Below the pieces are notes generated by a model, which saw only the letters and a list, made by a program, of their open reading frames with translations, was not told the DNA's origin and did no database searches. Shown one piece after another: positions 1 to 64,000 of a DNA stretch of 64,000 nt. Location of the stretch: contig NZ_JAPHEH010000001.1 of the NCBI RefSeq assembly GCF_029607905.1, positions 2,509,530 to 2,573,529 of the forward strand, given 5' to 3'. The DNA is from Thiovibrio frasassiensis. Its GTDB lineage: Bacteria; Desulfobacterota; Desulfobulbia; Desulfobulbales; Desulfurivibrionaceae. The first letter of the stretch is position 1. The number at the start of each line of letters is the position of its first letter. A program made the position numbers and the translations under genes.

Positions 1-1794
1 GATCTGGGCAGCCAGTGCCGAGCCTATCCCGGGCACCGCCGCGATTTCCGCAACACTTGCCCGGGCAAGACGATGCATACTGCCGAGCTCCCGCAGCAAC
101 AACTCCCTGCGCCCCTTGCCCACTCCGGGAATCTGCTCAAGGGAAGAGGTCAGACTCTCCTTGGCCCGCAATTTCCGGTGCAAGGTTATGCCGTAGCGAT
201 GCGCTTCATCCCTGATCCGCATGAGATAGAGAAGTACCGGGGAATGGTTGTTCAAAAGCAGCGGATTTTTCCGCCCTGGCCGGTAGAGTTTTTCCCCCTC
301 CCCTGCTTTCTCCTTGGCAATACCGGCAAGCTCAAGCGTACCGGCAATACCAGCATCCGCCAAGGCCTGGAGGGCCACGCCGAGTTGGCCCTTGCCGCCG
401 TCAACCAGAAGGAGATCGGGCAGATCATTTTCCGCGAGCCCCTTGGCAAAACGCCGTCTCAACACCTCTCCCATCATGGCGTAATCATCCGGCCCTGCCA
501 CCGTATGGATTCCATAATGGCGGTAACGATGCTTGGCCATCTCTCCAGCAACAAAACAGACCAGAGAGCCCACTGCCTGCTGGCCGCCCAGATTGGAGAT
601 ATCCAGGCACTCGATCCGTTCCGGCAGCCTTGCCAGGCCGAGGGCTTTTTGCACCCCCTCGGCCAAAGCCTGCCAGGAGGTCTGCCGGGTTTTTCTCGCC
701 ACCAAGACCTGTTGGGCATTGGTGGCGGCCATCTCCAACAGCCGCACCCTGTCGCCCCGCTGCGGGCAGGCAATGGTCACGGTGGTGCCCTTCTCTTCGC
801 TCAGCCATTCCGCCAGCAAAGGATCATCGGTGCCCGCAAAGGGCAGCAGAATCTCCTGGGGAAGATAGCGCCCCTCCTCGCCGTAAAACCGGGAAAGCAC
901 CTCGGTCAGCACCTCGGGGTCCGTGCCCACCGGCTCGGCAAGGAAGAAGGATTGCTGGCCGGTGATCACCCCCTTGCGGATAAAGAGCAAGGCCACGGCC
1001 ACGGAAGCGTCCTGGCGGGCAAAGCCCAGCACATCCTGATCCCTGGTGTGCGCCGCCACCACCTGCTGCTTTTCCAGGGTCTTGTTCAAGGAATTGATCC
1101 GGTCCCGCAACTGAGCCGCCTCCTCAAAACGCAGGGCTTCCGCAGCCAGCGCCATCTTTCTGGAGAGCTCCTTGACCAGTTGCTGGTTCTTCCCCTCCAG
1201 CACCAGGAGCACATTGTTGACCAGCTCCCGGTACTCCTCGCGGCTGACCTTGTCCGCACAGGGGGCAAGACAACGGCCCATCTGGTGGTTGAGGCAGGGC
1301 CGGGACTTGGGCTTGAGGCTCTTTTCCTTGCAACGGCGCAGGGGAAAGAGCGAGTTGAGGTAGCGGATGGTCTCCCACATGGCCGAGGGGGAGGAAAAGG
1401 GGCCGAAATACCGGGCCCCGTCCTTGACACGCCGCCGAGTCATCACCAGCCTGGGCCACTGCTCCTGCACCGTCACCTTGAGGAGCGGGTAGCTTTTGTC
1501 GTCGCGGAGAATGACATTGTACTTGGGCCGGTGCTGCTTGATCAGCGAGGATTCAAGGATCAGGGCCTCTTTTTCCGTATTGGTGACGATGGTCTCAATT
1601 AAGCGCACCTGGGAGAGCAGCATCGCGGTTTTGCCGTGCTGGGTCTGATCGATGCGACCATAAGAGGAGAGCCGCTTGCGCAGCTCCCTGGCCTTGCCCA
1701 CATAAAGCACCTCGCCCGCCCGGCTCTTCATCAGATAGACGCCGGGCTGCAAGGGAACGGTGGGGAGAAATTCTTTGAAATCAAATGGGGGCAT
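1..1794 (-). CDS. uvrC: UvrABC system protein C (C-terminus cut by window edge)
   Basis: UvrC is the dual-incision nuclease of nucleotide excision repair and cuts on both sides of a lesion marked by UvrA/UvrB. Read on minus from the ATG at 1794-1792, 598 codons are open to the window edge. A GIY-YIG nuclease domain starts near residue 18 (GVYL...VLYVGKA). It is followed by a UVR motif near residues 200-235, the RNase H-like second nuclease domain, and the beginning of the C-terminal helix-hairpin-helix pair (IPGVGKGRR, VPGIGSALA). E. coli UvrC has 610 residues, so only about a dozen should be missing. Long plus-strand open frames across this region are its shadows. No stop codon is visible, so completeness at the 3' end cannot be judged. 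Confidence 0.97.
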   Translation of the reverse strand, partial: MPPFDFKEFLPTVPLQPGVYLMKSRAGEVLYVGKARELRKRLSSYGRIDQTQHGKTAMLLSQVRLIETIVTNTEKEALILESSLIKQHRPKYNVILRDDKSYPLLKVTVQEQWPRLVMTRRRVKDGARYFGPFSSPSAMWETIRYLNSLFPLRRCKEKSLKPKSRPCLNHQMGRCLAPCADKVSREEYRELVNNVLLVLEGKNQQLVKELSRKMALAAEALRFEEAAQLRDRINSLNKTLEKQQVVAAHTRDQDVLGFARQDASVAVALLFIRKGVITGQQSFFLAEPVGTDPEVLTEVLSRFYGEEGRYLPQEILLPFAGTDDPLLAEWLSEEKGTTVTIACPQRGDRVRLLEMAATNAQQVLVARKTRQTSWQALAEGVQKALGLARLPERIECLDISNLGGQQAVGSLVCFVAGEMAKHRYRHYGIHTVAGPDDYAMMGEVLRRRFAKGLAENDLPDLLLVDGGKGQLGVALQALADAGIAGTLELAGIAKEKAGEGEKLYRPGRKNPLLLNNHSPVLLYLMRIRDEAHRYGITLHRKLRAKESLTSSLEQIPGVGKGRRELLLRELGSMHRLARASVAEIAAVPGIGSALAAQI

Positions 1795-2061
1795 GATCAC
1801 CGCAATTTGGCGCTGTTCTTGTGGGAGATACACCAAGGACTTTGCGATATGACTACCCTTCCCGGACGATTTTGTCAAACAGGACGGGCCTCATTGTGTT
1901 GGTTGCACCCGTTATCGCCCTGCCGCATCCTCTTAATACCCCGTATTTTTTCGGGATTGCCTACAGGTTGGTATTCTGGTAACAAGATTTGTCAGGCATA
2001 GCAATTTAGACCGTGGCCGGAGCCGCTCGATGCGGCGATAGACAAATACAGAAAGAGAACA
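1795..2061. other. Intergenic region upstream of uvrC
   Basis: This stretch has no convincing gene. It should contain the uvrC promoter on minus, but I see no clear -35/-10 pair. On plus, one frame is open from 2002 into the toxin remnant that begins near 2098. The part before about 2090 does not resemble the toxin family, so it is probably unrelated DNA joined to the remnant. Confidence 0.5.
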
Positions 2062-2087
2062 AAAAATAGGGAGGCGTCCCTATTTTT
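2062..2087. repeat. Perfect 11-bp palindrome (AAAAATAGGGA / TCCCTATTTTT)
   Basis: Arms 2062-2072 and 2077-2087 pair perfectly around the 4-base loop GGCG. The arms carry A and T runs, so the element could act as a bidirectional terminator. Its core, GGGA-n-GTCCC, resembles short palindromes at 31911-31920 and 32620-32629 beside the second accessory island, so a dispersed repeat is equally plausible. Confidence 0.6.
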
Positions 2088-2097
2088 CTTCCTAGTT

Positions 2098-2241
2098 TTC
2101 TTCAGATTGGGGGATGGGGTCCACCACTGTCATCTGAAAAAGGGCCACCCTACTTATGTTGCGGTCTGGCAAGAAAAAGACGGCGAAATTCGACTCGTGG
2201 AGTTCATTTATGTTGGTACGCACGAAAAAGCACCATACTGA
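2098..2241 (+). pseudogene. C-terminal remnant of a RelE/HigB-like toxin
   Basis: The frame ending in TGA at 2239-2241 encodes about 46 residues that look like the C-terminal half of a small RelE/HigB-type toxin: RLGDGVHHCHLKKG, then PTYVAVWQ, and the ending YVGTHEKAPY. Family members are about 90 residues long. Here the N-terminal half is missing and upstream codons do not match it, so the toxin is almost certainly inactive. The tail overlaps the start of the downstream XRE antitoxin gene by 32 bases, which is the normal arrangement for this toxin-antitoxin type. The family assignment is from memory of its typical C-terminus, and the 5' boundary is approximate. Confidence 0.6.
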
Positions 2242-2554
2242 AAGCGTCCGCTTTGTCGGGCCACCGGCGGCAATCGAGCGCCTGCGCAAGCTGGCCCGTG
2301 AAACGGGTGTAGCGGAAGAAGCGGAAAGCATCCCCGCTTCCATGCTCAACCCGGAGCTTGATAGCAATCCTGGCGGGGTCTATCTCAAGGGTATTCGCCA
2401 CCGAAACAGCCTCAGCCAGGAGCAGCTTGCCAAACTGACGGGGATACCAAGGCGGCATATTTCCGAAATGGAGAACGGCAAGCGAACCATCGGCAAAGAA
2501 AACGCCAAGAAGATGGCCCGTGCCCTTGGCTGCGACTATCGCGCCTTTCTCTGA
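2210..2554 (+). CDS. XRE-family HTH antitoxin-like regulator
   Basis: This 114-residue protein has a Cro/C1-type helix-turn-helix near residues 60-105 (LSQEQLAKLTGIPRRHISEM, then GKRTIGKENAKKMARAL). It probably binds DNA as the antitoxin and autorepressor of a type II toxin-antitoxin pair. I place the start at the ATG at 2210. The frame is open back to 2156, but those upstream codons only overlap the toxin remnant in another frame and give a non-family-like N-terminus. The start inside the toxin's 3' end is typical for this module type. With the toxin destroyed, the antitoxin is an orphan that may persist as a regulator or as protection against related toxins. Confidence 0.75.
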   Translation: MLVRTKKHHTESVRFVGPPAAIERLRKLARETGVAEEAESIPASMLNPELDSNPGGVYLKGIRHRNSLSQEQLAKLTGIPRRHISEMENGKRTIGKENAKKMARALGCDYRAFL

Positions 2555-2585
2555 AATTTTCCCAATCTTTTCGGGAAATAAGTAT

Positions 2586-2660
2586 TATGTCCCCGGAATT
2601 ACACTATGTCCCCGGAATTCCGAAAAAAACGACTCAATAAATAGATATTATGTCCCCAGA
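2586..2660 (+). repeat. Three direct TATGTCCCC(G/A)GA repeats
   Basis: TATGTCCCCGGAATT occurs at 2586-2600 and again at 2605-2619, and a variant TATGTCCCCAGA lies at 2649-2660, just before the AT-rich gene at 2687. An inverted copy, AATTCTGGGGACA, lies beyond that gene at 3641-3653. The set brackets the gene like the ends of a small mobile or recombining unit. Confidence 0.65.
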
Positions 2661-2686
2661 AAACTATAAGCAGCTAAGGTTTGATC

Positions 2687-3622
2687 ATGGACGAATTAAA
2701 GAAAAGAATATTTTCAAGTGGTGCCTTTCGAAGCTTTTTAAAAGAAAGAGATGCATCTGTAATTTTTCGCAACTACGGATGGAAAGCGCAGCACGGAGTC
2801 TACTATCAGGACGTAGATTCTGGAAAACACCGAGAAATTGATGTCTTGGCCAGTCAGATTTGGACTAAAAAAACGAAATTTGGCACCCAATATGCACGAC
2901 TTAGGGTTCCAGTAGAGGTTAAAACGATGAAGGAGTATCACATCATCGTCTCTCCAACCACGGGGGAAGAATGGAGCTCTAGTTATCGAAACAATATATG
3001 TCTAGCGGAGTCGGGGAATGAGTATGTCAGGCTCAGAAAAGACCTTCAGGCGAGTGGGTTGCAGGAAGGGGCAGTGGATTCGCTCATTGCTGGCATGCAT
3101 GAATTCGCCTGGCCTAAAGATAGGGCTAGGCTACATTCTTTAATGCTAGCCCCACCAAAAGAGCTTGTTTTCACATCCTTTCGTGAAACGAACATTGGTG
3201 GAGAAAAGGAGCTAGAAAATTCGGTATTTTGGAGAGCAAGTCAAAACCTTAATTCTGCCGTAAAGAGTATTGCTGAGTCCATCTATCAGTACCACATTGG
3301 TTGGATTCTTGCTGGGAGGGAGAACGAGAAGTTCAAGGGGAATGACTACATTGATGAAACATTTGACTGGATGTGCTCACAAGTTCAATTTGTTGACATT
3401 ATTCATCCGGTTGTCGTTACCGATGCAAGTTTGTGGTCCATCGAAAAAAACGCGCCTACGGAAATCGGCTGGGCGCGTTTTGGGTTGCACGGATATAACG
3501 ATTGGCCTGAGTGGTGGTGCGACCTCGTTAACTCAAGCCATTTGGAATCTTATGTGGAGCTTTTGTCAAATCACTACACATCTGCTCTTAAAAAAACCAA
3601 GGCAAAGATAAATTCCAAGTAA
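2687..3622 (+). CDS. Hypothetical protein with PD-(D/E)XK nuclease-like N-terminus
   Basis: This 311-residue protein is one I do not recognise as a named family. Its N-terminal 90 residues look like a restriction-endonuclease fold: a Gly-Trp/Tyr-rich strand (NYGWKAQHGVYYQD), an acidic strand (KHREIDVLAS) and then an E-x-K strand (VPVEVKTM). This order fits the D...ExK active site of PD-(D/E)XK enzymes. The remaining ~200 residues have no motif I can name. The ATG at 2687 follows AAGG with seven bases between, which I prefer to the TTG at 2681. The gene is visibly more AT-rich than uvrC or the respiratory genes and lies between GTCCCC-type repeats, suggesting acquisition. A defence or DNA-processing role is an inference only. 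Confidence 0.6.
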   Translation: MDELKKRIFSSGAFRSFLKERDASVIFRNYGWKAQHGVYYQDVDSGKHREIDVLASQIWTKKTKFGTQYARLRVPVEVKTMKEYHIIVSPTTGEEWSSSYRNNICLAESGNEYVRLRKDLQASGLQEGAVDSLIAGMHEFAWPKDRARLHSLMLAPPKELVFTSFRETNIGGEKELENSVFWRASQNLNSAVKSIAESIYQYHIGWILAGRENEKFKGNDYIDETFDWMCSQVQFVDIIHPVVVTDASLWSIEKNAPTEIGWARFGLHGYNDWPEWWCDLVNSSHLESYVELLSNHYTSALKKTKAKINSK

Positions 3623-3640
3623 TAGAAAGAGCCGAACTAA

Positions 3641-3653
3641 AATTCTGGGGACA
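3641..3653 (-). repeat. Inverted copy of the TGTCCCC(A/G)GAATT repeat
   Basis: AATTCTGGGGACA is the reverse complement of TGTCCCCAGAATT, matching the elements at 2586-2660 in opposite orientation. It lies 19 bases after the stop codon of the nuclease-like gene. Confidence 0.6.
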
Positions 3654-3740
3654 CTTTACTTAATTATTGAGACGAGAAAACCCTCTTCGACAGGCGGAGC
3701 ACAACTAATCAATCCGTAATCAATCCGCAGTGAAACCAAT

Positions 3741-4142
3741 AGGGACGCTGGTAAGTTATGTAACTTAATACGTATAAAATAGGGACAGAGCCCAATTTTC
3801 ACAATAAAACGAGCAAGCCTGCCAGGCTGAATTTCCTCTGCCGCGTAAATGTAACGAATTGAAGATGAAAAAACAAAACAACACCACCAAAAGAAAGCTA
3901 AAAATTCTCATTGTCGACGATCTTGAATTCCCAAGGGGGACTACAGGGACGCTGGCAAGTTATGTAACTTAAATAACGTATGAAATAGGAAACGGAGCCT
4001 CATTTTCACAATGCAATGAGCAAACCTGCTAGGCTGAATTTCCTCTGCCGTGTAAACGTAACGAATTGAAGATGAAAAAACAAAACAGCACCAGCAAGAG
4101 AAAGCTGAAAATTCTCATTGTCGATGACCTCGAATTCCCAAG
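3741..4142 (+). repeat. Imperfect tandem duplication of a receiver gene's 5' end and leader
   Basis: Copy A (3741-3935) and copy B (3945-4142) align over about 195 bases: both start AGGGACGCTGG, both carry the dyad AAGTTATGTAACTT (3753-3766 and 3957-3970), both contain the block GCTGAATTTCCTCTGCCG, and both end in the first ~24 codons of a receiver domain up to CCCAAG. Within the coding part most differences are synonymous (for example GAC GAT CTT against GAT GAC CTC). Copy A stops matching at 3935, where it runs into GGGGACTAC and then copy B. Confidence 0.85.
3865..3972 (+). pseudogene. Truncated CheY-like receiver gene (35 codons left)
   Basis: The ATG at 3865 opens a frame that matches the N-terminus of the intact receiver at 4072, including KLKILIVDDLEFPR. 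After Arg24 it shifts to eleven unrelated residues and stops at 3970-3972. Only the first beta strand and the acidic Asp pair survive, so no receiver fold is possible. The synonymous pattern of differences from the intact gene suggests that this was once a complete paralogue. Confidence 0.8.
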
Positions 4143-4485
4143 AATGGTTATCCGAAACATGTTCCATGATTTGGGCTACGAGAGTCATAATAACATCCTG
4201 GAAGCGGCCAACGGCCTTGAGGCGCTTGCGGTGTTGAAAGAGACCCCGATCGACCTGATCGTCTGCGACTGGTTGATGCCGATCATGACCGGCTTTGAAC
4301 TGCTGCAAAAAATCCGGGCGACGCCGGAATTTGCCAAGATTCCCTTCATTATGATTACCGCTGAGGCGGAAAAAGGGAATATCCTGGAAGCCATCAAGGC
4401 AGGGGTAAGTCAATACATCGTGAAACCATTCACCGCCGAGACTCTGTATCTGAAAATCGAGTCTGTTTTTGCCAAGTCCAAATAA
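4072..4485 (+). CDS. Single-domain CheY-like response regulator
   Basis: This 137-residue protein is a lone receiver domain. The acidic pair is Asp18-Asp19 (ILIVDDL), the phosphoacceptor is Asp66 (VCDWLMP), the switch Thr is Thr96 (MITAEA) and the conserved Lys is Lys118 (IVKPF), so it should be phosphorylatable. It has no output domain and probably acts by protein-protein contact, as CheY does at the flagellar motor, or as a phosphorelay carrier. I chose the ATG at 4072 because copy A starts at the equivalent ATG; the upstream TTG at 4066 is possible but has no better ribosome site. No kinase gene is adjacent. Confidence 0.88.
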   Translation: MKKQNSTSKRKLKILIVDDLEFPRMVIRNMFHDLGYESHNNILEAANGLEALAVLKETPIDLIVCDWLMPIMTGFELLQKIRATPEFAKIPFIMITAEAEKGNILEAIKAGVSQYIVKPFTAETLYLKIESVFAKSK

Positions 4486-4486
4486 A

Positions 4487-4528
4487 GCCTGCATTGAGGG
4501 AACAGAACCCGGTACCCTCAATGCAGGC
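4487..4528 (+). terminator. 14-bp perfect stem-loop after the CheY-like gene
   Basis: GCCTGCATTGAGGG (4487-4500) and CCCTCAATGCAGGC (4515-4528) form a perfect stem beginning one base after the stop codon. No T run follows, so it is more likely a 3'-end stabilising hairpin than a terminator alone. The next hairpin has the T run. Confidence 0.6.
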
Positions 4529-4536
4529 CCACAAAC

Positions 4537-4575
4537 AAAAAAAGCCCCCGACACCTTTCGGCACCGGGGGCTTTT
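4537..4575. terminator. Bidirectional rho-independent terminator
   Basis: AGCCCCCG (4543-4550) pairs with CGGGGGCT (4565-4572). On plus it runs into TTTT, and on minus into seven T's (complement of 4537-4543). It would end both the receiver gene on plus and the molybdoenzyme operon on minus, whose last stop is at 4602. Confidence 0.88.
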
Positions 4576-4601
4576 CATAACCAGCAAAAACGCGAAACGA
4601 C

Positions 4602-5417
4602 TTATTCCTTCTCGTCGTCGCTCAAGCCTTTCACAATAACCGCCCCTGCCAGCCCAAGCATCCCGAGGCCCTTGACCTGATCCATGGCCGGTTTCAGCAT
4701 ATGGGCCATGATGGTCCGGCGCAGATTGGCCTGCGGCATGGCCTGCGGGGTGCAGGTGGTGGTCAGCAGATGCATGTCCTTTTTGTTGCCGTAATAACGG
4801 ACATTGGGACCGATCTTCACCTTGGCGCTTTCCAGTTTAGCCGCGCCTTTTTTCACATACTTGGCAACCTCGGAATTGGGATCGTTCAGATCGCCGAATA
4901 TCCGGGCCCGGGCCAGACAGGTCTGCACACAGGCAGGCTCAAGGCCTTCAGCCACACGCTCAACGCAGAAGGTGCATTTGTCGGCCTTGGGATCGCTCTC
5001 TTCCTCATTCACATAACGAGCGCTGTACGGGCAGGCATCGGCGCAGGCGCCGCAACCAAGGCAGCGCTCCTTGTCGATCTGGACCGTACCGTTGAAGGGG
5101 TCCTTCCAGGTTGCAGCAACCTCCATCTTCTTGGTCTTGCCGCTCTTCGCATCGGTAAAGGTAACCTCTACCTTATCCGCCGGACAAACGTCGACGCACG
5201 CCGGCTTGTCGCAGTGGTTGCACAGGCCGGGATAATAGGTGGAAGCCAGGCCCTTGGGGGTCTTGGTCGGGCCAAGACGTGTTACCCAGTTTCTTCTCCG
5301 CTCTCTCTCGGCCGAATCCTTGCCGGTGGGAACCTCCCACTCTGCCCGGCAAGCAATGGCACAGGCGTGGCAACCCACACATTTCTCAAGATCTATAATC
5401 ATTCCGTATTGACTCAC
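4602..5417 (-). CDS. Molybdoenzyme iron-sulfur subunit (four 4Fe-4S, PsrB/PhsB-like)
   Basis: This 271-residue protein is an electron-transfer subunit of the complex iron-sulfur molybdoenzyme family. Four cysteine groups are complete: Cys13/16/19/23, Cys66/69/74/78, Cys119/122/125/129 and Cys148/151/163/167, each predicted to hold a 4Fe-4S cluster. It has no signal peptide, as expected for a partner carried across the membrane with the Tat-exported catalytic subunit. The C-terminus has a short hydrophobic stretch (GLGMLGLAGAVIV) that may help it dock to the membrane. It lies 63 bases downstream of the catalytic subunit in one operon. No NrfD/PsrC-type membrane anchor gene is adjacent, so its electron donor or acceptor is unknown. 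Confidence 0.92.
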   Translation of the reverse strand: MSQYGMIIDLEKCVGCHACAIACRAEWEVPTGKDSAERERRRNWVTRLGPTKTPKGLASTYYPGLCNHCDKPACVDVCPADKVEVTFTDAKSGKTKKMEVAATWKDPFNGTVQIDKERCLGCGACADACPYSARYVNEEESDPKADKCTFCVERVAEGLEPACVQTCLARARIFGDLNDPNSEVAKYVKKGAAKLESAKVKIGPNVRYYGNKKDMHLLTTTCTPQAMPQANLRRTIMAHMLKPAMDQVKGLGMLGLAGAVIVKGLSDDEKE

Positions 5418-5480
5418 GGCAATTCCTCCAAAACAAAATAGTTAATTTCTCTGGGGCATCATCAATTAGCTAACTGCCGC

Positions 5481-7733
5481 TTACGCGGGAATGCTCAGCA
5501 CCTTGCCATTTTTGATGAACTTGACGAAGTTGTTCCGCATGCCATGCGCGCCGGTTTCAGGATCAACCGCAACCTTGGTGATCAAGCTCTGGTCGTCGAT
5601 GCCTGCGCCAACGCCAACGGTCATGGCCTTGTTCATCGTGCCGTAACCATGGGCGGTGTACACGGTATCCTTACGGATGCCCGGGGTCACCTTAACCACG
5701 GAAGAGGTCCTGGACTTCACGCCGTCCTGGTTCACCAGCTCGATGGTGTCGCCGTCTTTCAGACCCATCTTCTTGGCGCACTCGTCGTTGAGCCATACCG
5801 GATTGATCGGCATCTCATTGTGCAGCCAGGTATTGTTCTGCGTCCGGTTGAAAGTGTGCATCGGAGCGCGACCGTATACCAAACGGGCAAAGCCCTTGGG
5901 CGGCTCGGGAACCGGGACATAGGTGGGAATGGCCGGATAACCTGCTTCCGCCAGCTCCGCACTATGAAATTCCACATCCAGGGCCTTACCATAGGGATCC
6001 ACACCGGGCTGAAGATGGATACCATCCTCCTTGACCAGCTGTTCGATGGTCAGGTTGGCATCTTTCAACATGGTGTTGATCATATCCTCGGCAGACTTAA
6101 CCTTGATATGCTCACCGTAGCCCATGCGCTTCGCCAGCTCGTTCATGATCCAGACAGATTCCTTACGCTCATGGTCGGCAGCGGTGGGAGAAACCAGCGG
6201 CATCCGCGCGGAAATAAACTGCTGATGCGGATCGGCAAAGTTCCACTGGGTACCCTTCTGGATATGATCGTAACGTTCCAGATAGGAGGATTCAGGCAGC
6301 AGGATGTCTGCGTACATGGTGATATCGGTGGGCATGACATCACAAACCATAACAAAATCCATCTGCTCCAGCATCTTGATGGTCAGCGCCTGATCAGGCA
6401 CGGTCTGGATGGGATTCTGGCCCCAGGCAACAAAACCCTTGATCGCGTAAGGCTTGCCGGTCACGGCAGCATTACGGATCAGGTCGGTGGGGGTGCCCGG
6501 AGGAGAAAACTTGTAAACCTTTGCCATCTTGTGGAGGGCAAATTTCTCGGCATGCTCAGCCATGGGTTTCGGCCAGCCGGCCTTCCCGGTCTTGGGGCCT
6601 TTGCCTGCAACAAAGCCACCCTTGACGCCGATGGCACCCAAAAGACCGGTCAAACAAGCCAGGGCCCGCTCGCGCTGGAAGTCGTTACCGTGCCAGCTCA
6701 CGTGACGGCCTGGATGGATGGAAACATTGGGAGCATTGGCGGCCAGCATATCGGCAACCTGCTTGATCTGCTTCTCTGGCACGTCGCAGGTCTTTGCCGC
6801 CCATTTGAGGGTGGCATGGGCAATGCCCTTGGAAAACTCATCAAAGCCCTTGCCGTGTTCGGCAACATATTTCTTGTCGTATTTGCCTTCCTTGATCAAG
6901 TAGTTCATGATCGCCAGCAGGAAAGCAGTATCGGTGCCGGGCTTGATCTTGACCCAGATGTCTGCCTTGGAAACAGAGGCAGAGAACCGGGGGTCAACAA
7001 CGATCAGTTTGGCGCCGTTCTCAAGGCCCTTCAAATAGCGCTTCAGATGGGAGACATGGACGTTCTCACCAAAATGGCCACCGAGAAGGAAGATCGCCTT
7101 GGCATTGGCCATATCGACATTCTCACCGGGAGCAACACCCAAGGTAGCAACGTAAGCGGTGTCGCGGATACCGCGGCACTGGAAGAATGAAGCCTCGGAA
7201 TTGTTCGGGGTGCCGACTACATTTTCGAAAAAGGTCATCGGGTATTTTGCGGAAGAACCGTGGGGAAAAATGGCAATACCCTGGGGGCCGTGCTTGTCGA
7301 CAACCGCTTTGAGCTTGGTGGCGCACTCGTCAAGAGCCTCGGTCCAGGAAATCCGCTTCCATTCAGGGGCGCCACGCTTGCCGACGTTCTTCATGGGGAA
7401 TTTCAAACGATCCGGATCGTAGAGCAGCTTGACACCGGCGTTGCCACGGGCACAGATACTCTGACCGTTGTCGATGCTCTTGGGGTTGCCTTCAAGCTTC
7501 ACCAGCTTGCCGTCCCGCACCTTGCCCACCAGCTGACAACGCCAGAAGCACATTTCGCAGACACCACCCACCGCAGTCTTGGTGCCGGCAAAGCTGCCGG
7601 GCGCGGTGAAGGGTTTCTTGACAAACGGCGTACTCGCGTTTGCCTGCCTGGCAAAACAGCCGGACATTGCTGCCGAGGCTGCCGCAAGGGATGCGGTCTG
7701 CAGAAATTTACGTCTCGTCAGATTCAAAGCCAT
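5481..7733 (-). CDS. Molybdopterin oxidoreductase catalytic subunit (PsrA/PhsA-like)
   Basis: This 750-residue enzyme of the DMSO-reductase superfamily is probably a periplasmic respiratory reductase or oxidase. A twin-arginine signal (RRKFLQ, residues 7-12) leads, with either an Ala-X-Ala cut near residue 33 or a lipobox-like MSGC at residues 23-26. Cys59, Cys62, Cys66 and Cys94 form the classical 4Fe-4S site next to the molybdopterin. Cys186 (FFQCRG) is the likely molybdenum ligand. Later regions (GQNP, CDVMPTDIT, ADILLPESSYLE, then a C-terminal dinucleotide-binding domain) fit the family. The closest relatives I recognise are polysulfide/thiosulfate reductases, but the substrate cannot be read from the sequence, and tetrathionate, arsenic oxyanions or others remain possible. 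Confidence 0.92.
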   Translation of the reverse strand: MALNLTRRKFLQTASLAAASAAMSGCFARQANASTPFVKKPFTAPGSFAGTKTAVGGVCEMCFWRCQLVGKVRDGKLVKLEGNPKSIDNGQSICARGNAGVKLLYDPDRLKFPMKNVGKRGAPEWKRISWTEALDECATKLKAVVDKHGPQGIAIFPHGSSAKYPMTFFENVVGTPNNSEASFFQCRGIRDTAYVATLGVAPGENVDMANAKAIFLLGGHFGENVHVSHLKRYLKGLENGAKLIVVDPRFSASVSKADIWVKIKPGTDTAFLLAIMNYLIKEGKYDKKYVAEHGKGFDEFSKGIAHATLKWAAKTCDVPEKQIKQVADMLAANAPNVSIHPGRHVSWHGNDFQRERALACLTGLLGAIGVKGGFVAGKGPKTGKAGWPKPMAEHAEKFALHKMAKVYKFSPPGTPTDLIRNAAVTGKPYAIKGFVAWGQNPIQTVPDQALTIKMLEQMDFVMVCDVMPTDITMYADILLPESSYLERYDHIQKGTQWNFADPHQQFISARMPLVSPTAADHERKESVWIMNELAKRMGYGEHIKVKSAEDMINTMLKDANLTIEQLVKEDGIHLQPGVDPYGKALDVEFHSAELAEAGYPAIPTYVPVPEPPKGFARLVYGRAPMHTFNRTQNNTWLHNEMPINPVWLNDECAKKMGLKDGDTIELVNQDGVKSRTSSVVKVTPGIRKDTVYTAHGYGTMNKAMTVGVGAGIDDQSLITKVAVDPETGAHGMRNNFVKFIKNGKVLSIPA

Positions 7734-7734
7734 T

Positions 7735-8301
7735 TTACAATTCCTCCCTTATAAAAAAATCAATAAGATTTACTAAAACCCTGTAGTAAGGGTGACGAAC
7801 CTCAGCTAAAACCCGCGCCCGAAAGCTCGGAAACCATGGTCTGAAATGCTTTTGCAGAAAGAGCTCTTCTTCCTGGGTTTTGCCTTCTTCGGCAAGAAGC
7901 GCCAGAAATTCCAATTCAAAGTTGATGTGGTCGGGAATATCTGATTCACCCACCAGCTCAAAGCCCTGCTCCCGGTAAAAGGCCTTGGCCTTTTCTGCGC
8001 TGGGGCCGTAGAGCATGCCGTCGTCGCTGAGATAAACCGAACCGTAAGGCGGCGCAACCACTTTGGGAATGGCGTTCACAAAGAGTCGCGTATGTTCAAC
8101 CTGGATTGGTTCAAGCCAATCAGTCTTATCGGAAATTGACTGCCGGAGGGCCTGCGCCTCGTCATCCCAGCCAAGCTCGGCAAGAAATGCATCGAGTATG
8201 GAAAAATAATCGGCCTGCATCCAGTCGGAAGTGGGATAACGCATGGACTGAGCGAGAAAGCGGTAGATTTCCGCCATGCTGATCGATGTGGATTGGGTCA
8301 T
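7735..8301 (-). CDS. TorD-family molybdoenzyme chaperone
   Basis: This 188-residue, mostly helical cytoplasmic protein fits the TorD/DmsD/NarJ family, which binds the Tat signal of a molybdoenzyme and holds export until the cofactor is inserted. The family's central signature is visible as a Pro-Pro-Tyr-Gly-Ser-Val-Tyr stretch (VAPPYGSVYL), followed by PDHINFELEFLALL. It is the first gene of the operon and ends one base before the catalytic subunit begins, implying translational coupling and dedication to that enzyme. Confidence 0.9.
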   Translation of the reverse strand: MTQSTSISMAEIYRFLAQSMRYPTSDWMQADYFSILDAFLAELGWDDEAQALRQSISDKTDWLEPIQVEHTRLFVNAIPKVVAPPYGSVYLSDDGMLYGPSAEKAKAFYREQGFELVGESDIPDHINFELEFLALLAEEGKTQEEELFLQKHFRPWFPSFRARVLAEVRHPYYRVLVNLIDFFIREEL

Positions 8302-8634
8302 GGCCTCACTTGGGGGGTCAGAAAGATATCATTATAAAATATACACTCAGCGAAGACCATTTCACAACACATCAAAAAAAAGGTCAGCAACAGATAAAAG
8401 AGTACAACCCGCTGAGTGTTTACCAGGGAAAAAAGCAATAGAAAAGGCTATAACACAAGGGTCCCCCATTGGAAATGCGTCAAATTGTCGCACACTTGAC
8501 AAGGGAGAAAGGAAGCACTTCAACTTCCCGCCAAATAATGGTATGCATCATGGGTTGTTTTCCAAGAAAGAACGTGGGCTTACAATCCGGCAATAAATAC
8601 GCCTGCGGTTTCCCGCAAAAATAGGGGCTATTCT
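8302..8634. promoter_or_regulatory. Divergent control region between molybdoenzyme operon and regBA
   Basis: This 333-base stretch has no gene. On minus a perfect TATAAT (complement of 8331-8336) lies 30 bases before the torD-like start, but no good -35 lies at the right distance, as is common for activator-dependent promoters. On plus, TTGACA at 8496-8501 is a perfect -35, with only a weak -10 (TTCAAC, 8519-8524) 17 bases on. A RegA-type site lies just beside it at 8477-8491 and is listed separately. Confidence 0.6.
8477..8491. promoter_or_regulatory. Candidate RegA/PrrA binding site (GCGTC-N5-GTCGC)
   Basis: GCGTC (8477-8481) and GTCGC (8487-8491) are separated by AAATT. This matches the GCGNC-N-GNCGC layout described for RegA/PrrA-type regulators in alphaproteobacteria. 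It sits between the RegBA genes and the molybdoenzyme operon and touches the TTGACA at 8496. The assignment rests on the motif and context alone. Confidence 0.45.
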
Positions 8635-9991
8635 GTGCACTGTGCTCATCAAAATAGTAATTTCTCCGGGGAAGCAAAAAATGACACCTCGGCCAGAATC
8701 GCCTTCGCCTGGCTGTTGCATTTACGCTGGGGAGCGGTGGCGGCCCAGGTTCTCCTGGTGCTGATTGCCCTGTTTTTTCTTAAAATCACCCTGCCCTACC
8801 GGATTATTTTCTCCATTCTCGCCTTTGAAGTCTTATCCAATCTCCTCTTCTCTTTCCTGAAACGAAAAGAAACCGCCATTGCCGCCCCGATCTTCGCGCT
8901 GGTCATGTTCCTGGATATTTCTCTGCTCACCGGGCTTATCTACTATTCCGGCGGCCCCATGAATCCCTTCACCTTTCTCTATCTGGTACATATTACCCTG
9001 GGTGCCATTCTCCTGCCGCCTGGCTGGTCTTGGGGCCTCGCCTTTTTCACCTCCGGCTGCTATGCGTCTCTGTTTTTCCTGCCTGCCGAGGGAAGCCAGC
9101 AGCAAGCCTGTCATCCGGCGCCGGGAATGCCGGCAAGTCTCGGTGACCCGCTGAAGATCCATCTCCAGGGCATGTGGGTCGCCTTCACCGTCACGGCCTT
9201 TTTTATTGTTTTCTTTGTCAGCCGGATTCAAGAGGCCCTGGCTCGGCACCAGAAAACCCTGACGGACCTGCAGGAAGAAAAAACGAAAAGCGAAAGAATG
9301 GCCTCCCTTGCCACTCTCTCCGCCGGAGCTGCCCATGAATTCTCCACCCCTTTGTCGACCATTGCCGTGGCTGCCGGGGAGATGTTCCATACCCTGAAAA
9401 ACAAGAATCTGACTGAACAATGCCCGGAACTTCTGGCTGATGTCACTCTGATCCGCGAGCAGGTAAGCCGTTGCAAGGATATCCTTTTCCATCTCGCCGC
9501 TGATGCCGGGGACCAGATGGGGGAAGCCTTCACGGATTTTTCCCTTGATGCATTGATGGAAAATCTGCGCAATAGCTTTTCGGAGCCTATCAAAAATCAG
9601 GTACACTATACCAACAGAACACAGGGGCTCTTGGTCAGGATGCCGCTCCGGACCCTGCGCCGCATTGTTCGGGGCCTTATCAAGAACGCCCTGGATGCCG
9701 CCCCGAACGCGCCTGTTTTGGTTGAATGCCGACAGGATGCGACCCGACTTTATATTGAGGTTACGGACAATGGCTCCGGCATGGCCCCTGATATTGCCGC
9801 CCGCGCCACCGAACCGTTTTTTACCACCAAGGAGCCGGGCAAGGGGTTGGGCCTTGGCCTCTTTCTTGCCAAAACCATAGCCGAAAGGTTTGGCGGGGGA
9901 CTGACGTTGATTTCCGAGCCGGGAAAAGGCTCAACGGTAACTATTTTCTTTGCCCTGCAACAAATTAAGACCGGTACGCCGGAGGTATTTC

Positions 9992-9999
<8 letters not shown>
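8635..9999 (+). CDS. regB: RegB/PrrB-like redox-sensing histidine kinase
   Basis: This 454-residue membrane kinase has about six transmembrane helices (residues ~22-198), a linker, a dimerisation domain with the H-box GAAHEFSTPLST (His234) and a C-terminal ATPase domain (LIKNALDAA, DNGSGM, KGLGLGLF). The heptapeptide GGPMNPF at residues 106-112 matches the GGxxNPF quinone-binding motif of RegB. Cys280 (EQVSRCKDIL), about 46 residues after the His, is in the place of the redox-active Cys of RegB. It should therefore read the redox state of the quinone pool. The start is the GTG at 8635, after AGGGG with nine bases between. The last eight bases overlap regA. Confidence 0.9.
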
Positions 10000-10528
<529 letters not shown>

Positions 10529-10557
10529 CCACACAACCTTCAAACAAGGAGTGGGAC

Positions 10558-11121
10558 ATGCACCCCAGACAAACGAACAAACCTGCCAAGCCTTGGCTCA
10601 TTATTTTGTCAATCAGCGCAATGCTGCTGGCAAGCCCCCTGGCCTTTGCCGCTCCCCCCTCGGCACCGGCCGCAGCCCTCGCCCCACAGGTAATCAGCGA
10701 AACCATGCATTGCGCCGCCTGCGGCATGTTTCCCCAACGTTATCCCCAATGGCAGTCCCAGATCATCTTTACGGATGCGAGCATGGCCGCCTTTGACGGC
10801 TGCAAATGCATGTTCCGGTTTCTTCTCAACATGCAGAAATTTGCCCCCGAACGCAAGGCGGAGCAAGTGGCAGCTGTGTGGGTGAAGGATTTCAAGAGCG
10901 GAACCTGGATTGACGGCAAGGCTGCGTACTATGTAATCGGCAGCAAGGAGATGGGCCCGATGGGCAAGGAGCTCATCCCTTTTACTGCCAAGAGCGCCGC
11001 GGAAGAATTCCAAAAGGCAAACGGCGGGAGCATCGAAACCTATGCGAACATCAGCATGGACACAATCAAACCGCTCATGGGCGGGATGCAGATGAATATG
11101 CCGCACTCCCCCATGCATTAA
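10558..11121 (+). CDS. NosL-like exported protein
   Basis: This 187-residue protein has a Sec signal peptide (hydrophobic residues ~13-31, cut near LAFAAPP). The mature part contains CAACGM (Cys52, Cys55), the metal-binding signature of NosL, then AAFDGCKCMFRFL. NosL binds Cu(I) and helps assemble nitrous oxide reductase in denitrifiers; homologues outside nos clusters are of unknown use. The Met- and His-rich tail (GGMQMNMPHSPMH) could also bind copper. It starts 29 bases after regA, after AAGGAG, so it is probably in the same operon, and it is followed by a strong terminator. No nosZ is in the window. Confidence 0.82.
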   Translation: MHPRQTNKPAKPWLIILSISAMLLASPLAFAAPPSAPAAALAPQVISETMHCAACGMFPQRYPQWQSQIIFTDASMAAFDGCKCMFRFLLNMQKFAPERKAEQVAAVWVKDFKSGTWIDGKAAYYVIGSKEMGPMGKELIPFTAKSAAEEFQKANGGSIETYANISMDTIKPLMGGMQMNMPHSPMH

Positions 11122-11134
11122 AATATTTCCTCAG

Positions 11135-11171
11135 GTGACACGGGAGGACCCAACTCCCGTGTCACTTTTTC
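11135..11171 (+). terminator. Rho-independent terminator after the NosL-like gene
   Basis: GTGACACGGGAG (11135-11146) pairs perfectly with CTCCCGTGTCAC (11154-11165), followed by TTTTT. It should end the regB-regA-nosL transcript. Confidence 0.92.
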
Positions 11172-11254
11172 CTTCCCGTCCCCCAGTCACCTGTTCTCTG
11201 CAGTTGCCAGCATTACCGGCCGGCACCGCCATATTTTTTTGCCGCCGCACTTCC

Positions 11255-12745
11255 CTATTTCTTCCAGTTTCTGACAAAATCAAAAAGGGTGCGCACCGCT
11301 ATGCCGGAAGGTCCTTTGGGGACATACGATTTTTCGGTAAAATCCCAGGCTGTACCGGCAATATCGAGATGGGCCCAGGGGGTCTCCCCGACAAATTCCT
11401 TGAGAAAGGCGGCGGCGGTAATGGTTCCGCCATCCTTTTTACCAACGTTTTTGAGATCGGCGATCTCGGATTTGAGCTGCTTGGTATACTCAGCGTCAAG
11501 GGGCAACCGCCACAGGGGTTCGCCACTGCGCGTGCCGGCGGCAAGAAGGCGGTCGCATAAACCATCGTCGTTGGACAACAAGCCGGTACGGTGATGGCCA
11601 AGGCCGACAATGACGGCGCCGGTCAGGGTTGCTACGTCAACCACCATGTCGGGCTTGTATTTTTTGATCCCGTAGGCCAGGGCATCGGCCAGAAGAAGAC
11701 GACCCTCGGCATCGGTATTGACCACCTCCACGGTTTTGCCGCCGTACTGGGTGATCACATCTCCAGGCTTGAGAGCGGCTGGGCCGGGCAGATTTTCCGT
11801 AGCCGGGACAATGGCCACCAGGTTCAACCCTTTGAGTTTTGCTTGGGCAACCGCCTGCATGGCGCAAAGGACCGCCGCCCCCCCGCACATATCGTATTTC
11901 ATCTCTTCCATCCCAGCACTGGGCTTGAGCGAGATGCCGCCGGAATCAAAGGTGAGTCCCTTGCCGACCAGCAGCAGGGTCGGCGCACTTGGCTTTACGG
12001 TATACTCCAGAATCACCATTTCAGGAGGGAGCGCCGAACCCTGATTGACACCGAGGATCCCGCCCATAGCGAGCTTCTTCATCCGGGCCTGATCCAGCAC
12101 CGTGCAGCGCATGCCATGGGTAGCGGCCAACTGTCGTCCGTATTCGGAAAAATTCCCTGGCCCCCAGTAATTTGCGGGCTCATTGGCCATGTCGCGAGCC
12201 TTGCAGGCACACTGCGCCGAGATTTCCCCCATTTTGAGCGATTTGGCAATCCCGGCACTGTCCGCCCCATAGAAGGCCGCCTTGGCTAACAACTCCCCGG
12301 CTGCATCCGGCTCCTTTTTAGTTTTGTATTTTTTGAAGCGGTAGGCGCCCAGCACAATCCCCTCGGAAAGCCCCTCGATCATCTCACTCGGATCACAATC
12401 GATATCGGGCAGAACAAGCAACAATTCCTCCGCCTTGCCTTTCATGGCCAGCGAGGCAATGGTGCCTCCGGCCTTGCGAAACGACTCACGATCCAACGCC
12501 TCCTTACCCAAACCGACAACCAGTATCCTCTTTGCAGACACCTCGCCCGCCTTGCCTTTCTCCGGATAAAAAAGAAGATGCTCCCCCTCTTTCCCTGAAA
12601 ATTCCCCAAGCCCATGGACCTGCCGAATAATTGCATCCACCGTTCCGTTGCCACAGCGAGGAGACCCCTTGCCGGGCCGGCGGGTCAGATAGACGAGAAG
12701 ATCCCCGACATAGGTTTTGGGGCCAATCTTACTGAGCTGCAACAT
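11255..12745 (-). CDS. pepA: Leucyl aminopeptidase (M17 family)
   Basis: This 496-residue cytosolic aminopeptidase uses two metal ions to remove N-terminal residues from peptides. The M17 signature NTDAEGRL is present, as are the other metal ligands in VGKGLTFDSGG (Lys, Asp) and MKYDMCGG (Asp), so it should be active. The N-terminal domain (first ~160 residues) is divergent, as is usual. I chose the ATG at 12745, after GAGG with about nine bases between; the frame extends upstream but without a ribosome site. E. coli PepA is similar in length (503). Confidence 0.95.
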   Translation of the reverse strand: MLQLSKIGPKTYVGDLLVYLTRRPGKGSPRCGNGTVDAIIRQVHGLGEFSGKEGEHLLFYPEKGKAGEVSAKRILVVGLGKEALDRESFRKAGGTIASLAMKGKAEELLLVLPDIDCDPSEMIEGLSEGIVLGAYRFKKYKTKKEPDAAGELLAKAAFYGADSAGIAKSLKMGEISAQCACKARDMANEPANYWGPGNFSEYGRQLAATHGMRCTVLDQARMKKLAMGGILGVNQGSALPPEMVILEYTVKPSAPTLLLVGKGLTFDSGGISLKPSAGMEEMKYDMCGGAAVLCAMQAVAQAKLKGLNLVAIVPATENLPGPAALKPGDVITQYGGKTVEVVNTDAEGRLLLADALAYGIKKYKPDMVVDVATLTGAVIVGLGHHRTGLLSNDDGLCDRLLAAGTRSGEPLWRLPLDAEYTKQLKSEIADLKNVGKKDGGTITAAAFLKEFVGETPWAHLDIAGTAWDFTEKSYVPKGPSGIAVRTLFDFVRNWKK

Positions 12746-12924
12746 ACATGTGTTCCTCACTGTTTTAGAAACGTAACGAAATACGCAGGACCGGGACAAT
12801 CACGTAAGGGCTTATTCCCCAAAAACGGCAAAACCTGGACCGGGGAGACGAAAACTGTTCGCCCAACTCTTCTTAGATAACGCGTATTGGCGGAATTGTA
12901 AAAAACTATGATTGAGGACGGTAA

Positions 12925-14121
12925 TCAGGCGGCAATGGGAATGGTTTTTTCCATGATCAGACCGCTGGCAGATTCAAGCCAGTGCATCACAGGCAGATCA
13001 GAAGGAAGCAGATTGAAATCCGTGGTGATTGTCTCACCGTTGGCGACCTTAAGCAGACATCGGTCGGCAATGGCCACGCATAACGGCACCCCCTGCAGGA
13101 CATTGAGCGGCTGGCTGTGGTTTGCCGCCGTGTCCACCATGACCATGGGAAGATTCCACCAAAGCAGCAGAGCGCTGCCCAACTCAAGATGACTGATGCC
13201 AAAAATCTGCTCTTCCACCTCGGTGGCAAAGAGACCATATCGGCGCATAAAAGCAGGGGAATGGTGCAACGTCTCATCGAGGGAGGCAAGAAAAACCAGT
13301 TTGCCGATATCATGCAGAAGCCCGGCGGTCACCGCAGTTCTCTCCTGCCCAGGGGCAAGCGTTTTCGCAATAATGCCGGCCAGCTTGCCGCACTGAATGC
13401 TGTGATCAATAATATTCAAGGCATGACGATGGAATTTTTTGGGGTACTGAAAATGGTTGAGCGCGCAGAGAAAAAGAACCATTTTGCGTGTTCTGCTCAA
13501 GCCAAGACAGCTCACCGCCCGGTGGAGATCATCAATCTTCTTCCCCACGGAAAAATGCACGGAGTTGACCATCTGCAGGAGCCGGGCGGCAAGGATTGGA
13601 TCCTTGCCAAGAATCTCACCAACCTGGGACAAGGAAAAATCAGAGGTTTGCAGCAGGGCTTCCAATTCATGCACCACCGGCGGGAGTGCAGGCAAGCCCT
13701 GCCCTTGATTCAAGAAATCCCAGCATTTCCGCATCCGGATCCGTGCGCGCACGCTCAGATCGTGCTCCAGGGAGCATCCCAGCTCCTTACTCAGGGGCAG
13801 ACAAAACGCCCGGTGCGCAACCCCGGTGGCCACAAGCCTTACCAGCGCATCCGCCTCATTTTTTTCTGAAAAAACAATCCTGAGCGCATGGGGGCAGGCC
13901 CGGGTGACATAGCGGAGGAAATCCTGATCCTGCAGGCCAGACAGCGTGAGATTGCACAGGACAATATCCGGCACTATCCCGGCGGTGAGTTGCTTGAATT
14001 CGGCGATGGTGAGGCAATAACAGACCAGATGCGGCCAATGTCCCAGCATTTCCTGAAAAGCGGCCTTGTGTGACGGCTCAGGATCAACAATAAAAACCGA
14101 ACTTTTTTTCATGCAAACCAT
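12925..14121 (-). CDS. HDOD-domain signalling protein with degenerate receiver
   Basis: The protein has 398 residues. Residues ~7-120 have the layout of a receiver domain, but the acidic pair is reduced to Asp13-Pro14 (FIVDPEP), the phosphoacceptor position is Asn57 (IVLCNLTLSG) and the Lys-Pro near the end is replaced by LPL, so it cannot be phosphorylated normally. Residues ~140-345 form an HDOD domain with an HD pair retained (GLLHDIGKLV). HDOD proteins generally act in signalling as scaffolds rather than as phosphodiesterases. The start is the ATG at 14121, about 11 bases after AAGGGG; other in-frame ATGs lie at 14160 and 14112. It lies upstream of pepA on the same strand with a 179-base gap. 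Confidence 0.82.
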   Translation of the reverse strand: MVCMKKSSVFIVDPEPSHKAAFQEMLGHWPHLVCYCLTIAEFKQLTAGIVPDIVLCNLTLSGLQDQDFLRYVTRACPHALRIVFSEKNEADALVRLVATGVAHRAFCLPLSKELGCSLEHDLSVRARIRMRKCWDFLNQGQGLPALPPVVHELEALLQTSDFSLSQVGEILGKDPILAARLLQMVNSVHFSVGKKIDDLHRAVSCLGLSRTRKMVLFLCALNHFQYPKKFHRHALNIIDHSIQCGKLAGIIAKTLAPGQERTAVTAGLLHDIGKLVFLASLDETLHHSPAFMRRYGLFATEVEEQIFGISHLELGSALLLWWNLPMVMVDTAANHSQPLNVLQGVPLCVAIADRCLLKVANGETITTDFNLLPSDLPVMHWLESASGLIMEKTIPIAA

Positions 14122-14408
14122 AGGTTGCCGATCCCCTTCCGACCTTGCGTACAAGGCCATGGTGGCGCATTCAGAAAACAGAAGCTGTTTTCGCCATCTA
14201 AAAAAAACAAAGGGTTCGGTGGGATTATCCGGCTGCGGCTGTCCTTGCCTGTCAGGAGTTTATTGAAGGAGATATTTATTTATATAATACAGAGTATCCC
14301 TTACGCAACGATAATTGCATGATACAATCAAATAATTACGGTATGTTTCCCTCAGTTGACGCAGTGAAATCCCCCAGCGCATGCCTGAGCTTAAAAAGGA
14401 GCCCCCTG

Positions 14409-15470
14409 ATGCTGCAATTATGTTTTGGAGCAGGACTTGTTATTATAATCTCCGCACTCTGCAGCCTCTGCGAAGCGGCTTTGTATTCGTTAACCATAAG
14501 CCACATTGAAATCACCGGCCAGGGCCACAAACGGATCGGCCGGATCCTCATGGGGCTGAAAAAGGATATCCACCGCCCCATCACCGCTATTCTTACCATG
14601 AACACCATCGCCAACACCGCCGGTGCCACCATTGTCGGCGTCGCGGCGGCCGGAGTTTTCGGGGCCCACAACGTGGTCTGGTTCTCGGTGGTATTCACCG
14701 TGGCCATCCTTCTCTTTTCTGAAATACTCCCCAAAACCATCGGCGTCTCCTACTGCCGCGAGCTTGCCTTGTGGATTGCCTACCCTCTCCGCTGGATGGT
14801 AAAGCTGATGACTCCGTTCATCCTGGTCATCCAGGCAATCACCCGCCTTCTTCCGGCCAAGGACGACGGCCTGCTGGTCTCGGCCCAGGAAATCCAGGCC
14901 CTCGCCAGACAGAGTCATAAATCCGGCGAGATCAGCCTTCAGGAGCGGAGGGTTATCACCAACATCCTTGACCTGAAGGCCAAAAACGTTCGCCAGATCA
15001 TGACCCCCCTTACCGTCACCTTCATGCTCGAGGCCAACCTGACCGTGACCGAGGCAATGCAATCAAACGAGATGCTCAATATGCACAGCAGGATCCCGAT
15101 TTATGAAAAAAATCGTGATGAGGTGGTGGGCATTATTCTGCGGAAGGATTTGTTCAGTTGGGCGACACAGGGAGCCGGGGAGAAAACGCTGCGGGAATTC
15201 ATGCAGCCTGTGCATTTTGTCCCGGAAACAGGACGGCTGACCACGGTCATGCTTGAGTTTTTTGAACACCACAAGCATCTTTTTATGGTGGTTGATGAAT
15301 ACGGCTCGGTCACCGGCGTTGTCAGCCTTGAGGATATCATTGAAGAAATCGTGGGCAGGGAGATCATTGATGAATCAGATCTGGCGACGGACATGCGGGA
15401 GCTTGCCAAACGCAAACGTCTTTCCTTTATGAGCCAATCCCAATCAAAAAATAACAGCCAGATAGAATAA
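14409..15470 (+). CDS. CNNM/CorC-type transporter (DUF21 plus CBS pair)
   Basis: This 353-residue membrane protein has an N-terminal DUF21/CNNM domain with about three or four transmembrane helices (residues ~5-175; note LFSEILPKTIG) and a pair of CBS domains (~205-320; MTPLTVTFML, VDEYGSVTGVVSLEDIIEEIVG). The family is linked to magnesium or cobalt efflux and is often called hemolysin-like. It lacks the C-terminal CorC_HlyC domain. The start at 14409 follows AAAAAGGAG with seven bases between, which is far better than the ATG at 14319. Its last 27 bases overlap the convergent gene on minus. Confidence 0.88.
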   Translation: MLQLCFGAGLVIIISALCSLCEAALYSLTISHIEITGQGHKRIGRILMGLKKDIHRPITAILTMNTIANTAGATIVGVAAAGVFGAHNVVWFSVVFTVAILLFSEILPKTIGVSYCRELALWIAYPLRWMVKLMTPFILVIQAITRLLPAKDDGLLVSAQEIQALARQSHKSGEISLQERRVITNILDLKAKNVRQIMTPLTVTFMLEANLTVTEAMQSNEMLNMHSRIPIYEKNRDEVVGIILRKDLFSWATQGAGEKTLREFMQPVHFVPETGRLTTVMLEFFEHHKHLFMVVDEYGSVTGVVSLEDIIEEIVGREIIDESDLATDMRELAKRKRLSFMSQSQSKNNSQIE

Positions 15471-16799
15471 TAACAGAACAACAATGAGCAGATTGATCCC
15501 GAGAAAGTTCCGGAAACGGATGTGCCCCTCGAAATCATTGAGACAGAACTGCCAGAGGATGTAGCAGCCGGCAATGGAGCCGTTGAGCATGAAAAAAGCG
15601 GAGAGGATCTGGACCGGAAAATCGGGAATGGTAAAAAAGAGTTTTCCCAGAAAGCCCGCACCCAGCTGACGGCCGATGGTGGGGATAAAATCGCCAACCC
15701 CGGCAGCAAAGTATCCGAGCCGGTAGACAAGTTCGCCGGTAAAAGCCATGGGGATCAGGATGGGAACCATGGGCGAAAATTTGCCAAAAAGCGGATCCTC
15801 GCTAATTCCGAAGAGACGGGCCCCGAAGCGGATAATCGTCAGGCTCAGGCCAAAACCGAGCAAAAGCAGCAGACTGAAGAGAACCGCGTCCGGCCAGCCG
15901 GAAAAATCGGCCAGCTGGGTGTAGATCTCTTTTTTTCGCAGAAAGCGGGCAAGCTGGGAGCCGATGAGGAACGGCACGATATACGAACAGGTGATGTAGC
16001 GCCCCTTGTTGCGGATCAGCTCCGAATAGGGATTTCGCAAGAGCAGTTGCGGGGAGTCCCGGTCACAGAAGGGAAGACAATGGCCGCAGACCAGGCAATG
16101 CAGGTTGTTCTGGACGCCATAGGCACCAAGATAAACCGGGCAGCCCCGTTTCCCATCAACCCCTTTTTTACAGGCAAAGGTCTCGCACCCCCGGCATTTT
16201 TCGTGATCCGGCCTGAACTCGGTGATGGAAAGGGTTGCCGCCGCGCCACTGATCCGACCCAAGGGGCAAAGATGCCTGCACCACGCCTGGCCGGGGAAAA
16301 AAACCGCCAACAGGGCCGCACCGAAAACAATGGAGAGGACGAAAAAAGAGGTACCGACCGGGGAGCGATCAAGGCCGGCAACAACCTCGATCCAGACGAT
16401 CAGAGCCAGGAGAATAACCGAGGCGTAGACCCCATATTTCTGCAGGCTTTTTGGCACGGGAAGGGAAAGGGTAATGCCCCGCCGTTGCAGGAAAACGCCA
16501 AGCCCTGGAAATGGGCAGATCCCGCACCACATCCGGCCCACAAAAAACCAGCTCAGGACAATACTTGGCCAGATGAGGCCCCACGAGAGAAATACCGCGA
16601 CATTACTGTGTGCATCCCGAGGGCCGAAAAGACCGGAAATAACCACCAGGGCAAAAAGAAGATCACCTCCGGTCCGCAGATAGGCATAGTGATGCCGCGC
16701 GGCCAGAAACCTTCTTATTCCGGGAAAAACCCGAAACAGATCCAGCCGCTGCTCGTTTATGGAGATAAGACTCTTAAGGGCGCGGGTCCACCAGGTCAA
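15444..16799 (-). CDS. Membrane polyferredoxin (NapH/NosR/CcoG-like)
   Basis: This 451-residue protein has about ten hydrophobic helices and several cysteine clusters: MWCGICPFPG and AWCRHLCPLG near the membrane, then two soluble ferredoxin-like groups (KCRGCETFAC with a later CPVYLG, and LHCLVCGHCLPFC). This is the layout of NapH and of the C-terminal half of NosR, which pass electrons through the membrane. Its physiological partner is not apparent. The start is a TTG at 16799, after AGG with seven bases between and only four bases after the protease gene's stop, so translation is probably coupled. It is the second gene of a two-gene operon. Confidence 0.82.
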   Translation of the reverse strand: MTWWTRALKSLISINEQRLDLFRVFPGIRRFLAARHHYAYLRTGGDLLFALVVISGLFGPRDAHSNVAVFLSWGLIWPSIVLSWFFVGRMWCGICPFPGLGVFLQRRGITLSLPVPKSLQKYGVYASVILLALIVWIEVVAGLDRSPVGTSFFVLSIVFGAALLAVFFPGQAWCRHLCPLGRISGAAATLSITEFRPDHEKCRGCETFACKKGVDGKRGCPVYLGAYGVQNNLHCLVCGHCLPFCDRDSPQLLLRNPYSELIRNKGRYITCSYIVPFLIGSQLARFLRKKEIYTQLADFSGWPDAVLFSLLLLLGFGLSLTIIRFGARLFGISEDPLFGKFSPMVPILIPMAFTGELVYRLGYFAAGVGDFIPTIGRQLGAGFLGKLFFTIPDFPVQILSAFFMLNGSIAGCYILWQFCLNDFEGHIRFRNFLGINLLIVVLLLFYLAVIF

Positions 16800-16803
16800 A
16801 TCG

Positions 16804-17925
16804 CTATCCTACCTCTTCCAGTACCAATGGCAGTTGCATCTGCCGGTCCGCCCGCTCGATGGTGAGGGTAACAGTATCCCCAACCTTATAGTGATCCAGG
16901 GCATTGCGCAAGTCGTTATAGGAAGAGACCTTCCGCCCATCGACAGCCAGGATCACATCTCCAAGGATTATCTCCCCGCCAATTCTCCGTGTTGCCCGCA
17001 GTCCTGCCGCTTCAGCCCCGCTGCCCGGCTGCACATTCATGACCAGCACTCCAGCCACGCCAACCCGCCTGGCGATCTGGTCATCCGCCACCGCGATAGC
17101 AAGACCGGGGCGAATCAGCCGCCCGTAGCGGATAATCTCGGGAATCACTTGGGCCACCACGTCAACGGGCACGGCAAAACCGATGCCGGCGCTGGCTCCG
17201 GAAGGGCTATAGATTGCGGTATTCACCCCGATAAGACGTCCGGCGCTGTCAAGCAGAGGACCTCCTGAATTGCCGGGGTTGATGGCGGCGTCCGTTTGGA
17301 TCACCCCTTGGATAGTTCTGCCGGTTGCCGATTGAATCTCTCGCCCCAAGGCGCTGACAATGCCGGAGGTGAGGGACTGATCAAGGCCGAAAGGATTGCC
17401 GATGGCGAAAACCTTCTGACCCACCAGCAGATTATGGGATTCCCCCAGGGGAAGCGGAGTGAGTTTTTCGGCTGGCGCCGAGATCTGCAGCACCGCCAGA
17501 TCCTTGTCCGGGGCAACGCCCACCAAGGTGGCTTGCCAGGTTGAACGATCCGCCAGGGTGACCTCAACCCGACTGGCCGATTCGATGACATGGTAGTTGG
17601 TTACCACCCGCCCCTGCTTATCCCAGAGAAAGCCGGAACCGGTTCCCTTGGGTATCTCATGGATATTGAGACTGAAGATGTTTCGCCGGACCTCGATGTT
17701 GGTAATATACACAACCGCCGGCGAGGCAGAACGAAAAAGGGCAATGGTGCTTTGCTCATCGGCGGCGAGATCACCCCGCGCTGTTACCGGGATAGGGACG
17801 ACTTCAGGCAGAGAAGGTGGCCGCTGATAGACGAAAAAAAACAACCAGCCAAGGAGGATGAAGAGTAAGAGGAGCGCAACGGAAACACGCTTTTGCCGTG
17901 GAGGAGTTGGAGAAGGAATATTCAT
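16804..17925 (-). CDS. HtrA/DegS-like periplasmic serine protease
   Basis: This 373-residue protein has an N-terminal membrane anchor (residues ~14-32), a trypsin-like domain with the triad His112 (TNYHVIE), Asp142 (DKDLAVL) and Ser220 (NPGNSGGPLL), and one C-terminal PDZ domain (~270-365). One anchor and one PDZ is the DegS form; DegP/DegQ have two PDZ domains. It may degrade misfolded envelope proteins or trigger a regulated cascade; the window also encodes RseP, the site-2 protease that acts after DegS in E. coli, but far away (61.4 kb). It is the first gene of an operon with the polyferredoxin gene. Confidence 0.93.
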   Translation of the reverse strand: MNIPSPTPPRQKRVSVALLLLFILLGWLFFFVYQRPPSLPEVVPIPVTARGDLAADEQSTIALFRSASPAVVYITNIEVRRNIFSLNIHEIPKGTGSGFLWDKQGRVVTNYHVIESASRVEVTLADRSTWQATLVGVAPDKDLAVLQISAPAEKLTPLPLGESHNLLVGQKVFAIGNPFGLDQSLTSGIVSALGREIQSATGRTIQGVIQTDAAINPGNSGGPLLDSAGRLIGVNTAIYSPSGASAGIGFAVPVDVVAQVIPEIIRYGRLIRPGLAIAVADDQIARRVGVAGVLVMNVQPGSGAEAAGLRATRRIGGEIILGDVILAVDGRKVSSYNDLRNALDHYKVGDTVTLTIERADRQMQLPLVLEEVG

Positions 17926-18165
17926 CCTTGGCCTAACAATGACCCGGCAACATGTGCGTTGAGGCCGTGAGCGGACTCAAACACCGGATAAAGGTCGCAA
18001 GAAGCCTCGCTTGGCTGCCAAGGCATTGTGTCGTGATCGCAACATGCATGCTCTCAACCTGTGTACGCACAAAAGCAAAAATAATATCCAGAAAAAATAT
18101 AGCTTCTTTCAGTAAAAGGAGTCAACCATATTGCAATGCAGCCTTTTGCTTACAAGCGCACTTCT

Positions 18166-18447
18166 TTATTTAAGCCAGCCGAGCAAGGCGTCGACAATTT
18201 TTTGCGCCTGATCAGGGCTTGAAATATTAAATTTCGACTGCTGGCTGTATTCCCCGTTCACCTTGCGATAGCGACGGATGGAATATCGATCCGGGCTGTA
18301 TTCATTCTTTTTGGCATCCCACTGCTGATAGCGAAAAAGAATGGTCGCCCAGGCACCCTTGGAGAGGATAACCTTTTCGATTTCCTTGACAACCACGACT
18401 CCGTCTTCTTCATAATTGATTGATACTTCGTCAACGGTTGCCGCCAT
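18166..18447 (-). CDS. Conserved hypothetical protein, 93 residues
   Basis: This small protein has no motif I recognise. It is soluble and charged, with alternating beta-like segments (VSINYEEDGVVVV, AWATILFRYQQWD) and a C-terminal helix (PDQAQKIVDALLGWL). I set the start at the ATG at 18447, five bases after a GGGGG-containing site; the frame extends upstream to 18618 but that part looks non-coding. It stands alone between the protease gene and the tRNA gene. Confidence 0.6.
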   Translation of the reverse strand: MAATVDEVSINYEEDGVVVVKEIEKVILSKGAWATILFRYQQWDAKKNEYSPDRYSIRRYRKVNGEYSQQSKFNISSPDQAQKIVDALLGWLK

Positions 18448-18614
18448 ATTACCCCCTGCTGGATTAGAACCTGTTACAAAATGCCCTCTGCCTTCCCGAG
18501 CATTTCCTTCCGGCGTGTTTCGCCATAAACATTGCGGCAACCAACGGCGGATCACTCCCCCACAAAAGGAGGGTGAAAAACCGTAGCCGACGGATACGTT
18601 TCGCCAAAACCGCA

Positions 18615-18650
18615 ACAAAAAAAAGGACTCGGCAGATACGCCAAGTCCTT
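18615..18650 (-). terminator. Rho-independent terminator of the initiator tRNA gene
   Basis: Read on minus, AAGGACTTGGC pairs with GCCGAGTCCTT (one G-U pair) and is followed by a run of eight T's. It begins 10 bases after the tRNA's CCA end. Confidence 0.85.
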
Positions 18651-18660
18651 AACTTTTAAA

Positions 18661-18737
<77 letters not shown>

Positions 18738-18790
18738 TCAGTTGTCCGATATTACTCTTTATCTGGAGAATGTCAAGGAAAATAAAGGGA

Positions 18791-19234
18791 TTAAGGCGGG
18801 CAAGACGACTGTTTTTGCAAGGCAGCAAACAAGCCCTCCGGGAATTTTGTCAATCTGCCATTGAGATCGACAATGGCATGGGTGGTGTACCCCTGGGCCA
18901 GCATTTTGCCATCCTGCTCCCGCATAATCCGGTACTCGAAACGACAGGTCCGGGACTTCACCTCGACAAGCGAGGTTTCAATCAGCAAGAGATCATCATA
19001 GCGGGCGGATGCCTTATACCGCACATGGCATTCCACCACCGGCATGATCAAGCCCTGCCCTTCGATCTCCTTGTAGGAGAGGGCACGATCCCGCATAAAT
19101 TCAGTGCGTGCCGCCTCAAAATATCGGAGGTAGTTGGCATAATACACAACGCCGCCGGAATCGGTATCGCCGTAAATCACCCGGCAGCGATGACAATGCA
19201 ACAATGCATGCATATCCAGACTTTTATCCGCCAT
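18791..19234 (-). CDS. ybgC: YbgC/FadM-type acyl-CoA thioesterase
   Basis: This 147-residue hot-dog fold thioesterase has the family motif YGDTDSGGVVYYANYLRYFE near residues 21-40, with Asp25 in the catalytic position of E. coli YbgC. It probably hydrolyses acyl-CoA or acyl-ACP thioesters. In many Proteobacteria ybgC heads the tol operon. Here it is instead the last gene of the hom-apgM operon, while tol lies 3 kb away on the other strand. Its ATG overlaps the apgM stop by one base. Confidence 0.88.
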   Translation of the reverse strand: MADKSLDMHALLHCHRCRVIYGDTDSGGVVYYANYLRYFEAARTEFMRDRALSYKEIEGQGLIMPVVECHVRYKASARYDDLLLIETSLVEVKSRTCRFEYRIMREQDGKMLAQGYTTHAIVDLNGRLTKFPEGLFAALQKQSSCPP

Positions 19235-20436
19235 CAGCGTCCGAGAACCCGGTTAAAAAACTGCCGACCATCTGCCAGCAATTCTCCCGCCTGAGCACCA
19301 CTGTGCTCATCGTAGGGCAACCCGCTTCCCGACCGGACTGCCCGTGAATCATAAATAGCCACCGGCACGGGGTCCGCACTGTGGGTTCGGATGGCCAGCG
19401 GGGTCCAATGATCCATGGCCACGGCCAGGCGGAAATCATAGCCGCTACCCAGCATCGCCTCAAAAATCGGCTTGACGACCTTACCGTCAAAATCCTCGAT
19501 GGCCTGCAGCTTATCCTGCAGACTGCCCTGATGGGCTGCCTCGTCCGGCGCTTCCACATGGACAAAAACCAGATCCTTTGTTTGCAGGGCCTCAATGGCG
19601 GCGGCGGCCTTGCCTGCATAGTTGGTGTCCAGATAGCCGGTGGCCCCGGGCACCTCAAGGATTTCCAGGCCGGCATAGACCCCGATCCCTTTAAGCAGAT
19701 CAACCGCGGAAATCAAGGATCCTTCTATGCCGAACTGCTCCCTGATGGTCGGCATAGAAGGGGACTTGCCCTCACCCCAGAGCCAGATAGCATTGGCGGG
19801 ATTACGCTGCATTGCCTGCCGGTCACGATTCACCTGGTGGTCGGCAAGAAAGGGAAGCACCTTTGCCAAGGCCTCTTGCAGATGGGGAATCCGGTTATAC
19901 GCCTGCCAGAACTGGGTCACCTCCCGACCGGTGTAATCATGGGGGGGCACGGTGACCAATGGTCCAAGCTCACCGGAGTGGACAAGAAGATGCCGGTAGC
20001 TCACCCCGGGATAAAAGCGCAACCGACTGGTGCCGGCAACCGCCTCAAGCCCTTCGATGAGAATCTTCGCCTCTTGGCTGGAGATATGACCGCTACTATA
20101 ATCCTCCATATATACCCGGTCTTCTGCAAAACGCAGGGTAACCAGATTGCAACGAAAGGCAATCTCATCCGGCGCCAGGGAAACGCCAAGGCTGGCGGCC
20201 TCCAGAGGAGCCCTACCGCTGTAACACTTCTGCGGGAGATAGCCGAGCAAAGAGAGATTGGCGACATCGCTGCCGGGCGGGAACCCTTCGGGGACAGTGC
20301 GAAGCAGGCAGAGCTCTCCCTCCCGGGCAATCCTGTCCATGGCCGGGGTTTTGGCAAAGGCCAAGGGGGTCTTGCCGGCCAATTCGGCAATGGGCAGATC
20401 GCCCATGCCGTCACCGACCAGGATAATGTATTTCAT
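19234..20436 (-). CDS. apgM: ApgM-type phosphomutase-like protein, candidate homoserine kinase
   Basis: This 400-residue protein belongs to the alkaline-phosphatase superfamily group of archaeal-type cofactor-independent phosphoglycerate mutases. It shows the N-terminal VGDGMGD metal site, the nucleophile region GSDVANLSLLGY and the later metal residues in HVEAPDEAAHQG and AMDHWTP. Bacterial members next to hom have been proposed to be a non-orthologous homoserine kinase. Here the gene starts downstream of hom with a four-base gap, and no classical thrB is in the window, so a threonine-pathway role fits better than glycolysis. The start is the ATG at 20436, where family members begin; an ATG at 20451 overlaps hom. 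Confidence 0.85.
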   Translation of the reverse strand: MKYIILVGDGMGDLPIAELAGKTPLAFAKTPAMDRIAREGELCLLRTVPEGFPPGSDVANLSLLGYLPQKCYSGRAPLEAASLGVSLAPDEIAFRCNLVTLRFAEDRVYMEDYSSGHISSQEAKILIEGLEAVAGTSRLRFYPGVSYRHLLVHSGELGPLVTVPPHDYTGREVTQFWQAYNRIPHLQEALAKVLPFLADHQVNRDRQAMQRNPANAIWLWGEGKSPSMPTIREQFGIEGSLISAVDLLKGIGVYAGLEILEVPGATGYLDTNYAGKAAAAIEALQTKDLVFVHVEAPDEAAHQGSLQDKLQAIEDFDGKVVKPIFEAMLGSGYDFRLAVAMDHWTPLAIRTHSADPVPVAIYDSRAVRSGSGLPYDEHSGAQAGELLADGRQFFNRVLGR

Positions 20437-20440
20437 CGTC

Positions 20441-21751
20441 TTATTCCGCATGGGCCTTCATGATCCGGATCTTCACCGTCTTGTCGGTGCAGATATCAAG
20501 GGCGTCAATCTCGGCCAGGGCCTTGCGCACCGAGGCTTCCTCCGCCTCGTAGGTCATCATCACGATGGGCACGGTGCCCTTTTTATGCCGAGCCTTCTGG
20601 ATCACCGATTCGATGCTGATGCGGTGGTGTGCCAGAATCCCGGCAATGGCCGAAAGAACGCCCGGCTTGTCCATGGCGGTCATCCTGAAATAATAACAGC
20701 AGCGCAGACTCTCCATGGGAGTGATCCCCCGGCTCTTGATCTCCTCCGGCAGATAGGAAAGGCATGGCACCCGGTTGACGCTGTTACAGAGGATGTTCCG
20801 GGCAATATCGACGACATCGGCAGCCACCGCGCTGCCGGTCGGCATTTTTCCCGCACCCTGGCCATAGAGCAAGATATCTTCCACCATGTCCCCGGTGAAC
20901 TGGATACCGTTATAAGCGCCGCCGATGTTGGCCAACATGTCTTTTTCCGGAACCATGGTGGGATGCACCCTCGCCTCCACCGTGTCGCCATGATTCCGGC
21001 TGATGGCAAGCAGCTTGATGCGGTAGCCGAACTCCCGGGCAAAGTCGATGTCGATGGGCTCAATCTGGGAAATCCCCTCGATGCTGACATCGGCAAGACT
21101 CACCCGCATTCCATAGGCCATGGTCATCAAAATCACCAGCTTATGGGCCGTATCGATGCCTTCCACATCATAGGTGGGGTCGGCCTCGGCGTAACCTTTG
21201 GCCTGGGCCTCTTTCAGTACCTCGGCAAAGGCCATGCCCTCATCGGTCATCTTGTTGAGGATATAGTTGGCCGTCCCGTTCATAATGCCCATGATCGAGA
21301 GAATCTTGTTGGCAACCAGCCCCTCTTTCAGGGCCTTGATCACCGGAATACCGCCACCGACACTGGCCTCAAAGCCGACTTCGACATTTTTCCGGGTCGC
21401 GGCTTCAAAGATCTCCATGCCGTGCTGGGAGATAAGGGCCTTGTTGGCGGTAACCACATGCTTGCCATGCTCAATGGCCCGCAAGAGAAAGGTCTTCGCC
21501 GGTTCAATACCGCCGATGAGCTCGACCACGATATCGATCTCGGGATCTTTAAAAATAAGATCCGCATCCCGAACAAGCTCCACATCCTTAAATTGCGGGG
21601 GCAACGCTTCAAGACGAATGTCCGCCACGCGGCACAAACGGATGGAGGCCCCGGTTTTTCGCCGCAGACGTTCCGCCTGCTGTAGCAAAACCTCTGCCAA
21701 ACCACTGCCAACGGTGCCAAAGCCCAGTAAACCAACCTTGATTTCTTTCAT
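20441..21751 (-). CDS. hom: Homoserine dehydrogenase
   Basis: This 436-residue enzyme reduces aspartate semialdehyde to homoserine in threonine and methionine synthesis. It has an N-terminal NAD(P)-binding motif (GLLGFGTVGSG), the substrate-binding region GGIPVIKALKEGL and a C-terminal ACT domain (MDKPGVLSAIAGILAHHRIS), suggesting feedback control by threonine. The start is the ATG at 21751, where family members begin; the frame is open further upstream. It is the first gene of the hom-apgM-ybgC operon. Confidence 0.96.
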   Translation of the reverse strand: MKEIKVGLLGFGTVGSGLAEVLLQQAERLRRKTGASIRLCRVADIRLEALPPQFKDVELVRDADLIFKDPEIDIVVELIGGIEPAKTFLLRAIEHGKHVVTANKALISQHGMEIFEAATRKNVEVGFEASVGGGIPVIKALKEGLVANKILSIMGIMNGTANYILNKMTDEGMAFAEVLKEAQAKGYAEADPTYDVEGIDTAHKLVILMTMAYGMRVSLADVSIEGISQIEPIDIDFAREFGYRIKLLAISRNHGDTVEARVHPTMVPEKDMLANIGGAYNGIQFTGDMVEDILLYGQGAGKMPTGSAVAADVVDIARNILCNSVNRVPCLSYLPEEIKSRGITPMESLRCCYYFRMTAMDKPGVLSAIAGILAHHRISIESVIQKARHKKGTVPIVMMTYEAEEASVRKALAEIDALDICTDKTVKIRIMKAHAE

Positions 21752-22146
21752 GGAAGCTCTATCCTGCAAATGTATCCGAAAACGAAACGGGATCCTACTA
21801 TGGCCGGACAACACAGCCGGCCAACGTTCCGACGATGATTAACCTGAATTTAATACCTTTTTTGCCCAATGATGTCAAAAATATTCACGTTGGCAAACCC
21901 CAAGTGTTTCCTGCATATTTTTTTGGGAAATATCGTTATCATTAATGAGTTCCATTGACAAGAAGCACAAAAAAAATTACAAGTAGCGGGAATATTCAGG
22001 GGCGCAAACAGCGGAATTTCACTGCGTCACTTCCCCCCATTTTTTTCGACAAGGATCAGCCATCCGGTTGCTGCAGCGAAGTGGATTCTTGTATGGATTA
22101 TGCGTTTCAGGTCTCAAGCAAATTAACCTAAAGAGGACAACTGCAA
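21752..22146. promoter_or_regulatory. Divergent control region between hom and tolQ
   Basis: This 395-base region holds no gene I can support. For tolQ, a TTGACA (21955-21960) is followed 17 bases later by TACAAG (21978-21983), giving a leader of about 160 bases. The hom promoter should be here on minus but I cannot pick it out. The region is A/T-rich in its middle part. Confidence 0.5.
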
Positions 22147-22848
22147 GTGGGTGAGCTTAATATTATTTCAATGTTCCTGGGAGCCGGACTCACGGTCAAG
22201 TTTGTCATGATCATGCTGTTGGGCATCTCCCTGACTTCGTGGTACATTGTTTTTCAGAAATTTTCCCTGTACAAACAGGCGAGAATAGAAAGCGAAGAAT
22301 TTCTTGAAGCTTTCTGGCAGAGCAAAAATCTTTCCGAGGCGCTCCGATTCGCCAACAACCTCTCCCTCTGCCCCGAGGCAAACATCTTCAGAACCGGCTA
22401 CCATGAGTTACAAAAACTCGGCAAAACCACCTCCGGTTCCCGTTCAGCCGATGAAACCCTGGAAACACGCCTCGCCGGCATGGAGCCCCTGAAACGGGCA
22501 TTGCGCAAAGCGGAAAACCTCGAATCAACTCGGCTTTCCCAATCACTCCCCTTCCTGGCCACAGCCGGCAGTACCGCTCCCTTCATCGGTCTTTTCGGTA
22601 CGGTCTGGGGCATCATGACCTCTTTCCATGAAATAGGCATGCGCGGCTCAGCCTCGCTGGCCGTTGTGGCTCCCGGGGTCTCCGAGGCTCTGGTCGTTAC
22701 GGCCGCTGGCCTAGCGGTGGCAATTCCCGCCGTTGTTTTTTACAATTATTATTCCAACCAAATGGCGGAAATCGAAAGCCGGATGCACAGCTTTTCCGTT
22801 GATTTCCTAAATCTCGTAGAGCGGGATTTCATTTCCCGCCAGGGCTAA
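22147..22848 (+). CDS. tolQ: TolQ, proton-channel subunit of the Tol system
   Basis: This 233-residue inner-membrane protein is of the TolQ/ExbB/MotA family. It has three hydrophobic helices (residues ~13-38, ~135-160, ~175-200) and the family region PFLATAGSTAPFIGLFGTVWGIM. With TolR it uses the proton gradient to power TolA during outer-membrane constriction. The start is the GTG at 22147, after AGAGG. It is the first gene of the operon tolQ-tolR-tolA-tolB-cpoB. Confidence 0.94.
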   Translation: MGELNIISMFLGAGLTVKFVMIMLLGISLTSWYIVFQKFSLYKQARIESEEFLEAFWQSKNLSEALRFANNLSLCPEANIFRTGYHELQKLGKTTSGSRSADETLETRLAGMEPLKRALRKAENLESTRLSQSLPFLATAGSTAPFIGLFGTVWGIMTSFHEIGMRGSASLAVVAPGVSEALVVTAAGLAVAIPAVVFYNYYSNQMAEIESRMHSFSVDFLNLVERDFISRQG

Positions 22849-22874
22849 CAAACATTTACAGGAATTGAATTACC

Positions 22875-23303
<429 letters not shown>

Positions 23304-23313
23304 CAGATACCCC

Positions 23314-24225
23314 TTGCCTTTCTATCTCCCAACATCCGATCTGCCCGACAAGCAATGGCATAGACCATTTTTTTTGACCGTTGGTGTGCATGTCTGCCTT
23401 TTGCTCTTCGGGTATTTCGCTCCGAACCTGTTGCATTTCCAGCGGAAGATACCGGAGGTCTATACGGTCAACCTCTTCTCCGTCCAGGATCTTGGCGGAC
23501 CGCCTCCGGCCCCAGCGCACAAAGCCGCCGTTGCCCCCCAGCCTGAATCCCGACAGCCTCAAGCTCCACCCGAGCCGGTTAAGCCAACGCCGCCACAAAA
23601 AACCCAGCCGGCGCCGGAACCACCTGCGGTGGCAAAAGACGCCATTTCGCTGAAGCCGATCAAAACGAAAGAAAAAACAGATATTGACAAGGTCAAGCTG
23701 TTGCGGGACAAACTCCTCGCGGAAAACAACGAAAAAATTGCAAAAGACGCCGCGGAAAAAGCCAGAGCGGATGCGGATAAAAAGGCAAAAGGTGCGGTTG
23801 ACAGCCTGAAACAAGCCCTCATGGCAGGGCAACAGCTTGCCGCGGCAAAAGCGGCGGCCGGCTCTGCCACCTCGGCAACTCAGGCAGGAAGCGGAACAGG
23901 GAGTGGAACGGGCGGCAGCGGAATCATGGTCGATGAAAACCTCCGCCGCTATCTTCTTGCCGTGAACAACCAGATCCATGAGCATTGGGCCCTGCCGGAC
24001 CTGCAGAATTGGAAACCAAACGTCGAAGCGGTTGTCATTATCAGGGTCCGGCGCGATGGGGTTATTGTGGAAAGCTCTTTCAAAAAGAAATCGGACAATA
24101 TCTTTTTTAATCAGTTCGTTGAAAAAACCCTGAAGCTCTCTTCCCCGTTGCCGCCATTTCCCATCGGCATCAATCTCTCAGAAATGGAAATCGGCCTGAA
24201 ATTCAGACCCGGAGAAATTTTATAA
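23314..24225 (+). CDS. tolA: TolA/TonB-like energy transducer
   Basis: The protein has 303 residues: one N-terminal membrane helix (~18-36), a Pro-rich stretch (~65-105), an Ala/Lys-rich helical stretch (~120-200), a Gly/Ser linker and a TonB-type C-terminal domain (~208-300; YLLAVNNQIHEHWALP). It carries energy from TolQR across the periplasm. The start seems to be a TTG at 23314, 10 bases after tolR; the N-terminus before the membrane helix has no other suitable start codon. In the operon context it is TolA, although its end domain reads as TonB C-terminal type. Confidence 0.87.
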   Translation: MPFYLPTSDLPDKQWHRPFFLTVGVHVCLLLFGYFAPNLLHFQRKIPEVYTVNLFSVQDLGGPPPAPAHKAAVAPQPESRQPQAPPEPVKPTPPQKTQPAPEPPAVAKDAISLKPIKTKEKTDIDKVKLLRDKLLAENNEKIAKDAAEKARADADKKAKGAVDSLKQALMAGQQLAAAKAAAGSATSATQAGSGTGSGTGGSGIMVDENLRRYLLAVNNQIHEHWALPDLQNWKPNVEAVVIIRVRRDGVIVESSFKKKSDNIFFNQFVEKTLKLSSPLPPFPIGINLSEMEIGLKFRPGEIL

Positions 24226-24226
24226 C

Positions 24227-25573
24227 ATGGATTCTTATATGAAAAACAATTTGCCGCCAAGAACCACACCGTACTCCCCCATGCTGATCTTGCCTCGGCT
24301 GGGGATGTTCCTTCTCTGTCTCGGCCTACTTCTCGGCTCTGCCCGTCCGGCAGAGGCCATAGTCTATCTCGATATCACCTCAGCCAATGTACGCAAGGTG
24401 AACATCGCGGTCCCCTACTTTGTCGATAAAAACCGCCCGGGGGTCATCAGTGACGGCGGCAAGAAGATGGCGGATCTCCTGAGCCGGGCCTTGGCCTTTC
24501 ACGGCTTTGTGGAAATAATCGATCCCTCCGCCTACGGCGGCAGCCAGACCTGGGACTGGTCCGCGGTGGGTGCGGAGTTCACGATCCTCGGTCAATATGA
24601 AATGACCGCAAACGGACTTGTGCTGGAAATGCGCCTCAATGAAATTCAATCGGGCCACATGATCCTTGGCCGTCGCTACCAGATCCCCATCTCCAAACAT
24701 CAGGACAACATTAAAAAATTCTGCGACGAGGTCATCCTCCAGCTCACCGGCGAACGCGGAGTGAGCCAGAGTCAGATTGCCTTTGTTTCAACATCGTCCG
24801 GACACAAAGAGATCTGGCTGGCCGATGTTCTGGGCGATGATGTCCGGCAGGTAACCCAGCATGAATATCTGGCTGTTGCCCCGAAATTCTCCCCGGACAA
24901 CAAATGGCTCGCCTACACCTCGTATCACCGGAACAATCCAAATCTCTATATCACCGCGCTGAACACCCTCAAGACCACCCGGGCGATTTCCTACCAGAAG
25001 GGCCTCAATATGTCGCCGGCCTGGTCCCCCGACGGCAGTGTCATTGCCGTGACCCTCAGCAAATCCAAAAACCCGGATATCTACCTGATTGATATCAACG
25101 GCAAGGAATTGCGACGACTGACAAATGGCGAGGGCGTCAACGTTTCCCCCTCCTGGTCGCCTGACGGAAAAAGACTGGCCTTTGTTTCAGACCGGAGCGG
25201 CAACCCACAACTCTATGTCATGGACGTCGCCACCAAGTCCGTTCAGCGCTTAACCTATCTCGGCAACGAAAACAGTACGCCGAGCTGGTCGCCCAAGGGG
25301 GACTGGATTGCCTATACCGGCCGAGTAAACGGCAGCACCCAGATTCTGATGATCAAACCGGAAGGCGGGACCCCGATCCAGTTGACGCAAACAGCAGGAG
25401 ACCATGAATCCCCGAGTTGGTCCCCCGATGGCCGCCAGCTCGTTTTTTCACGCAAAAGGAACAACAAACAGGAAATATGCACCATCTTTAAAAACGGCAT
25501 GGGTCTTCGCCCGCTTTTCAATCTCAGGGGGGCACAATCCAACCCGCAATGGTCCCCACGCCTGGACCAGTAA
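24227..25573 (+). CDS. tolB: TolB, periplasmic beta-propeller of the Tol system
   Basis: The protein has 448 residues: a signal peptide (hydrophobic part ~21-43, cut after PAEA), an N-terminal alpha/beta domain (~45-180) and a C-terminal propeller with repeated SPDG/SWSPDG blades (~200-445). TolB normally binds Pal and peptidoglycan-linked partners. It starts one base after the tolA stop. The ATG at 24227 is used here; a later start at residue 5 (24239) is also possible. Confidence 0.95.
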   Translation: MDSYMKNNLPPRTTPYSPMLILPRLGMFLLCLGLLLGSARPAEAIVYLDITSANVRKVNIAVPYFVDKNRPGVISDGGKKMADLLSRALAFHGFVEIIDPSAYGGSQTWDWSAVGAEFTILGQYEMTANGLVLEMRLNEIQSGHMILGRRYQIPISKHQDNIKKFCDEVILQLTGERGVSQSQIAFVSTSSGHKEIWLADVLGDDVRQVTQHEYLAVAPKFSPDNKWLAYTSYHRNNPNLYITALNTLKTTRAISYQKGLNMSPAWSPDGSVIAVTLSKSKNPDIYLIDINGKELRRLTNGEGVNVSPSWSPDGKRLAFVSDRSGNPQLYVMDVATKSVQRLTYLGNENSTPSWSPKGDWIAYTGRVNGSTQILMIKPEGGTPIQLTQTAGDHESPSWSPDGRQLVFSRKRNNKQEICTIFKNGMGLRPLFNLRGAQSNPQWSPRLDQ

Positions 25574-25626
25574 GCTGTTGCCACAAAATATTCGTGCTAT
25601 TGGAATAACAAGAACGGCATAAGTAT

Positions 25627-25665
25627 CCGTAGCTGCATAGCTTATTAACAATGATGCAGTTACGG
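25627..25665 (+). other. 12-bp stem-loop between tolB and cpoB
   Basis: CCGTAGCTGCAT (25627-25638) pairs with ATGCAGTTACGG (25654-25665), including one G-U pair, around a 15-base loop. No T run follows directly, so it is not a standard terminator. It lies 36 bases before the cpoB start, where other species have the pal gene. Confidence 0.6.
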
Positions 25666-25700
25666 AGACAAAGCTTTTCATTTTGCCAGGAGGCAGCCCC

Positions 25701-26696
25701 ATGAAACGATCAGTAACCAATCTTGCTCTCGCCCTGTGCCTTTCTCCGCTTCTCATGCAGTGCGCCGCAGAAAAAGATGTCCGGGGCCTCGACATGCGGG
25801 TCCGCACCGCGGATACAAAAATCGCGGAGATGGAGAATGTTGTCACCGCCATGAAAAATCAGCGCGGTTCCCAGGCTGAGCTCGCGAATCAGCTCGATCA
25901 ACTCAAGTCGCGCCTCCTGCAGCTTGAAGCGCGGGTGGAAGAAAAAAATATCCAAGCGCGAAAACTGCAGGAAGAACAGGCGGCATTGAAACAAACCACC
26001 AATAGCCAGCTTGAACAGCTGCGCAGCCAAGTGGCGGAACTAACCGGCAAGATAACCGGCGTCAACGCCCAGGTTGCTTCCGTCTCCGACGATTTCAGTC
26101 GCATCCAGGAAACCCGGGCCAAAGAAGCAGCGGATCGAGCCACCAGTGCAGCCAAGGCTGCGGAAGAAGCGCGCAAAAAAGCGGACTCAGCCAGCAGCGG
26201 GCCGCGCACCATCGAACCTGAACAAACCAAGAAAAAGCCGGGGAAAAACGAGGAAGCGTCTAAGCACGAAGAAACCGCAAAACCGGCGGCTGAGAAAACC
26301 GAGAGCCAGGCCCCAGAGACAAACACCAGCGACACCCTTTACAATAAGGGACTGGCCGCCTACAAGGCGAATAAATACAAGGATGCGTACAACGCCTTTT
26401 CGAATTACCTGGAAAAAAACCGGACAGCGCCTCTGGCTCCCAACGCCCGATTCTGGCTGGGGGAATGCCTCTTCCAACAGAAAGAATTCGAGCTGGCCAT
26501 CCTGGAGTATCAGAAGGTAATCGCCGATTATCCCAAGAGCAACAAGGCTCCGGCCGCCCTGTACAAACAGGGCCAGGCCTTTGAGAAGCTTTCCGAGAAG
26601 GAAACGGCCAAGATCGTTTACAACAAGCTTCTTGCCGATTACCCGAAAAGCGAACAGGTTGAGATGACCCAGAAGCGGCTGAAAGCGCTGAAATAG
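25701..26696 (+). CDS. cpoB: CpoB/YbgF-like periplasmic TPR protein
   Basis: The protein has 331 residues: a signal peptide with a lipobox-like end (LLMQC, Cys20), a long coiled coil (~25-150), a charged low-complexity linker (~155-205) and TPR repeats at the C-terminus (~210-330; YNKGLAAYKANKYKDAYNAF and similar). CpoB coordinates the Tol system with peptidoglycan synthesis. A Gln before the lipobox Cys is unusual, so lipidation is uncertain. The ATG at 25701 follows AGGAGG. It is the last gene of the tol operon. Confidence 0.88.
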   Translation: MKRSVTNLALALCLSPLLMQCAAEKDVRGLDMRVRTADTKIAEMENVVTAMKNQRGSQAELANQLDQLKSRLLQLEARVEEKNIQARKLQEEQAALKQTTNSQLEQLRSQVAELTGKITGVNAQVASVSDDFSRIQETRAKEAADRATSAAKAAEEARKKADSASSGPRTIEPEQTKKKPGKNEEASKHEETAKPAAEKTESQAPETNTSDTLYNKGLAAYKANKYKDAYNAFSNYLEKNRTAPLAPNARFWLGECLFQQKEFELAILEYQKVIADYPKSNKAPAALYKQGQAFEKLSEKETAKIVYNKLLADYPKSEQVEMTQKRLKALK

Positions 26697-26740
26697 AAAA
26701 CGCCCCCGCAACAAGGGGCGCTTCCGGCAGAACACTCCAT

Positions 26741-26780
26741 AAAAAAAGGGCCCCGCAATGAAGCGGGGCCCTTTTTTTAT
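26741..26780. terminator. Bidirectional rho-independent terminator
   Basis: GGGCCCCGC (26748-26756) pairs with GCGGGGCCC (26763-26771) around AATGAA, with seven A's before and seven T's after. It ends both the tol operon on plus and ppsA on minus. Confidence 0.95.
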
Positions 26781-26797
26781 GCTTTTTTCAGAGAGAG

Positions 26798-29236
26798 TTA
26801 AGGATTGATCCCCATCTCCTTCTCCTTGGCGGCCACGGCCAAACGGGTCTTGACCGCAGTGTCCGGGATCAGGCTCATGGAGTCGATACCGCACTCGACC
26901 AGGAAGGTAGCGAACTCGGGGAAATCCGAAGGTCCCTGGCCGCAGATGCCGATTTTCTTCCCGCGCCGTTTGGCGGTGGCAATGACCATCTTGATCATCT
27001 CCTTGACCGCATCATCGCGCTCGTCGGCGACACCGGCGAGAAAACCGGAATCGCGGTCAAGGCCGTAGGTGAGCTGGGTCAGATCATTGGAACCGATGGA
27101 GAAGCCATCGAAAACATCGGCAAAGGCATCGGCCAGGATCACGTTGGAGGGGATCTCGCACATTACGTACACTTCCAGGCCATTCTCGCCCTGGACCAGA
27201 CCGCATTCCTTCATGACCTGGATAACCTTCTTGCCTTCCGCGGGGGTCCGGCAGAAGGGCACCATCAGCTTGATGTTGGTGAGCCCCATGTCGTTACGCG
27301 CCTTGAGCAACCCCTTGCACTCCAGCTCGAAGGCCGGACGGTACTTGGGATCATAATAACGGGAGGCGCCACGCCAGCCGATCATCGGGTTCTCCTCGTG
27401 CGGCTCATAAAAGGTGCCGCCGGTGAGATTGGCGTATTCGTTGGACTTGAAGTCGGAGAGACGCACAATAACATCCTTGGGATAGAAACCGGCAGCGATG
27501 CGGCCCACGCCCTCGGCAACCTTGTCGATAAAAAACTGTTTCTTATCCGCATAAGCGGTGGTCTTCTTGTCGATCAAGCGAACCACTGCCTGCTTTTCCG
27601 GATCAGGAGAGCTCTTCAGCTCTTCGTAGTTGAACAGGGCCAGGGGATGAATGCCGATATGGGAGTTGATGACGAACTCTTCCCGGGCCAGGCCAACGCC
27701 GTCATTGGGAATCTGGCACTCGGTGAAGGCTTTCTCCGGAATGGCCAGGTTCATCATGATTTTGGTTTTGGTCTTGGGCAGGTTGCCGAGGTCGAGACGA
27801 TCGATTTCAAACTTCAACAATCCCTCATAGACCAAGCCCTTCTCGCCCTCTGCCGAGGAAACCGTGATCTCCTGGCCGTTCTTGATCTTCTTGGAACCGT
27901 CGCCGGTCCCGATGACGCAGGGAATACCCAGCTCACGGGAAATAATCGCCGCATGACAGGTCCGGCCGCCACGGTTGGTGACGATGGCCGAAGCAATCTT
28001 CATGATCGGCTCCCAGTCGGGATCGGTCATGTCGGTAACCAGCACCTGCCCCTTCTTAAAGCTGTGGATATCGACCACGGCGGCAATAACATTGGCCTCG
28101 CCCTGGCCGATCTTGGTGCCGACCGCCAAACCTTCAACCAGAACCTTGCCCTTTTCCTGCAGCTTATAGGTTTCGATGGTACCCTTCGAAGCTTGGGAAT
28201 GCACGGTTTCGGGACGGGCCTGCACGATAAAGAGCTTGCCGGTACCCACGTTCACGCCGTCGCCGTCCTTGGCCCATTCGATATCCATGCCCTTGCCGTA
28301 ATGATCCTCGATGATACAGGCCCACTTGGCAAGCTGAAGAATTTCATCGTCATTGATCACATACATGCCGCGCTCTTCCGGCGTGGTGTTGATCGTTTTG
28401 ACCGGCTCTTCGGTATTGGGATCGTTGTCGTAGATCATCTTGATTTCTTTGCTGCCGATGGTCTTGCCAACGATGGGACGCTTGCCCTCTTTGAGGGTCG
28501 GCTTGAAAACGTAGAACTCATCGGGATTGACCGCACCCTGAACCACGGTTTCGCCCAAGCCCCAGGCGCCGGTGATAAAAACCGCATCCTCGAAACCGCT
28601 TTCCGTATCGATGGAAAACAAAACACCGGATGAGGCGGAATCGCTGCGCGCCATCTTCTGGACCACGATGGAGAGATAGACGTCGAACTGGCCGAACCCC
28701 TTGTCGTGCCGATAGGAGATGGCCCGATCGGTGAAAAGGCTGGCAAAACAGCGGCGGCAGGCATCAATGAGCTGCTCCGGGCCGCGGATATTCAGATAGG
28801 TTTCCTGCTGGCCGGCAAAGGAGGCGTCCGGCAGATCCTCGGCAGTGGCGGAAGAACGCACGGCCACGTCAACACTGGGCCCATACATCTCTTCCATCTT
28901 CTTGTAAGTATCAAGGATCGCCGTGCGCAGATCCTCGGGAAACTCGGCGGTGCGGATGATGTTCCGCGCTTTCTCGCCGCGGGCCTGGAGATTGCGAAGA
29001 TCATGGGTGTCCAGGTCGGCCAGGGCATCTTCAATGGCCTGGGCGATCCCGGCGGTTTTCAACAGATGCTGATAGGCATAGGCGGTGATGGCAAAGCCGT
29101 TCGGGACATCAACACCTTTAGAGGTAAGCTTCTGATGCATTTCGCCCAAAGATGCATTCTTGCCGCCGACCAGCGGTACATCCTCAATACCGATATCATC
29201 AAACCAGAGAATGAAAGCCTCGTCATGTTTACCCAT
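26798..29236 (-). CDS. ppsA: Phosphoenolpyruvate synthase
   Basis: This 812-residue enzyme converts pyruvate, ATP and water to PEP, AMP and phosphate for gluconeogenesis. It has the N-terminal ATP-grasp domain (VGGKNASLGEM; VRSSATAEDLPDASFAGQQET), the central phosphohistidine domain (GGRTCHAAIISRELGIPCVIG) and the C-terminal PEP-binding barrel (EFVINSHIGIHPLA; GSNDLTQLTYGLDRDSG). The order and length fit PpsA rather than pyruvate phosphate dikinase. A strong promoter lies 65 bases upstream. Confidence 0.97.
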   Translation of the reverse strand: MGKHDEAFILWFDDIGIEDVPLVGGKNASLGEMHQKLTSKGVDVPNGFAITAYAYQHLLKTAGIAQAIEDALADLDTHDLRNLQARGEKARNIIRTAEFPEDLRTAILDTYKKMEEMYGPSVDVAVRSSATAEDLPDASFAGQQETYLNIRGPEQLIDACRRCFASLFTDRAISYRHDKGFGQFDVYLSIVVQKMARSDSASSGVLFSIDTESGFEDAVFITGAWGLGETVVQGAVNPDEFYVFKPTLKEGKRPIVGKTIGSKEIKMIYDNDPNTEEPVKTINTTPEERGMYVINDDEILQLAKWACIIEDHYGKGMDIEWAKDGDGVNVGTGKLFIVQARPETVHSQASKGTIETYKLQEKGKVLVEGLAVGTKIGQGEANVIAAVVDIHSFKKGQVLVTDMTDPDWEPIMKIASAIVTNRGGRTCHAAIISRELGIPCVIGTGDGSKKIKNGQEITVSSAEGEKGLVYEGLLKFEIDRLDLGNLPKTKTKIMMNLAIPEKAFTECQIPNDGVGLAREEFVINSHIGIHPLALFNYEELKSSPDPEKQAVVRLIDKKTTAYADKKQFFIDKVAEGVGRIAAGFYPKDVIVRLSDFKSNEYANLTGGTFYEPHEENPMIGWRGASRYYDPKYRPAFELECKGLLKARNDMGLTNIKLMVPFCRTPAEGKKVIQVMKECGLVQGENGLEVYVMCEIPSNVILADAFADVFDGFSIGSNDLTQLTYGLDRDSGFLAGVADERDDAVKEMIKMVIATAKRRGKKIGICGQGPSDFPEFATFLVECGIDSMSLIPDTAVKTRLAVAAKEKEMGINP

Positions 29237-29300
29237 TGTGTTCTGCTCCCTAATTATTTATTTACAACGAATGAATTTGCAACAGTAATCACGCCAGCAT

Positions 29301-29329
29301 TGTATAGCGAATCTTGCCTTTCGGGTCAA
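29301..29329 (-). promoter_or_regulatory. Sigma-70 promoter of ppsA
   Basis: On minus, TTGACC (complement of 29324-29329) and TATACA (complement of 29301-29306) are 17 bases apart, an ideal spacing. They would start ppsA transcription about 60 bases before its ATG. Confidence 0.8.
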
Positions 29330-29373
29330 TCGAAACCTGCCCAAACGGCAAAAAAATGACCAAAATTGAGCCG

Positions 29374-29401
29374 TTGCCAGCACATGCTTTTTTAGTATAA
29401 C
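29374..29401 (+). promoter_or_regulatory. Sigma-70 promoter of the phosphohexomutase gene
   Basis: TTGCCA (29374-29379) and TATAAC (29396-29401) are 16 bases apart, giving a start site about 55 bases before the gene's ATG at 29462. It does not overlap the ppsA promoter. Confidence 0.75.
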
Positions 29402-29461
29402 ATAATTTCAAATACAGATATTTTTTTGTTCTTTTCCTCTTCCGCAAGCAAAGGGTCCTCC

Positions 29462-31189
29462 ATGTTCAGCAAAAACATCGATCTTCTTTTTAAAGAGCAT
29501 CTTTCCCCCAACAACCATGCGGCCAGCGACTATTTCTCCCTCATCAAAAAACTGGTCGGCCTGAAAAACAACGAGGCTCCCGACTCAGCAGAATTTCACC
29601 AGGCAAACGAAGCCATCGCCCGGGCATATGGCCTAGTAGAGGATGAGATCCGCACCAACACCAATCCCCCAAGCAAAGAGGTCTCCTTCGGCACCTCCGG
29701 CTGGCGCGGGATCATCGGCAAGGATATCTCCCTCTATACCGTCTCCCTGGTGACCCAGGGTATCGTTGCCATGTACCGCAACCTGGACCAGGATAAAACC
29801 CTGGCTCCCGCTCTGGGGGTCAGCAGTTTCAGCGAGGCGCAACAACGGGGCGCCGTACTCGGCTTTGACAACCGCTTCGGCGGCCGGCTCATGGCTCAGC
29901 GGGTCATCGAGGTCTTGACCTCCAACGGCATCACCGTCCACTATGCCCACGAGGCGACCACCGGCACCCTCTCCGCCGCAGTACTCATCTTGCAGGCCGC
30001 ATTTTCCATCAATCTCACCCCCAGCCATAACCCCCTGGAATATGCCGGCTTCAAATTCAATGCCGCCGATGCAGGGCCCGCCGCCTCGGAGATCACCAAC
30101 AGGATCACGGAAAACGCTCGCCAACTCATCGCCGCAGGCAAAAACCCGATACTGAGCCCGGATCCAACCCAGGTGCAACAATGCGATGCCCTCGCTTGCT
30201 GGCAGGAGCTGGTGGCCAGGGGCGCTTCCCGCCACGGCCTGAACTACAGGGAAATCATTGCCGCCTTCCATAGTGCCAAAGACTGCGTGGTGGCAGTGGA
30301 CTGCGTGCACGGAGCCAGCCGGGTGCACATGCGCGGGCTCTTCGGCAATCAACCCTCGGAGCGACTCCTGCTTTTCCGGGAGCAAGCAGACCCCACCTTC
30401 GGCGGCGTCGCACCGGAGCCCTCCTCCACCAACATGCAGCAGGTGATGACCACCCTGCAGCAGCGGCCGGAACCGCTCAAGCTCGGGGTGATCATCGACC
30501 CAGACGCCGACCGCATCCGTTTCACCGACGGCACCGTCGAGATCGACATGAACCTTTTCGGGGGGATGGCCTTTCATTATCTCCATGAGAAAAAGGGCAA
30601 GCACGGCCTCGTAGCCAAGACCGTGGCGACCAGCAATTTTGCCAACGCCATTGCCAAGGGATTGCACGAGGAGATCTTTGAGCCGAAGGTAGGCTTCAAG
30701 GAGTTCAAGCCGGTGATCGGCAAGGCGCTGGTCTGCTTCGAAGAATCGGACGGCATCTCGGTGGTCGGCCACACCCCGGAAAAAGACGCCTACATCGGCC
30801 TGATCCTCGCCCTGGACATGATGCTCAGCCTGAAAAAGAATCTCGGCGAGTATCTCAGCGAGATCCAGGCGGAATACGGCTACTATTACCCGGGCAAGGG
30901 CGGGGTCGAGGTAAGCCGGCAGGGTAAAGCGCTGCTAGACACCTTGGCCGGACTGGAAAAATACGGGGTCGGGACCGTGCTTGATATTGGCGGAGAACCA
31001 AAGAAGATCACCGAGGTCATCACCATTGACGGCAGGAAGATGATTCTCGAAGACAACAGCTGGCTGATGATCAGGCCCTCGGGCACCGAACCCAAGGTGC
31101 GCTTTTATGTCGAGGCGAGAAGCGAAGCGGGCAAGGATGGGTTGTTTGCTGCGGCCAAGGGGATGCTTGGAGAGATCGGGCTTCTTTGA
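29462..31189 (+). CDS. Phosphoglucomutase/phosphomannomutase family protein
   Basis: This 575-residue enzyme of the alpha-D-phosphohexomutase superfamily interconverts sugar 1- and 6-phosphates. The four active-site motifs are present: phosphoserine Ser188 (LTPSHNP), the metal loop DPDADR, the sugar loop FEESDG and the phosphate-binding RPSGTEP. I chose the ATG at 29462, after AAAGG with eight bases between, over the ATG at 29426. With divergent ppsA it forms a carbohydrate-synthesis pair. Whether glucose or mannose is the main substrate cannot be read from the sequence. Confidence 0.93.
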   Translation: MFSKNIDLLFKEHLSPNNHAASDYFSLIKKLVGLKNNEAPDSAEFHQANEAIARAYGLVEDEIRTNTNPPSKEVSFGTSGWRGIIGKDISLYTVSLVTQGIVAMYRNLDQDKTLAPALGVSSFSEAQQRGAVLGFDNRFGGRLMAQRVIEVLTSNGITVHYAHEATTGTLSAAVLILQAAFSINLTPSHNPLEYAGFKFNAADAGPAASEITNRITENARQLIAAGKNPILSPDPTQVQQCDALACWQELVARGASRHGLNYREIIAAFHSAKDCVVAVDCVHGASRVHMRGLFGNQPSERLLLFREQADPTFGGVAPEPSSTNMQQVMTTLQQRPEPLKLGVIIDPDADRIRFTDGTVEIDMNLFGGMAFHYLHEKKGKHGLVAKTVATSNFANAIAKGLHEEIFEPKVGFKEFKPVIGKALVCFEESDGISVVGHTPEKDAYIGLILALDMMLSLKKNLGEYLSEIQAEYGYYYPGKGGVEVSRQGKALLDTLAGLEKYGVGTVLDIGGEPKKITEVITIDGRKMILEDNSWLMIRPSGTEPKVRFYVEARSEAGKDGLFAAAKGMLGEIGLL

Positions 31190-31283
31190 AAAGGCACCGC
31201 GCCTGGAGGGGTCTGATTACAAACGATTAACACAAGCACCGAGGATTGAGAAACATGACACGTTGCTTTCCCCTGTTGAGCGT

Positions 31284-31309
31284 GGTACTCTGGTACTCAA
31301 TTAAGTACC
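31284..31309 (+). promoter_or_regulatory. Operator of toxin-antitoxin module 1
   Basis: GGTACTC occurs at 31284-31290 and 31292-31298, and AGTACC (31304-31309) is an inverted half-site to the second copy. The cluster ends 16 bases before the antitoxin start and probably binds the antitoxin or the toxin-antitoxin complex. Confidence 0.6.
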
Positions 31310-31325
31310 AAAAAGGAGCCATCAA

Positions 31326-31589
31326 ATGAATACCATCCCTGCCCAGGAGATTAAGCGCCGCGGTATCGCTGCGGTGGATGATTGCATTGCCAAAGGCGAT
31401 CTTCATGTGATCCGCAACAATCAACCGCAATACGTGGTGATTTCCGAGGATCGCTACCAAGCCTTGCTGGAGGCGGAGGACGAGGCGCACACGGCGCGGG
31501 TGCTGGCCTCGCTGGAAGACCTGCGCGCCGGCAGAGTGCAACGCGGCACCGCTGCGGAGTTGCTGAAAGAACTGGACGCAGAAGGTTGA
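31326..31589 (+). CDS. Phd/YefM-like antitoxin
   Basis: This 87-residue protein has the N-terminal DNA-binding part of Phd/YefM antitoxins (IPAQEIKRRGIAAVDDCIAKG... YVVISEDRYQALLEAE) and a charged C-terminal tail expected to wrap the toxin. The gene follows AAAAGGAG. It is three bases upstream of its toxin. Together they form type II toxin-antitoxin module 1. Confidence 0.82.
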   Translation: MNTIPAQEIKRRGIAAVDDCIAKGDLHVIRNNQPQYVVISEDRYQALLEAEDEAHTARVLASLEDLRAGRVQRGTAAELLKELDAEG

Positions 31590-31592
31590 TGC

Positions 31593-31868
31593 ATGTACAC
31601 CCTCGTCTGGACCTCCGGCTTCACCCGCTCGGCCCGGAAGTTTCTCACACAACACCAGCACTTGCGGGAAAAATTCGCAGCGATTCTCAGTGATCTGGAG
31701 CGCGATCCCTTTCAGCCCCATCTTCGCTACCACCACCTTGGCGGCAAGCTACAGGGAGTGCAGGCAATCAGCATCACCTCCAGCTACCGCCTTACCCTGA
31801 CCATCCTGATTTCAGAGCAAGAAATTATCCTGCTTGATGTCGGCAGCCATGACGAGGTGTATCGGTAA
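31593..31868 (+). CDS. RelE/YafQ-like toxin
   Basis: This 91-residue protein of the RelE superfamily has an N-terminal helical part (SGFTRSARKFL) and a C-terminal sheet (GKLQGVQAISITSSYRLTLTI, IILLDVGSHDEVYR). The His/Asp/Glu near the end (GSHDEVY) are typical of this group, which cuts mRNA at the ribosome. The gene looks intact. Confidence 0.82.
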   Translation: MYTLVWTSGFTRSARKFLTQHQHLREKFAAILSDLERDPFQPHLRYHHLGGKLQGVQAISITSSYRLTLTILISEQEIILLDVGSHDEVYR

Positions 31869-31908
31869 GAGGTGCGCCCGGAGGTGTTGCTCTGCTCTAA
31901 ACAAAAAA

Positions 31909-31921
31909 GAGGGATGTCCCC
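31909..31921. repeat. GGGATGTCCC palindrome (left of module 2)
   Basis: GAGGGATGTCCCC contains the near-palindrome GGGATGTCCC at 31911-31920. A second copy at 32620-32629 lies just after the second toxin-antitoxin pair, so the pair is bracketed. Confidence 0.5.
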
Positions 31922-31971
31922 GTTTTCTCTGTACGCCTCCCCCCTGCGATTACTCTTGGCCCTTCTCTAAA

Positions 31972-32005
31972 TTGATGCTATATTAGACATCAAATACAGC
32001 ATCAA
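31972..32005 (+). promoter_or_regulatory. Operator of toxin-antitoxin module 2
   Basis: TTGATGCT (31972-31979) and AGCATCAA (31998-32005) form an inverted repeat, with a further half-site ACATCAA at 31987-31993. The cluster ends 20 bases before the antitoxin start and is AT-rich, so it probably overlaps the promoter. Confidence 0.65.
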
Positions 32006-32025
32006 TCTATACTCGGAGATCACCC

Positions 32026-32271
32026 ATGGACACTATTTTTTCCAACACCACGGTAAGCGTGACAGAGCTGAAACGCAATTTTGCCGACATTCTCAAGCAA
32101 GCCGACGAGTGCCCTGTGGCCATTCTGAATCACAACCGGCCCGAAGCATATCTTCTTCCTGCCGCTTACTACGAAAGACTGATGGCATATCTTGAAGACC
32201 TGGAAGACGCCAAGCTGGTTAGGGAACGTGCCGACGGGCCTTTTGTCGAGGTGAGCCTTGACGAGTTATAG
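32026..32271 (+). CDS. Phd/YefM antitoxin
   Basis: This 81-residue antitoxin has the Phd/YefM N-terminus (VSVTELKRNFADILKQADECPVAILNHNRPEAYLLP) and an acidic tail. The start at 32026 follows CGGAGA. Its end overlaps the toxin gene by 14 bases. It is part of toxin-antitoxin module 2. Confidence 0.87.
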   Translation: MDTIFSNTTVSVTELKRNFADILKQADECPVAILNHNRPEAYLLPAAYYERLMAYLEDLEDAKLVRERADGPFVEVSLDEL

Positions 32272-32557
32272 GCTGCGCTTTCACAAGCTGGCCTTAGCTG
32301 AATGGCATAAAGTGGACGGTAGCCTCCGCGAACCGCTTAAGAAAAAACTGACCGAACGGCTAAAAAATCCGAGAATCCCCTCCGCCGCACTCTCAGGGAT
32401 GCCGGACTACTACAAGATCAAACTGCGTAGCGCCGGATATCGCTTGGTCTATCGTGTGGACGATGATGTTGTTTTCGTGACCGTCATCACCGTAGGCAAG
32501 CGCGACAAGCAGACAGTCTACGAGACGGCTCAATCACGCATCAACAACAACCCATAA
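32258..32557 (+). CDS. RelE toxin
   Basis: This 99-residue RelE-family mRNA interferase has the helical N-terminus (FHKLALAEWHKVDGSLREPLKKKL) and the core (DYYKIKLRSAGYRLVYRVDDD...VITVGKRDKQTVYE). The arginines and the final Tyr match catalytic positions of RelE. The start is a TTG at 32258 preceded by GAGGTGA, inside the antitoxin gene, so translation is coupled. Confidence 0.87.
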   Translation: MTSYRLRFHKLALAEWHKVDGSLREPLKKKLTERLKNPRIPSAALSGMPDYYKIKLRSAGYRLVYRVDDDVVFVTVITVGKRDKQTVYETAQSRINNNP

Positions 32558-32619
32558 TTTAAGCAATCTTGCTCGCCTGACACTGCCGAAAGTGCTCACA
32601 GACCTGCTAAATAAACTGG

Positions 32620-32629
32620 GGGATGTCCC
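32620..32629. repeat. GGGATGTCCC palindrome (right of module 2)
   Basis: This second copy of the GGGATGTCCC element lies between the RelE gene and vsr, in the same orientation as the copy at 31911-31920. Confidence 0.5.
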
Positions 32630-32683
32630 TTAAAAAGATGAACCCGATTCCATGCCATTACTGATAGGCAAAGAAGCAAGCTT

Positions 32684-33112
32684 TTGGTTGACACTCTTTC
32701 TCTAAAAGAACGAAGCGAGCGTATGTCTAGGATTCGAGGCAAGGATTCGAATCCGGAAATGAAATTGCGTCGTCTTGTTCATGGGTTAGGTTTCCGTTAT
32801 CGTCTGCACGTCAAAAATCTCCCAGGGAAGCCAGATTTGGTTTTCCCTGCAAGACATGCGGTAATCTTCATGCACGGATGTTTTTGGCATCGGCACGAAG
32901 GATGCAAACTCGCAAGATTACCAAAATCCAAGCTCGATTTTTGGGAGGAAAAGCTGGAGACAAACAGACAGCGAGACCTTTCTCATCATCAACAATTGCT
33001 TGAGTTGGGGTGGAACGTTCTGGTAGTGTGGGAGTGCCAGTTAGGCGACCCGGTTAATGTCTCTCGCATCATACAGGAATTCCTTAATCCATTTAAAGGC
33101 AGGAAAAAATGA
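32684..33112 (+). CDS. vsr: Very short patch repair endonuclease
   Basis: This 142-residue Vsr nicks next to T:G mismatches that arise when 5-methylcytosine deaminates. The catalytic Asp is in GKPDLVFP, and the His and zinc ligands are in FMHGCFWHRHEGC and VVWECQL. The start is probably the TTG at 32684, since the N-terminus (TLSLKERSERMSRIRGKD) looks native; the ATG at 32723 would cut it. It overlaps the methyltransferase gene by four bases, so the two are made together and Vsr probably corrects the damage caused by that methylation. Confidence 0.92.
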   Translation: MVDTLSLKERSERMSRIRGKDSNPEMKLRRLVHGLGFRYRLHVKNLPGKPDLVFPARHAVIFMHGCFWHRHEGCKLARLPKSKLDFWEEKLETNRQRDLSHHQQLLELGWNVLVVWECQLGDPVNVSRIIQEFLNPFKGRKK

Positions 33113-34323
33113 AATCAGTCGAGCTTTTCGCGGGCGCGGGTGGTCTCGCCATGGGAGTTTCCCTGGCTGGATTTGAGTCTCTGGCTGTAGTGGAATGGGA
33201 CAAATGGGCCTGTGACACTATTAGGGAAAATCAACGGCGCGGTTTCCCGGTTGTTCGGGAGTGGCCACTTTGGGAAGGTGATGTACGAAATTTCGACTGG
33301 GCATCAATTCCTGAAGGAATCGAGCTTCTAGCCGGAGGACCACCTTGCCAACCATTTTCGTTGGCTGGCAAGCACAGGGCTTTCGGCGACAAACGTGACA
33401 TGTTCCCAGCAACCGTGGAAGCCGTTCGCAAGTTGCGCCCGAAATCCTTCATCGTCGAAAACGTGAAGGGGCTAACCCGCTCAAGCTTCGCCAACTATTA
33501 TCAATACATTCTCCTGCAGCTGGAATTTCCAGAGGTTGTGCGCAAGGACCGTGACAGTTGGCTGGAACACATGAAACGGCTCCAGGCAGAAAAAACCTCG
33601 GGAGCCCTGCACTTGTCCGGGCTGACGTACAACGTAGTCCCTACCTTGGTAACAGCGGCTGACTTCGGTATTCCACAAAAGCGCGAGCGTGTTTTCATTG
33701 TTGGTTTTCGTTCCGATCTGGGGATAAAGTGGTCGTTTCCGCGCACGACGCACAGCCTCGACGCCCTTTTATACTCCCAGTGGGTCACGGGAGAATATTG
33801 GGAACGCCACGGGATTTCAAGCAAGTCCCGTCCCGCGCTCCCGGCAAAGTTAAAAGGCAAGGTCCGTAAACTGGCCGACATGCTGTTTCCCCTTACAGAA
33901 CACCCTTGGAGAACGGTTCGGGATGCCTTGGTCGATATCCCCGACCCTCGGCAGTGCAATGACCTGGATTTCCTGAACCACAGCTTCCAAGGTGGTGCAA
34001 AGGTTTATCCTGGACACACCGGGAGTCCACTAGATTTGCCTGCCAAGACATTGAAAGCCGGAGATCATGGTGTCCCTGGCGGAGAAAACATGATGGTTCT
34101 CGAAAATGGAGATGTTCGCTACTTTACCGCAAGGGAATCAGCACGTCTGCAAACCTTTCCCGATGGATATGTTTTCCATGGTTCATGGTCGGAAATCATG
34201 CGCCAACTTGGCAATGCCGTACCTGTTGCCTTGGGACGCCGCGTGGCGGCGTCCGTTGCGGAACAGCTTGCCGAATCAGAGCTTCATAAACTGGCCCGCT
34301 CCAGAGGAAGGAACGTTGCATGA
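33109..34323 (+). CDS. DNA cytosine-5 methyltransferase
   Basis: This 404-residue C5-cytosine methyltransferase has motif I (LFAGAGGLAMG), motif IV with the catalytic Cys (GGPPCQPFSLAG), motif VI (FIVENVKG), motif VIII (QKRERVFIVGF), motif IX (RESARLQTFP) and motif X (GNAVPVALG). The target-recognition region lies between motifs VIII and IX (~230-330). It is overlapped by vsr on one side and the restriction gene on the other, so it is the protecting methylase of the system. Given the neighbouring Eco29kI-type enzyme, its target may be CCGCGG. Confidence 0.95.
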   Translation: MKSVELFAGAGGLAMGVSLAGFESLAVVEWDKWACDTIRENQRRGFPVVREWPLWEGDVRNFDWASIPEGIELLAGGPPCQPFSLAGKHRAFGDKRDMFPATVEAVRKLRPKSFIVENVKGLTRSSFANYYQYILLQLEFPEVVRKDRDSWLEHMKRLQAEKTSGALHLSGLTYNVVPTLVTAADFGIPQKRERVFIVGFRSDLGIKWSFPRTTHSLDALLYSQWVTGEYWERHGISSKSRPALPAKLKGKVRKLADMLFPLTEHPWRTVRDALVDIPDPRQCNDLDFLNHSFQGGAKVYPGHTGSPLDLPAKTLKAGDHGVPGGENMMVLENGDVRYFTARESARLQTFPDGYVFHGSWSEIMRQLGNAVPVALGRRVAASVAEQLAESELHKLARSRGRNVA

Positions 34324-34964
34324 CAGACAATAACGTAATTCCATTCAATCCTCTCGCCAAGCGTCATTTAGGAGAAAGTGTCGGACAGGCAATGCTCCGA
34401 CAACCGGTGATTCCCATATCCGAGCTGCAAAGCTTCGATGGCGCTGGTATATATGCGATTTATTATTCCGGCAAATTTCCGGGCTACGAAGCCATCTCCA
34501 TCCGGAACAGGAATAGCCTCTTCACCGCCCCCATCTACGTTGGGAAAGCGGTTCCAAAGGGTGCGCGCAAGGGCGGAGATTTAGAAGCGAACCCAGGCAA
34601 GGTCTTATATAACCGCTTGACGCAACACACACGTAGCATTGAGGACGCATCGAATTTAGACGTTGCGGACTTTCATTGCCGATACTTGGTTGTGGATGAC
34701 ATCTGGATACCTCTCGGAGAGTCCCTTCTCATCGCAAAATTCGGTCCTCTGTGGAACAAACTCATAGATGGCTTCGGCAACCACGATCCAGGCAAGGGAC
34801 GGCATGCTGGACTGCGACCACGATGGGATGTGCTGCATCCCGGTCGTTCCTGGGCTGAGCGATGCCAACCCCGAGAAGAAACGGCGAAGCAAATCATTCG
34901 CGAAGCAAGTGATTATTTACGCAATAATCCCCCGCCAGAAAACCTTTTAATGACTACAGCCTGA
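34320..34964 (+). CDS. Eco29kI-family restriction endonuclease (GIY-YIG)
   Basis: This 214-residue type II restriction enzyme is of the GIY-YIG class. The pieces are GIYAIYYSG, PIYVGKAVPKGARKGG, then Arg and His in LYNRLTQHTRSI, Glu in LGESLLIAKFGPLWN and Asn in DGFGNHDPGKGR. These match the active-site Tyr, Tyr, Arg, His, Glu and Asn of Eco29kI, which cuts CCGCGG. The start overlaps the methyltransferase stop by four bases. All key residues are present, so the system could be active. Confidence 0.88.
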   Translation: MTDNNVIPFNPLAKRHLGESVGQAMLRQPVIPISELQSFDGAGIYAIYYSGKFPGYEAISIRNRNSLFTAPIYVGKAVPKGARKGGDLEANPGKVLYNRLTQHTRSIEDASNLDVADFHCRYLVVDDIWIPLGESLLIAKFGPLWNKLIDGFGNHDPGKGRHAGLRPRWDVLHPGRSWAERCQPREETAKQIIREASDYLRNNPPPENLLMTTA

Positions 34965-35058
34965 GCGTTTGCAGAGGCATGGGGACTGGTTTGACAGTTC
35001 CAGGAAAAAGGGATTATTTTTTTGCCAAACGCCATCCACTTTAGCCGGACAACCTCAC

Positions 35059-36858
35059 TCAAGCTGTCAATTTTTCTCCAAGCCCAGAAGCCCGCTCCAC
35101 CCTCCTGCCCACCGCCACCTCAATCTCCTGTGGCCGCCCGACCAAGGCAACCTGACGCCGGGCCCGGCTGATCCCGGTATAGAGGAGTTCCCTGCTCAAG
35201 AGGGCTGAATCCTCTCCAGGCAGGACCAGGGCAACGCGCTCAAATTCCGAGCCCTGGCTCTTGTGGATGGTCATGGCAAAGGCTGTTTCATGCGCAGGCA
35301 CCTGGCGCAGGGAATAGGAGCGAACCCCCTCCCTGCCTTCCGAAAAGAAAAAGGCCTTGAGCCCCTCGCCATCTTCCGCATCCCAGAGGATGCCGGTCTC
35401 GCCGTTAAAGAGGCGCAAGGGGTAGGAGTTGGCTTGGATCAGCACCGGTCTGCCCCGGTACCACGGGGTATTCGGATCGATCAACCCCTGAAGGGCGAGG
35501 ACCTTTTCCGCATACCGGTTCAGAGACGAGACCCCCATCGGCCCGCTCCGGTGAGCGCAGAGGATGCGGAATTGTTCAAACAACTCAAGGGCCGCAAGAG
35601 GATCCTTCGCTTCCAGAAAGGGGCGGTATCCGGCCAGGATCATCTCCGCCAGGGGATGGGTCGGATCCCCCTGCAGCAGAGGCGGCAACAGGCTGACTTC
35701 CGCTGAGCCTTTTTGCGCAAGAGAAACCACCTCATCGGGCTTGCCAGCATGGATTGCCCTGGCCAGCGCACCAATCCCTTCCTGGGAAGAGTAACGGAAA
35801 CTTTCCGTCAGCCGGACAACGCAGCGGGCCAAAGGATTGTCTCCGATCCCGAAACCATCGTCCAGGACCGCAGCGCAGATATCCCCCAAGATGGAGCCCG
35901 CCTCCACCGAGGCGAGCTGATCCTTGTCGCCGAGCAGGACAAGACGGGCGGTGGGCGGGACTGCGGCAAAGAGCTTGGCCATGAGGGCCACGTCGATCAT
36001 CGAGGCCTCATCGACCACCACCACCTCGCATGGCAAGGGGTTTTCCCGGTTATAGCGGAAGGTGGTCGGGGTTTCCGGCCGATAGCCCAGGGCCCGGTGG
36101 ATGGTGGAGGCCTTACCGGGCATGGCGGCAGAGAGCTCCGGCAACATCCCCTCCCCCTTTTTTTGCTGCAACGACTCGGTGAGCCGGGCCGCTGCCTTGC
36201 CGGTGGGGGCCAGGAGCAAGATGCGCGGTGGTGGTTCTCCCGAGGCCTGGGCATAGAGCAAGAGCAGGGCCAGATATTTCGTAACCAGGGTGGTTTTACC
36301 GGTGCCGGGGCCGCCGGTGATCAAGCCCAGCCTTTGGCGAAAGATCCCACTGCACGCCTCGCGTTGCGGAGCATCCTGCTCCGTGGCGGGGAAGAGCTGG
36401 ACAAGACAGGTTGCAAGCAGATCCTCCTGCACCGGTACGGGGTTTGCCGCCCGTACGCGAATCTCCTGGACCAGCTCCTCCTCGTAGAGCCAGTAGCGTT
36501 GCAGGTAGAGCCGATCCCCTTCGAGCACCAGCGGGGCAAGGCTCCCATCCCGGCTCACCAGAGGGCTTTCCTGCAATTCGACAACCAGTTCTGCCAACGA
36601 GGGAAATTGCAACCTTCCGGGTTCATCGTTGTTTCCCCCTCTCCCTAACCCTCCCCCGCCGGGGGGGAGGGAACTTTCCAGCAACCGTTTGAGATCAAGG
36701 CAGACATGGCCATTGGCCACGGATTTACGGGTAAGGGCGGCAAGAACTAGGGTTCGGTGAGGAGCGGAGGGAGCAAGCCGCTGCAGGGTTCTGACAAAAT
36801 AGCGGTCGAACTGGTCCAACATCCCACTGGCAATGAGCTGTTCAATCTCCCTGATCAT
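35059..36858 (-). CDS. recD: Exodeoxyribonuclease V alpha chain
   Basis: This 599-residue RecD is the 5'-3' helicase of RecBCD. It has Walker A GGPGTGKTT, Walker B VVVDEASMID, the GDKDQLASVEAG motif and the C-terminal helicase motifs (FAMTIHKSQGSEFE, LLYTGISRARRQVALVG). I chose the ATG at 36858, after GGAGAG. Residues around 62-75 (LPPGGGGLGRGGN) come from a palindromic DNA element inserted in frame and are not part of the family. A 157-base gap separates it from recB. Confidence 0.94.
   Translation of the reverse strand: MIREIEQLIASGMLDQFDRYFVRTLQRLAPSAPHRTLVLAALTRKSVANGHVCLDLKRLLESSLPPGGGGLGRGGNNDEPGRLQFPSLAELVVELQESPLVSRDGSLAPLVLEGDRLYLQRYWLYEEELVQEIRVRAANPVPVQEDLLATCLVQLFPATEQDAPQREACSGIFRQRLGLITGGPGTGKTTLVTKYLALLLLYAQASGEPPPRILLLAPTGKAAARLTESLQQKKGEGMLPELSAAMPGKASTIHRALGYRPETPTTFRYNRENPLPCEVVVVDEASMIDVALMAKLFAAVPPTARLVLLGDKDQLASVEAGSILGDICAAVLDDGFGIGDNPLARCVVRLTESFRYSSQEGIGALARAIHAGKPDEVVSLAQKGSAEVSLLPPLLQGDPTHPLAEMILAGYRPFLEAKDPLAALELFEQFRILCAHRSGPMGVSSLNRYAEKVLALQGLIDPNTPWYRGRPVLIQANSYPLRLFNGETGILWDAEDGEGLKAFFFSEGREGVRSYSLRQVPAHETAFAMTIHKSQGSEFERVALVLPGEDSALLSRELLYTGISRARRQVALVGRPQEIEVAVGRRVERASGLGEKLTA
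36635..36671. repeat. Palindromic C/G-rich element inserted in recD
   Basis: The block from CCCCCTCTCCCTAACCC to GGGGGGGAGGG is of the kind that occurs as a dispersed intergenic repeat in many proteobacterial genomes. Here it lies inside recD and keeps the reading frame open. Confidence 0.65.
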
Positions 36859-37015
36859 GATAATCGCTCTCCGAAGGCACAAAATTTCCGACTGCCCCAG
36901 AATTGTAACCGTTCAGCAGTGCCGTAGATGCGCAAAAGAGGTCTGCCCGCTATACACCCTGTATGCGGGCCAGGCCGATGACAAAGCAGATGCGGTGCTG
37001 CTGGACGGTTATTGA

Positions 37016-40000
37016 TCATAACCCCTCCCCTGCCAGACTCTGAAATATCTCCGAGAGCTGTTCGATGCGGGCCAGGGGGGGCAGGTCTGCAAACACCCCG
37101 AATTCCGAACCGAAGTCCGGGTGCATCCCCTTGAAAAAGAGGTAGAAGACGCCGCCGAAATCCCGCTCGTACACATAACCCGGCAAGCGGCAGCTCAGAT
37201 AGCGGTGCAGGGCCACGGTGTAGATGTGGTACTGGAGGAAATAATGATGGTGGGCCATGGCCGCAGGCAGTTTCTCCCTGGCGTAATCATCCCGGCTGTC
37301 GCCGAGATGGTTGCTCTTGTAATCCAGCAGATACCATTTGCCGTTCACAACGCAGACCAGATCGATAAACCCCTTGAGAAAGCCGCGCAGGGGGATAAAG
37401 CGCAAGGCGCGCAGACTCTCGACATACCCGGCGGGAATCCCCTGGGGATGGTCGATAAAGGGCCGGGCCAGCAGCTCGGCGGAGAGGCTGGCCTCCTCGC
37501 CCAAGCCTGCGCCCACCGGAAAGGTGAAAGGCATCTCGTTGAGCCGCTGGCCGTCGGGAAGATCGCCGAGACAAAAGGAATCCGTTGCGCAGAGCGGGGT
37601 TTTGAGCACCTCAGCAAAGGCCCGGCAGACCGGGGCAAGCCACTGCTGCTCCGGATAGCCGTAAAAACGGAGCTGTTCCCGCACCAGCTCCCGCAACAGA
37701 GCGGGGTTCTCTTGCGGAAAGGAGGTTAATTCAAAAAGGGTATGAAAAAAGTTGCCGGCCACCGGTCCCTTGGGAAACTGGGCCAGGGAAATCAGCGCAA
37801 CGGGGGAAATCTCCACCACCTGCTCGGAAACCGTTCCTTCCTCCGCCGCTCCTTCCGGCTCCATCTCCCCCGGGTCATGGCTGCTCTGCGCGGTGAGATG
37901 GGAAAAACTGCCGATCCGCCAGACCTGGGCCTGCTTGCGCACCGCGGTGCGACAGGTCAGCTCCGCCGGCGCAGTCGGCTTGGCTGCTTCGCCCGTCGCA
38001 GCCGTGCCCGGTTGCAGCTGCCGCACCTGCCACCCTTCGCTGGCCTTGGCCCGAGCCTGCAGCCGCGCCAACAGCTCCGGGCCGGTGCACCCTTTGAGCT
38101 GTTCCTGCAACCCCTCCGGGCTGCCCGCAGCTTCGGGCTCCGCCTGATCGCCATGGAGAAGCCAGGCCAGGCCGCTGGAATCGTAGCCGGAGACCGGCGC
38201 CCAGAGGATATGGCAGCTATGCCGGGCCCGGGTCATGGCGACATAGGCAAGGCGCAGCTCTTCGGCAAAGCGCTCACCCGCCGCCAGAGCCCGGGCCGCC
38301 TCATCGGGAAAGAGGACGATCCTCCCCTGCCAGTCAGCCTTAGGATCGTGCAGGGAGACAAAGGGCTGCTTGGATGTGCCGGAGCCGCCCAGGCAGAGAT
38401 AGGGGCAATAGACGATCGGGTACTCAAGCCCCTTGCTGCGGTGGATGGTGACCAGCTGCACCGCATCCTCATCGCTTTCCAAACGCAGCTCCGCCTCTTC
38501 GCCGCTCTCGCCCGCGCTAAGGGTCTGGCTGAGCCAGTCCACCAGCATCTCCGGGCTGAAATGATTCCGGCTCTCCGTATCCTGGAGCAGTTCAGCCAGA
38601 TGCCGCAGATTGGTCAATCTCCGCTCGCCATCCTCGAACAACAGCAGCCTGCCGGTAACCCCATGCTCCTGCCAGACCGCCAGGAGCATCCGCATGACCC
38701 CGTTTTTCTGCCAGACCTCCTGCCAGGCCGCCGCCCGCCCCATGCGTGCGTAGAGTTCGGATTCCGCCTGGTTGAGGCGGTCCAGATCATTGCCGCTGAA
38801 GCCAAGCATCGTGGTGGCAAGCGCCTTGCGGAGCAGCTGTTCGTTGCCCGGTTCGGCCACCGCCGCGAGTAACCGCAGGCATTCCTGCGCCTCGGTACTC
38901 CCCCAGACACTGGCCTTACTCTGGAGCACCCCGTTGATTCCCCTGGACCGCAAGGCCGCCTGGATCTCCGCGGCCTGGGTGTTGGTGCGGACCAGCACGG
39001 CAATGTCCCCGGCGCGAACGGAGCGCGCCCCGATCCTCGTATCGCCTCCAAGGAGCCCGGCGATATCGCCGGCCACCAGATCCGGAATCAAGGGTTCAAG
39101 CTGTTTCTTGACCAGTCGTTTCCCCTTTACTCCGCAGAGGTCCTCGGGCAGGGTGAGAAACTGCAGGGGTCCCGAACCGAGGCTCGGGGAATGCCAGAGG
39201 TTTTCCGCCCCGGGGCGCGCCTCGACCTGGGCGTAGCTGATCCGGCCATCGACAAAGGGATGGGCCAATCCGCCGAAGAGAGCATTCAGCGCCGCAACCA
39301 TCCCCCGGTCGGCCCGCCAGTTGGTGGTCATGGTATGTTTTTCAGATTCCGCCTGACCGGCGGCCCCGAGGTAGGCGTAGATATCCGCGCCCCGGAAACC
39401 GTAGATCGCCTGCTTGGGATCGCCGATCAGGAAAAGCGCTTCCGCTCCCCCATGCCCATAGATGGTCCGGAAGATGCGGTACTGGACCGGATCGGTGTCC
39501 TGAAACTCATCGATGAGCGCCACCGGGAAACGGCTGCGGATCGCCTGGGCAAGTGAAGCGCCCTGCACCCCCCGCAAGGCCCGGTCCAGCCCGGTGAGGA
39601 GTTCATCAAAGGATTGCTGTTGACCGGCCAGCAGACGTTTGGGCAGTTCCGCCCGGATAGAGCGCGCCGCCCCTGCAAGGAACCGCGCCTGACAGCTGGC
39701 GCCCATGACCTCGGTCTGGGCGAGCAATCGGCCCCAGAGCTCGAAGAAGGGATTGCTCTGCACCACCCCTTTTTTCAGGGCGGTCGCGGTGAAGATCTTG
39801 CCGTCCGGCTGAAAGATATTTTCCCCGCCCAGCAGTTCCGTGTGGCGCGGCGGGGCAAAGGATGCCGGCTCGTCGGTGGCGAAAAAATCAGCCAGCCGGT
39901 CCAGCAAGCCATTGTCCAGCAGCGTCTTAAATGGCTTGGTCAATCCCTCTGCCTGGGCAAAGTAGTGCGCCAGCGCTTCGCGCTGCTCCTGCCAACAATC

Positions 40001-40666
40001 CCGCACCTCGGAATAGAGTCGGCAAAACTCCTGCATCAGGCCTGGGAGCTCATCCTCCGAAGAGACTTCGCCGACAATGGCAAAATCACCGTGCCGGATC
40101 GCCTCCTGGGTCAGGGAGCGCAACTGCGCAGGGGAAACACCTTGCCGCACCAGGGTCGCCAGCCGATGATCCAGATCGTAAAAAAAGCTGCTCCAGTAAT
40201 CGTCGGAGATCTCCTGCACCAGGAGTTGGGTGGCGCCGGTGAGCTCCAGTTCGAAGAGCAGCCCGGTTTCCAGGGCATGCTGCTGTAAAACCCGATGGGC
40301 GAACCCGTGGATGGTGGAGACCGCCCCCTTGTCGATATCGCTTACCGCCCGGGCAAGCAACCGGCGGTCCGCCTCATGATCGGTGCTACGCGCAAGAAGT
40401 TGACAGAGAAACGGATCCGCGCCGCCGTGTTGATCCTGAAACCCCTGCGCCGCTGTCCGCAGCCGGGTCCTGATCCGCTCATGCAGTTCGGCGGTGGCCG
40501 CCTCGGTGAAGGTGACCACCAGGATCTGCTCCACGGTCAGACGCCGCTCCAGCAAGAGCCGCAGGTAAAGGGAGGTGATGGAATAGGTCTTGCCGGTGCC
40601 GGCGCTGGCCTCGATGAGCTGCACCCCGGTACCGGCGATCAGAAGCGGATCAAAACCCCGGCTCAT
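37016..40666 (-). CDS. recB: Exodeoxyribonuclease V beta chain
   Basis: This 1216-residue RecB is the 3'-5' helicase and nuclease subunit. It has Walker A IEASAGTGKTYSI near the N-terminus, helicase motifs (VALIDEFQDTDPVQ, VTIHRSKGLEYPIVYCP) and a C-terminal nuclease domain with GFIDLV and LLDYKSNHLG, whose Asp and Lys are catalytic. It should be fully functional. Its ATG overlaps the recC stop in ATGA. Confidence 0.96.
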   Translation of the reverse strand: MSRGFDPLLIAGTGVQLIEASAGTGKTYSITSLYLRLLLERRLTVEQILVVTFTEAATAELHERIRTRLRTAAQGFQDQHGGADPFLCQLLARSTDHEADRRLLARAVSDIDKGAVSTIHGFAHRVLQQHALETGLLFELELTGATQLLVQEISDDYWSSFFYDLDHRLATLVRQGVSPAQLRSLTQEAIRHGDFAIVGEVSSEDELPGLMQEFCRLYSEVRDCWQEQREALAHYFAQAEGLTKPFKTLLDNGLLDRLADFFATDEPASFAPPRHTELLGGENIFQPDGKIFTATALKKGVVQSNPFFELWGRLLAQTEVMGASCQARFLAGAARSIRAELPKRLLAGQQQSFDELLTGLDRALRGVQGASLAQAIRSRFPVALIDEFQDTDPVQYRIFRTIYGHGGAEALFLIGDPKQAIYGFRGADIYAYLGAAGQAESEKHTMTTNWRADRGMVAALNALFGGLAHPFVDGRISYAQVEARPGAENLWHSPSLGSGPLQFLTLPEDLCGVKGKRLVKKQLEPLIPDLVAGDIAGLLGGDTRIGARSVRAGDIAVLVRTNTQAAEIQAALRSRGINGVLQSKASVWGSTEAQECLRLLAAVAEPGNEQLLRKALATTMLGFSGNDLDRLNQAESELYARMGRAAAWQEVWQKNGVMRMLLAVWQEHGVTGRLLLFEDGERRLTNLRHLAELLQDTESRNHFSPEMLVDWLSQTLSAGESGEEAELRLESDEDAVQLVTIHRSKGLEYPIVYCPYLCLGGSGTSKQPFVSLHDPKADWQGRIVLFPDEAARALAAGERFAEELRLAYVAMTRARHSCHILWAPVSGYDSSGLAWLLHGDQAEPEAAGSPEGLQEQLKGCTGPELLARLQARAKASEGWQVRQLQPGTAATGEAAKPTAPAELTCRTAVRKQAQVWRIGSFSHLTAQSSHDPGEMEPEGAAEEGTVSEQVVEISPVALISLAQFPKGPVAGNFFHTLFELTSFPQENPALLRELVREQLRFYGYPEQQWLAPVCRAFAEVLKTPLCATDSFCLGDLPDGQRLNEMPFTFPVGAGLGEEASLSAELLARPFIDHPQGIPAGYVESLRALRFIPLRGFLKGFIDLVCVVNGKWYLLDYKSNHLGDSRDDYAREKLPAAMAHHHYFLQYHIYTVALHRYLSCRLPGYVYERDFGGVFYLFFKGMHPDFGSEFGVFADLPPLARIEQLSEIFQSLAGEGL

Positions 40667-43600
40667 AGCTCCTCCATATGATTGAGCATGGGGGTAAAGA
40701 TCCGGCTGGCCAGCTCCGCAAAGGGTGGGGAGCTGGCCTCGGCATACAGGGTATAGCCCGGGGAAACGGGCAGGGTCTCAGCGAAGAGTTGCCGACAATA
40801 GGGGTCTTCCCCCTCACCAGGCGTAAAGTCGTTGCCGAGGTATTCCTCCTCTGCCTTGGCAAAGGCGTTAATCAGCAGCTCCTCCTCGCTCCCCTTTCCA
40901 TCATGCAGGGCCTGGGCAAAGACCAGCCCGCTTTTGGGGAAAAACGACAAGGGGGCACTGAGCCCCTTACCAAAAAGGGTGGCCAGATCAAGGAGTAGGC
41001 TTGTCGCCTCGGGTACCGGAGAGAACCGTAAGACCTGGGCGGTCCCCTTCTCTCGCCCCCTGCCGATCAATGTGGTTTCACAACGCTGGTCCTCCGGAGA
41101 TACGGCGGAGAGGAAAAGATGCTCAAGCCAGACTGGAAGCAGGATCTTGCCATGGAGCAGGCTGTTGGTCCAAGAGAGATGGCCGGAGGGATATCGGCCA
41201 GTTAATTCGCCGTGCAGGGTGAGATCCTGCGAAAGACGGATCTCCCGGCGCAACGGCGGAAGTTGATGATCCGTATCCCCTGGCCCATAATTAAGAAGCT
41301 CTTCCACAATGGGGCGCACGGTATCCTTGATCTCGCTGAAAACCGCCTGCGCTGCCTGGCCCAAGGGAATCCGTCCCTCCCCCCTCCAACGGGCGAGAAG
41401 GATTTTCGGGCTACCCAACCCCTCCCCTTGCATGGCGAGGAGATCCCGGCTCAGCTGGTATTTCTCCAAAGAATCGAGATGGATCGGTTCCCGATCCTGG
41501 AGCTCCCGGGTTCTCTCCTGCAGGAAAAAACCAAGCCGGTTTTCAAGAAACCAGCGGACCGGCTGCGATAAGTAGCGGCTTAGATCAGAGAGAGAAACCG
41601 AGGCAGGAGCAGCAACGGGTGGAGGCAGGGGTGCGGGCAGGAATACATATTTGCGCCGAATCCCTGTTTGTTTTGCCTGGGCCGCCCGGCAGTATTCCGC
41701 GCCGAAACTGCACAGCCTTTGGTCCGCACCGGAAAAATATTTTTGGCTGAAAGGCTGCAGGGGATGGCGGAGCACAATCCGCGCCGCCAGCGCTTTCCGG
41801 CGGGCATCAAAATCAGGCTCGGGGCTGGATGCGTCAGGCGCAAGGCTAAAGCTTTCCGCCAGGGTGTCCAGCAGCTCTTCCACCACCACGGAGGGCGGCA
41901 ACGCTTTGCCGTCTCGCAGGTTATTGCCCAGATAAAAGAGGAGGAATTTGCTGCGGCAGGCAAGCAAGGCTTCCAAGAAGATATAGCGGTCATCGTTGCG
42001 TTTGGCCCGGTCGCCCCGTTGCGGGTAGCGGGCGATCAAATCAAAGCTCTGGGGATGCTCCATCCGGGGGAAAGCCCCGTCATTCATGCCGAGCAGACAG
42101 ATAACCTTGAAGGGGATCGAGCGCATGGGCAGCATGCCGCAGAAGGTCAGCCCCCCCTCGAGAAAGCCTTGGGGGGTTGGCTGGGCGGTCAGTTTCTCCT
42201 TGAGGAGGATAGTGATCCCGTTCAGGTCCAGGGGCTGGTTGAAGCCACCATCCTGCGCCTCAAGGGTGATCTGGGCCAAACTGTCCCGAATCTTCTGCAG
42301 CTGCCAGGCCTGGGGGGAATCCGCCAGGAAAAGGGCTTGGAGCAGATCACCAAGAACATCCTGCCAGGCTGGGATCTCCATGGCGGCGGAGAGCTTTTCG
42401 CCCTGGGCAAAGAGGGTCTCGCAAAAATGGATAAAGCGGCCGGCCAGCTCCGCGCCCTGGCCCTCGATTTCCTCATAGGGCAGAATATCGCCCAGAAAAG
42501 CTCCATCGCTGCGAACCGCATAGCCCAGGGCCAGGCGATCGAAGCCGAAGCGCCAGGTGTTCTGCCGCTCTTTCGGCTGCTGCAGCTTCTCCCGGTGCAG
42601 CTCGTCAATCCCCCAGCGGATCCCGGTTTTTTCCACCCAAAGCCGGATTTTCGGCAGCTCTTCCGAGGTAAGGGAAAAATTGAGGAGGATTGCCTCGCAG
42701 GCCAGCAGCTCCAGAACCTCGGAGGCCGACATTCTCTTAGGCGCCATCTGGAGAAAACGGAAGAACACCTCGATGAGCGGGGCGCCGCTCAGCAGGGAGC
42801 GGTCCGCGATCCGGTAGGGAATAAAGCGTTTGTCCTCAAAGGGGAGACCAAAGACCGCCTCGATCAGCGGCGCGTAGGCGGCAACCTCGGGCAGCATCAC
42901 CACGATATCACGGGGGGCAAGATCGGGATCATCCTGGAACAGGCCCAGCAATTGATCCTGCAGCACCTCAACCTCGCGGAGACGGCTGTGGCAGGCGTGG
43001 ATGCGGAGGGAAGCATCGTCTTCGCTCAGTATCTGGGGAGGCTCGTTCCCGCTTGCCGGAGAGCGCTGGCTCAGATGCAGGATATCGTTCTGCACCACCT
43101 CCAGCATGGTCTGTGGCGCATCATGGGCAAGGTACTGCTCTCCCGCCTCGACATAGGAGACCGAGCCTTCAAGCACTTCTTGAAAGTCGCGGGCCATACC
43201 CCCCATGGAACCAAGAAGCGGATGGCCGACCTCCAGGTAGAGATCGGCCGGGTCGTGCCCGGCAGGCAAACGGGCCAAGGCGCGGTGCGCCTCCGCCGGG
43301 GAGTGGAGGTCGCCGAAGTACCCTTCCGCCGGAGAAAAAAGATGCAGATGCACCGGCAGGATCTGCGCCAACTCCCCCATGATGCCAAGATATACGGTGG
43401 GCAGGGTGTCGATGCCGAAGAGGGAAACCCGGGTGGGGAGAAGATGGGGAAAGGGGATGGTGCCTGCGGCCAGCCCCTGCCTGGCTCTGAGCATGAGCCG
43501 GGCCGGGGAGCAACACCCCAGCTGCGCCACCACCATGCGCCAGAGCTTGGGCTGCCAGAGATCCTCCGCCAGCTCATGACCCAAGGCCCGATTCTCGCCT

Positions 43601-44046
43601 TCCTCCCAGGCCAGGATCATCTCGGGCCGGTAGACCGCGTATTGATCAAAGAGATGGGCGATCTGCCGGGCCAGCTGGAGTTGCTTGCTCAACGGGCCAT
43701 CGGCGAGGTAGGAGGTCAGGGGAGAAAAATCGGGATCGTGGCGACACGCATCAAGAAGGGTGCAGATCACAAAGGCAAGCCTTTCCCGGCTGTACCGCTG
43801 TACCCGGTCCCCCTCTTCCCCGAGGGTTGCCCGCAGCAGCCGCTGGACAAACTGCCGGGGATGGGGAAAATCGGGATTACCCCACACCCCGAACCTGCCG
43901 GAAAGCTGCATGCCAAGCCAGGTTGCCATGCCCTTGCTTTGCACGATGATGCATTCCGGGGCAAGCGGCGAAGCAAGCGGCTCGCGCAAAACCTCGGTCA
44001 GCGAGTCCAGCAGGGATTCAACCCTGTTGGCCCGGTAAATATACAT
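40663..44046 (-). CDS. recC: Exodeoxyribonuclease V gamma chain
   Basis: This RecC subunit of about 1127 residues is the Chi-recognition part of RecBCD. It keeps the helicase-like layout without Walker motifs. The start is uncertain: the frame opens at a GTG at 44073, with ATGs at 44058 and 44046. The one at 44046 gives a family-like N-terminus (MYIYRANRVESLLDSL). It is the first gene of the recC-recB-recD operon on minus. Confidence 0.93.
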   Translation of the reverse strand: MYIYRANRVESLLDSLTEVLREPLASPLAPECIIVQSKGMATWLGMQLSGRFGVWGNPDFPHPRQFVQRLLRATLGEEGDRVQRYSRERLAFVICTLLDACRHDPDFSPLTSYLADGPLSKQLQLARQIAHLFDQYAVYRPEMILAWEEGENRALGHELAEDLWQPKLWRMVVAQLGCCSPARLMLRARQGLAAGTIPFPHLLPTRVSLFGIDTLPTVYLGIMGELAQILPVHLHLFSPAEGYFGDLHSPAEAHRALARLPAGHDPADLYLEVGHPLLGSMGGMARDFQEVLEGSVSYVEAGEQYLAHDAPQTMLEVVQNDILHLSQRSPASGNEPPQILSEDDASLRIHACHSRLREVEVLQDQLLGLFQDDPDLAPRDIVVMLPEVAAYAPLIEAVFGLPFEDKRFIPYRIADRSLLSGAPLIEVFFRFLQMAPKRMSASEVLELLACEAILLNFSLTSEELPKIRLWVEKTGIRWGIDELHREKLQQPKERQNTWRFGFDRLALGYAVRSDGAFLGDILPYEEIEGQGAELAGRFIHFCETLFAQGEKLSAAMEIPAWQDVLGDLLQALFLADSPQAWQLQKIRDSLAQITLEAQDGGFNQPLDLNGITILLKEKLTAQPTPQGFLEGGLTFCGMLPMRSIPFKVICLLGMNDGAFPRMEHPQSFDLIARYPQRGDRAKRNDDRYIFLEALLACRSKFLLFYLGNNLRDGKALPPSVVVEELLDTLAESFSLAPDASSPEPDFDARRKALAARIVLRHPLQPFSQKYFSGADQRLCSFGAEYCRAAQAKQTGIRRKYVFLPAPLPPPVAAPASVSLSDLSRYLSQPVRWFLENRLGFFLQERTRELQDREPIHLDSLEKYQLSRDLLAMQGEGLGSPKILLARWRGEGRIPLGQAAQAVFSEIKDTVRPIVEELLNYGPGDTDHQLPPLRREIRLSQDLTLHGELTGRYPSGHLSWTNSLLHGKILLPVWLEHLFLSAVSPEDQRCETTLIGRGREKGTAQVLRFSPVPEATSLLLDLATLFGKGLSAPLSFFPKSGLVFAQALHDGKGSEEELLINAFAKAEEEYLGNDFTPGEGEDPYCRQLFAETLPVSPGYTLYAEASSPPFAELASRIFTPMLNHMEEL

Positions 44047-44150
44047 GGCGCTCTTCATGACCTTATCCGGCACTCTTCGCTACAGCTACGACCGGGGAGG
44101 GCGCAACAGATGGTGTCTGGAAAAAAATGCCCCGCACAAAACAGGGAGCA

Positions 44151-45119
44151 TCAAGCCGCGTAGCGGCGCAGACAGTCCTGCAGTCTGGTAACAAGCTGGC
44201 CGAGTTCGGGTTTGGAGATCTGATCGTCAGCGCCCACGGCATGTCCCTTGTGCAGGGCCAGATCGTTGACCAGCGAAGAAAAAAGCATGACCGGAATACC
44301 ATCGTAGCCATTATTTTCCTTGATCCGCTTACAGAGATTATGGCCGTCCATCCGCGGCATCTCTATATCGCTGACCACCGCCAGCACCTGATCGTGCACG
44401 GTGCCATTGGTTCTCAGTTTTTCCAAATACTCCCAGGCAGACTGCCCGTCCGAATGGGAAACAACGCGGTACCCCGCCCTTTCCAGGGTTTTTCGGATCT
44501 GATCCTGAATAAGATGCGAATCATCGGCAATCACCACAGCCTTGTCGGCCTGATCCGAATCAGGACGCTCCCTGATGGAATGGGCGTCGGAATCAATAAC
44601 CATGCTGGGGTCGATGGAGGCGATGATGCTCTCGAAATCAACCATCTGGATGATATTGCCATCCACCAGGCACACCCCGGTGAGGGAGCTGTAATGGGCA
44701 ATGATCGGCGGCGGCGGCATGATTTTGGTCCAGCTGACCCGGTAGACCTTGTCCACCCCATGGGCAATAAAGCCGAAAAACTTACCGTTGATCTCGGTGA
44801 CAATAACCACCCATTTGGCTTTTGCCTCTGGGCTAAGATCCGGCACATAGCCAAACCAATCACAGAGATCGACCAAAGGTATGGTCCGGTCCCGCAGGAG
44901 AAAAACGCCTTTCATGGCCGAAACGCTCTCCGGAATCTCAGTCAGGTTTTCCGGCATGGCCACCAGCTCCCGGACCTTGGCGGCATTGATGCCGTATGCC
45001 GTCCTGCTGATGGCATCGGTGGTCTGATCGTGCCATTGGAGAAAAAAGGTTATGATCTCCAGCTCGTTAGTTCCGGACTTCAGAAGAATATCGGTTTTGT
45101 AGCCGGCTGCTTCGTTCAT
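44151..45119 (-). CDS. cheV: CheV coupling protein (CheW plus receiver)
   Basis: The protein has 322 residues: an N-terminal CheW-like domain (~14-175; EIITFFLQW, VFLLRDRTIPLVDLCDWFG) and a C-terminal receiver (~190-315; VVIADDSHLI, phosphoacceptor Asp in VVSDIEMPRMDG, Lys in QISKPEL). CheV couples chemoreceptors to CheA and is tuned by phosphorylation. It has its own upstream region and no other chemotaxis gene next to it, so it is probably expressed separately. Confidence 0.95.
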   Translation of the reverse strand: MNEAAGYKTDILLKSGTNELEIITFFLQWHDQTTDAISRTAYGINAAKVRELVAMPENLTEIPESVSAMKGVFLLRDRTIPLVDLCDWFGYVPDLSPEAKAKWVVIVTEINGKFFGFIAHGVDKVYRVSWTKIMPPPPIIAHYSSLTGVCLVDGNIIQMVDFESIIASIDPSMVIDSDAHSIRERPDSDQADKAVVIADDSHLIQDQIRKTLERAGYRVVSHSDGQSAWEYLEKLRTNGTVHDQVLAVVSDIEMPRMDGHNLCKRIKENNGYDGIPVMLFSSLVNDLALHKGHAVGADDQISKPELGQLVTRLQDCLRRYAA

Positions 45120-45172
45120 GTAAAGGCTCCAAGGTGTTGGGATACTGCCGAGAATACAAGATACTTTTCACA

Positions 45173-45199
45173 ATTATAGGAAAGAAGGGAATTACTCAA
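45173..45199 (-). promoter_or_regulatory. Possible promoter of cheV
   Basis: On minus, TATAAT (complement of 45173-45178) lies 15 bases after TTGAGT (complement of 45194-45199). The spacing is short, so this is only a moderate candidate. The remaining bases up to 45393 hold no gene that I can support. Confidence 0.45.
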
Positions 45200-45393
45200 C
45201 TAAATAATCAAGCGTTACGCATCGCGAAAAGAGCGCAATAAGCGAACACCTCTGTTTTTTTAGCAAAACCAGGAAACGCTCAGCCAACAGGCTCTTGACC
45301 TGAATCGGAGTTGCGCAGCAGTCATCCAGCTGGAAGCCGGGACGACCCTATCTCATTGAAGGAAGGACAAGGAAGAACTCCTTGGCCAAAAGT

Positions 45394-45768
45394 CTACAGC
45401 AGATGCCCGACAAAACCGTAGAGCGTATCAGAAAGTTTCTGCAGATCGATTGGTTTGTGCAGGAGAGCATGGGCTCCGCTGTGTTCGAGCATCTCCTCCA
45501 TGTTGGGCACATCGATGGCGGTGACAACGATGATGAACAGGTCGGGGTCCAGTCTTTTGACCTTTTGCAGAATATCGTAGCCGTTAAAACCCGGCATCCG
45601 GATATCGAGGGTCATAATAGCGGGTTTTTCCTCCCGGACGATATCCAGGGCATGTTCCCCATTGGTGGCAATGAGCGCCTGAAAGCCGATCTTATCAAAA
45701 AAAATCTTCAGCGACCGGCAGAAGGCATATTCATCATCCACAATAAGGATTTTTATTTTTTTCTTCAT
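45394..45768 (-). CDS. Single-domain response regulator
   Basis: This 124-residue lone receiver domain has Asp11-Asp12, phosphoacceptor Asp55 (MTLDIRMPG), Thr83 and Lys105 (LLHKPID), so it is phosphorylatable. Its start overlaps the stop of the upstream hybrid kinase gene by four bases (ATGA), so it is the kinase's likely partner. It has no output domain. Confidence 0.88.
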   Translation of the reverse strand: MKKKIKILIVDDEYAFCRSLKIFFDKIGFQALIATNGEHALDIVREEKPAIMTLDIRMPGFNGYDILQKVKRLDPDLFIIVVTAIDVPNMEEMLEHSGAHALLHKPIDLQKLSDTLYGFVGHLL

Positions 45769-47744
45769 CCATTATCCCCGACAGAGTGTCCCTGTTTTGC
45801 CTCTACCAGCCCACAATCTTCTCGGCCCTGTAGATGCGTTGGCAGAAAAATCACAAACTGCGCACCTTTCCCTTTCTCCGACTCAACCCGAATGGTACCG
45901 CAATGATTTTCGATAATCGAATAAACAATCCACAACCCCAACCCTGTACCACGGCCGGGATCCTTGGTGGTAAAAAACGGATCAAATATCTTGCCAATCT
46001 CGTCCACCCCAATGCCGGGGCCGGTATCAGAGAAGCGGATTTCAACCCCACCATCCTTTGCCCGGGTTTCAATGATGATCCGCTTGTCGCCTGACAACAT
46101 GGCATCACGGGCATTACTCACCAGGTTAAGAAACACCTGGGCCAATTGATCCTCATCCGCTTCAATCCGGGGAAGATCAGGGGCATAATGCCTTTCCACC
46201 TGCACATTATCCAGATTCAGATCATGCTCAAGCAGGGCGGCGGTCTTGTCAAACAGCGCATGCACATCGACCATGCTGACCTCAAAGGCATGCTGGTGGG
46301 AAAATGTTCTGAGGTTATTCGTAATCTTGGTGGCACGTTTGATCTGGGCCAACATTTCATCCAAATTTTCCCGCATGCTTGGAGGAATCTTCTCAAGCTG
46401 CATGACCTGGGCAAGGGTGCCTATGATATTGAGGGGATTGAGGATTTCATGGGCCACTCCCGAGGCCAGCGTGCCGATGGAGGCCAATTTTTCCTGACGG
46501 ATAGCCACCTGCTGGGCAATCCGTAAATTATCCAGGGCTTTTTGCAATTCATCCTTCGAATCACGCAAGGCCTGCTCAGCCTTTTTCCGTTCGGTTATAT
46601 CCAATCGGTATTCAATAATCTGCGTGACCTTCCCCTTCTTATCGAAGATGGGATGCGCATGGATCTCGTGTGTGGTTTCCTGGCCGTCCTGCCCCTGCAC
46701 AACATATTCCATAAGACAGGAATCTTTATCCTGCAGCACCCGCCCAAAAGGCTCGTATGGCGGCGGGGCCTTGCATGGTTCGCCTTTACCGATCTCTTGT
46801 AGACATTCATCCAAGGCAGCCAGATGACGCTGGGCCGAAGAATTGGCCAGCAACACCTCGTAATTCTTGGCCCCAACCACAAAGAATGGGTGGGGCAACG
46901 ACTCAATGAGTTTGGTTAAAAATCTGTTCTGCTCACCGATCTTTTCCTCTGCGAGCTTCCGTTTGGTAACATCATGAATGAGGACAATGGTGGAAGTGCC
47001 TTCATCGCCGACAACAGGCAAAAACTGCAAGGAAACCTGTCGGCCATTGAGTAGGACCGGCGCTTCTTCAGAAATTTTCCTGGCGCCCTCTCCTGGCCTT
47101 TTTAACAACGCCACCACGGTTTCAAGGGAATGATCACCAAAAATATCGGTGAATTCCGTCCCCAGCAGCGTTTCTTCCGGCACCCCCACCAGTGTTACCG
47201 CCGTGGGATTTGCGAAAATAATCTTCTTGTTTGCGGCAAACTCAAGAATCCCCTCGGACATGTTTCGAAGGATTACCTCAAAATGCTTCCGGGAAGAGAG
47301 CAATTCCCTGGTGATCTCCCGGGTCGCAACCTCATCAAGTCCCAAGATCTCCCGAGATCTCTCCTGTCTGCCCGTAAGGCTTGCCAATTCAATCACCCTG
47401 GCGATGTGCCTGGTCAGATTGGTCATGCTTCCCTTGGCAATACAGGCATCCGCCCCCAGAGCGGTAAAATCAAGTTCCTCCTCGGCGGCGATGGCGGAAA
47501 GAATAACAAGATAGACCCCTTGCAAATTGGGCATCTTGCGGATAATGCGGCAGAGCTTTTCGCCACTGATATTGGGCATCACCAGATCAACAAAAATGAT
47601 GTCCGGCACAAATGATTTCAGGATCTCCAAGGCGCCCAGACCATCTTCGGCAGTACGAACCTCATGCCCATCCTTGCGCAACAGATTGGCGATGAGTTTG
47701 AGCACCATGGGATGGTTATCGACAACGAGAATTTTTCTGGTCAT
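45765..47744 (-). CDS. Hybrid histidine kinase (receiver-PAS-PAS-kinase)
   Basis: This 659-residue kinase has no predicted membrane helices, so it is cytoplasmic. The order is an N-terminal receiver (~4-120; phosphoacceptor Asp53 in FVDLVMPN, acidic pair Asp9-Asn10), PAS (~155-270), PAS with a linker (~285-410), the His domain (ASGVAHEILNPLN, His near 433) and the ATPase domain (NLVSNARDAM, DTGPGIG, GTGLGLWIV). It should phosphorylate the lone regulator that follows. The input signal is unknown. Confidence 0.92.
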   Translation of the reverse strand: MTRKILVVDNHPMVLKLIANLLRKDGHEVRTAEDGLGALEILKSFVPDIIFVDLVMPNISGEKLCRIIRKMPNLQGVYLVILSAIAAEEELDFTALGADACIAKGSMTNLTRHIARVIELASLTGRQERSREILGLDEVATREITRELLSSRKHFEVILRNMSEGILEFAANKKIIFANPTAVTLVGVPEETLLGTEFTDIFGDHSLETVVALLKRPGEGARKISEEAPVLLNGRQVSLQFLPVVGDEGTSTIVLIHDVTKRKLAEEKIGEQNRFLTKLIESLPHPFFVVGAKNYEVLLANSSAQRHLAALDECLQEIGKGEPCKAPPPYEPFGRVLQDKDSCLMEYVVQGQDGQETTHEIHAHPIFDKKGKVTQIIEYRLDITERKKAEQALRDSKDELQKALDNLRIAQQVAIRQEKLASIGTLASGVAHEILNPLNIIGTLAQVMQLEKIPPSMRENLDEMLAQIKRATKITNNLRTFSHQHAFEVSMVDVHALFDKTAALLEHDLNLDNVQVERHYAPDLPRIEADEDQLAQVFLNLVSNARDAMLSGDKRIIIETRAKDGGVEIRFSDTGPGIGVDEIGKIFDPFFTTKDPGRGTGLGLWIVYSIIENHCGTIRVESEKGKGAQFVIFLPTHLQGREDCGLVEAKQGHSVGDNG

Positions 47745-47899
47745 TTCCTCTGCGCGCCTCTTCCGCTAAAAAATATTCAACTATAAACAATATAGCATAG
47801 CCAATTCTTGCCCCAGAATTTTTATTATGAAAAAAAGAGAAGAAAAGGATCCCCGCGTATTCAATTGGGAGCCCAAGACCACCCCTCATTTTTTGCAAT

Positions 47900-47927
47900 T
47901 TGACTTCTGACAAAAGGGGAGTATAAT
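47900..47927 (+). promoter_or_regulatory. Strong sigma-70 promoter upstream of secDF
   Basis: TTGACT (47900-47905) and a perfect TATAAT (47922-47927) are 16 bases apart. The implied start near 47934 gives a leader of about 200 bases before secDF at 48132. I see no gene in the 47745-48131 gap apart from this promoter and the leader. Confidence 0.85.
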
Positions 47928-48131
47928 CTCGCACCGAATCATGATGGCTCTGGTCCCGCAGATATAAACGGGTAAATTCCATGACGCCGGGACCTTTGTC
48001 CAGGACATCATGTTGCTTCTCCTTGCCTTGCGGACCGTTGCTCTCATTGCGCCCCCCGTGCGGATTGTTGTTGCAACGCCGCCGAAGAGTATTGTGTCCG
48101 CCTGCACATTAACCCGCATCACGGAGTGTTT

Positions 48132-50705
48132 ATGACGAGTTCCCTGCGCTGGAAAATACTCATCCTGCTCTTTGTCACCATCTTTGCCGGCCTGACCGTT
48201 GCCCCTTCCTTCACCAATGTTCCGGTCTGGTGGCAGAAATATCTTGCTCCGGCAGGACTGCGGCTGGGCCTGGATCTCCAGGGCGGCATGCATCTGGTTC
48301 TCAAGGTGGATCTTAAAAAAGCCATCGAGAACAACCTGGACCTCTCGGTGCAGGACCTCAAAAATACCCTGGCCGAGAAAAAAATCACCGTGGTCCGCAC
48401 CGCTTCCGGCGACGCACGCAAGATCATTCTGACCCTGCCCAACACCGGTGCCCTGGAAACGGTCAAGCAGATCATGGACAAGGACTTTCCCGATCTTGCC
48501 GGCGATTTCCAAACCGCCCAAGGATCCTTCCCGCGGATCATCGTCAGCCTCAAACAGGAAAAAATCGACTTCATCAACAACAAGGCCGTGGACCAGTCCC
48601 TGGAGATTCTCCGCAATCGGATCGACCAGTTCGGCGTGGCCGAACCGGCCATTGTCCGGCAGGGCACGGACGAAATCGTCATTCAGCTCCCCGGAGTCAA
48701 GGATCCGCAGCGCGCCCTGAACCTTATCGGCCGCACCGCCCAGCTCGAGTTCAAACTGGTGGACGATACACCGGGCCTCAATCTGGGGCAGCTTGTCTCC
48801 CAAGCCATCCAGACCGGCCAATGGCAGGAGGGGGCCAGCCGAAAACAACTCAATCTCGCCCTGCAAAGCAGACTCCCGGCCGGCTCCGAAATCTATTTCG
48901 AAAAAGAGGTGGACAAAACCACCAAGAAGGAAACACGGATCCCCATCCTGCTCAAGAATCAGGTGTTGATGACCGGCGACATGGTCAAGGATGCCCAGGT
49001 CCGGGTGGGCGGCAACTTCAATGAACCCTATGTCGGCCTCGACCTCACCGGTCGCGGCGGCACGATTTTCGGCCAGGTCACGGAAAGAAGCGTGGGCAAA
49101 CGATTGGCCATTGTTCTGGATGAGGTGGTCCGTTCCGCCCCGGTAATCCGGGAAAAGATTCTCGGCGGCTCCGCCCAGATCTCGGGCAGCTTCAGCTACG
49201 AGGAGGCAACCGACCTGGCGATTGTCCTGCGGATCGGCGCCCTGCCCGCTCCGGTGGAAATCGTCCAAAACCTGACCGTCGGCGCCTCCCTGGGCCAGGA
49301 TTCCATCAACAAAGGGTTGATGAGCGGTCTGTTCGGCACCCTGTTGGTGGTGGTGTTCATGGCTGTCTACTACCGGCTTTCCGGGGTTATCGCCAATCTC
49401 TCCATGGTCCTCAACATCCTCCTGCTCTTTGCCGGACTGGCGCTGATGGGCGGCACCCTGACCCTGCCGGGCATTGCCGGTATCATCCTCTCCATCGGCA
49501 TGGCGGTAGACTCGAACATCATCATCTTCGAACGGATGCGCGAAGAGTTCGCCCTGGGCAAATCCGTCCGCTCCGGGGTCGAAGCCGGTTACGCCAAGGC
49601 GTTCTGGACCATCATCGACGCCCATGTCACGACCCTGATCACCGCCCTGGCCCTGTTCCTTTTCGGCACCGGCCCCATCAAGGGGTTTGCCGCCACCCTC
49701 TCCCTGGGCATCATCTTTAATCTTTTCTCCACCCTCTTTGCCTCCCGGCTGTTCTACGAATCCATGCAGGGCAAACGGAAACTCAAGAAACTTTCCTTTA
49801 TGCTTTTTCTCAAGAACCCGCAGCTCGACTACATGCGGATCAAGAACCTGACCTTCGCCATCTCCGGCATCTTCGCGCTCATCGGCTGTCTGGCCTTTGT
49901 CCAGATCATCCGCGGCCAGGCCAATATGGGCGTCGATTTTTCCGGCGGCACCCTGCTTCAGTACCAGTCCAGCCAGCCCTTCTCCCTGGGCGAGGTCCGT
50001 TCCGCCCTGGCCAAGGGGGATCTTGAGGGCGTTGAACTGCAAAAGGTCGAGGGCGAGAACCGCTTGATCGTCAAGGTAAAAAACAGCGAAAAGGTGGTGG
50101 GCCACGTTTCCGAGACGGTCACCGCTCAGCTGAACACCGACTTTCCGGACAAACACTTCGTGGTGGAGAACCAGTCGGAGATCGGCTCCTCGGTGAGCGA
50201 CACCTTGCGATCAAAAGCGCTGCTGGCCGTAGTCATCTCCCTGCTCGGGGTAATCGTCTACCTGGGGTTGCGTTTTGATCTGCGTTTCGGCCTTGCCGCC
50301 ACCCTGGCCACCCTCCATGACGTTTTGGCGGTGCTGGGTCTCATCTGGCTGCTCAACATGGAAATCACCCTGCTCACCGTCACCGCGCTTCTGACCCTGG
50401 CCGGGTATTCTTTAAACGACACGGTTATCATCTTCGACCGGATCCGCGAAAACCTGCACAAAAGCGACGACCCGGAAAACATCACCGATACCCTGATCAA
50501 TACCAGCACCAACGAGGTCTTGAGCCGCTCCATCGTCACCTCGCTCACCGTCTTCCTGGTCCTGGCAGCCCTGTATGTCTTGGGCGGCTCGGTAATTCAC
50601 GACTTTTCCTTTGCCCTGCTGGTGGGGGTCATGGTGGGCACCTACTCCTCGGTCTTCGTGGCCAGCCCCCTGCTCACCCTCTGGCACCGCGGTAAAACGG
50701 CATAG
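48132..50705 (+). CDS. secDF: Fused protein-export membrane protein SecDF
   Basis: This 857-residue fusion of SecD (~1-540) and SecF (~550-857) uses the proton gradient to pull proteins out of the SecYEG channel. It has 12 membrane helices, six in each half, and a periplasmic P1 domain. The fused family signatures LGLDLQGGMHLVLKV, the SecD helix region GIAGIILSIGMAVDSNIIIFER, and MGVDFSGGTLLQYQ with SLNDTVIIFDRIRE in SecF are all present. The ATG at 48132 follows GGAG. No yajC is next to it. It is the first gene of an operon with the next three genes. Confidence 0.96.
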   Translation: MTSSLRWKILILLFVTIFAGLTVAPSFTNVPVWWQKYLAPAGLRLGLDLQGGMHLVLKVDLKKAIENNLDLSVQDLKNTLAEKKITVVRTASGDARKIILTLPNTGALETVKQIMDKDFPDLAGDFQTAQGSFPRIIVSLKQEKIDFINNKAVDQSLEILRNRIDQFGVAEPAIVRQGTDEIVIQLPGVKDPQRALNLIGRTAQLEFKLVDDTPGLNLGQLVSQAIQTGQWQEGASRKQLNLALQSRLPAGSEIYFEKEVDKTTKKETRIPILLKNQVLMTGDMVKDAQVRVGGNFNEPYVGLDLTGRGGTIFGQVTERSVGKRLAIVLDEVVRSAPVIREKILGGSAQISGSFSYEEATDLAIVLRIGALPAPVEIVQNLTVGASLGQDSINKGLMSGLFGTLLVVVFMAVYYRLSGVIANLSMVLNILLLFAGLALMGGTLTLPGIAGIILSIGMAVDSNIIIFERMREEFALGKSVRSGVEAGYAKAFWTIIDAHVTTLITALALFLFGTGPIKGFAATLSLGIIFNLFSTLFASRLFYESMQGKRKLKKLSFMLFLKNPQLDYMRIKNLTFAISGIFALIGCLAFVQIIRGQANMGVDFSGGTLLQYQSSQPFSLGEVRSALAKGDLEGVELQKVEGENRLIVKVKNSEKVVGHVSETVTAQLNTDFPDKHFVVENQSEIGSSVSDTLRSKALLAVVISLLGVIVYLGLRFDLRFGLAATLATLHDVLAVLGLIWLLNMEITLLTVTALLTLAGYSLNDTVIIFDRIRENLHKSDDPENITDTLINTSTNEVLSRSIVTSLTVFLVLAALYVLGGSVIHDFSFALLVGVMVGTYSSVFVASPLLTLWHRGKTA

Positions 50706-50707
50706 GT

Positions 50708-51442
50708 ATGCAGGACGATCTTGCCCCAGAGCACGTCCACCCCCTGAACCCCGACGAGACCTTCCGGTTCAGCTGCCATCCCGGCGTTGCCTGCTTTACC
50801 GACTGCTGCCGGCAGCTGGACCTTGCCCTCACCCCCTACGATGTGCTCCGGCTGAGCAGCCATCTTGGCCTAACACCCTCGGTCTTTCTTCACCAGTACG
50901 CACTTGTTGAGCAGGAAGAAGGCAACGCTTTTCCCCTGGTTTTCCTCGGGATGGTGGATGATGGCCGGGCCAGCTGCCCGTTTGTAACCGGTTCGGGTTG
51001 CAGCGTGTATGCCGACCGCCCCGCTGCCTGCCGCACCTATCCTCTGGGCCGCGGAGCCTTCACCACCCCGGACGGCGATCACCACGAGATGCACGTCCTC
51101 CTCAACGAACCCCATTGCAAAGGATTTAACGAGGGCGAGCCCCAGAACATCGCGGCATGGCAGAAGGACCAGGAGCTGGCCATCTACAACGGGATAAACG
51201 ATGAACTGCTGAGAATCCTCCACCATCCCCGCCTCAAGGATGGCCATCAGCCGGAAGCGCGGGAGATAGATATCTTCCTGGCTCTCTATACCCTGGACAC
51301 CTTTCGCAACCTGCTCCTCGACGGTAATATTTCCCTGCCCTTCTCGATCACCGAGAACGAACTGCAGGAAATTGCCATACAAGACCTTGCCCTGCTCCGT
51401 CTCGGCATCAGGTGGTTGGACCATGTCCTCTCCGAGCATTGA
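50708..51442 (+). CDS. YkgJ-family cysteine-cluster protein
   Basis: This 244-residue protein has the zinc/iron cluster-type motif CHPGVACFTDCCRQL near residues 23-37 and further Cys (SCPFV, GCSVYADRPAACRTYP, HCKGF). The family is of unknown function and may bind an Fe-S cluster. The gene starts two bases after secDF and overlaps the HD gene by 20 bases. Confidence 0.85.
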   Translation: MQDDLAPEHVHPLNPDETFRFSCHPGVACFTDCCRQLDLALTPYDVLRLSSHLGLTPSVFLHQYALVEQEEGNAFPLVFLGMVDDGRASCPFVTGSGCSVYADRPAACRTYPLGRGAFTTPDGDHHEMHVLLNEPHCKGFNEGEPQNIAAWQKDQELAIYNGINDELLRILHHPRLKDGHQPEAREIDIFLALYTLDTFRNLLLDGNISLPFSITENELQEIAIQDLALLRLGIRWLDHVLSEH

Positions 51443-52163
51443 CAATCAGCCGAGCACCCTCTCTGCCGGGCAGCTGCAGGGCGAACCGCCCCTCGGTCGT
51501 GAGCTCACCGAACGGCTGCTGGCCATTTCCCATGAGTACTGCCAGGCCGAAGGCGGCTGCCATGGCCCGGACCACACCGAACGGGTGCACAACCTGGCCC
51601 TCCACATCGGCCGCATGATGAACGCCCGCCTGGATATCCTGAGCGCCGCGGCCCTGCTCCACGACATCGGCCGCAGCCACGAAATGCTTTCCCAAGGGAA
51701 GATCTGCCATGCCACCAAAGGTGCGGAGATGTCGCGCACCATTCTCACCGGCTTAGGCTTTTCTGCCGAAATGCAGGAAGCAATCCTGCACTGCATCGAA
51801 TCGCACCGCTACCGCAACAACAAGATCCCGGAAACCCTGGAAGCCAAGATCCTTTTCGACGCGGACAAGCTCGATTCCATCGGCGCCATCGGCATTGGCC
51901 GCGCCTTTCTCTTTGCCGGCCAGGTCGGAGCCCGGTTGCACAACCAGGGGGTGGATGTGGCGAAAACCAAGTCTTATTCCACCGAAGACACGGCCTATCG
52001 TGAATTTCTGGTGAAACTCTGCAAGATCAAAGACAAGATGCTGACCCCGGAAGGCAAACGGTTGGCTGCCGAGCGGCATGAGTTTATGGAGGTTTTTTTC
52101 AAACGGCTGGATAAAGAGATCCACGGTCCTCCCCGCAACAATTCCACCGACAATTCCCAATAG
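51423..52163 (+). CDS. HD-domain hydrolase
   Basis: This 246-residue protein has the full HD motif set: His in GPDHTERVHNLA, HD in ALLHDIGRSHE, and the last Asp in ILFDADKLDSIG. It should be a metal-dependent phosphohydrolase, perhaps on nucleotides, of unknown substrate. The start at 51423 lies inside the end of the YkgJ gene; the frame opens earlier at 51372, but that is overlapping sequence. Confidence 0.82.
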   Translation: MSSPSIDNQPSTLSAGQLQGEPPLGRELTERLLAISHEYCQAEGGCHGPDHTERVHNLALHIGRMMNARLDILSAAALLHDIGRSHEMLSQGKICHATKGAEMSRTILTGLGFSAEMQEAILHCIESHRYRNNKIPETLEAKILFDADKLDSIGAIGIGRAFLFAGQVGARLHNQGVDVAKTKSYSTEDTAYREFLVKLCKIKDKMLTPEGKRLAAERHEFMEVFFKRLDKEIHGPPRNNSTDNSQ

Positions 52164-52177
52164 CCCAGGCGGTACCC

Positions 52178-52876
52178 GTGGACACCACCATCCAACGAAT
52201 CGCCATCATCATCAAAGACCTGCGTCGGGCTCTCCTGAGCGTGGCGATTGCCATGCTTCTGGGCTGCCTTGGCTTCTACAGTATCTCCCATCGATTGCTG
52301 ACAGGCATCCAGACCCATCTCCACCAAAAACTCGCTTTTTTCACGGTGGCGGAACCCTTTCTCGCCCATCTCACCATCGCCCTGGCCATGACGATCTTCA
52401 CCATCATGCCGATGCTCAGCTATTTTATCTGGCGCGCCCTGGCCAAGCCCTTCACCTTATCCCGGACCGTTATCTTCTGGTTCGTACTCTTTACCTGCTT
52501 TCTCTTTTACAGCGGGACCTCCTTCTGCTATTTCATCACCCTGCCCTATGGCATCGATTTTCTTCTCGGTTTCCAGACGGAACAGCTCCGGCCCGTCATC
52601 TCCATCAGCGACTTCGTCTCCTTTGTCGCCATCTTTGTCCTCGCCTTCGGGCTGATCTTTGAATTGCCGATTTTCATGATCTTCATGGCCAAGATAAAAA
52701 TCCTGCCCAGATCCTTCTTTGAAAAAAACCGCCGCTACGCCGTGCTGGTTATCAGCGTCATCGCCAGCCTCCTCACCCCGACCCCCGATATCTTCAACAT
52801 GCTGCTCATGGGCGTCCCCCTCTACATGCTGTACGAGGTGGGGATTATTGTCCTGAAGCTGCTGCGGATCGCATAA
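52178..52876 (+). CDS. tatC: Divergent TatC, twin-arginine translocase
   Basis: This 232-residue protein has six membrane helices in the TatC pattern. Glu162 (FGLIFELP) and Asp204 (LTPTPDIF) match E. coli Glu170 and Asp211. The two glutamates that contact the twin-arginine motif are altered: E. coli Glu15 corresponds to Asp14 (KDLRRAL) and the Glu103 region (KHERR) is replaced by PFTLSR. The start is the GTG at 52178. A Tat substrate, the molybdoenzyme, is in the window. No tatA or tatB gene is adjacent. Confidence 0.85.
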   Translation: MDTTIQRIAIIIKDLRRALLSVAIAMLLGCLGFYSISHRLLTGIQTHLHQKLAFFTVAEPFLAHLTIALAMTIFTIMPMLSYFIWRALAKPFTLSRTVIFWFVLFTCFLFYSGTSFCYFITLPYGIDFLLGFQTEQLRPVISISDFVSFVAIFVLAFGLIFELPIFMIFMAKIKILPRSFFEKNRRYAVLVISVIASLLTPTPDIFNMLLMGVPLYMLYEVGIIVLKLLRIA

Positions 52877-53037
52877 GAAGTGACCCCATTCCCTCTTCGT
52901 TCATTGTCGGCAAGAATCATCTGTACAACTCACCGATTGCATGAACTGCGCATCTATGCTATCTAACAGGAATAATAAGAGAAAAAATCAGCCAACTCCC
53001 AGGCTCAAGCGGGATAAATCATCTGCAATAGGCGGCC

Positions 53038-53349
53038 ATGCTAGCGAACCTCTCTGAGAACGACCGGAAGAAAGTGCTGCTGTACAGCGTGCTCATTGTC
53101 ACGGTGGTCGGGGCTTGGTCGGTATTTGGGCCTTACGGCGCCCTGAAATACTACGGGGTGGCAAATGAATTGGAAGAGGTTCTGGCCCAGAACGACCAGC
53201 TGCGCGAGAACAACACCGCGTTACGACAGGAAATCACCAAGCTGAAAAAAGACCCGGTCTATCTGGAAGAAGTGGCCCGGCGGGAATTCGGCCTCATTAA
53301 GAAAAACGAGGTGATCTACGAATTTCCGGAGAAAAAGAAACGGCATTAA
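53038..53349 (+). CDS. ftsB: FtsB/DivIC-like septum protein
   Basis: This 103-residue bitopic protein has a short cytoplasmic N-terminus, one membrane helix (~11-33), a coiled coil (~38-75; NELEEVLAQNDQLRENNTAL) and the family ending (DPVYLEEVARREFGLIKKNEVIYEFP). It belongs to the division complex with FtsL and FtsQ. It stands alone between tatC and the LPS genes. Confidence 0.88.
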   Translation: MLANLSENDRKKVLLYSVLIVTVVGAWSVFGPYGALKYYGVANELEEVLAQNDQLRENNTALRQEITKLKKDPVYLEEVARREFGLIKKNEVIYEFPEKKKRH

Positions 53350-53376
53350 GCCCCCCCTGCTCGCCTCCCCAATCGC

Positions 53377-53952
53377 TTACCCCGCCATATCCTGCACAAT
53401 CCACTGCACCGCCGCATAGAGATCCTCCGCCACATACGCGGGCTGTACCGGTTGCTTCGGCCCGATGTACTCGTAATCCCCCCGGCCATAGCCGGTGAGG
53501 ACCAGGACGCCCTTGGCCTGTACCGCCGCCGCCGCCTTGAGATCGGACCAGCGATCTCCCACCACGTAGGAGCGGGCCAGATCCAGGTCGAGCTCCGCAG
53601 CCGCCTGAAGAAACAACCCCGGCTTTGGTTTCCGGCAATCGCAGGCGAGACGGAAGCGCGCTTCCTTGGCCTCGGGATGGTGGGGGCAGAAGTAAATCCC
53701 ATCCACATGAGCGCCGGCCTCGGACAACGCCCCAGTCATCTTGGCATGCACCTCTGCAATCAGGCTTTCGGGAAAATAGCCCCGGGCCAGGCCGGATTGG
53801 TTGCTAACCACCACCACCGGAATCCCCTGTTCGTTCAACAAGCGGATGGCCGCCGCAGCCCGCGGCAGCATGACAAACCGAGTGATGTGGTTGATGTAGC
53901 CCATCTGCTCGTTGATGGTCCCATCCCTGTCGAGAAATACGGCCGGTCGCAT
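53377..53952 (-). CDS. gmhB: D,D-heptose 1,7-bisphosphate phosphatase
   Basis: This 191-residue HAD-family phosphatase of ADP-heptose synthesis has the motif FLDRDGTIN, VVSNQSGLARG, the zinc-binding Cys/His loop FCPHHPE...CDCRKPKPG, and YVVGDRWSDLKAA. All catalytic residues are present. It starts two bases after waaF on minus and is translated with it. Confidence 0.93.
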   Translation of the reverse strand: MRPAVFLDRDGTINEQMGYINHITRFVMLPRAAAAIRLLNEQGIPVVVVSNQSGLARGYFPESLIAEVHAKMTGALSEAGAHVDGIYFCPHHPEAKEARFRLACDCRKPKPGLFLQAAAELDLDLARSYVVGDRWSDLKAAAAVQAKGVLVLTGYGRGDYEYIGPKQPVQPAYVAEDLYAAVQWIVQDMAG

Positions 53953-53954
53953 GC

Positions 53955-55001
53955 TCAGTCCTCGCTTACCAGAAGTTTGTAGGTTGCCGCGTACACCTCA
54001 TCCACCCCGATCTCCAGCATGCAGGCAAAATCGTTTTGGGGGCAATGGGTTTTCATGCACGGGCTACAGGGGAGATGTTTGTTCACCACCTCCACCTTGG
54101 GGGCAAACGGCCCGGTGGCCACTGCATCGGTGGAACCGAAAATGGCAACCAGCGGCGTTTTCTGGGCAGCCGCCACATGCATCAGACCCGAATCATTGGT
54201 GACAAAGGCATCGCACAAACCGATCAGGGCCATGGCCTGGGCCAAAGAGGTCTTGCCCGTGAGATCATGCACCTGTCCGGGCGCTGCCGCGCTGATTTCC
54301 GCCGCGGCTTCACCATCCGCCTCCGTACCGAAAACCAGCAGGGTGGCGCCCAGCTCTTCGGCCAGACGCTTGGCCAGGCCAGCATACCTTTCTGCCGGCC
54401 AGCGCTTGGCCGGGCCATAAGCAGCCCCAGGATTCAAGCCCACCACCACCCTTTTCGCCTTGGCGGCAAGAAAATCCCTGGCCCAGTTGTTGGCGGCATC
54501 CGGCAGGGCAAGGAACAGCTCTTGGGGCCCGCACATCAAGCCGAGGTCCTTGAGCATCTCCTGATAATAATAGACCTGATGCCGTTCCCTCGTACTTTTC
54601 CTAATGGACACCCCATGAGTCAACAGCAGCCCGCGGCCATCCCTGCGGTACCCGGCCCGCACCGGAATCCCTGCAAGCAGGGCGAGCAAGGCGGCGGAAA
54701 AGGCATTCTGCAAGAGGATGGCCATATCAAAGCGCTGGGCCGCAAGTTCGCGACCCAACCTCCACATCCCGGCCAACCCCTTATGCCTGCCCTTTTTCTC
54801 ATAGAGCATGACCCGATCCACATGGGGACACCCCTTGAATATATCTGCCACCCATGGGTATGCCAGGATGGTGATCTCGGCAGCGGGGAAATTTTCCCTT
54901 ATGGTCCGCACCGCCGGAGTGGTCATGATGGCATCGCCGATCCAATTGGTTGAACGGATCAGAATCTTTTTAGGCGATAGGTCGCTGATTGTTTTCGTCA
55001 T
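53955..55001 (-). CDS. waaF: ADP-heptose:LPS heptosyltransferase II
   Basis: This 348-residue GT9 glycosyltransferase adds the second heptose to the LPS inner core. It has the family N-terminus (ILIRSTNWIGDAIMTTPAV), the NPGAAYGPAKRWP motif and the C-terminal TNDSGLMHVAAA. It is the first gene of the waaF-gmhB operon and shows that the organism makes heptose-containing LPS. Confidence 0.94.
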   Translation of the reverse strand: MTKTISDLSPKKILIRSTNWIGDAIMTTPAVRTIRENFPAAEITILAYPWVADIFKGCPHVDRVMLYEKKGRHKGLAGMWRLGRELAAQRFDMAILLQNAFSAALLALLAGIPVRAGYRRDGRGLLLTHGVSIRKSTRERHQVYYYQEMLKDLGLMCGPQELFLALPDAANNWARDFLAAKAKRVVVGLNPGAAYGPAKRWPAERYAGLAKRLAEELGATLLVFGTEADGEAAAEISAAAPGQVHDLTGKTSLAQAMALIGLCDAFVTNDSGLMHVAAAQKTPLVAIFGSTDAVATGPFAPKVEVVNKHLPCSPCMKTHCPQNDFACMLEIGVDEVYAATYKLLVSED

Positions 55002-55231
55002 ACCTGTTCCTGGGAATGTGTTGCCTGAAGTAAAAAGGGACCTTTGCTTTTTTTCCCGGAGGCGTCAAGTTTTTTCCAAGACAAACGACGAACTTTACCT
55101 CCCCAGAGAGAGATCAACCCTCCAACAATTTATCACAGACCAACTCCACAACGAAAAAAAGAGCAAACCACCTCTTCTTCCTTGCAAAAAATCGGTTTGG
55201 GTGTTAAAAAATTCGGGTTCAAAAATAATCA

Positions 55232-55284
55232 CACCCCTGCAAATGCTCCTCTGGTGCCCGGAATCGGGTTGGAGCGATGGGGTG
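55232..55284 (+). promoter_or_regulatory. Structured leader of rpsB (candidate r-protein autoregulation site)
   Basis: CACCCC (55232-55237) pairs with GGGGTG (55279-55284), GCTCC (55245-55249) with GGAGC (55271-55275), and CCCG (55257-55260) with CGGG (55265-55268). They form one nested stem ending 31 bases before the rpsB ATG. S2 is known to control rpsB-tsf from its leader in E. coli. The rest of the 55002-55315 gap holds the divergent waaF and rpsB promoters, which I cannot place exactly. Confidence 0.5.
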
Positions 55285-55315
55285 GAAGCAAAACCAAAAC
55301 CAAAGGAGAAGTACC

Positions 55316-56071
55316 ATGTCTTACATGACCATGAAGGAAATGCTGGAGGCCGGCATGCATTTCGGCCATCAAACCCGTCGCTGGAATCCGAAAATGAAGC
55401 CGTACATCTTCGGCGCCCGCAACAAGATCTACATCATCAACCTTGACAAGACCCTGCCCCTTTTCAACACGGCCTACGAATTTATCGCCAAGACCGCAGC
55501 CAAGGGCGGCACCGTGCTTTTTGTCGGCACCAAGCGTCAGGGCCAGGACATCATGAAGGAAGAAGCCGAGCGTTGCGGCATGTATTACATCAACAACCGC
55601 TGGTTGGGCGGCATGCTGACCAACCACCAGACCATCAAGAACAGTGTTGATAAGCTGAAGAAATACGAAGCCATGCAGGAAGACGGCACCATCAACCATT
55701 ACCATAAGAAAGAAGCCCTCCAGATCCAAAAGGATGCGATCAAGCTGGACCGCAACCTGGGCGGCATCAAGAATATGAAGGGGCTGCCCGCCGCCATTTT
55801 CCTTATCGATCCGAAACGGGAGAAGATCGCCATCGAAGAGGCCAACCGTCTCGGCATCCCGGTGGTCGCCCTGATCGATACCAACTGCGATCCCCGCGGC
55901 ATCGACTATCTCATCCCCGGCAATGATGACGCCATCCGCTCCATCAAGCTGATCGCCTCAAAAATGGCAGAGGCTGTTTTGAGCGGGAAGGAAAAACTTG
56001 CCGCGACGCATCAGGCTGCCAGCGATAAGGATACCGACACCAAGGCTGCGGCCGAAAAAGGCGACGCATAA
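55316..56071 (+). CDS. rpsB: 30S ribosomal protein S2
   Basis: This 251-residue S2 has family segments [53 protein letters not shown]-like NNRWLGG and [29 protein letters not shown]. The ATG at 55316 follows AGGAG. It is the first gene of the rpsB-tsf operon and has a structured leader. Confidence 0.98.
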
Positions 56072-56090
56072 CCTGCCTCTCTGAAAAACA

Positions 56091-56121
56091 CCCGGCTGGG
56101 TTCCCTGTGAACCAGGCCGGG
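56091..56121 (+). other. Stem-loop between rpsB and tsf
   Basis: CCCGGCTGGGTTC (56091-56103) pairs imperfectly with GAACCAGGCCGGG (56109-56121) around a short loop. No T run follows, so it may protect the rpsB end or reduce tsf expression rather than terminate. Confidence 0.5.
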
Positions 56122-56174
56122 GATTTCGCTTACGAGACGCTTTCCAGATTACACGAGCACATGAAGGTAGAACT

Positions 56175-57044
56175 GTGAATATTACAAGTCAGATGGTAAA
56201 AGAGCTCCGCGACAAAACCAACGCGGGGATGATGGATTGTAAAAAAGCCCTGACCGAGACCGGCGGCGACATGGAAAAGGCCGTCGATCTGCTCCGCCAG
56301 AAAGGGTTGGCGGTTGCCCAGAAGCGGGCAGGCAGGGCAACCAGCGAAGGCTTGGTGGAAACATTCATCCAAGACTCCGGCAAACTGGGCGTGATGGTGG
56401 AAGTAAACTGCGAGACCGATTTTGTCGCCAAGAGTGACGCTTTCATCGAGTTCGCCAAGAATGTTGCCACCCAGGTTGCAGAGACCGCAACCGCTTCTCC
56501 TGCCGAGCTCTTGGAACAGAAATTCGTTAAAAACCCCGCGCTTACCATTCAGGATATGCTCAACGAGCTGGTCGCCAAGCTCGGCGAGAACATCGGGATC
56601 AAACGTTTCGCCAAATTCAATGAGGGCGTGCTCGAAACTTACATCCATGCCGGCGGCAAGTTAGGCGTCATGGTCGAGCTAGCCTGCGACAACGACGCGG
56701 CTGCTAAAAACGCCGATTTCATCGAGTTCGCCAAGAATATCTGCATGCATATTGCCGCAGCCAATCCCGTTTCCATCAGCCGCGAAGAGGTTCCCGCGGA
56801 TCTGGCGGAGCGTGAGCGCAACATCTTCATCCAGCAGGCCATCGACTCCGGCAAACCCGCGAACATCGCCGAGAAGATGGTGGGCGGCAAGATGGATCGC
56901 TTTTTTGCCGAGAGCTGTCTGCTCGAGCAGAAATTCGTCAAGAATCCCGACATCTCGATCCAGGATCTGCTCAAGGAAGTTGCCGCCAAGCTGGGCGCAA
57001 ACATCAGCATCAAACGGTTTGCCCGTTTTCAGGTTGGCGCATAA
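56175..57044 (+). CDS. tsf: Translation elongation factor Ts
   Basis: This 289-residue EF-Ts has an N-terminal UBA-like domain (VKELRDKTNAGMMDCKKAL), the EF-Tu-contact TDFVAK and two similar core halves. The segment ELLEQKFVKNP... (~residue 112) is echoed near residue 249, and IEFAKN occurs twice, reflecting the internal symmetry of the fold. The start is the GTG at 56175, after AAGG. It is 103 bases downstream of rpsB. Confidence 0.97.
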   Translation: MNITSQMVKELRDKTNAGMMDCKKALTETGGDMEKAVDLLRQKGLAVAQKRAGRATSEGLVETFIQDSGKLGVMVEVNCETDFVAKSDAFIEFAKNVATQVAETATASPAELLEQKFVKNPALTIQDMLNELVAKLGENIGIKRFAKFNEGVLETYIHAGGKLGVMVELACDNDAAAKNADFIEFAKNICMHIAAANPVSISREEVPADLAERERNIFIQQAIDSGKPANIAEKMVGGKMDRFFAESCLLEQKFVKNPDISIQDLLKEVAAKLGANISIKRFARFQVGA

Positions 57045-57169
57045 CCCTGTTATCACCGCCCATCGGCTGGGCTGAGCATGCACACAGCCAGGGTGACGGG
57101 TGCGAATAACCTTGGCATTACTTGTGAAAAGAACGGCATAAGTGGCCGTAATTGAATAACCAGGAAAAC

Positions 57170-57910
57170 ATGGACAATTCCGTTTCGGCCCCTCAATACC
57201 AGAGAGTTCTTATAAAACTAAGCGGCGAAGCCCTCATGGGTGACGCCGCTTTTGGCATCAGCACCAAGGTGCTTGATTATCTCGCCACAGAGATTCAGGC
57301 CCTGGTCGCCCTTAAGGTGCAAACAAGCCTGGTCATCGGCGCCGGGAACATCTTCCGGGGGGTAGCCGGTGCTTCTACCGGCATGGACCGGGCCGCCGCC
57401 GACAACATGGGCATGCTGGCCACGGTCATTAATGCCCTGGCCCTGCAGGACGCCCTGGAAAGAAAGGGTATCTCGGCCAGGGTTCTTTCCGCCATCCCCA
57501 TGCTTACCGTCTGTGAACCCTATTCCCGGCAGAAGGCGGTCCACCATCTTCACAAGGGACGGGTGGTGATCTTCGGGGCCGGCACCGCCAACCCTTACTT
57601 CACCACCGATACGGCCGCCGTGCTCCGCGGTCTGGAAATCAATGCCGATCTGGTCTGCAAAGCCACCAGAGTCGACGGGGTCTACGACAAGGATCCCCTC
57701 AAGCACCCGGAAGCGGTCAAGTTTTCCAGCCTCAGTTTCAGCGAGGTTCTGCACCGACGCCTCAAAGTCATGGACGCGGCGGCAATATCCCTGGCCATGG
57801 ACAACAACACCAAGATCATGGTTTTTGACATGAATATCCCCGGCAATATGAAGAAAGCCATCTGCGGCGCGCAGATCGGCACCTTGATACAGGGAGAGGA
57901 CAATGAATGA
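57170..57910 (+). CDS. pyrH: Uridylate kinase
   Basis: This 246-residue UMP kinase of the amino-acid-kinase fold has KLSGEALMG, the VIGAGNIFRGV motif and the C-terminal MDNNTKIMVFDM region. The ATG at 57170 follows AGGA; a TTG at 57152 is less likely. Its end overlaps frr by eight bases. Confidence 0.97.
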   Translation: MDNSVSAPQYQRVLIKLSGEALMGDAAFGISTKVLDYLATEIQALVALKVQTSLVIGAGNIFRGVAGASTGMDRAAADNMGMLATVINALALQDALERKGISARVLSAIPMLTVCEPYSRQKAVHHLHKGRVVIFGAGTANPYFTTDTAAVLRGLEINADLVCKATRVDGVYDKDPLKHPEAVKFSSLSFSEVLHRRLKVMDAAAISLAMDNNTKIMVFDMNIPGNMKKAICGAQIGTLIQGEDNE

Positions 57911-58457
57911 GATTATCGACGCTCTGAGCGAAAAAATGACGGCAAACATCGAGGCCTTCAAACGAGACCTCACCAAGATCCGGACCGGCCGGGCGACCAC
58001 CTCCCTGCTCGACGGGGTAAAGGTCATGGCCTACGGCTCGCCGATGCCAATGAATCAGGTCGGTACCGTGACCATCCCGGAAAGCAGGATGCTGGTTATC
58101 CAGCCCTGGGACACCCAGCTCCTCCCCGCCATCGAGAAGGCTATCTTCTCTTCGGACCTGGGCCTCAACCCCTCCAGCGACGGCAAGATGATCCGAATCA
58201 ATATTCCCCAGCTGACCGAAGAACGGCGCAAAGAACTGGTGAAAACCGTCAAGAAGATCAGCGAAGAACACCGGGTATCCATGCGTAATCTGCGGCGCGA
58301 GGCCATCGACGTGCTGAAGAAACAGAAAACTAACAAGGAAATCTCCGAAGACGACTTCTTCAGGATGCAGGATGAGGCCCAACACGCCACCGACAAATTC
58401 ATCAAACAGATCGATGAAATCATGGCGGAAAAAGAAAAAGAGGTTATGGCGGTTTGA
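57903..58457 (+). CDS. frr: Ribosome recycling factor
   Basis: This 184-residue factor separates the ribosome from mRNA after termination. It has KIRTGRATTSLLDGVKV, IPESRMLVIQPWD, and the C-terminal helical part ending in HATDKFIKQIDEIMAEKEKEVMAV. The gene is typical in length and in its place after pyrH. Confidence 0.98.
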   Translation: MNEIIDALSEKMTANIEAFKRDLTKIRTGRATTSLLDGVKVMAYGSPMPMNQVGTVTIPESRMLVIQPWDTQLLPAIEKAIFSSDLGLNPSSDGKMIRINIPQLTEERRKELVKTVKKISEEHRVSMRNLRREAIDVLKKQKTNKEISEDDFFRMQDEAQHATDKFIKQIDEIMAEKEKEVMAV

Positions 58458-58529
58458 TGATGTGCCCCCTCCCCGGCCTTGCTTCCGCCGGTTGCTTGCG
58501 GTAACCTGCTGAAAACCGAGATATTCCCC

Positions 58530-59276
58530 ATGTCCAGACCTGACACCGCCGCCTTGCCCCGCCATATCGCCATCATCATGGATGGCAATGGCCGCTGGGC
58601 CGAACAGCAGGGCAAACCACGCATCATGGGCCACCGGGCCGGGGTCGAATCCGTACAGGATATCGTCCGTGCCGCCCGCGAACTTGGCATCGGCGTGCTT
58701 ACCCTCTACGCCTTTTCCACGGAGAACTGGAAACGTCCCCCCCTTGAGGTACAGGCCCTCATGGGGCTGCTCAAGTCCTTTCTGGAAAGCGAACTGACCA
58801 CCATGGTCCAAAACAATGTGAGTCTCCGCTGCCTGGGACAGAAAGACCGGATTCCGACGGAAGTCCGCAAGGTCATGGACCGGGTGATCCGAGAAACCGC
58901 GAACAATTCCGGCCTGATCCTCAATCTCGCCCTGAGCTATGGCGGCAGGAGTGAAATTACCCAGGCCGTCCAGGAAATTGCCCGCAAATGCCAGGATGGC
59001 ACCCTGAATCCCGAGGCAATCGACCAGGCCGTTTTGGAACAGCACCTCTATACGGCAGGGTTGCCGGACCCGGATCTTGTCATTCGTACCGGAGGAGAAA
59101 CCAGATTGAGCAATTTTCTTCTCTGGCAGGCATCCTATGCGGAGCTCTATTTCACGGAAATCCTCTGGCCGGACTTCAGAAAAAAAGATCTGCTGACCGC
59201 CATTCTGGATTTCCAGACGCGGCAACGGCGTTTTGGCAAAACAGGCAAACAGGCGGAACACTCTTCCACCCATTGA
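58530..59276 (+). CDS. uppS: Undecaprenyl diphosphate synthase
   Basis: This 248-residue cis-prenyltransferase makes the lipid carrier for cell wall and LPS. It has the catalytic IIMDGNGRWA, GHRAGVESV, LYAFSTENWKRP and the C-terminal IRTGGETRLSNFLLWQ. I chose the ATG at 58530, although the Shine-Dalgarno site is weak; a TTG at 58479 would add 17 residues unlike the family. Confidence 0.96.
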   Translation: MSRPDTAALPRHIAIIMDGNGRWAEQQGKPRIMGHRAGVESVQDIVRAARELGIGVLTLYAFSTENWKRPPLEVQALMGLLKSFLESELTTMVQNNVSLRCLGQKDRIPTEVRKVMDRVIRETANNSGLILNLALSYGGRSEITQAVQEIARKCQDGTLNPEAIDQAVLEQHLYTAGLPDPDLVIRTGGETRLSNFLLWQASYAELYFTEILWPDFRKKDLLTAILDFQTRQRRFGKTGKQAEHSSTH

Positions 59277-59313
59277 TCATCCGCCGCAGCGACGGACCTA
59301 CGACAGGATCAGC

Positions 59314-60120
59314 ATGAAACGACTTATTACCGGGATTATCGCAAGCGCTGCCTGGCTGCTCCTGCTGCTCGCAGGACCATTCCCCTTGTTCTGGCTGGTC
59401 ATCACCGGTTTGGCTGCGGTGGCATTGAACGAATATCTGACCATTGCCCTCTCCGAACTCAGCCAACGAATCCGGGTTCCCATAATCCTTTTCGGTCTCT
59501 TCCCCCTGCTGGGCGCGTATTCCGGCGCACCTGTCGGTCTGCTTTGCGGCTTAAGCCTTGCCTTGGTCGCCCTGCTGCTTTTCACCCTTTCTCGGTACTC
59601 CAGCCTTACCCTCCCCTTTGAGGTTATCAGCCGCGGCGGATTTGGCTATCTCTACCTCGGCCTGTGCAGCGCCCATTTGGTCCTGCTCATGGCCCTGCCG
59701 CAGGGCCGTGCCTGGCTGCTGCTCCTTACCGCCATAACCGCAGCCTCGGACACCGCTGCCTTCTATACCGGCAGCAAATTTGGCAGGCACAAGCTCTGCC
59801 CCGCCATCAGCCCGGGGAAAACCTGGGAAGGATTTCTCGGCGGCCTGGCCGGCAGCTTGCTCGCTTCCCTCCTTGTCCGCCACTTTTTTCTGCCCGAACA
59901 AAGTATCCTCTGGATCTGCCTCATCGTCCTCCTGCTCGGTTGCCTCGGCGCGGCCGGAGATCTTTCGGAATCAGTGATCAAGCGGGCCTTTGGCGTGAAA
60001 GACTCAGGCAGCCTGCTGCCCGGACACGGCGGCTTGCTGGACCGCATCGACTCCTTGCTCCTGACCGCGCCGGTACTCTATTACCTGTTGTATTTTCAGA
60101 CAGGACTGTGTTTGCTGTGA
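59314..60120 (+). CDS. cdsA: Phosphatidate cytidylyltransferase
   Basis: This 268-residue integral membrane enzyme makes CDP-diacylglycerol. It has about eight helices and the family signature SESVIKRAFGVKDSGSLLPG then HGGLLDRIDSL. The ATG at 59314 follows AGGA; the frame opens at 59233 inside uppS. Confidence 0.95.
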   Translation: MKRLITGIIASAAWLLLLLAGPFPLFWLVITGLAAVALNEYLTIALSELSQRIRVPIILFGLFPLLGAYSGAPVGLLCGLSLALVALLLFTLSRYSSLTLPFEVISRGGFGYLYLGLCSAHLVLLMALPQGRAWLLLLTAITAASDTAAFYTGSKFGRHKLCPAISPGKTWEGFLGGLAGSLLASLLVRHFFLPEQSILWICLIVLLLGCLGAAGDLSESVIKRAFGVKDSGSLLPGHGGLLDRIDSLLLTAPVLYYLLYFQTGLCLL

Positions 60121-60178
60121 TATCCATGTGCTTGCATGGTATCGCTGACCGTCATTTCCCAAGACAACAAAAGGACTC

Positions 60179-61414
60179 ATGAAAAACATTTCCCTGCTTG
60201 GTTCAACAGGCTCCATCGGCCGCAATGTTCTGGAGGTGGTCCGCCAGTTCCCGGGTCGCTTCCGCATTGTGGGGTTGGCCGCCGGCACCAATGGCCGCCT
60301 CTTGCGCGAGCAGATCGAAGCCTTCAACCCGGAGAAGGTCTCCATCGGCGAGGCAAAACTGGCGGGTGAACTGATCCAGAGCCTTCCCCCAGGTTGGTCT
60401 GAAAAGATTATGACCGGCACCGAAGGCAATATTGGTGTTGCCACCCTGCCCGAGGCGGACACGGTTGTCTCCGCCATCGTCGGCGCCGCCGGCCTTACCC
60501 CCACCATGGCCGCCATCGAAGCCGGCAAAAACATCGCCCTGGCCAACAAGGAAACCCTGGTCATGGCCGGCCAGCTGGTCATGAGCGCGGTCAAACGCCA
60601 CAAGGTTACCCTGCTGCCCATTGACAGCGAACACAGCGCCATTGCCCAGGCGCTGGAGGCCGGGAAAAAAGCGGATGTCAGCAAACTCATCCTCACCGCT
60701 TCCGGCGGACCTTTCCGCAATATGGCCGAGCGTGACCTTTGGACAGTCACTCCCGAACAGGCCCTGGCCCACCCCAACTGGGAGATGGGCAAAAAAATCT
60801 CCATCGACTCCGCCACCCTGATGAACAAAGGATTGGAGGTTATCGAAGCCCGCTGGCTTTTTGATATCGATGTCGAAGACATTGAGGTTCTCGTCCACCC
60901 GCAGAGCATCGTCCATTCCATGGTGGAATACGTTGACGGCTCGGTGGTCGCCCAACTGGGGGTGCCGGACATGCGCATCCCTATTGCCTACGCCCTTTCC
61001 TACCCGGAACGCTTGCGGATGAATATGCCGCGCCTGAATTTGGCGCAGGCCCAGGATTTGAGTTTTTCCCGCCCGGATTTTGAAAAATTTCCCGCCTTAA
61101 AACTCGCCTACCAGGTGTGCAAGCGGGGGGGAAGCCTGCCAGCCGTGCTCAATGCCGCCAACGAAGTGGCGGTGGAAGCCTTTTTGACCGGCATTATCCG
61201 CTTTCCGGAAATCGCCTTGGTCGTTGCGGAAACAGTGAGCCGGTTGCCGAGAGAACAGGCGGCCAGCCTGACCGCGATCCTCGACGCCGACCTTGCCGCC
61301 CGGATGCAGGCTGCCTCCATAATTGACTCCCTGCGCATGCAGACCCAACAGCGCCTCGGCAAAGATGTCCACTCGCCGGAGCTGCCGCCGGGACATACAA
61401 CCTTAACCAACTGA
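60179..61414 (+). CDS. dxr: 1-deoxy-D-xylulose 5-phosphate reductoisomerase
   Basis: This 411-residue enzyme of the MEP isoprenoid pathway has the NADPH site [11 protein letters not shown], the metal/substrate site [17 protein letters not shown] and [19 protein letters not shown]. It supplies precursors for UppS, two genes upstream. It is part of the uppS-cdsA-dxr-rseP run. Confidence 0.97.
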
Positions 61415-61419
61415 AGACT

Positions 61420-62490
61420 ATGAACTCTATCCTTGCCTTTATCCTCGTTCTTGGCCCCCTGATCTTCATCCATGAATTCGGCCATTTTCTCTGCGCCAAG
61501 TTGTTCGGCATCCGGGTACTCAAATTCTCCTTGGGGTTTGGCCCCAAGGTTTTTGGCCGGACAATCGGAGAAACCGAATACCTGTTGAGCGCCTTCCCCC
61601 TTGGCGGCTACGTGAAAATGTACGGCGAAAGCCTCACCGACGAAGTGGCCAGCGACCAGGAAGGTTTTTCCTTTTCGCACAAGGCGATCTGGCAACGCTT
61701 CCTGGTGGTCTTTGCCGGACCGCTCTTCAATCTCGTTTTCGCGGTGCTGCTCTTTTCCTCCATCTTTGCGGTGATGGGCGTTTCCCAACCGGTCACCGAA
61801 GCGAGAATCGGCGCGGTCACCACGGGTTCTCCCGCCGCCACGGCCGGGCTCGCAGCCAACGATCTCATCCTGAGTATCAATAACGCCCCGGTTCAAGAAT
61901 GGAATGACGTCGCACGCCTCATCAAGCTCAGCGGGGGAAACCCCGTAACCCTCCAGGTTCGGCGAGCCGACCAGACCCTGACCATTACCGGGCAACCGAA
62001 AATGGAAGAGGACAAGAACATCTTCGGCGAGGTGATCGACAGCCGCTACATGCTGGGCATCCGGGTCGCCGACGAACTGGTCCATATCTCCCCGGGCGAA
62101 GCAATCCAGACCGGAGCCATGCACACCTGGGTCCTGATCAAGATCACCCTTCTGGGCATTGTCAAGATCATCCAGAAGGTTGTCCCGGCCAGCGAACTGG
62201 GCGGCCCCATCCGTATTGCCCAAATGGCCGGGCAACAGATGTCGGCAGGCTGGGTCAATCTCCTGCATTTCACCGGACTGCTCAGCGTCAGCCTCGGGGT
62301 TTTGAATCTTTTCCCGATCCCGATCCTGGATGGCGGACATCTCGTCTTCTTTGCCGTGGAAGCGATCCGCCGCAAGCCGCTGAGTATTGAAACCCGGGAA
62401 CGGCTCCAGATGGTCGGCCTGATCCTCCTCGTTTCCCTGATGCTTTTTGTCTTCTACAACGATTTCCGTTTTCTCGGCAATGGGGGCTGA
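61420..62490 (+). CDS. rseP: Site-2 metalloprotease RseP
   Basis: This 356-residue membrane protease has the zinc site HEFGH (residues ~18-22) and the second site NLFPIPILDGGH near residue 298, with one PDZ domain between (~110-190). E. coli RseP has two PDZ domains and cuts anti-sigma factors and leftover signal peptides. The gene starts five bases after dxr. Confidence 0.95.
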   Translation: MNSILAFILVLGPLIFIHEFGHFLCAKLFGIRVLKFSLGFGPKVFGRTIGETEYLLSAFPLGGYVKMYGESLTDEVASDQEGFSFSHKAIWQRFLVVFAGPLFNLVFAVLLFSSIFAVMGVSQPVTEARIGAVTTGSPAATAGLAANDLILSINNAPVQEWNDVARLIKLSGGNPVTLQVRRADQTLTITGQPKMEEDKNIFGEVIDSRYMLGIRVADELVHISPGEAIQTGAMHTWVLIKITLLGIVKIIQKVVPASELGGPIRIAQMAGQQMSAGWVNLLHFTGLLSVSLGVLNLFPIPILDGGHLVFFAVEAIRRKPLSIETRERLQMVGLILLVSLMLFVFYNDFRFLGNGG

Positions 62491-62498
62491 GGCAGCGC

Positions 62499-63227
62499 AT
62501 GCCTCCTTCCTCTGCAACGCCAGCCGTTATTCTCGCCCTGGAAACCGCCACCACCTGCGGCAGCCTGGCTCTGGTTGCGGAAGACCGCTGCCTTGCCGAA
62601 TATTCCCTCAACACCGCCACCACCCACTCCCGCCGTTTGCTGGCCGGGATAGACTGGCTCCTTGCCCAGTGTGAACTGAGCTGGCCCGATATTGCCGCCA
62701 TTGCCGTCACCCTTGGCCCCGGGAGTTTTACGGGTCTGCGCATTGCCTTAAGCACTGCCAAAGGGTTGTGCATGGCCACTGAAAAACCGCTCATCGGGGT
62801 TCCGACCCTGACCGGAATCGCCAGCCAGTTCCCCTTTTCCTCCCTCCCCATCTGCCCGGTGATTGACGCCCGCAAAAAAGAGATCTACACCGCTCTTTAC
62901 CGCTGCAACCGGCAAGGGTTTCCGGAGATAACCAGCGAAGCCATGGTCATCAAGCCGGAACGACTTGCCGAATTCATCACCACCCCCACCCTGCTGGTGG
63001 GCGATGGCCTGCCCCTGTATGGCCGAATGCTCAAGGATTTACTGGGGGAATCGGTCTGTCTTGCCCCTGCGGAGATCTGTTTTGCCAGGGCAGCCGCCAT
63101 TGGTTCCGTAGCCTGGCATCTTTTCCGGCAGGGCTCTTTCTTAAACCCGGCCACGGCTGTGCCCATATATGTGCGGGCCTCGGACGCGGAACTACAGTTT
63201 GGGGAAAAAAAGGGGCCAAAGAAGTAG
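62499..63227 (+). CDS. tsaB: tRNA threonylcarbamoyladenosine biosynthesis protein TsaB
   Basis: This 242-residue protein of the ASKHA fold has the N-terminal ILALETATTCGSLAL and the TsaB signature LGPGSFTGLRIALSTAKGL. With TsaD and TsaE it makes t6A37 on tRNA. It starts eight bases after rseP. Its stop codon is followed at once by a run of G's. Confidence 0.94.
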   Translation: MPPSSATPAVILALETATTCGSLALVAEDRCLAEYSLNTATTHSRRLLAGIDWLLAQCELSWPDIAAIAVTLGPGSFTGLRIALSTAKGLCMATEKPLIGVPTLTGIASQFPFSSLPICPVIDARKKEIYTALYRCNRQGFPEITSEAMVIKPERLAEFITTPTLLVGDGLPLYGRMLKDLLGESVCLAPAEICFARAAAIGSVAWHLFRQGSFLNPATAVPIYVRASDAELQFGEKKGPKK

Positions 63228-63285
63228 GGGGGGGGAAATGACGGCGGGACAAAAGGGCGGAACAACCCTGTTCAGGGACTAAGAA

Positions 63286-63921
63286 TCAGAAACCAAACTC
63301 GGACAAGAGATCATCCACCAGATCTTGCTTCAGAGACGAAGGCGCGCTGGGGGCTTGAACGCCACGCAGCAATTCCTTCTTTTTTTGTACATTTTCCAGA
63401 GAACCATCCTTCTTGATATTGAGAATCACCAAAACCTCAAGAAGCCAATCGCGGATCTGATTGAGATCAATGATGATTTTTTCCATCTTCTGCCGGGCGA
63501 CATCTTGGTAGGACTGGGAAGCAATGATATCGTACATGGCCGCCTTCATCTCGACAACCACCGCCTTGGCCCGAGCATTATCCCCGCCTGTCTGGCGAAG
63601 CATATTCTCAAGCTCCTCGATCTGCATGACAATCTTGTCGGATTTATCAAGCACCGCGCTGGTGGACTGCTCCATGAGCTGCACCACATCCAGGGCATGG
63701 CTCAGGACAAAAGGCGCCTGTTCCCCTGCGCTTGCCAAGGGCACCTGCACGGTCTTCATGTTGACCAGCATGGTGTTGATCCTTTTGGTCAACATGGAAA
63801 GCACACCCTCGGCGTCAACCTCCGGCATATCCCCCTTGTAATCTCCCCGCAGGAACGAATCCGTGATCTCAACTAGGGAGGCGATGCTTTTTTCCAGATG
63901 CGAATTATTGACCTTTACCAT
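63286..63921 (-). CDS. cheZ: CheZ, CheY-phosphate phosphatase
   Basis: This 211-residue protein is mostly helical, with the family core SYQDVARQKMEKIIIDL: Asp140 and Gln144 are in the positions of E. coli Asp143 and Gln147, which remove phosphate from CheY. The extreme C-terminus (QDLVDDLLSEFGF) resembles the CheY-binding tail of E. coli CheZ (QDQVDDLLDSLGF). The ATG at 63921 follows AGGG; a TTG at 63945 would add eight residues. The gene is convergent with tsaB. Confidence 0.85.
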   Translation of the reverse strand: MVKVNNSHLEKSIASLVEITDSFLRGDYKGDMPEVDAEGVLSMLTKRINTMLVNMKTVQVPLASAGEQAPFVLSHALDVVQLMEQSTSAVLDKSDKIVMQIEELENMLRQTGGDNARAKAVVVEMKAAMYDIIASQSYQDVARQKMEKIIIDLNQIRDWLLEVLVILNIKKDGSLENVQKKKELLRGVQAPSAPSSLKQDLVDDLLSEFGF

Positions 63922-64000
63922 GCTGTTCCCTGCTTCCTTGCTCAATCCATCTCATGATGCGTTCGGTTCATTGGCCTGGAGCTGACCAGCGACACATGGA

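Follow-up and report, generated by a model that had tools for sequence, protein, structure and literature searches.

The position of a gene between copies of a short repeat raises the question of whether the gene and the repeats form one moving unit, or whether the repeats mark a site beside which different genes are exchanged. Such a locus is found in the window, i.e., the whole stretch of 64,000 nucleotides of Thiovibrio frasassiensis DNA analyzed here. The earlier note on this DNA read the locus as a mobile unit within inverted repeats. The repeats do flank the gene; however, they are RAYT-type REPs which are scattered, flank many other genes, and stay in place while the adjoining cargo changes, and therefore the REP is regarded here as a docking edge and not as a private terminal repeat. 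The explanation toward which we lean, by a little more than an even balance, is that the gene encodes a PD-(D/E)XK nuclease of an undescribed family, probably anti-phage, which is cargo at REP docking edges and subject to RAYT-driven exchange.

Structure of the Repeat-Edged Locus

The putative stand-alone nuclease gene of the PD-(D/E)XK type (2687..3622, + strand) encodes 311 aa, with an alternative TTG start possible 6 bases upstream of 2687. The gene is AT-rich, as had been noticed before, with a GC content of 0.437 vs 0.557 for the whole window. The consensus of the repeat around the gene is AATTAAGTANNRTGTCCCCGGAATT. The left REP, AAATAAGTATTATGTCCCCGGAATT (2576..2600, +), has 1 mismatch to the 25-mer consensus and directs its GGAATT end toward the gene. 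A partial copy of 15 bases, TATGTCCCCGGAATT, follows 19 bp from the first copy (2605..2619, +), and a degenerate copy with 6 mismatches to the 25-mer is located just 5′ of the nuclease gene (2639..2663, +). The right REP is inverted (3641..3665, AATTAAGTAAAGTGTCCCCAGAATT on the − strand), has 1 mismatch, and turns its GAATT end toward the gene. The arrangement originally described, three direct copies before the gene and one inverted copy after it, is present as placed: the 12-mer TATGTCCCC(G/A)GA starts at 2586, 2605, and 2649 on the + strand, and its inverted copy at 3644–3655 carries 2 mismatches. No Rfam family matches positions 1800–4100 of the window at the gathering score.

Outside the left REP lies an HTH gene (2156..2554, +), which is XRE/HipB-like and resembles a control protein. 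The HTH gene is present in the relative G012 (95% identical DNA), where the nuclease unit is absent. The alignment of G012 to the left flank of the window ends at 2588, inside the left REP, and a different gene comes next. In G024, uvrC and the response regulator are separated by a short spacer.

Two further features lie close to the unit. Directly before the HTH gene, at 2101–2241, lies a 3′ remnant of a gene which, on reading, we take to be a RelE/HigB-like toxin gene; the relative L165 has a longer form, and the remnant breaks off near the palindrome AAAATAGGGAGGCGTCCCTATTTT (2063–2086). A 151-nt direct repeat (3785–3935 and 3992–4142, 89% alike) represents a duplicated start of the response-regulator gene. 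Each of its copies is preceded by AGGGACGCTGG(T/C)AAGTTATGTAACTTAA (3741–3768 and 3945–3972), perhaps another REP-like family.

The Putative Nuclease and Its Distant Relatives

Searches of Pfam, PADLOC, NCBIfam, PHROGs, and the PDB sequences gave no significant match to the 311-aa protein. Its best library score overall is to AbiK of PADLOC (E 0.018), and none of the known anti-phage families in the PADLOC-DB 2.0.0 profiles is matched. Searches with the sequence alone gave no relative among 26 other genomes of the family and 394 other genomes of the phylum, nor in plasmids, phages, genome contigs, and viral contigs, collections which may omit records very close to the genome of origin. A second copy of the protein was likewise absent from its own genome and from the same 26 and 394 genomes.

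Relatives were detected by motif and profile. The motif pattern occurs at 10 loci of the viral contigs, two of which hold true relatives (L041, L046), and a three-sequence profile led to relatives in three more genomes of the same phylum. The related-locus search returned six loci among the genome contigs, of which L213 has a protein identical to that of L046 and L211 is interrupted in its frame; among the viral contigs, it returned only the two relatives already found. There are ten distinct distant relatives; nine have an open frame and were aligned, and these nine are 16–22% identical. Three of them come from the same phylum and one (L041) from a viral contig, while another (L046/L213) occurs both in a viral contig and in Paenibacillus. 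The remaining ones are from Janthinobacterium and from MAGs of Proteobacteria, Betaproteobacteria, and Bacteroidetes; the tenth, from an Acidobacteria MAG, has the interrupted frame. By sequence, the window protein is of a family undescribed in the libraries searched, though distant relatives exist, and the suggestion of an undescribed protein is narrowed to that extent.

Conservation was assessed in an alignment of ten sequences, the window protein and the nine open-frame relatives. Residues G12, D42, R49, D52, A55, and K79 are invariant, and E50, I51, and E77 are conserved in at least 90%; E77 is present in nine of the ten sequences, and L206 has S instead. E20 is also invariant in a set of seven sequences. 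The D of REIDV and the E-x-K of VEVKT, which had been proposed as catalytic residues, were thus correctly placed (D52; E77 and K79) and are conserved in distant relatives. Together, D52 ... E77-x-K79 reads as the active-site signature of a PD-(D/E)XK nuclease.

Structure prediction had been proposed as a check, with the geometry of these residues in mind. The single-sequence prediction is useless (pLDDT 32.7). The model built from seven sequences places D52, E77, and K79 on predicted strands (48–63 and 66–79); it is weak overall, with a mean pLDDT of 49.4 and a pTM of 0.52, while the ten-residue blocks within 11–40 and 51–80 reach pLDDT 66–91 and the block 41–50 reaches 56. The top VIA-align rows are AF1548 (Z 9.1), Cdn1 (8.9), and VC1899 (8.8), followed by Can2 (8.6), a McrBC chain (8.6), and Hjc (8.1); SduA (Z 6.2) and NucC (Z 5.9) are also listed. 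Values of Z 7–8 are usual without a true match, and the leading Z of 8.1–9.1 are little above that. Non-nucleases occur among the rows too, e.g., chimallin (Z 5.6–6.7), and the absence of a structural family from the rows does not mean its exclusion. Foldseek with this weak model gave nothing at E ≤ 0.001, and a PDB profile search gave chance matches only (E 0.31 and 0.36). The nuclease reading of the earlier note is supported by the motif conservation in the ten sequences together with structural matches led by PD-(D/E)XK proteins of a weak model, and a PD-(D/E)XK nuclease fold of the window protein is likely.

The catalytic motif is the one of Shedu SduA, Mrr, Card1/Can2/Cdn1, and NucC, and the VIA-align list includes Cdn1, Can2, SduA, and NucC. 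Unlike these stand-alone defense nucleases, the window protein has no detected sequence relation to them and no recognized sensor domain.

Some of the relatives lie in settings of their own. In L207 (281–2433), the relative is beside an ORF read as SIR2-like, and in L211 (249–2602), the relative with the interrupted frame is beside an ORF read as N6-methyltransferase-like. An IMG/VR viral contig (L046:7027–7845) and a Paenibacillus contig (L213:5995–6813) code for one and the same 272-aa relative, which suggests a prophage-borne copy or a viral contig cut from such a genome.

The Repeat as a RAYT-Type REP

Within the window, a loose form of the 12-mer (up to 2 mismatches) occurs 11 times vs 8.6 expected, a number reached by 23 of 100 shuffles and so no higher than chance. 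The longer 17-mer separates clearly from its reversed-pattern controls: in its own genome, 20 matches vs 3 were found with up to 3 mismatches, and in the 17 genomes of the genus, 62 matches vs 1 with up to 2 mismatches, summed over genomes. The repeat is present in 12 of these 17 genomes and in 42 of 395 genomes of the phylum (29 of 246 genera); among the matches listed, none is to the control. A genome search for the repeat had been suggested earlier, with scattered copies unrelated to the gene as evidence against the unit; the copies are indeed scattered, and the link to the gene persists. A plasmid search with 33 bases spanning the L031 copy gave no match at E up to 1e-3, and the viral contigs contain no exact match to the repeat.

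The nature of the repeat is indicated by its neighbors. In three relatives of the genus (L126, L127, L138), it encloses the gene of a 234-aa Y1 transposase (RAYT), and GTCCCC points away from the RAYT gene; the left copy of L127 is damaged. Five more RAYT ORFs beside the repeat, recognized by sequence reading and not by profile, are present in three genomes of other genera. The repeat forms inverted pairs around the RAYT in L256, L275, L278, and L284, where the near copy of L284 has 4 mismatches, and stands on one side only in L276, where the RAYT ORF is a 120-aa piece. The RAYT gene is located on the AATTAAG side of the repeat in all eight adjoining cases. Exceptions to this polarity are RAYT ORFs on the GGAATT side at 0.4 kb (L254) and at more than 2 kb (L264), and, in L252 (2601–3047), an ORF read as an IS200-type transposase, which also lies on the GGAATT side, 136 bp from the REP. 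The genome of origin, 95.5% complete, has a single Y1_Tnp match, flanked by a related but different repeat, AAAGGGGACGTTGTTTAATTG, and this search found in it no RAYT with the exact REP of the window.

The REP doublets of L033 and L034 fold into predicted hairpins of −32.2 and −25.2 kcal/mol (RNA parameters). Since RAYT genes adjoin the repeat and the doublets form hairpins, the repeat is assigned from its sequence and context to the RAYT-type (Y1) REPs. A GTAG or CGTC tag at one REP end reportedly marks the tagged REP/RAYT super-families. The window copies carry TGTC, without GTAG and without CGTC, and CGTC was found in the L009 flank and in the variants L145, L249, L252, and L256. Thus, kinship with RAYT repeats is claimed here, and not membership in a tagged super-family. 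That the REP acts as a promoter (TTGACA/TATTAT) was considered and rejected: the spacing is wrong, the cargo genes lie in both orientations, and the scan is at chance level.

Breakpoints and Polarity of the REP

Loci common to several species make it possible to see which part of the sequence is kept. Across the loci of the genus, every REP site without a RAYT was aligned with every other, and 50 site pairs have an alignment crossing the REP. Seven extend outward only, one inward only, none in both directions, and 42 in neither. The seven outward pairs have at least 60 bp of outer flank in common and end 0–9 bp past the 25-mer, at its GGAATT end; two of them are weak (72–74% identity over about 100 columns). 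The strong pairs are L036/L137 (585 bp of outer flank), L132/L153 (613 bp), and the three pairs formed by L130, L131, and L152 (about 700 bp). A fourth shared locus, L121/L146, was kept out of the seven by a gap in the outer flank. The single inward-only pair is L120/L152 (77% identity). At the four shared loci, the REP and its outer flank are kept, and the genes past the REP differ between species. An example of a variable slot is L034:5178–6063, between what are presumably a protein kinase gene and rlmL, where other genomes of the genus hold different genes and G014 has a short spacer only. A combination of the REP with a TTGACAGG-like outer neighbor is common to unrelated loci.

The two sides of the REP also differ in composition. 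Across the genus, the GC content of 1 kb is 0.483 on the GGAATT side vs 0.537 outside, and 28 of 40 sites have the lower value on the GGAATT side (p 3.5e-4, RAYT sites included). Without the RAYT sites, the GC step is 0.067 over 34 sites, a value reached by 0 of 2000 random placements within the same loci. REP copies with less than 600 bp on a side or with another REP within 120 bp were left out of the GC count. The nearest long ORF has a GC3 below 0.5 at 20 of 40 sites on the GGAATT side and at 5 of 41 outside, by an automatic choice that misses some cargo (DUF2971 in L034) and counts REPIN neighbors on both sides; ten REP copies (RAYT flanks, near duplicates) were left out. By reading, the GGAATT side has no evident cargo at L039, L135, L136, L146, and L154. 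In other genera, the GC difference falls short of significance (25 of 45 sites, p 0.19), and several REPs abut ordinary genes.

At its far end, the cargo is bounded by an inverted REP in the window, L034, L120, and L152, and, by eye, by another RAYT-like repeat in L031 and L036. Inward-facing REPs stand on both sides of the cargo in the window, L034, L120, L124 (right copy degenerate), and L152, and most REP sites have one recognizable REP only.

Cargo Genes and Defense Families

In the genome of origin, five of the seven REP loci scanned have PADLOC matches, the window gene and L037 being without. The cargo includes SIR2 (L031, E 2.6e-8), metallophosphoesterase-STAND (MPE-STAND, L032), PDC-S06 (L033, 1084 bits, E 0), DUF2971/PDC-S31 (L034, bracketed like the window unit), and MauJ/DzbB (L036, PADLOC E 4.9e-7). 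At L035, the REP is beside what we take, on reading, to be a region like those of type I RM, and the neighbors of L039 all look ordinary. In the relatives, PADLOC matches occur at 7 of 17 chosen loci (20 proteins), and the cargo comprises Mrr (L120), a retron of type IX (L124), HsdM (L128), LmuB (L130), PDC-S11 (L132, L150), and HsdR (L153).

An unselected PADLOC scan matched 106 families in 47 cargo-side proteins vs 44 families in 56 outer-side proteins; it left out 17 ORFs flanking REPs on both sides, among them the PDC-S06 of L033. The 25 of the 44 outer-side families that are listed are mainly helicase models (ZorD, DpdE, DrmD) and include SoFic, PD-Lambda-2_B, and PDC-S04. PADLOC is therefore noisy in this use, because the outer-side control matches defense families as well. 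In other genera, where the cargo side alone was scanned, 63 proteins include AbiU, Cas6, and REase_II matches; RAYT ORFs and 21 ORFs flanking REPs on both sides were left out.

The association with slots of known defense families suggests that the window nuclease is probably anti-phage. The possibly defensive role named in the earlier note is carried by this association only, and the protein itself has no PADLOC match. A nuclease without a defense role, which we consider somewhat unlikely, would fit the missing match and the occurrence of relatives in scattered taxa and mixed neighborhoods. However, the gene is AT-rich and absent from the 26 other genomes of the family, its kind of slot is common to known defense families, and one relative (L207) adjoins the SIR2-like ORF named by reading.

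Two observations extend to other genera. Similar AT-rich cargo-side ORFs, beginning MGPI(A/T)(I/L)FDKSFLQSL..., are present in two genera (L147:3395–4645 and L268:3644–4903). In L280 (5054–9887), from another genus, the REP is followed by ORFs which were named by reading as AbiE-type-like and McrBC-type-like.

Proposed Exchange at REP Edges

To our knowledge, the way in which single-gene defense systems without integrases change places is poorly understood. In the proposed exchange, the REP and its outer flank would be fixed at the locus, and the DNA past the GGAATT end would be swapped, often for AT-rich defense-type genes. The RAYT, a Y1/HUH single-strand nuclease, would be supplied in trans and would cut single-stranded DNA beside the REP (GTCCCCGGAATT) at the GGAATT end. 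An incoming REP-bearing strand would be joined at the cut and replace the DNA past this end, and either an inverted REP, as seen in the window, or a different RAYT-like repeat would close the cargo at its far end. The action of the RAYT as recombinase, the nuclease catalysis, and the defense function of the window gene are what we infer. In E. coli, TnpAREP reportedly cleaves single-stranded DNA 5′ or 3′ of the REP and joins strands (PMC8266576).

Alternatively, the REPs may be ordinary scattered RAYT repeats in dispensable extragenic DNA, where acquired genes also land, and the REP would take no part in their movement. This account is doubtful, and it draws on the spread of REPs through 42 of 395 genomes of the phylum, often beside ordinary genes and there without significant GC asymmetry, on the genome of origin having no RAYT of the exact window REP, and on the description of RAYT-associated REPs as extragenic repeats (PMC3116915). 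It is opposed by the homology that stops 0–9 bp past the same REP end in seven pairs, none spanning both sides, and by the location of genus cargo and RAYT on opposite sides of the REP.

A composite transposon, with REP, gene, and REP moving as one MIC-like unit and the REPs as its terminal inverted repeats, is a quite improbable alternative. The inward-facing REPs that bracket the cargo in the window, L034, L120, L124, and L152 have the form expected of such a unit, but most sites have a single recognizable REP, and the REP persists at shared loci while the cargo changes. The window protein is moreover single-copy across its own genome and the 26 family and 394 phylum genomes searched, and with no second copy found, nothing shows movement of the unit.

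The cargo could also be swapped by homologous or illegitimate recombination at DNA uptake, the 25–33 bp REP being a short homology anchor only. The REP with its TTGACAGG-like neighbor, common to unrelated loci, does offer short homology; against this, which we give a low probability, stand the length of 25–33 bp, which is short for RecA-type exchange, and the boundary, which falls at the same repeat end in seven pairs and not anywhere inside. Finally, tRNA-linked integration does not explain most sites, as a tRNA is present in 5 of 24 loci scanned besides the window.

Exchange at docking edges thus has both likenesses to and differences from known systems. REP/RAYT systems (REPtron, REPIN) share with it the inverted repeat pairs around a Y1 transposase gene, the hairpin doublets, and the scattered copies. 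The copies described here differ in that they edge foreign, often defense-type genes, which lie opposite the RAYT, and the window copies differ from tagged REP/RAYT repeats in having neither GTAG nor CGTC. Mobile insertion cassettes carry passenger genes between IS-type ends, and the likeness to them is a passenger gene between transposon-type repeats without a transposase of its own; unlike in them, the repeat is kept when the passenger is replaced, and at many sites a single repeat is present. In integron gene cassettes, cargo genes are exchanged beside a fixed site. The REP loci resemble this arrangement in the fixed site and the exchangeable cargo beside it; in contrast to integrons, the orientation of the REP cargo is mixed and no cassette arrays were seen. 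The literature searched, which lacks most subscription journals and all bioRxiv preprints, contains no account of REP-edged defense cargo.

A bolder form of docking-edge exchange is that RAYT repeats act as an integron-like immunity platform, in which the RAYT would cut the fixed REP at GGAATT and swap in anti-phage genes, the undescribed nuclease included. We put it forward tentatively and think it rather unlikely; if true, such a platform would be the host benefit of domesticated RAYT/REP pairs. Should immune genes indeed be exchanged at REP edges, the edge could serve as bait for new defense genes, including the family of the window nuclease, and both the role of REP/RAYT and the movement of defense genes would become testable. 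The spread of REPs and the use of RAYT transposases by the host are described as still poorly understood in two reports (PMC8266576, PMC3116915), and the second contains the speculation of Bertels and Rainey that REPINs taking up beneficial DNA would gain an advantage.

RAYT is also named among the genes adjoining reverse transcriptases in a further report (PMC8934634). In L124 of the relative G009 (5015–7579), a retron type IX module is located inside inward-facing REPs, the right one degenerate. The module consists of RT_IX (318 aa), HTH_IX (249 aa), and a 166-aa ORF, perhaps the one behind the HEPN_IX match.
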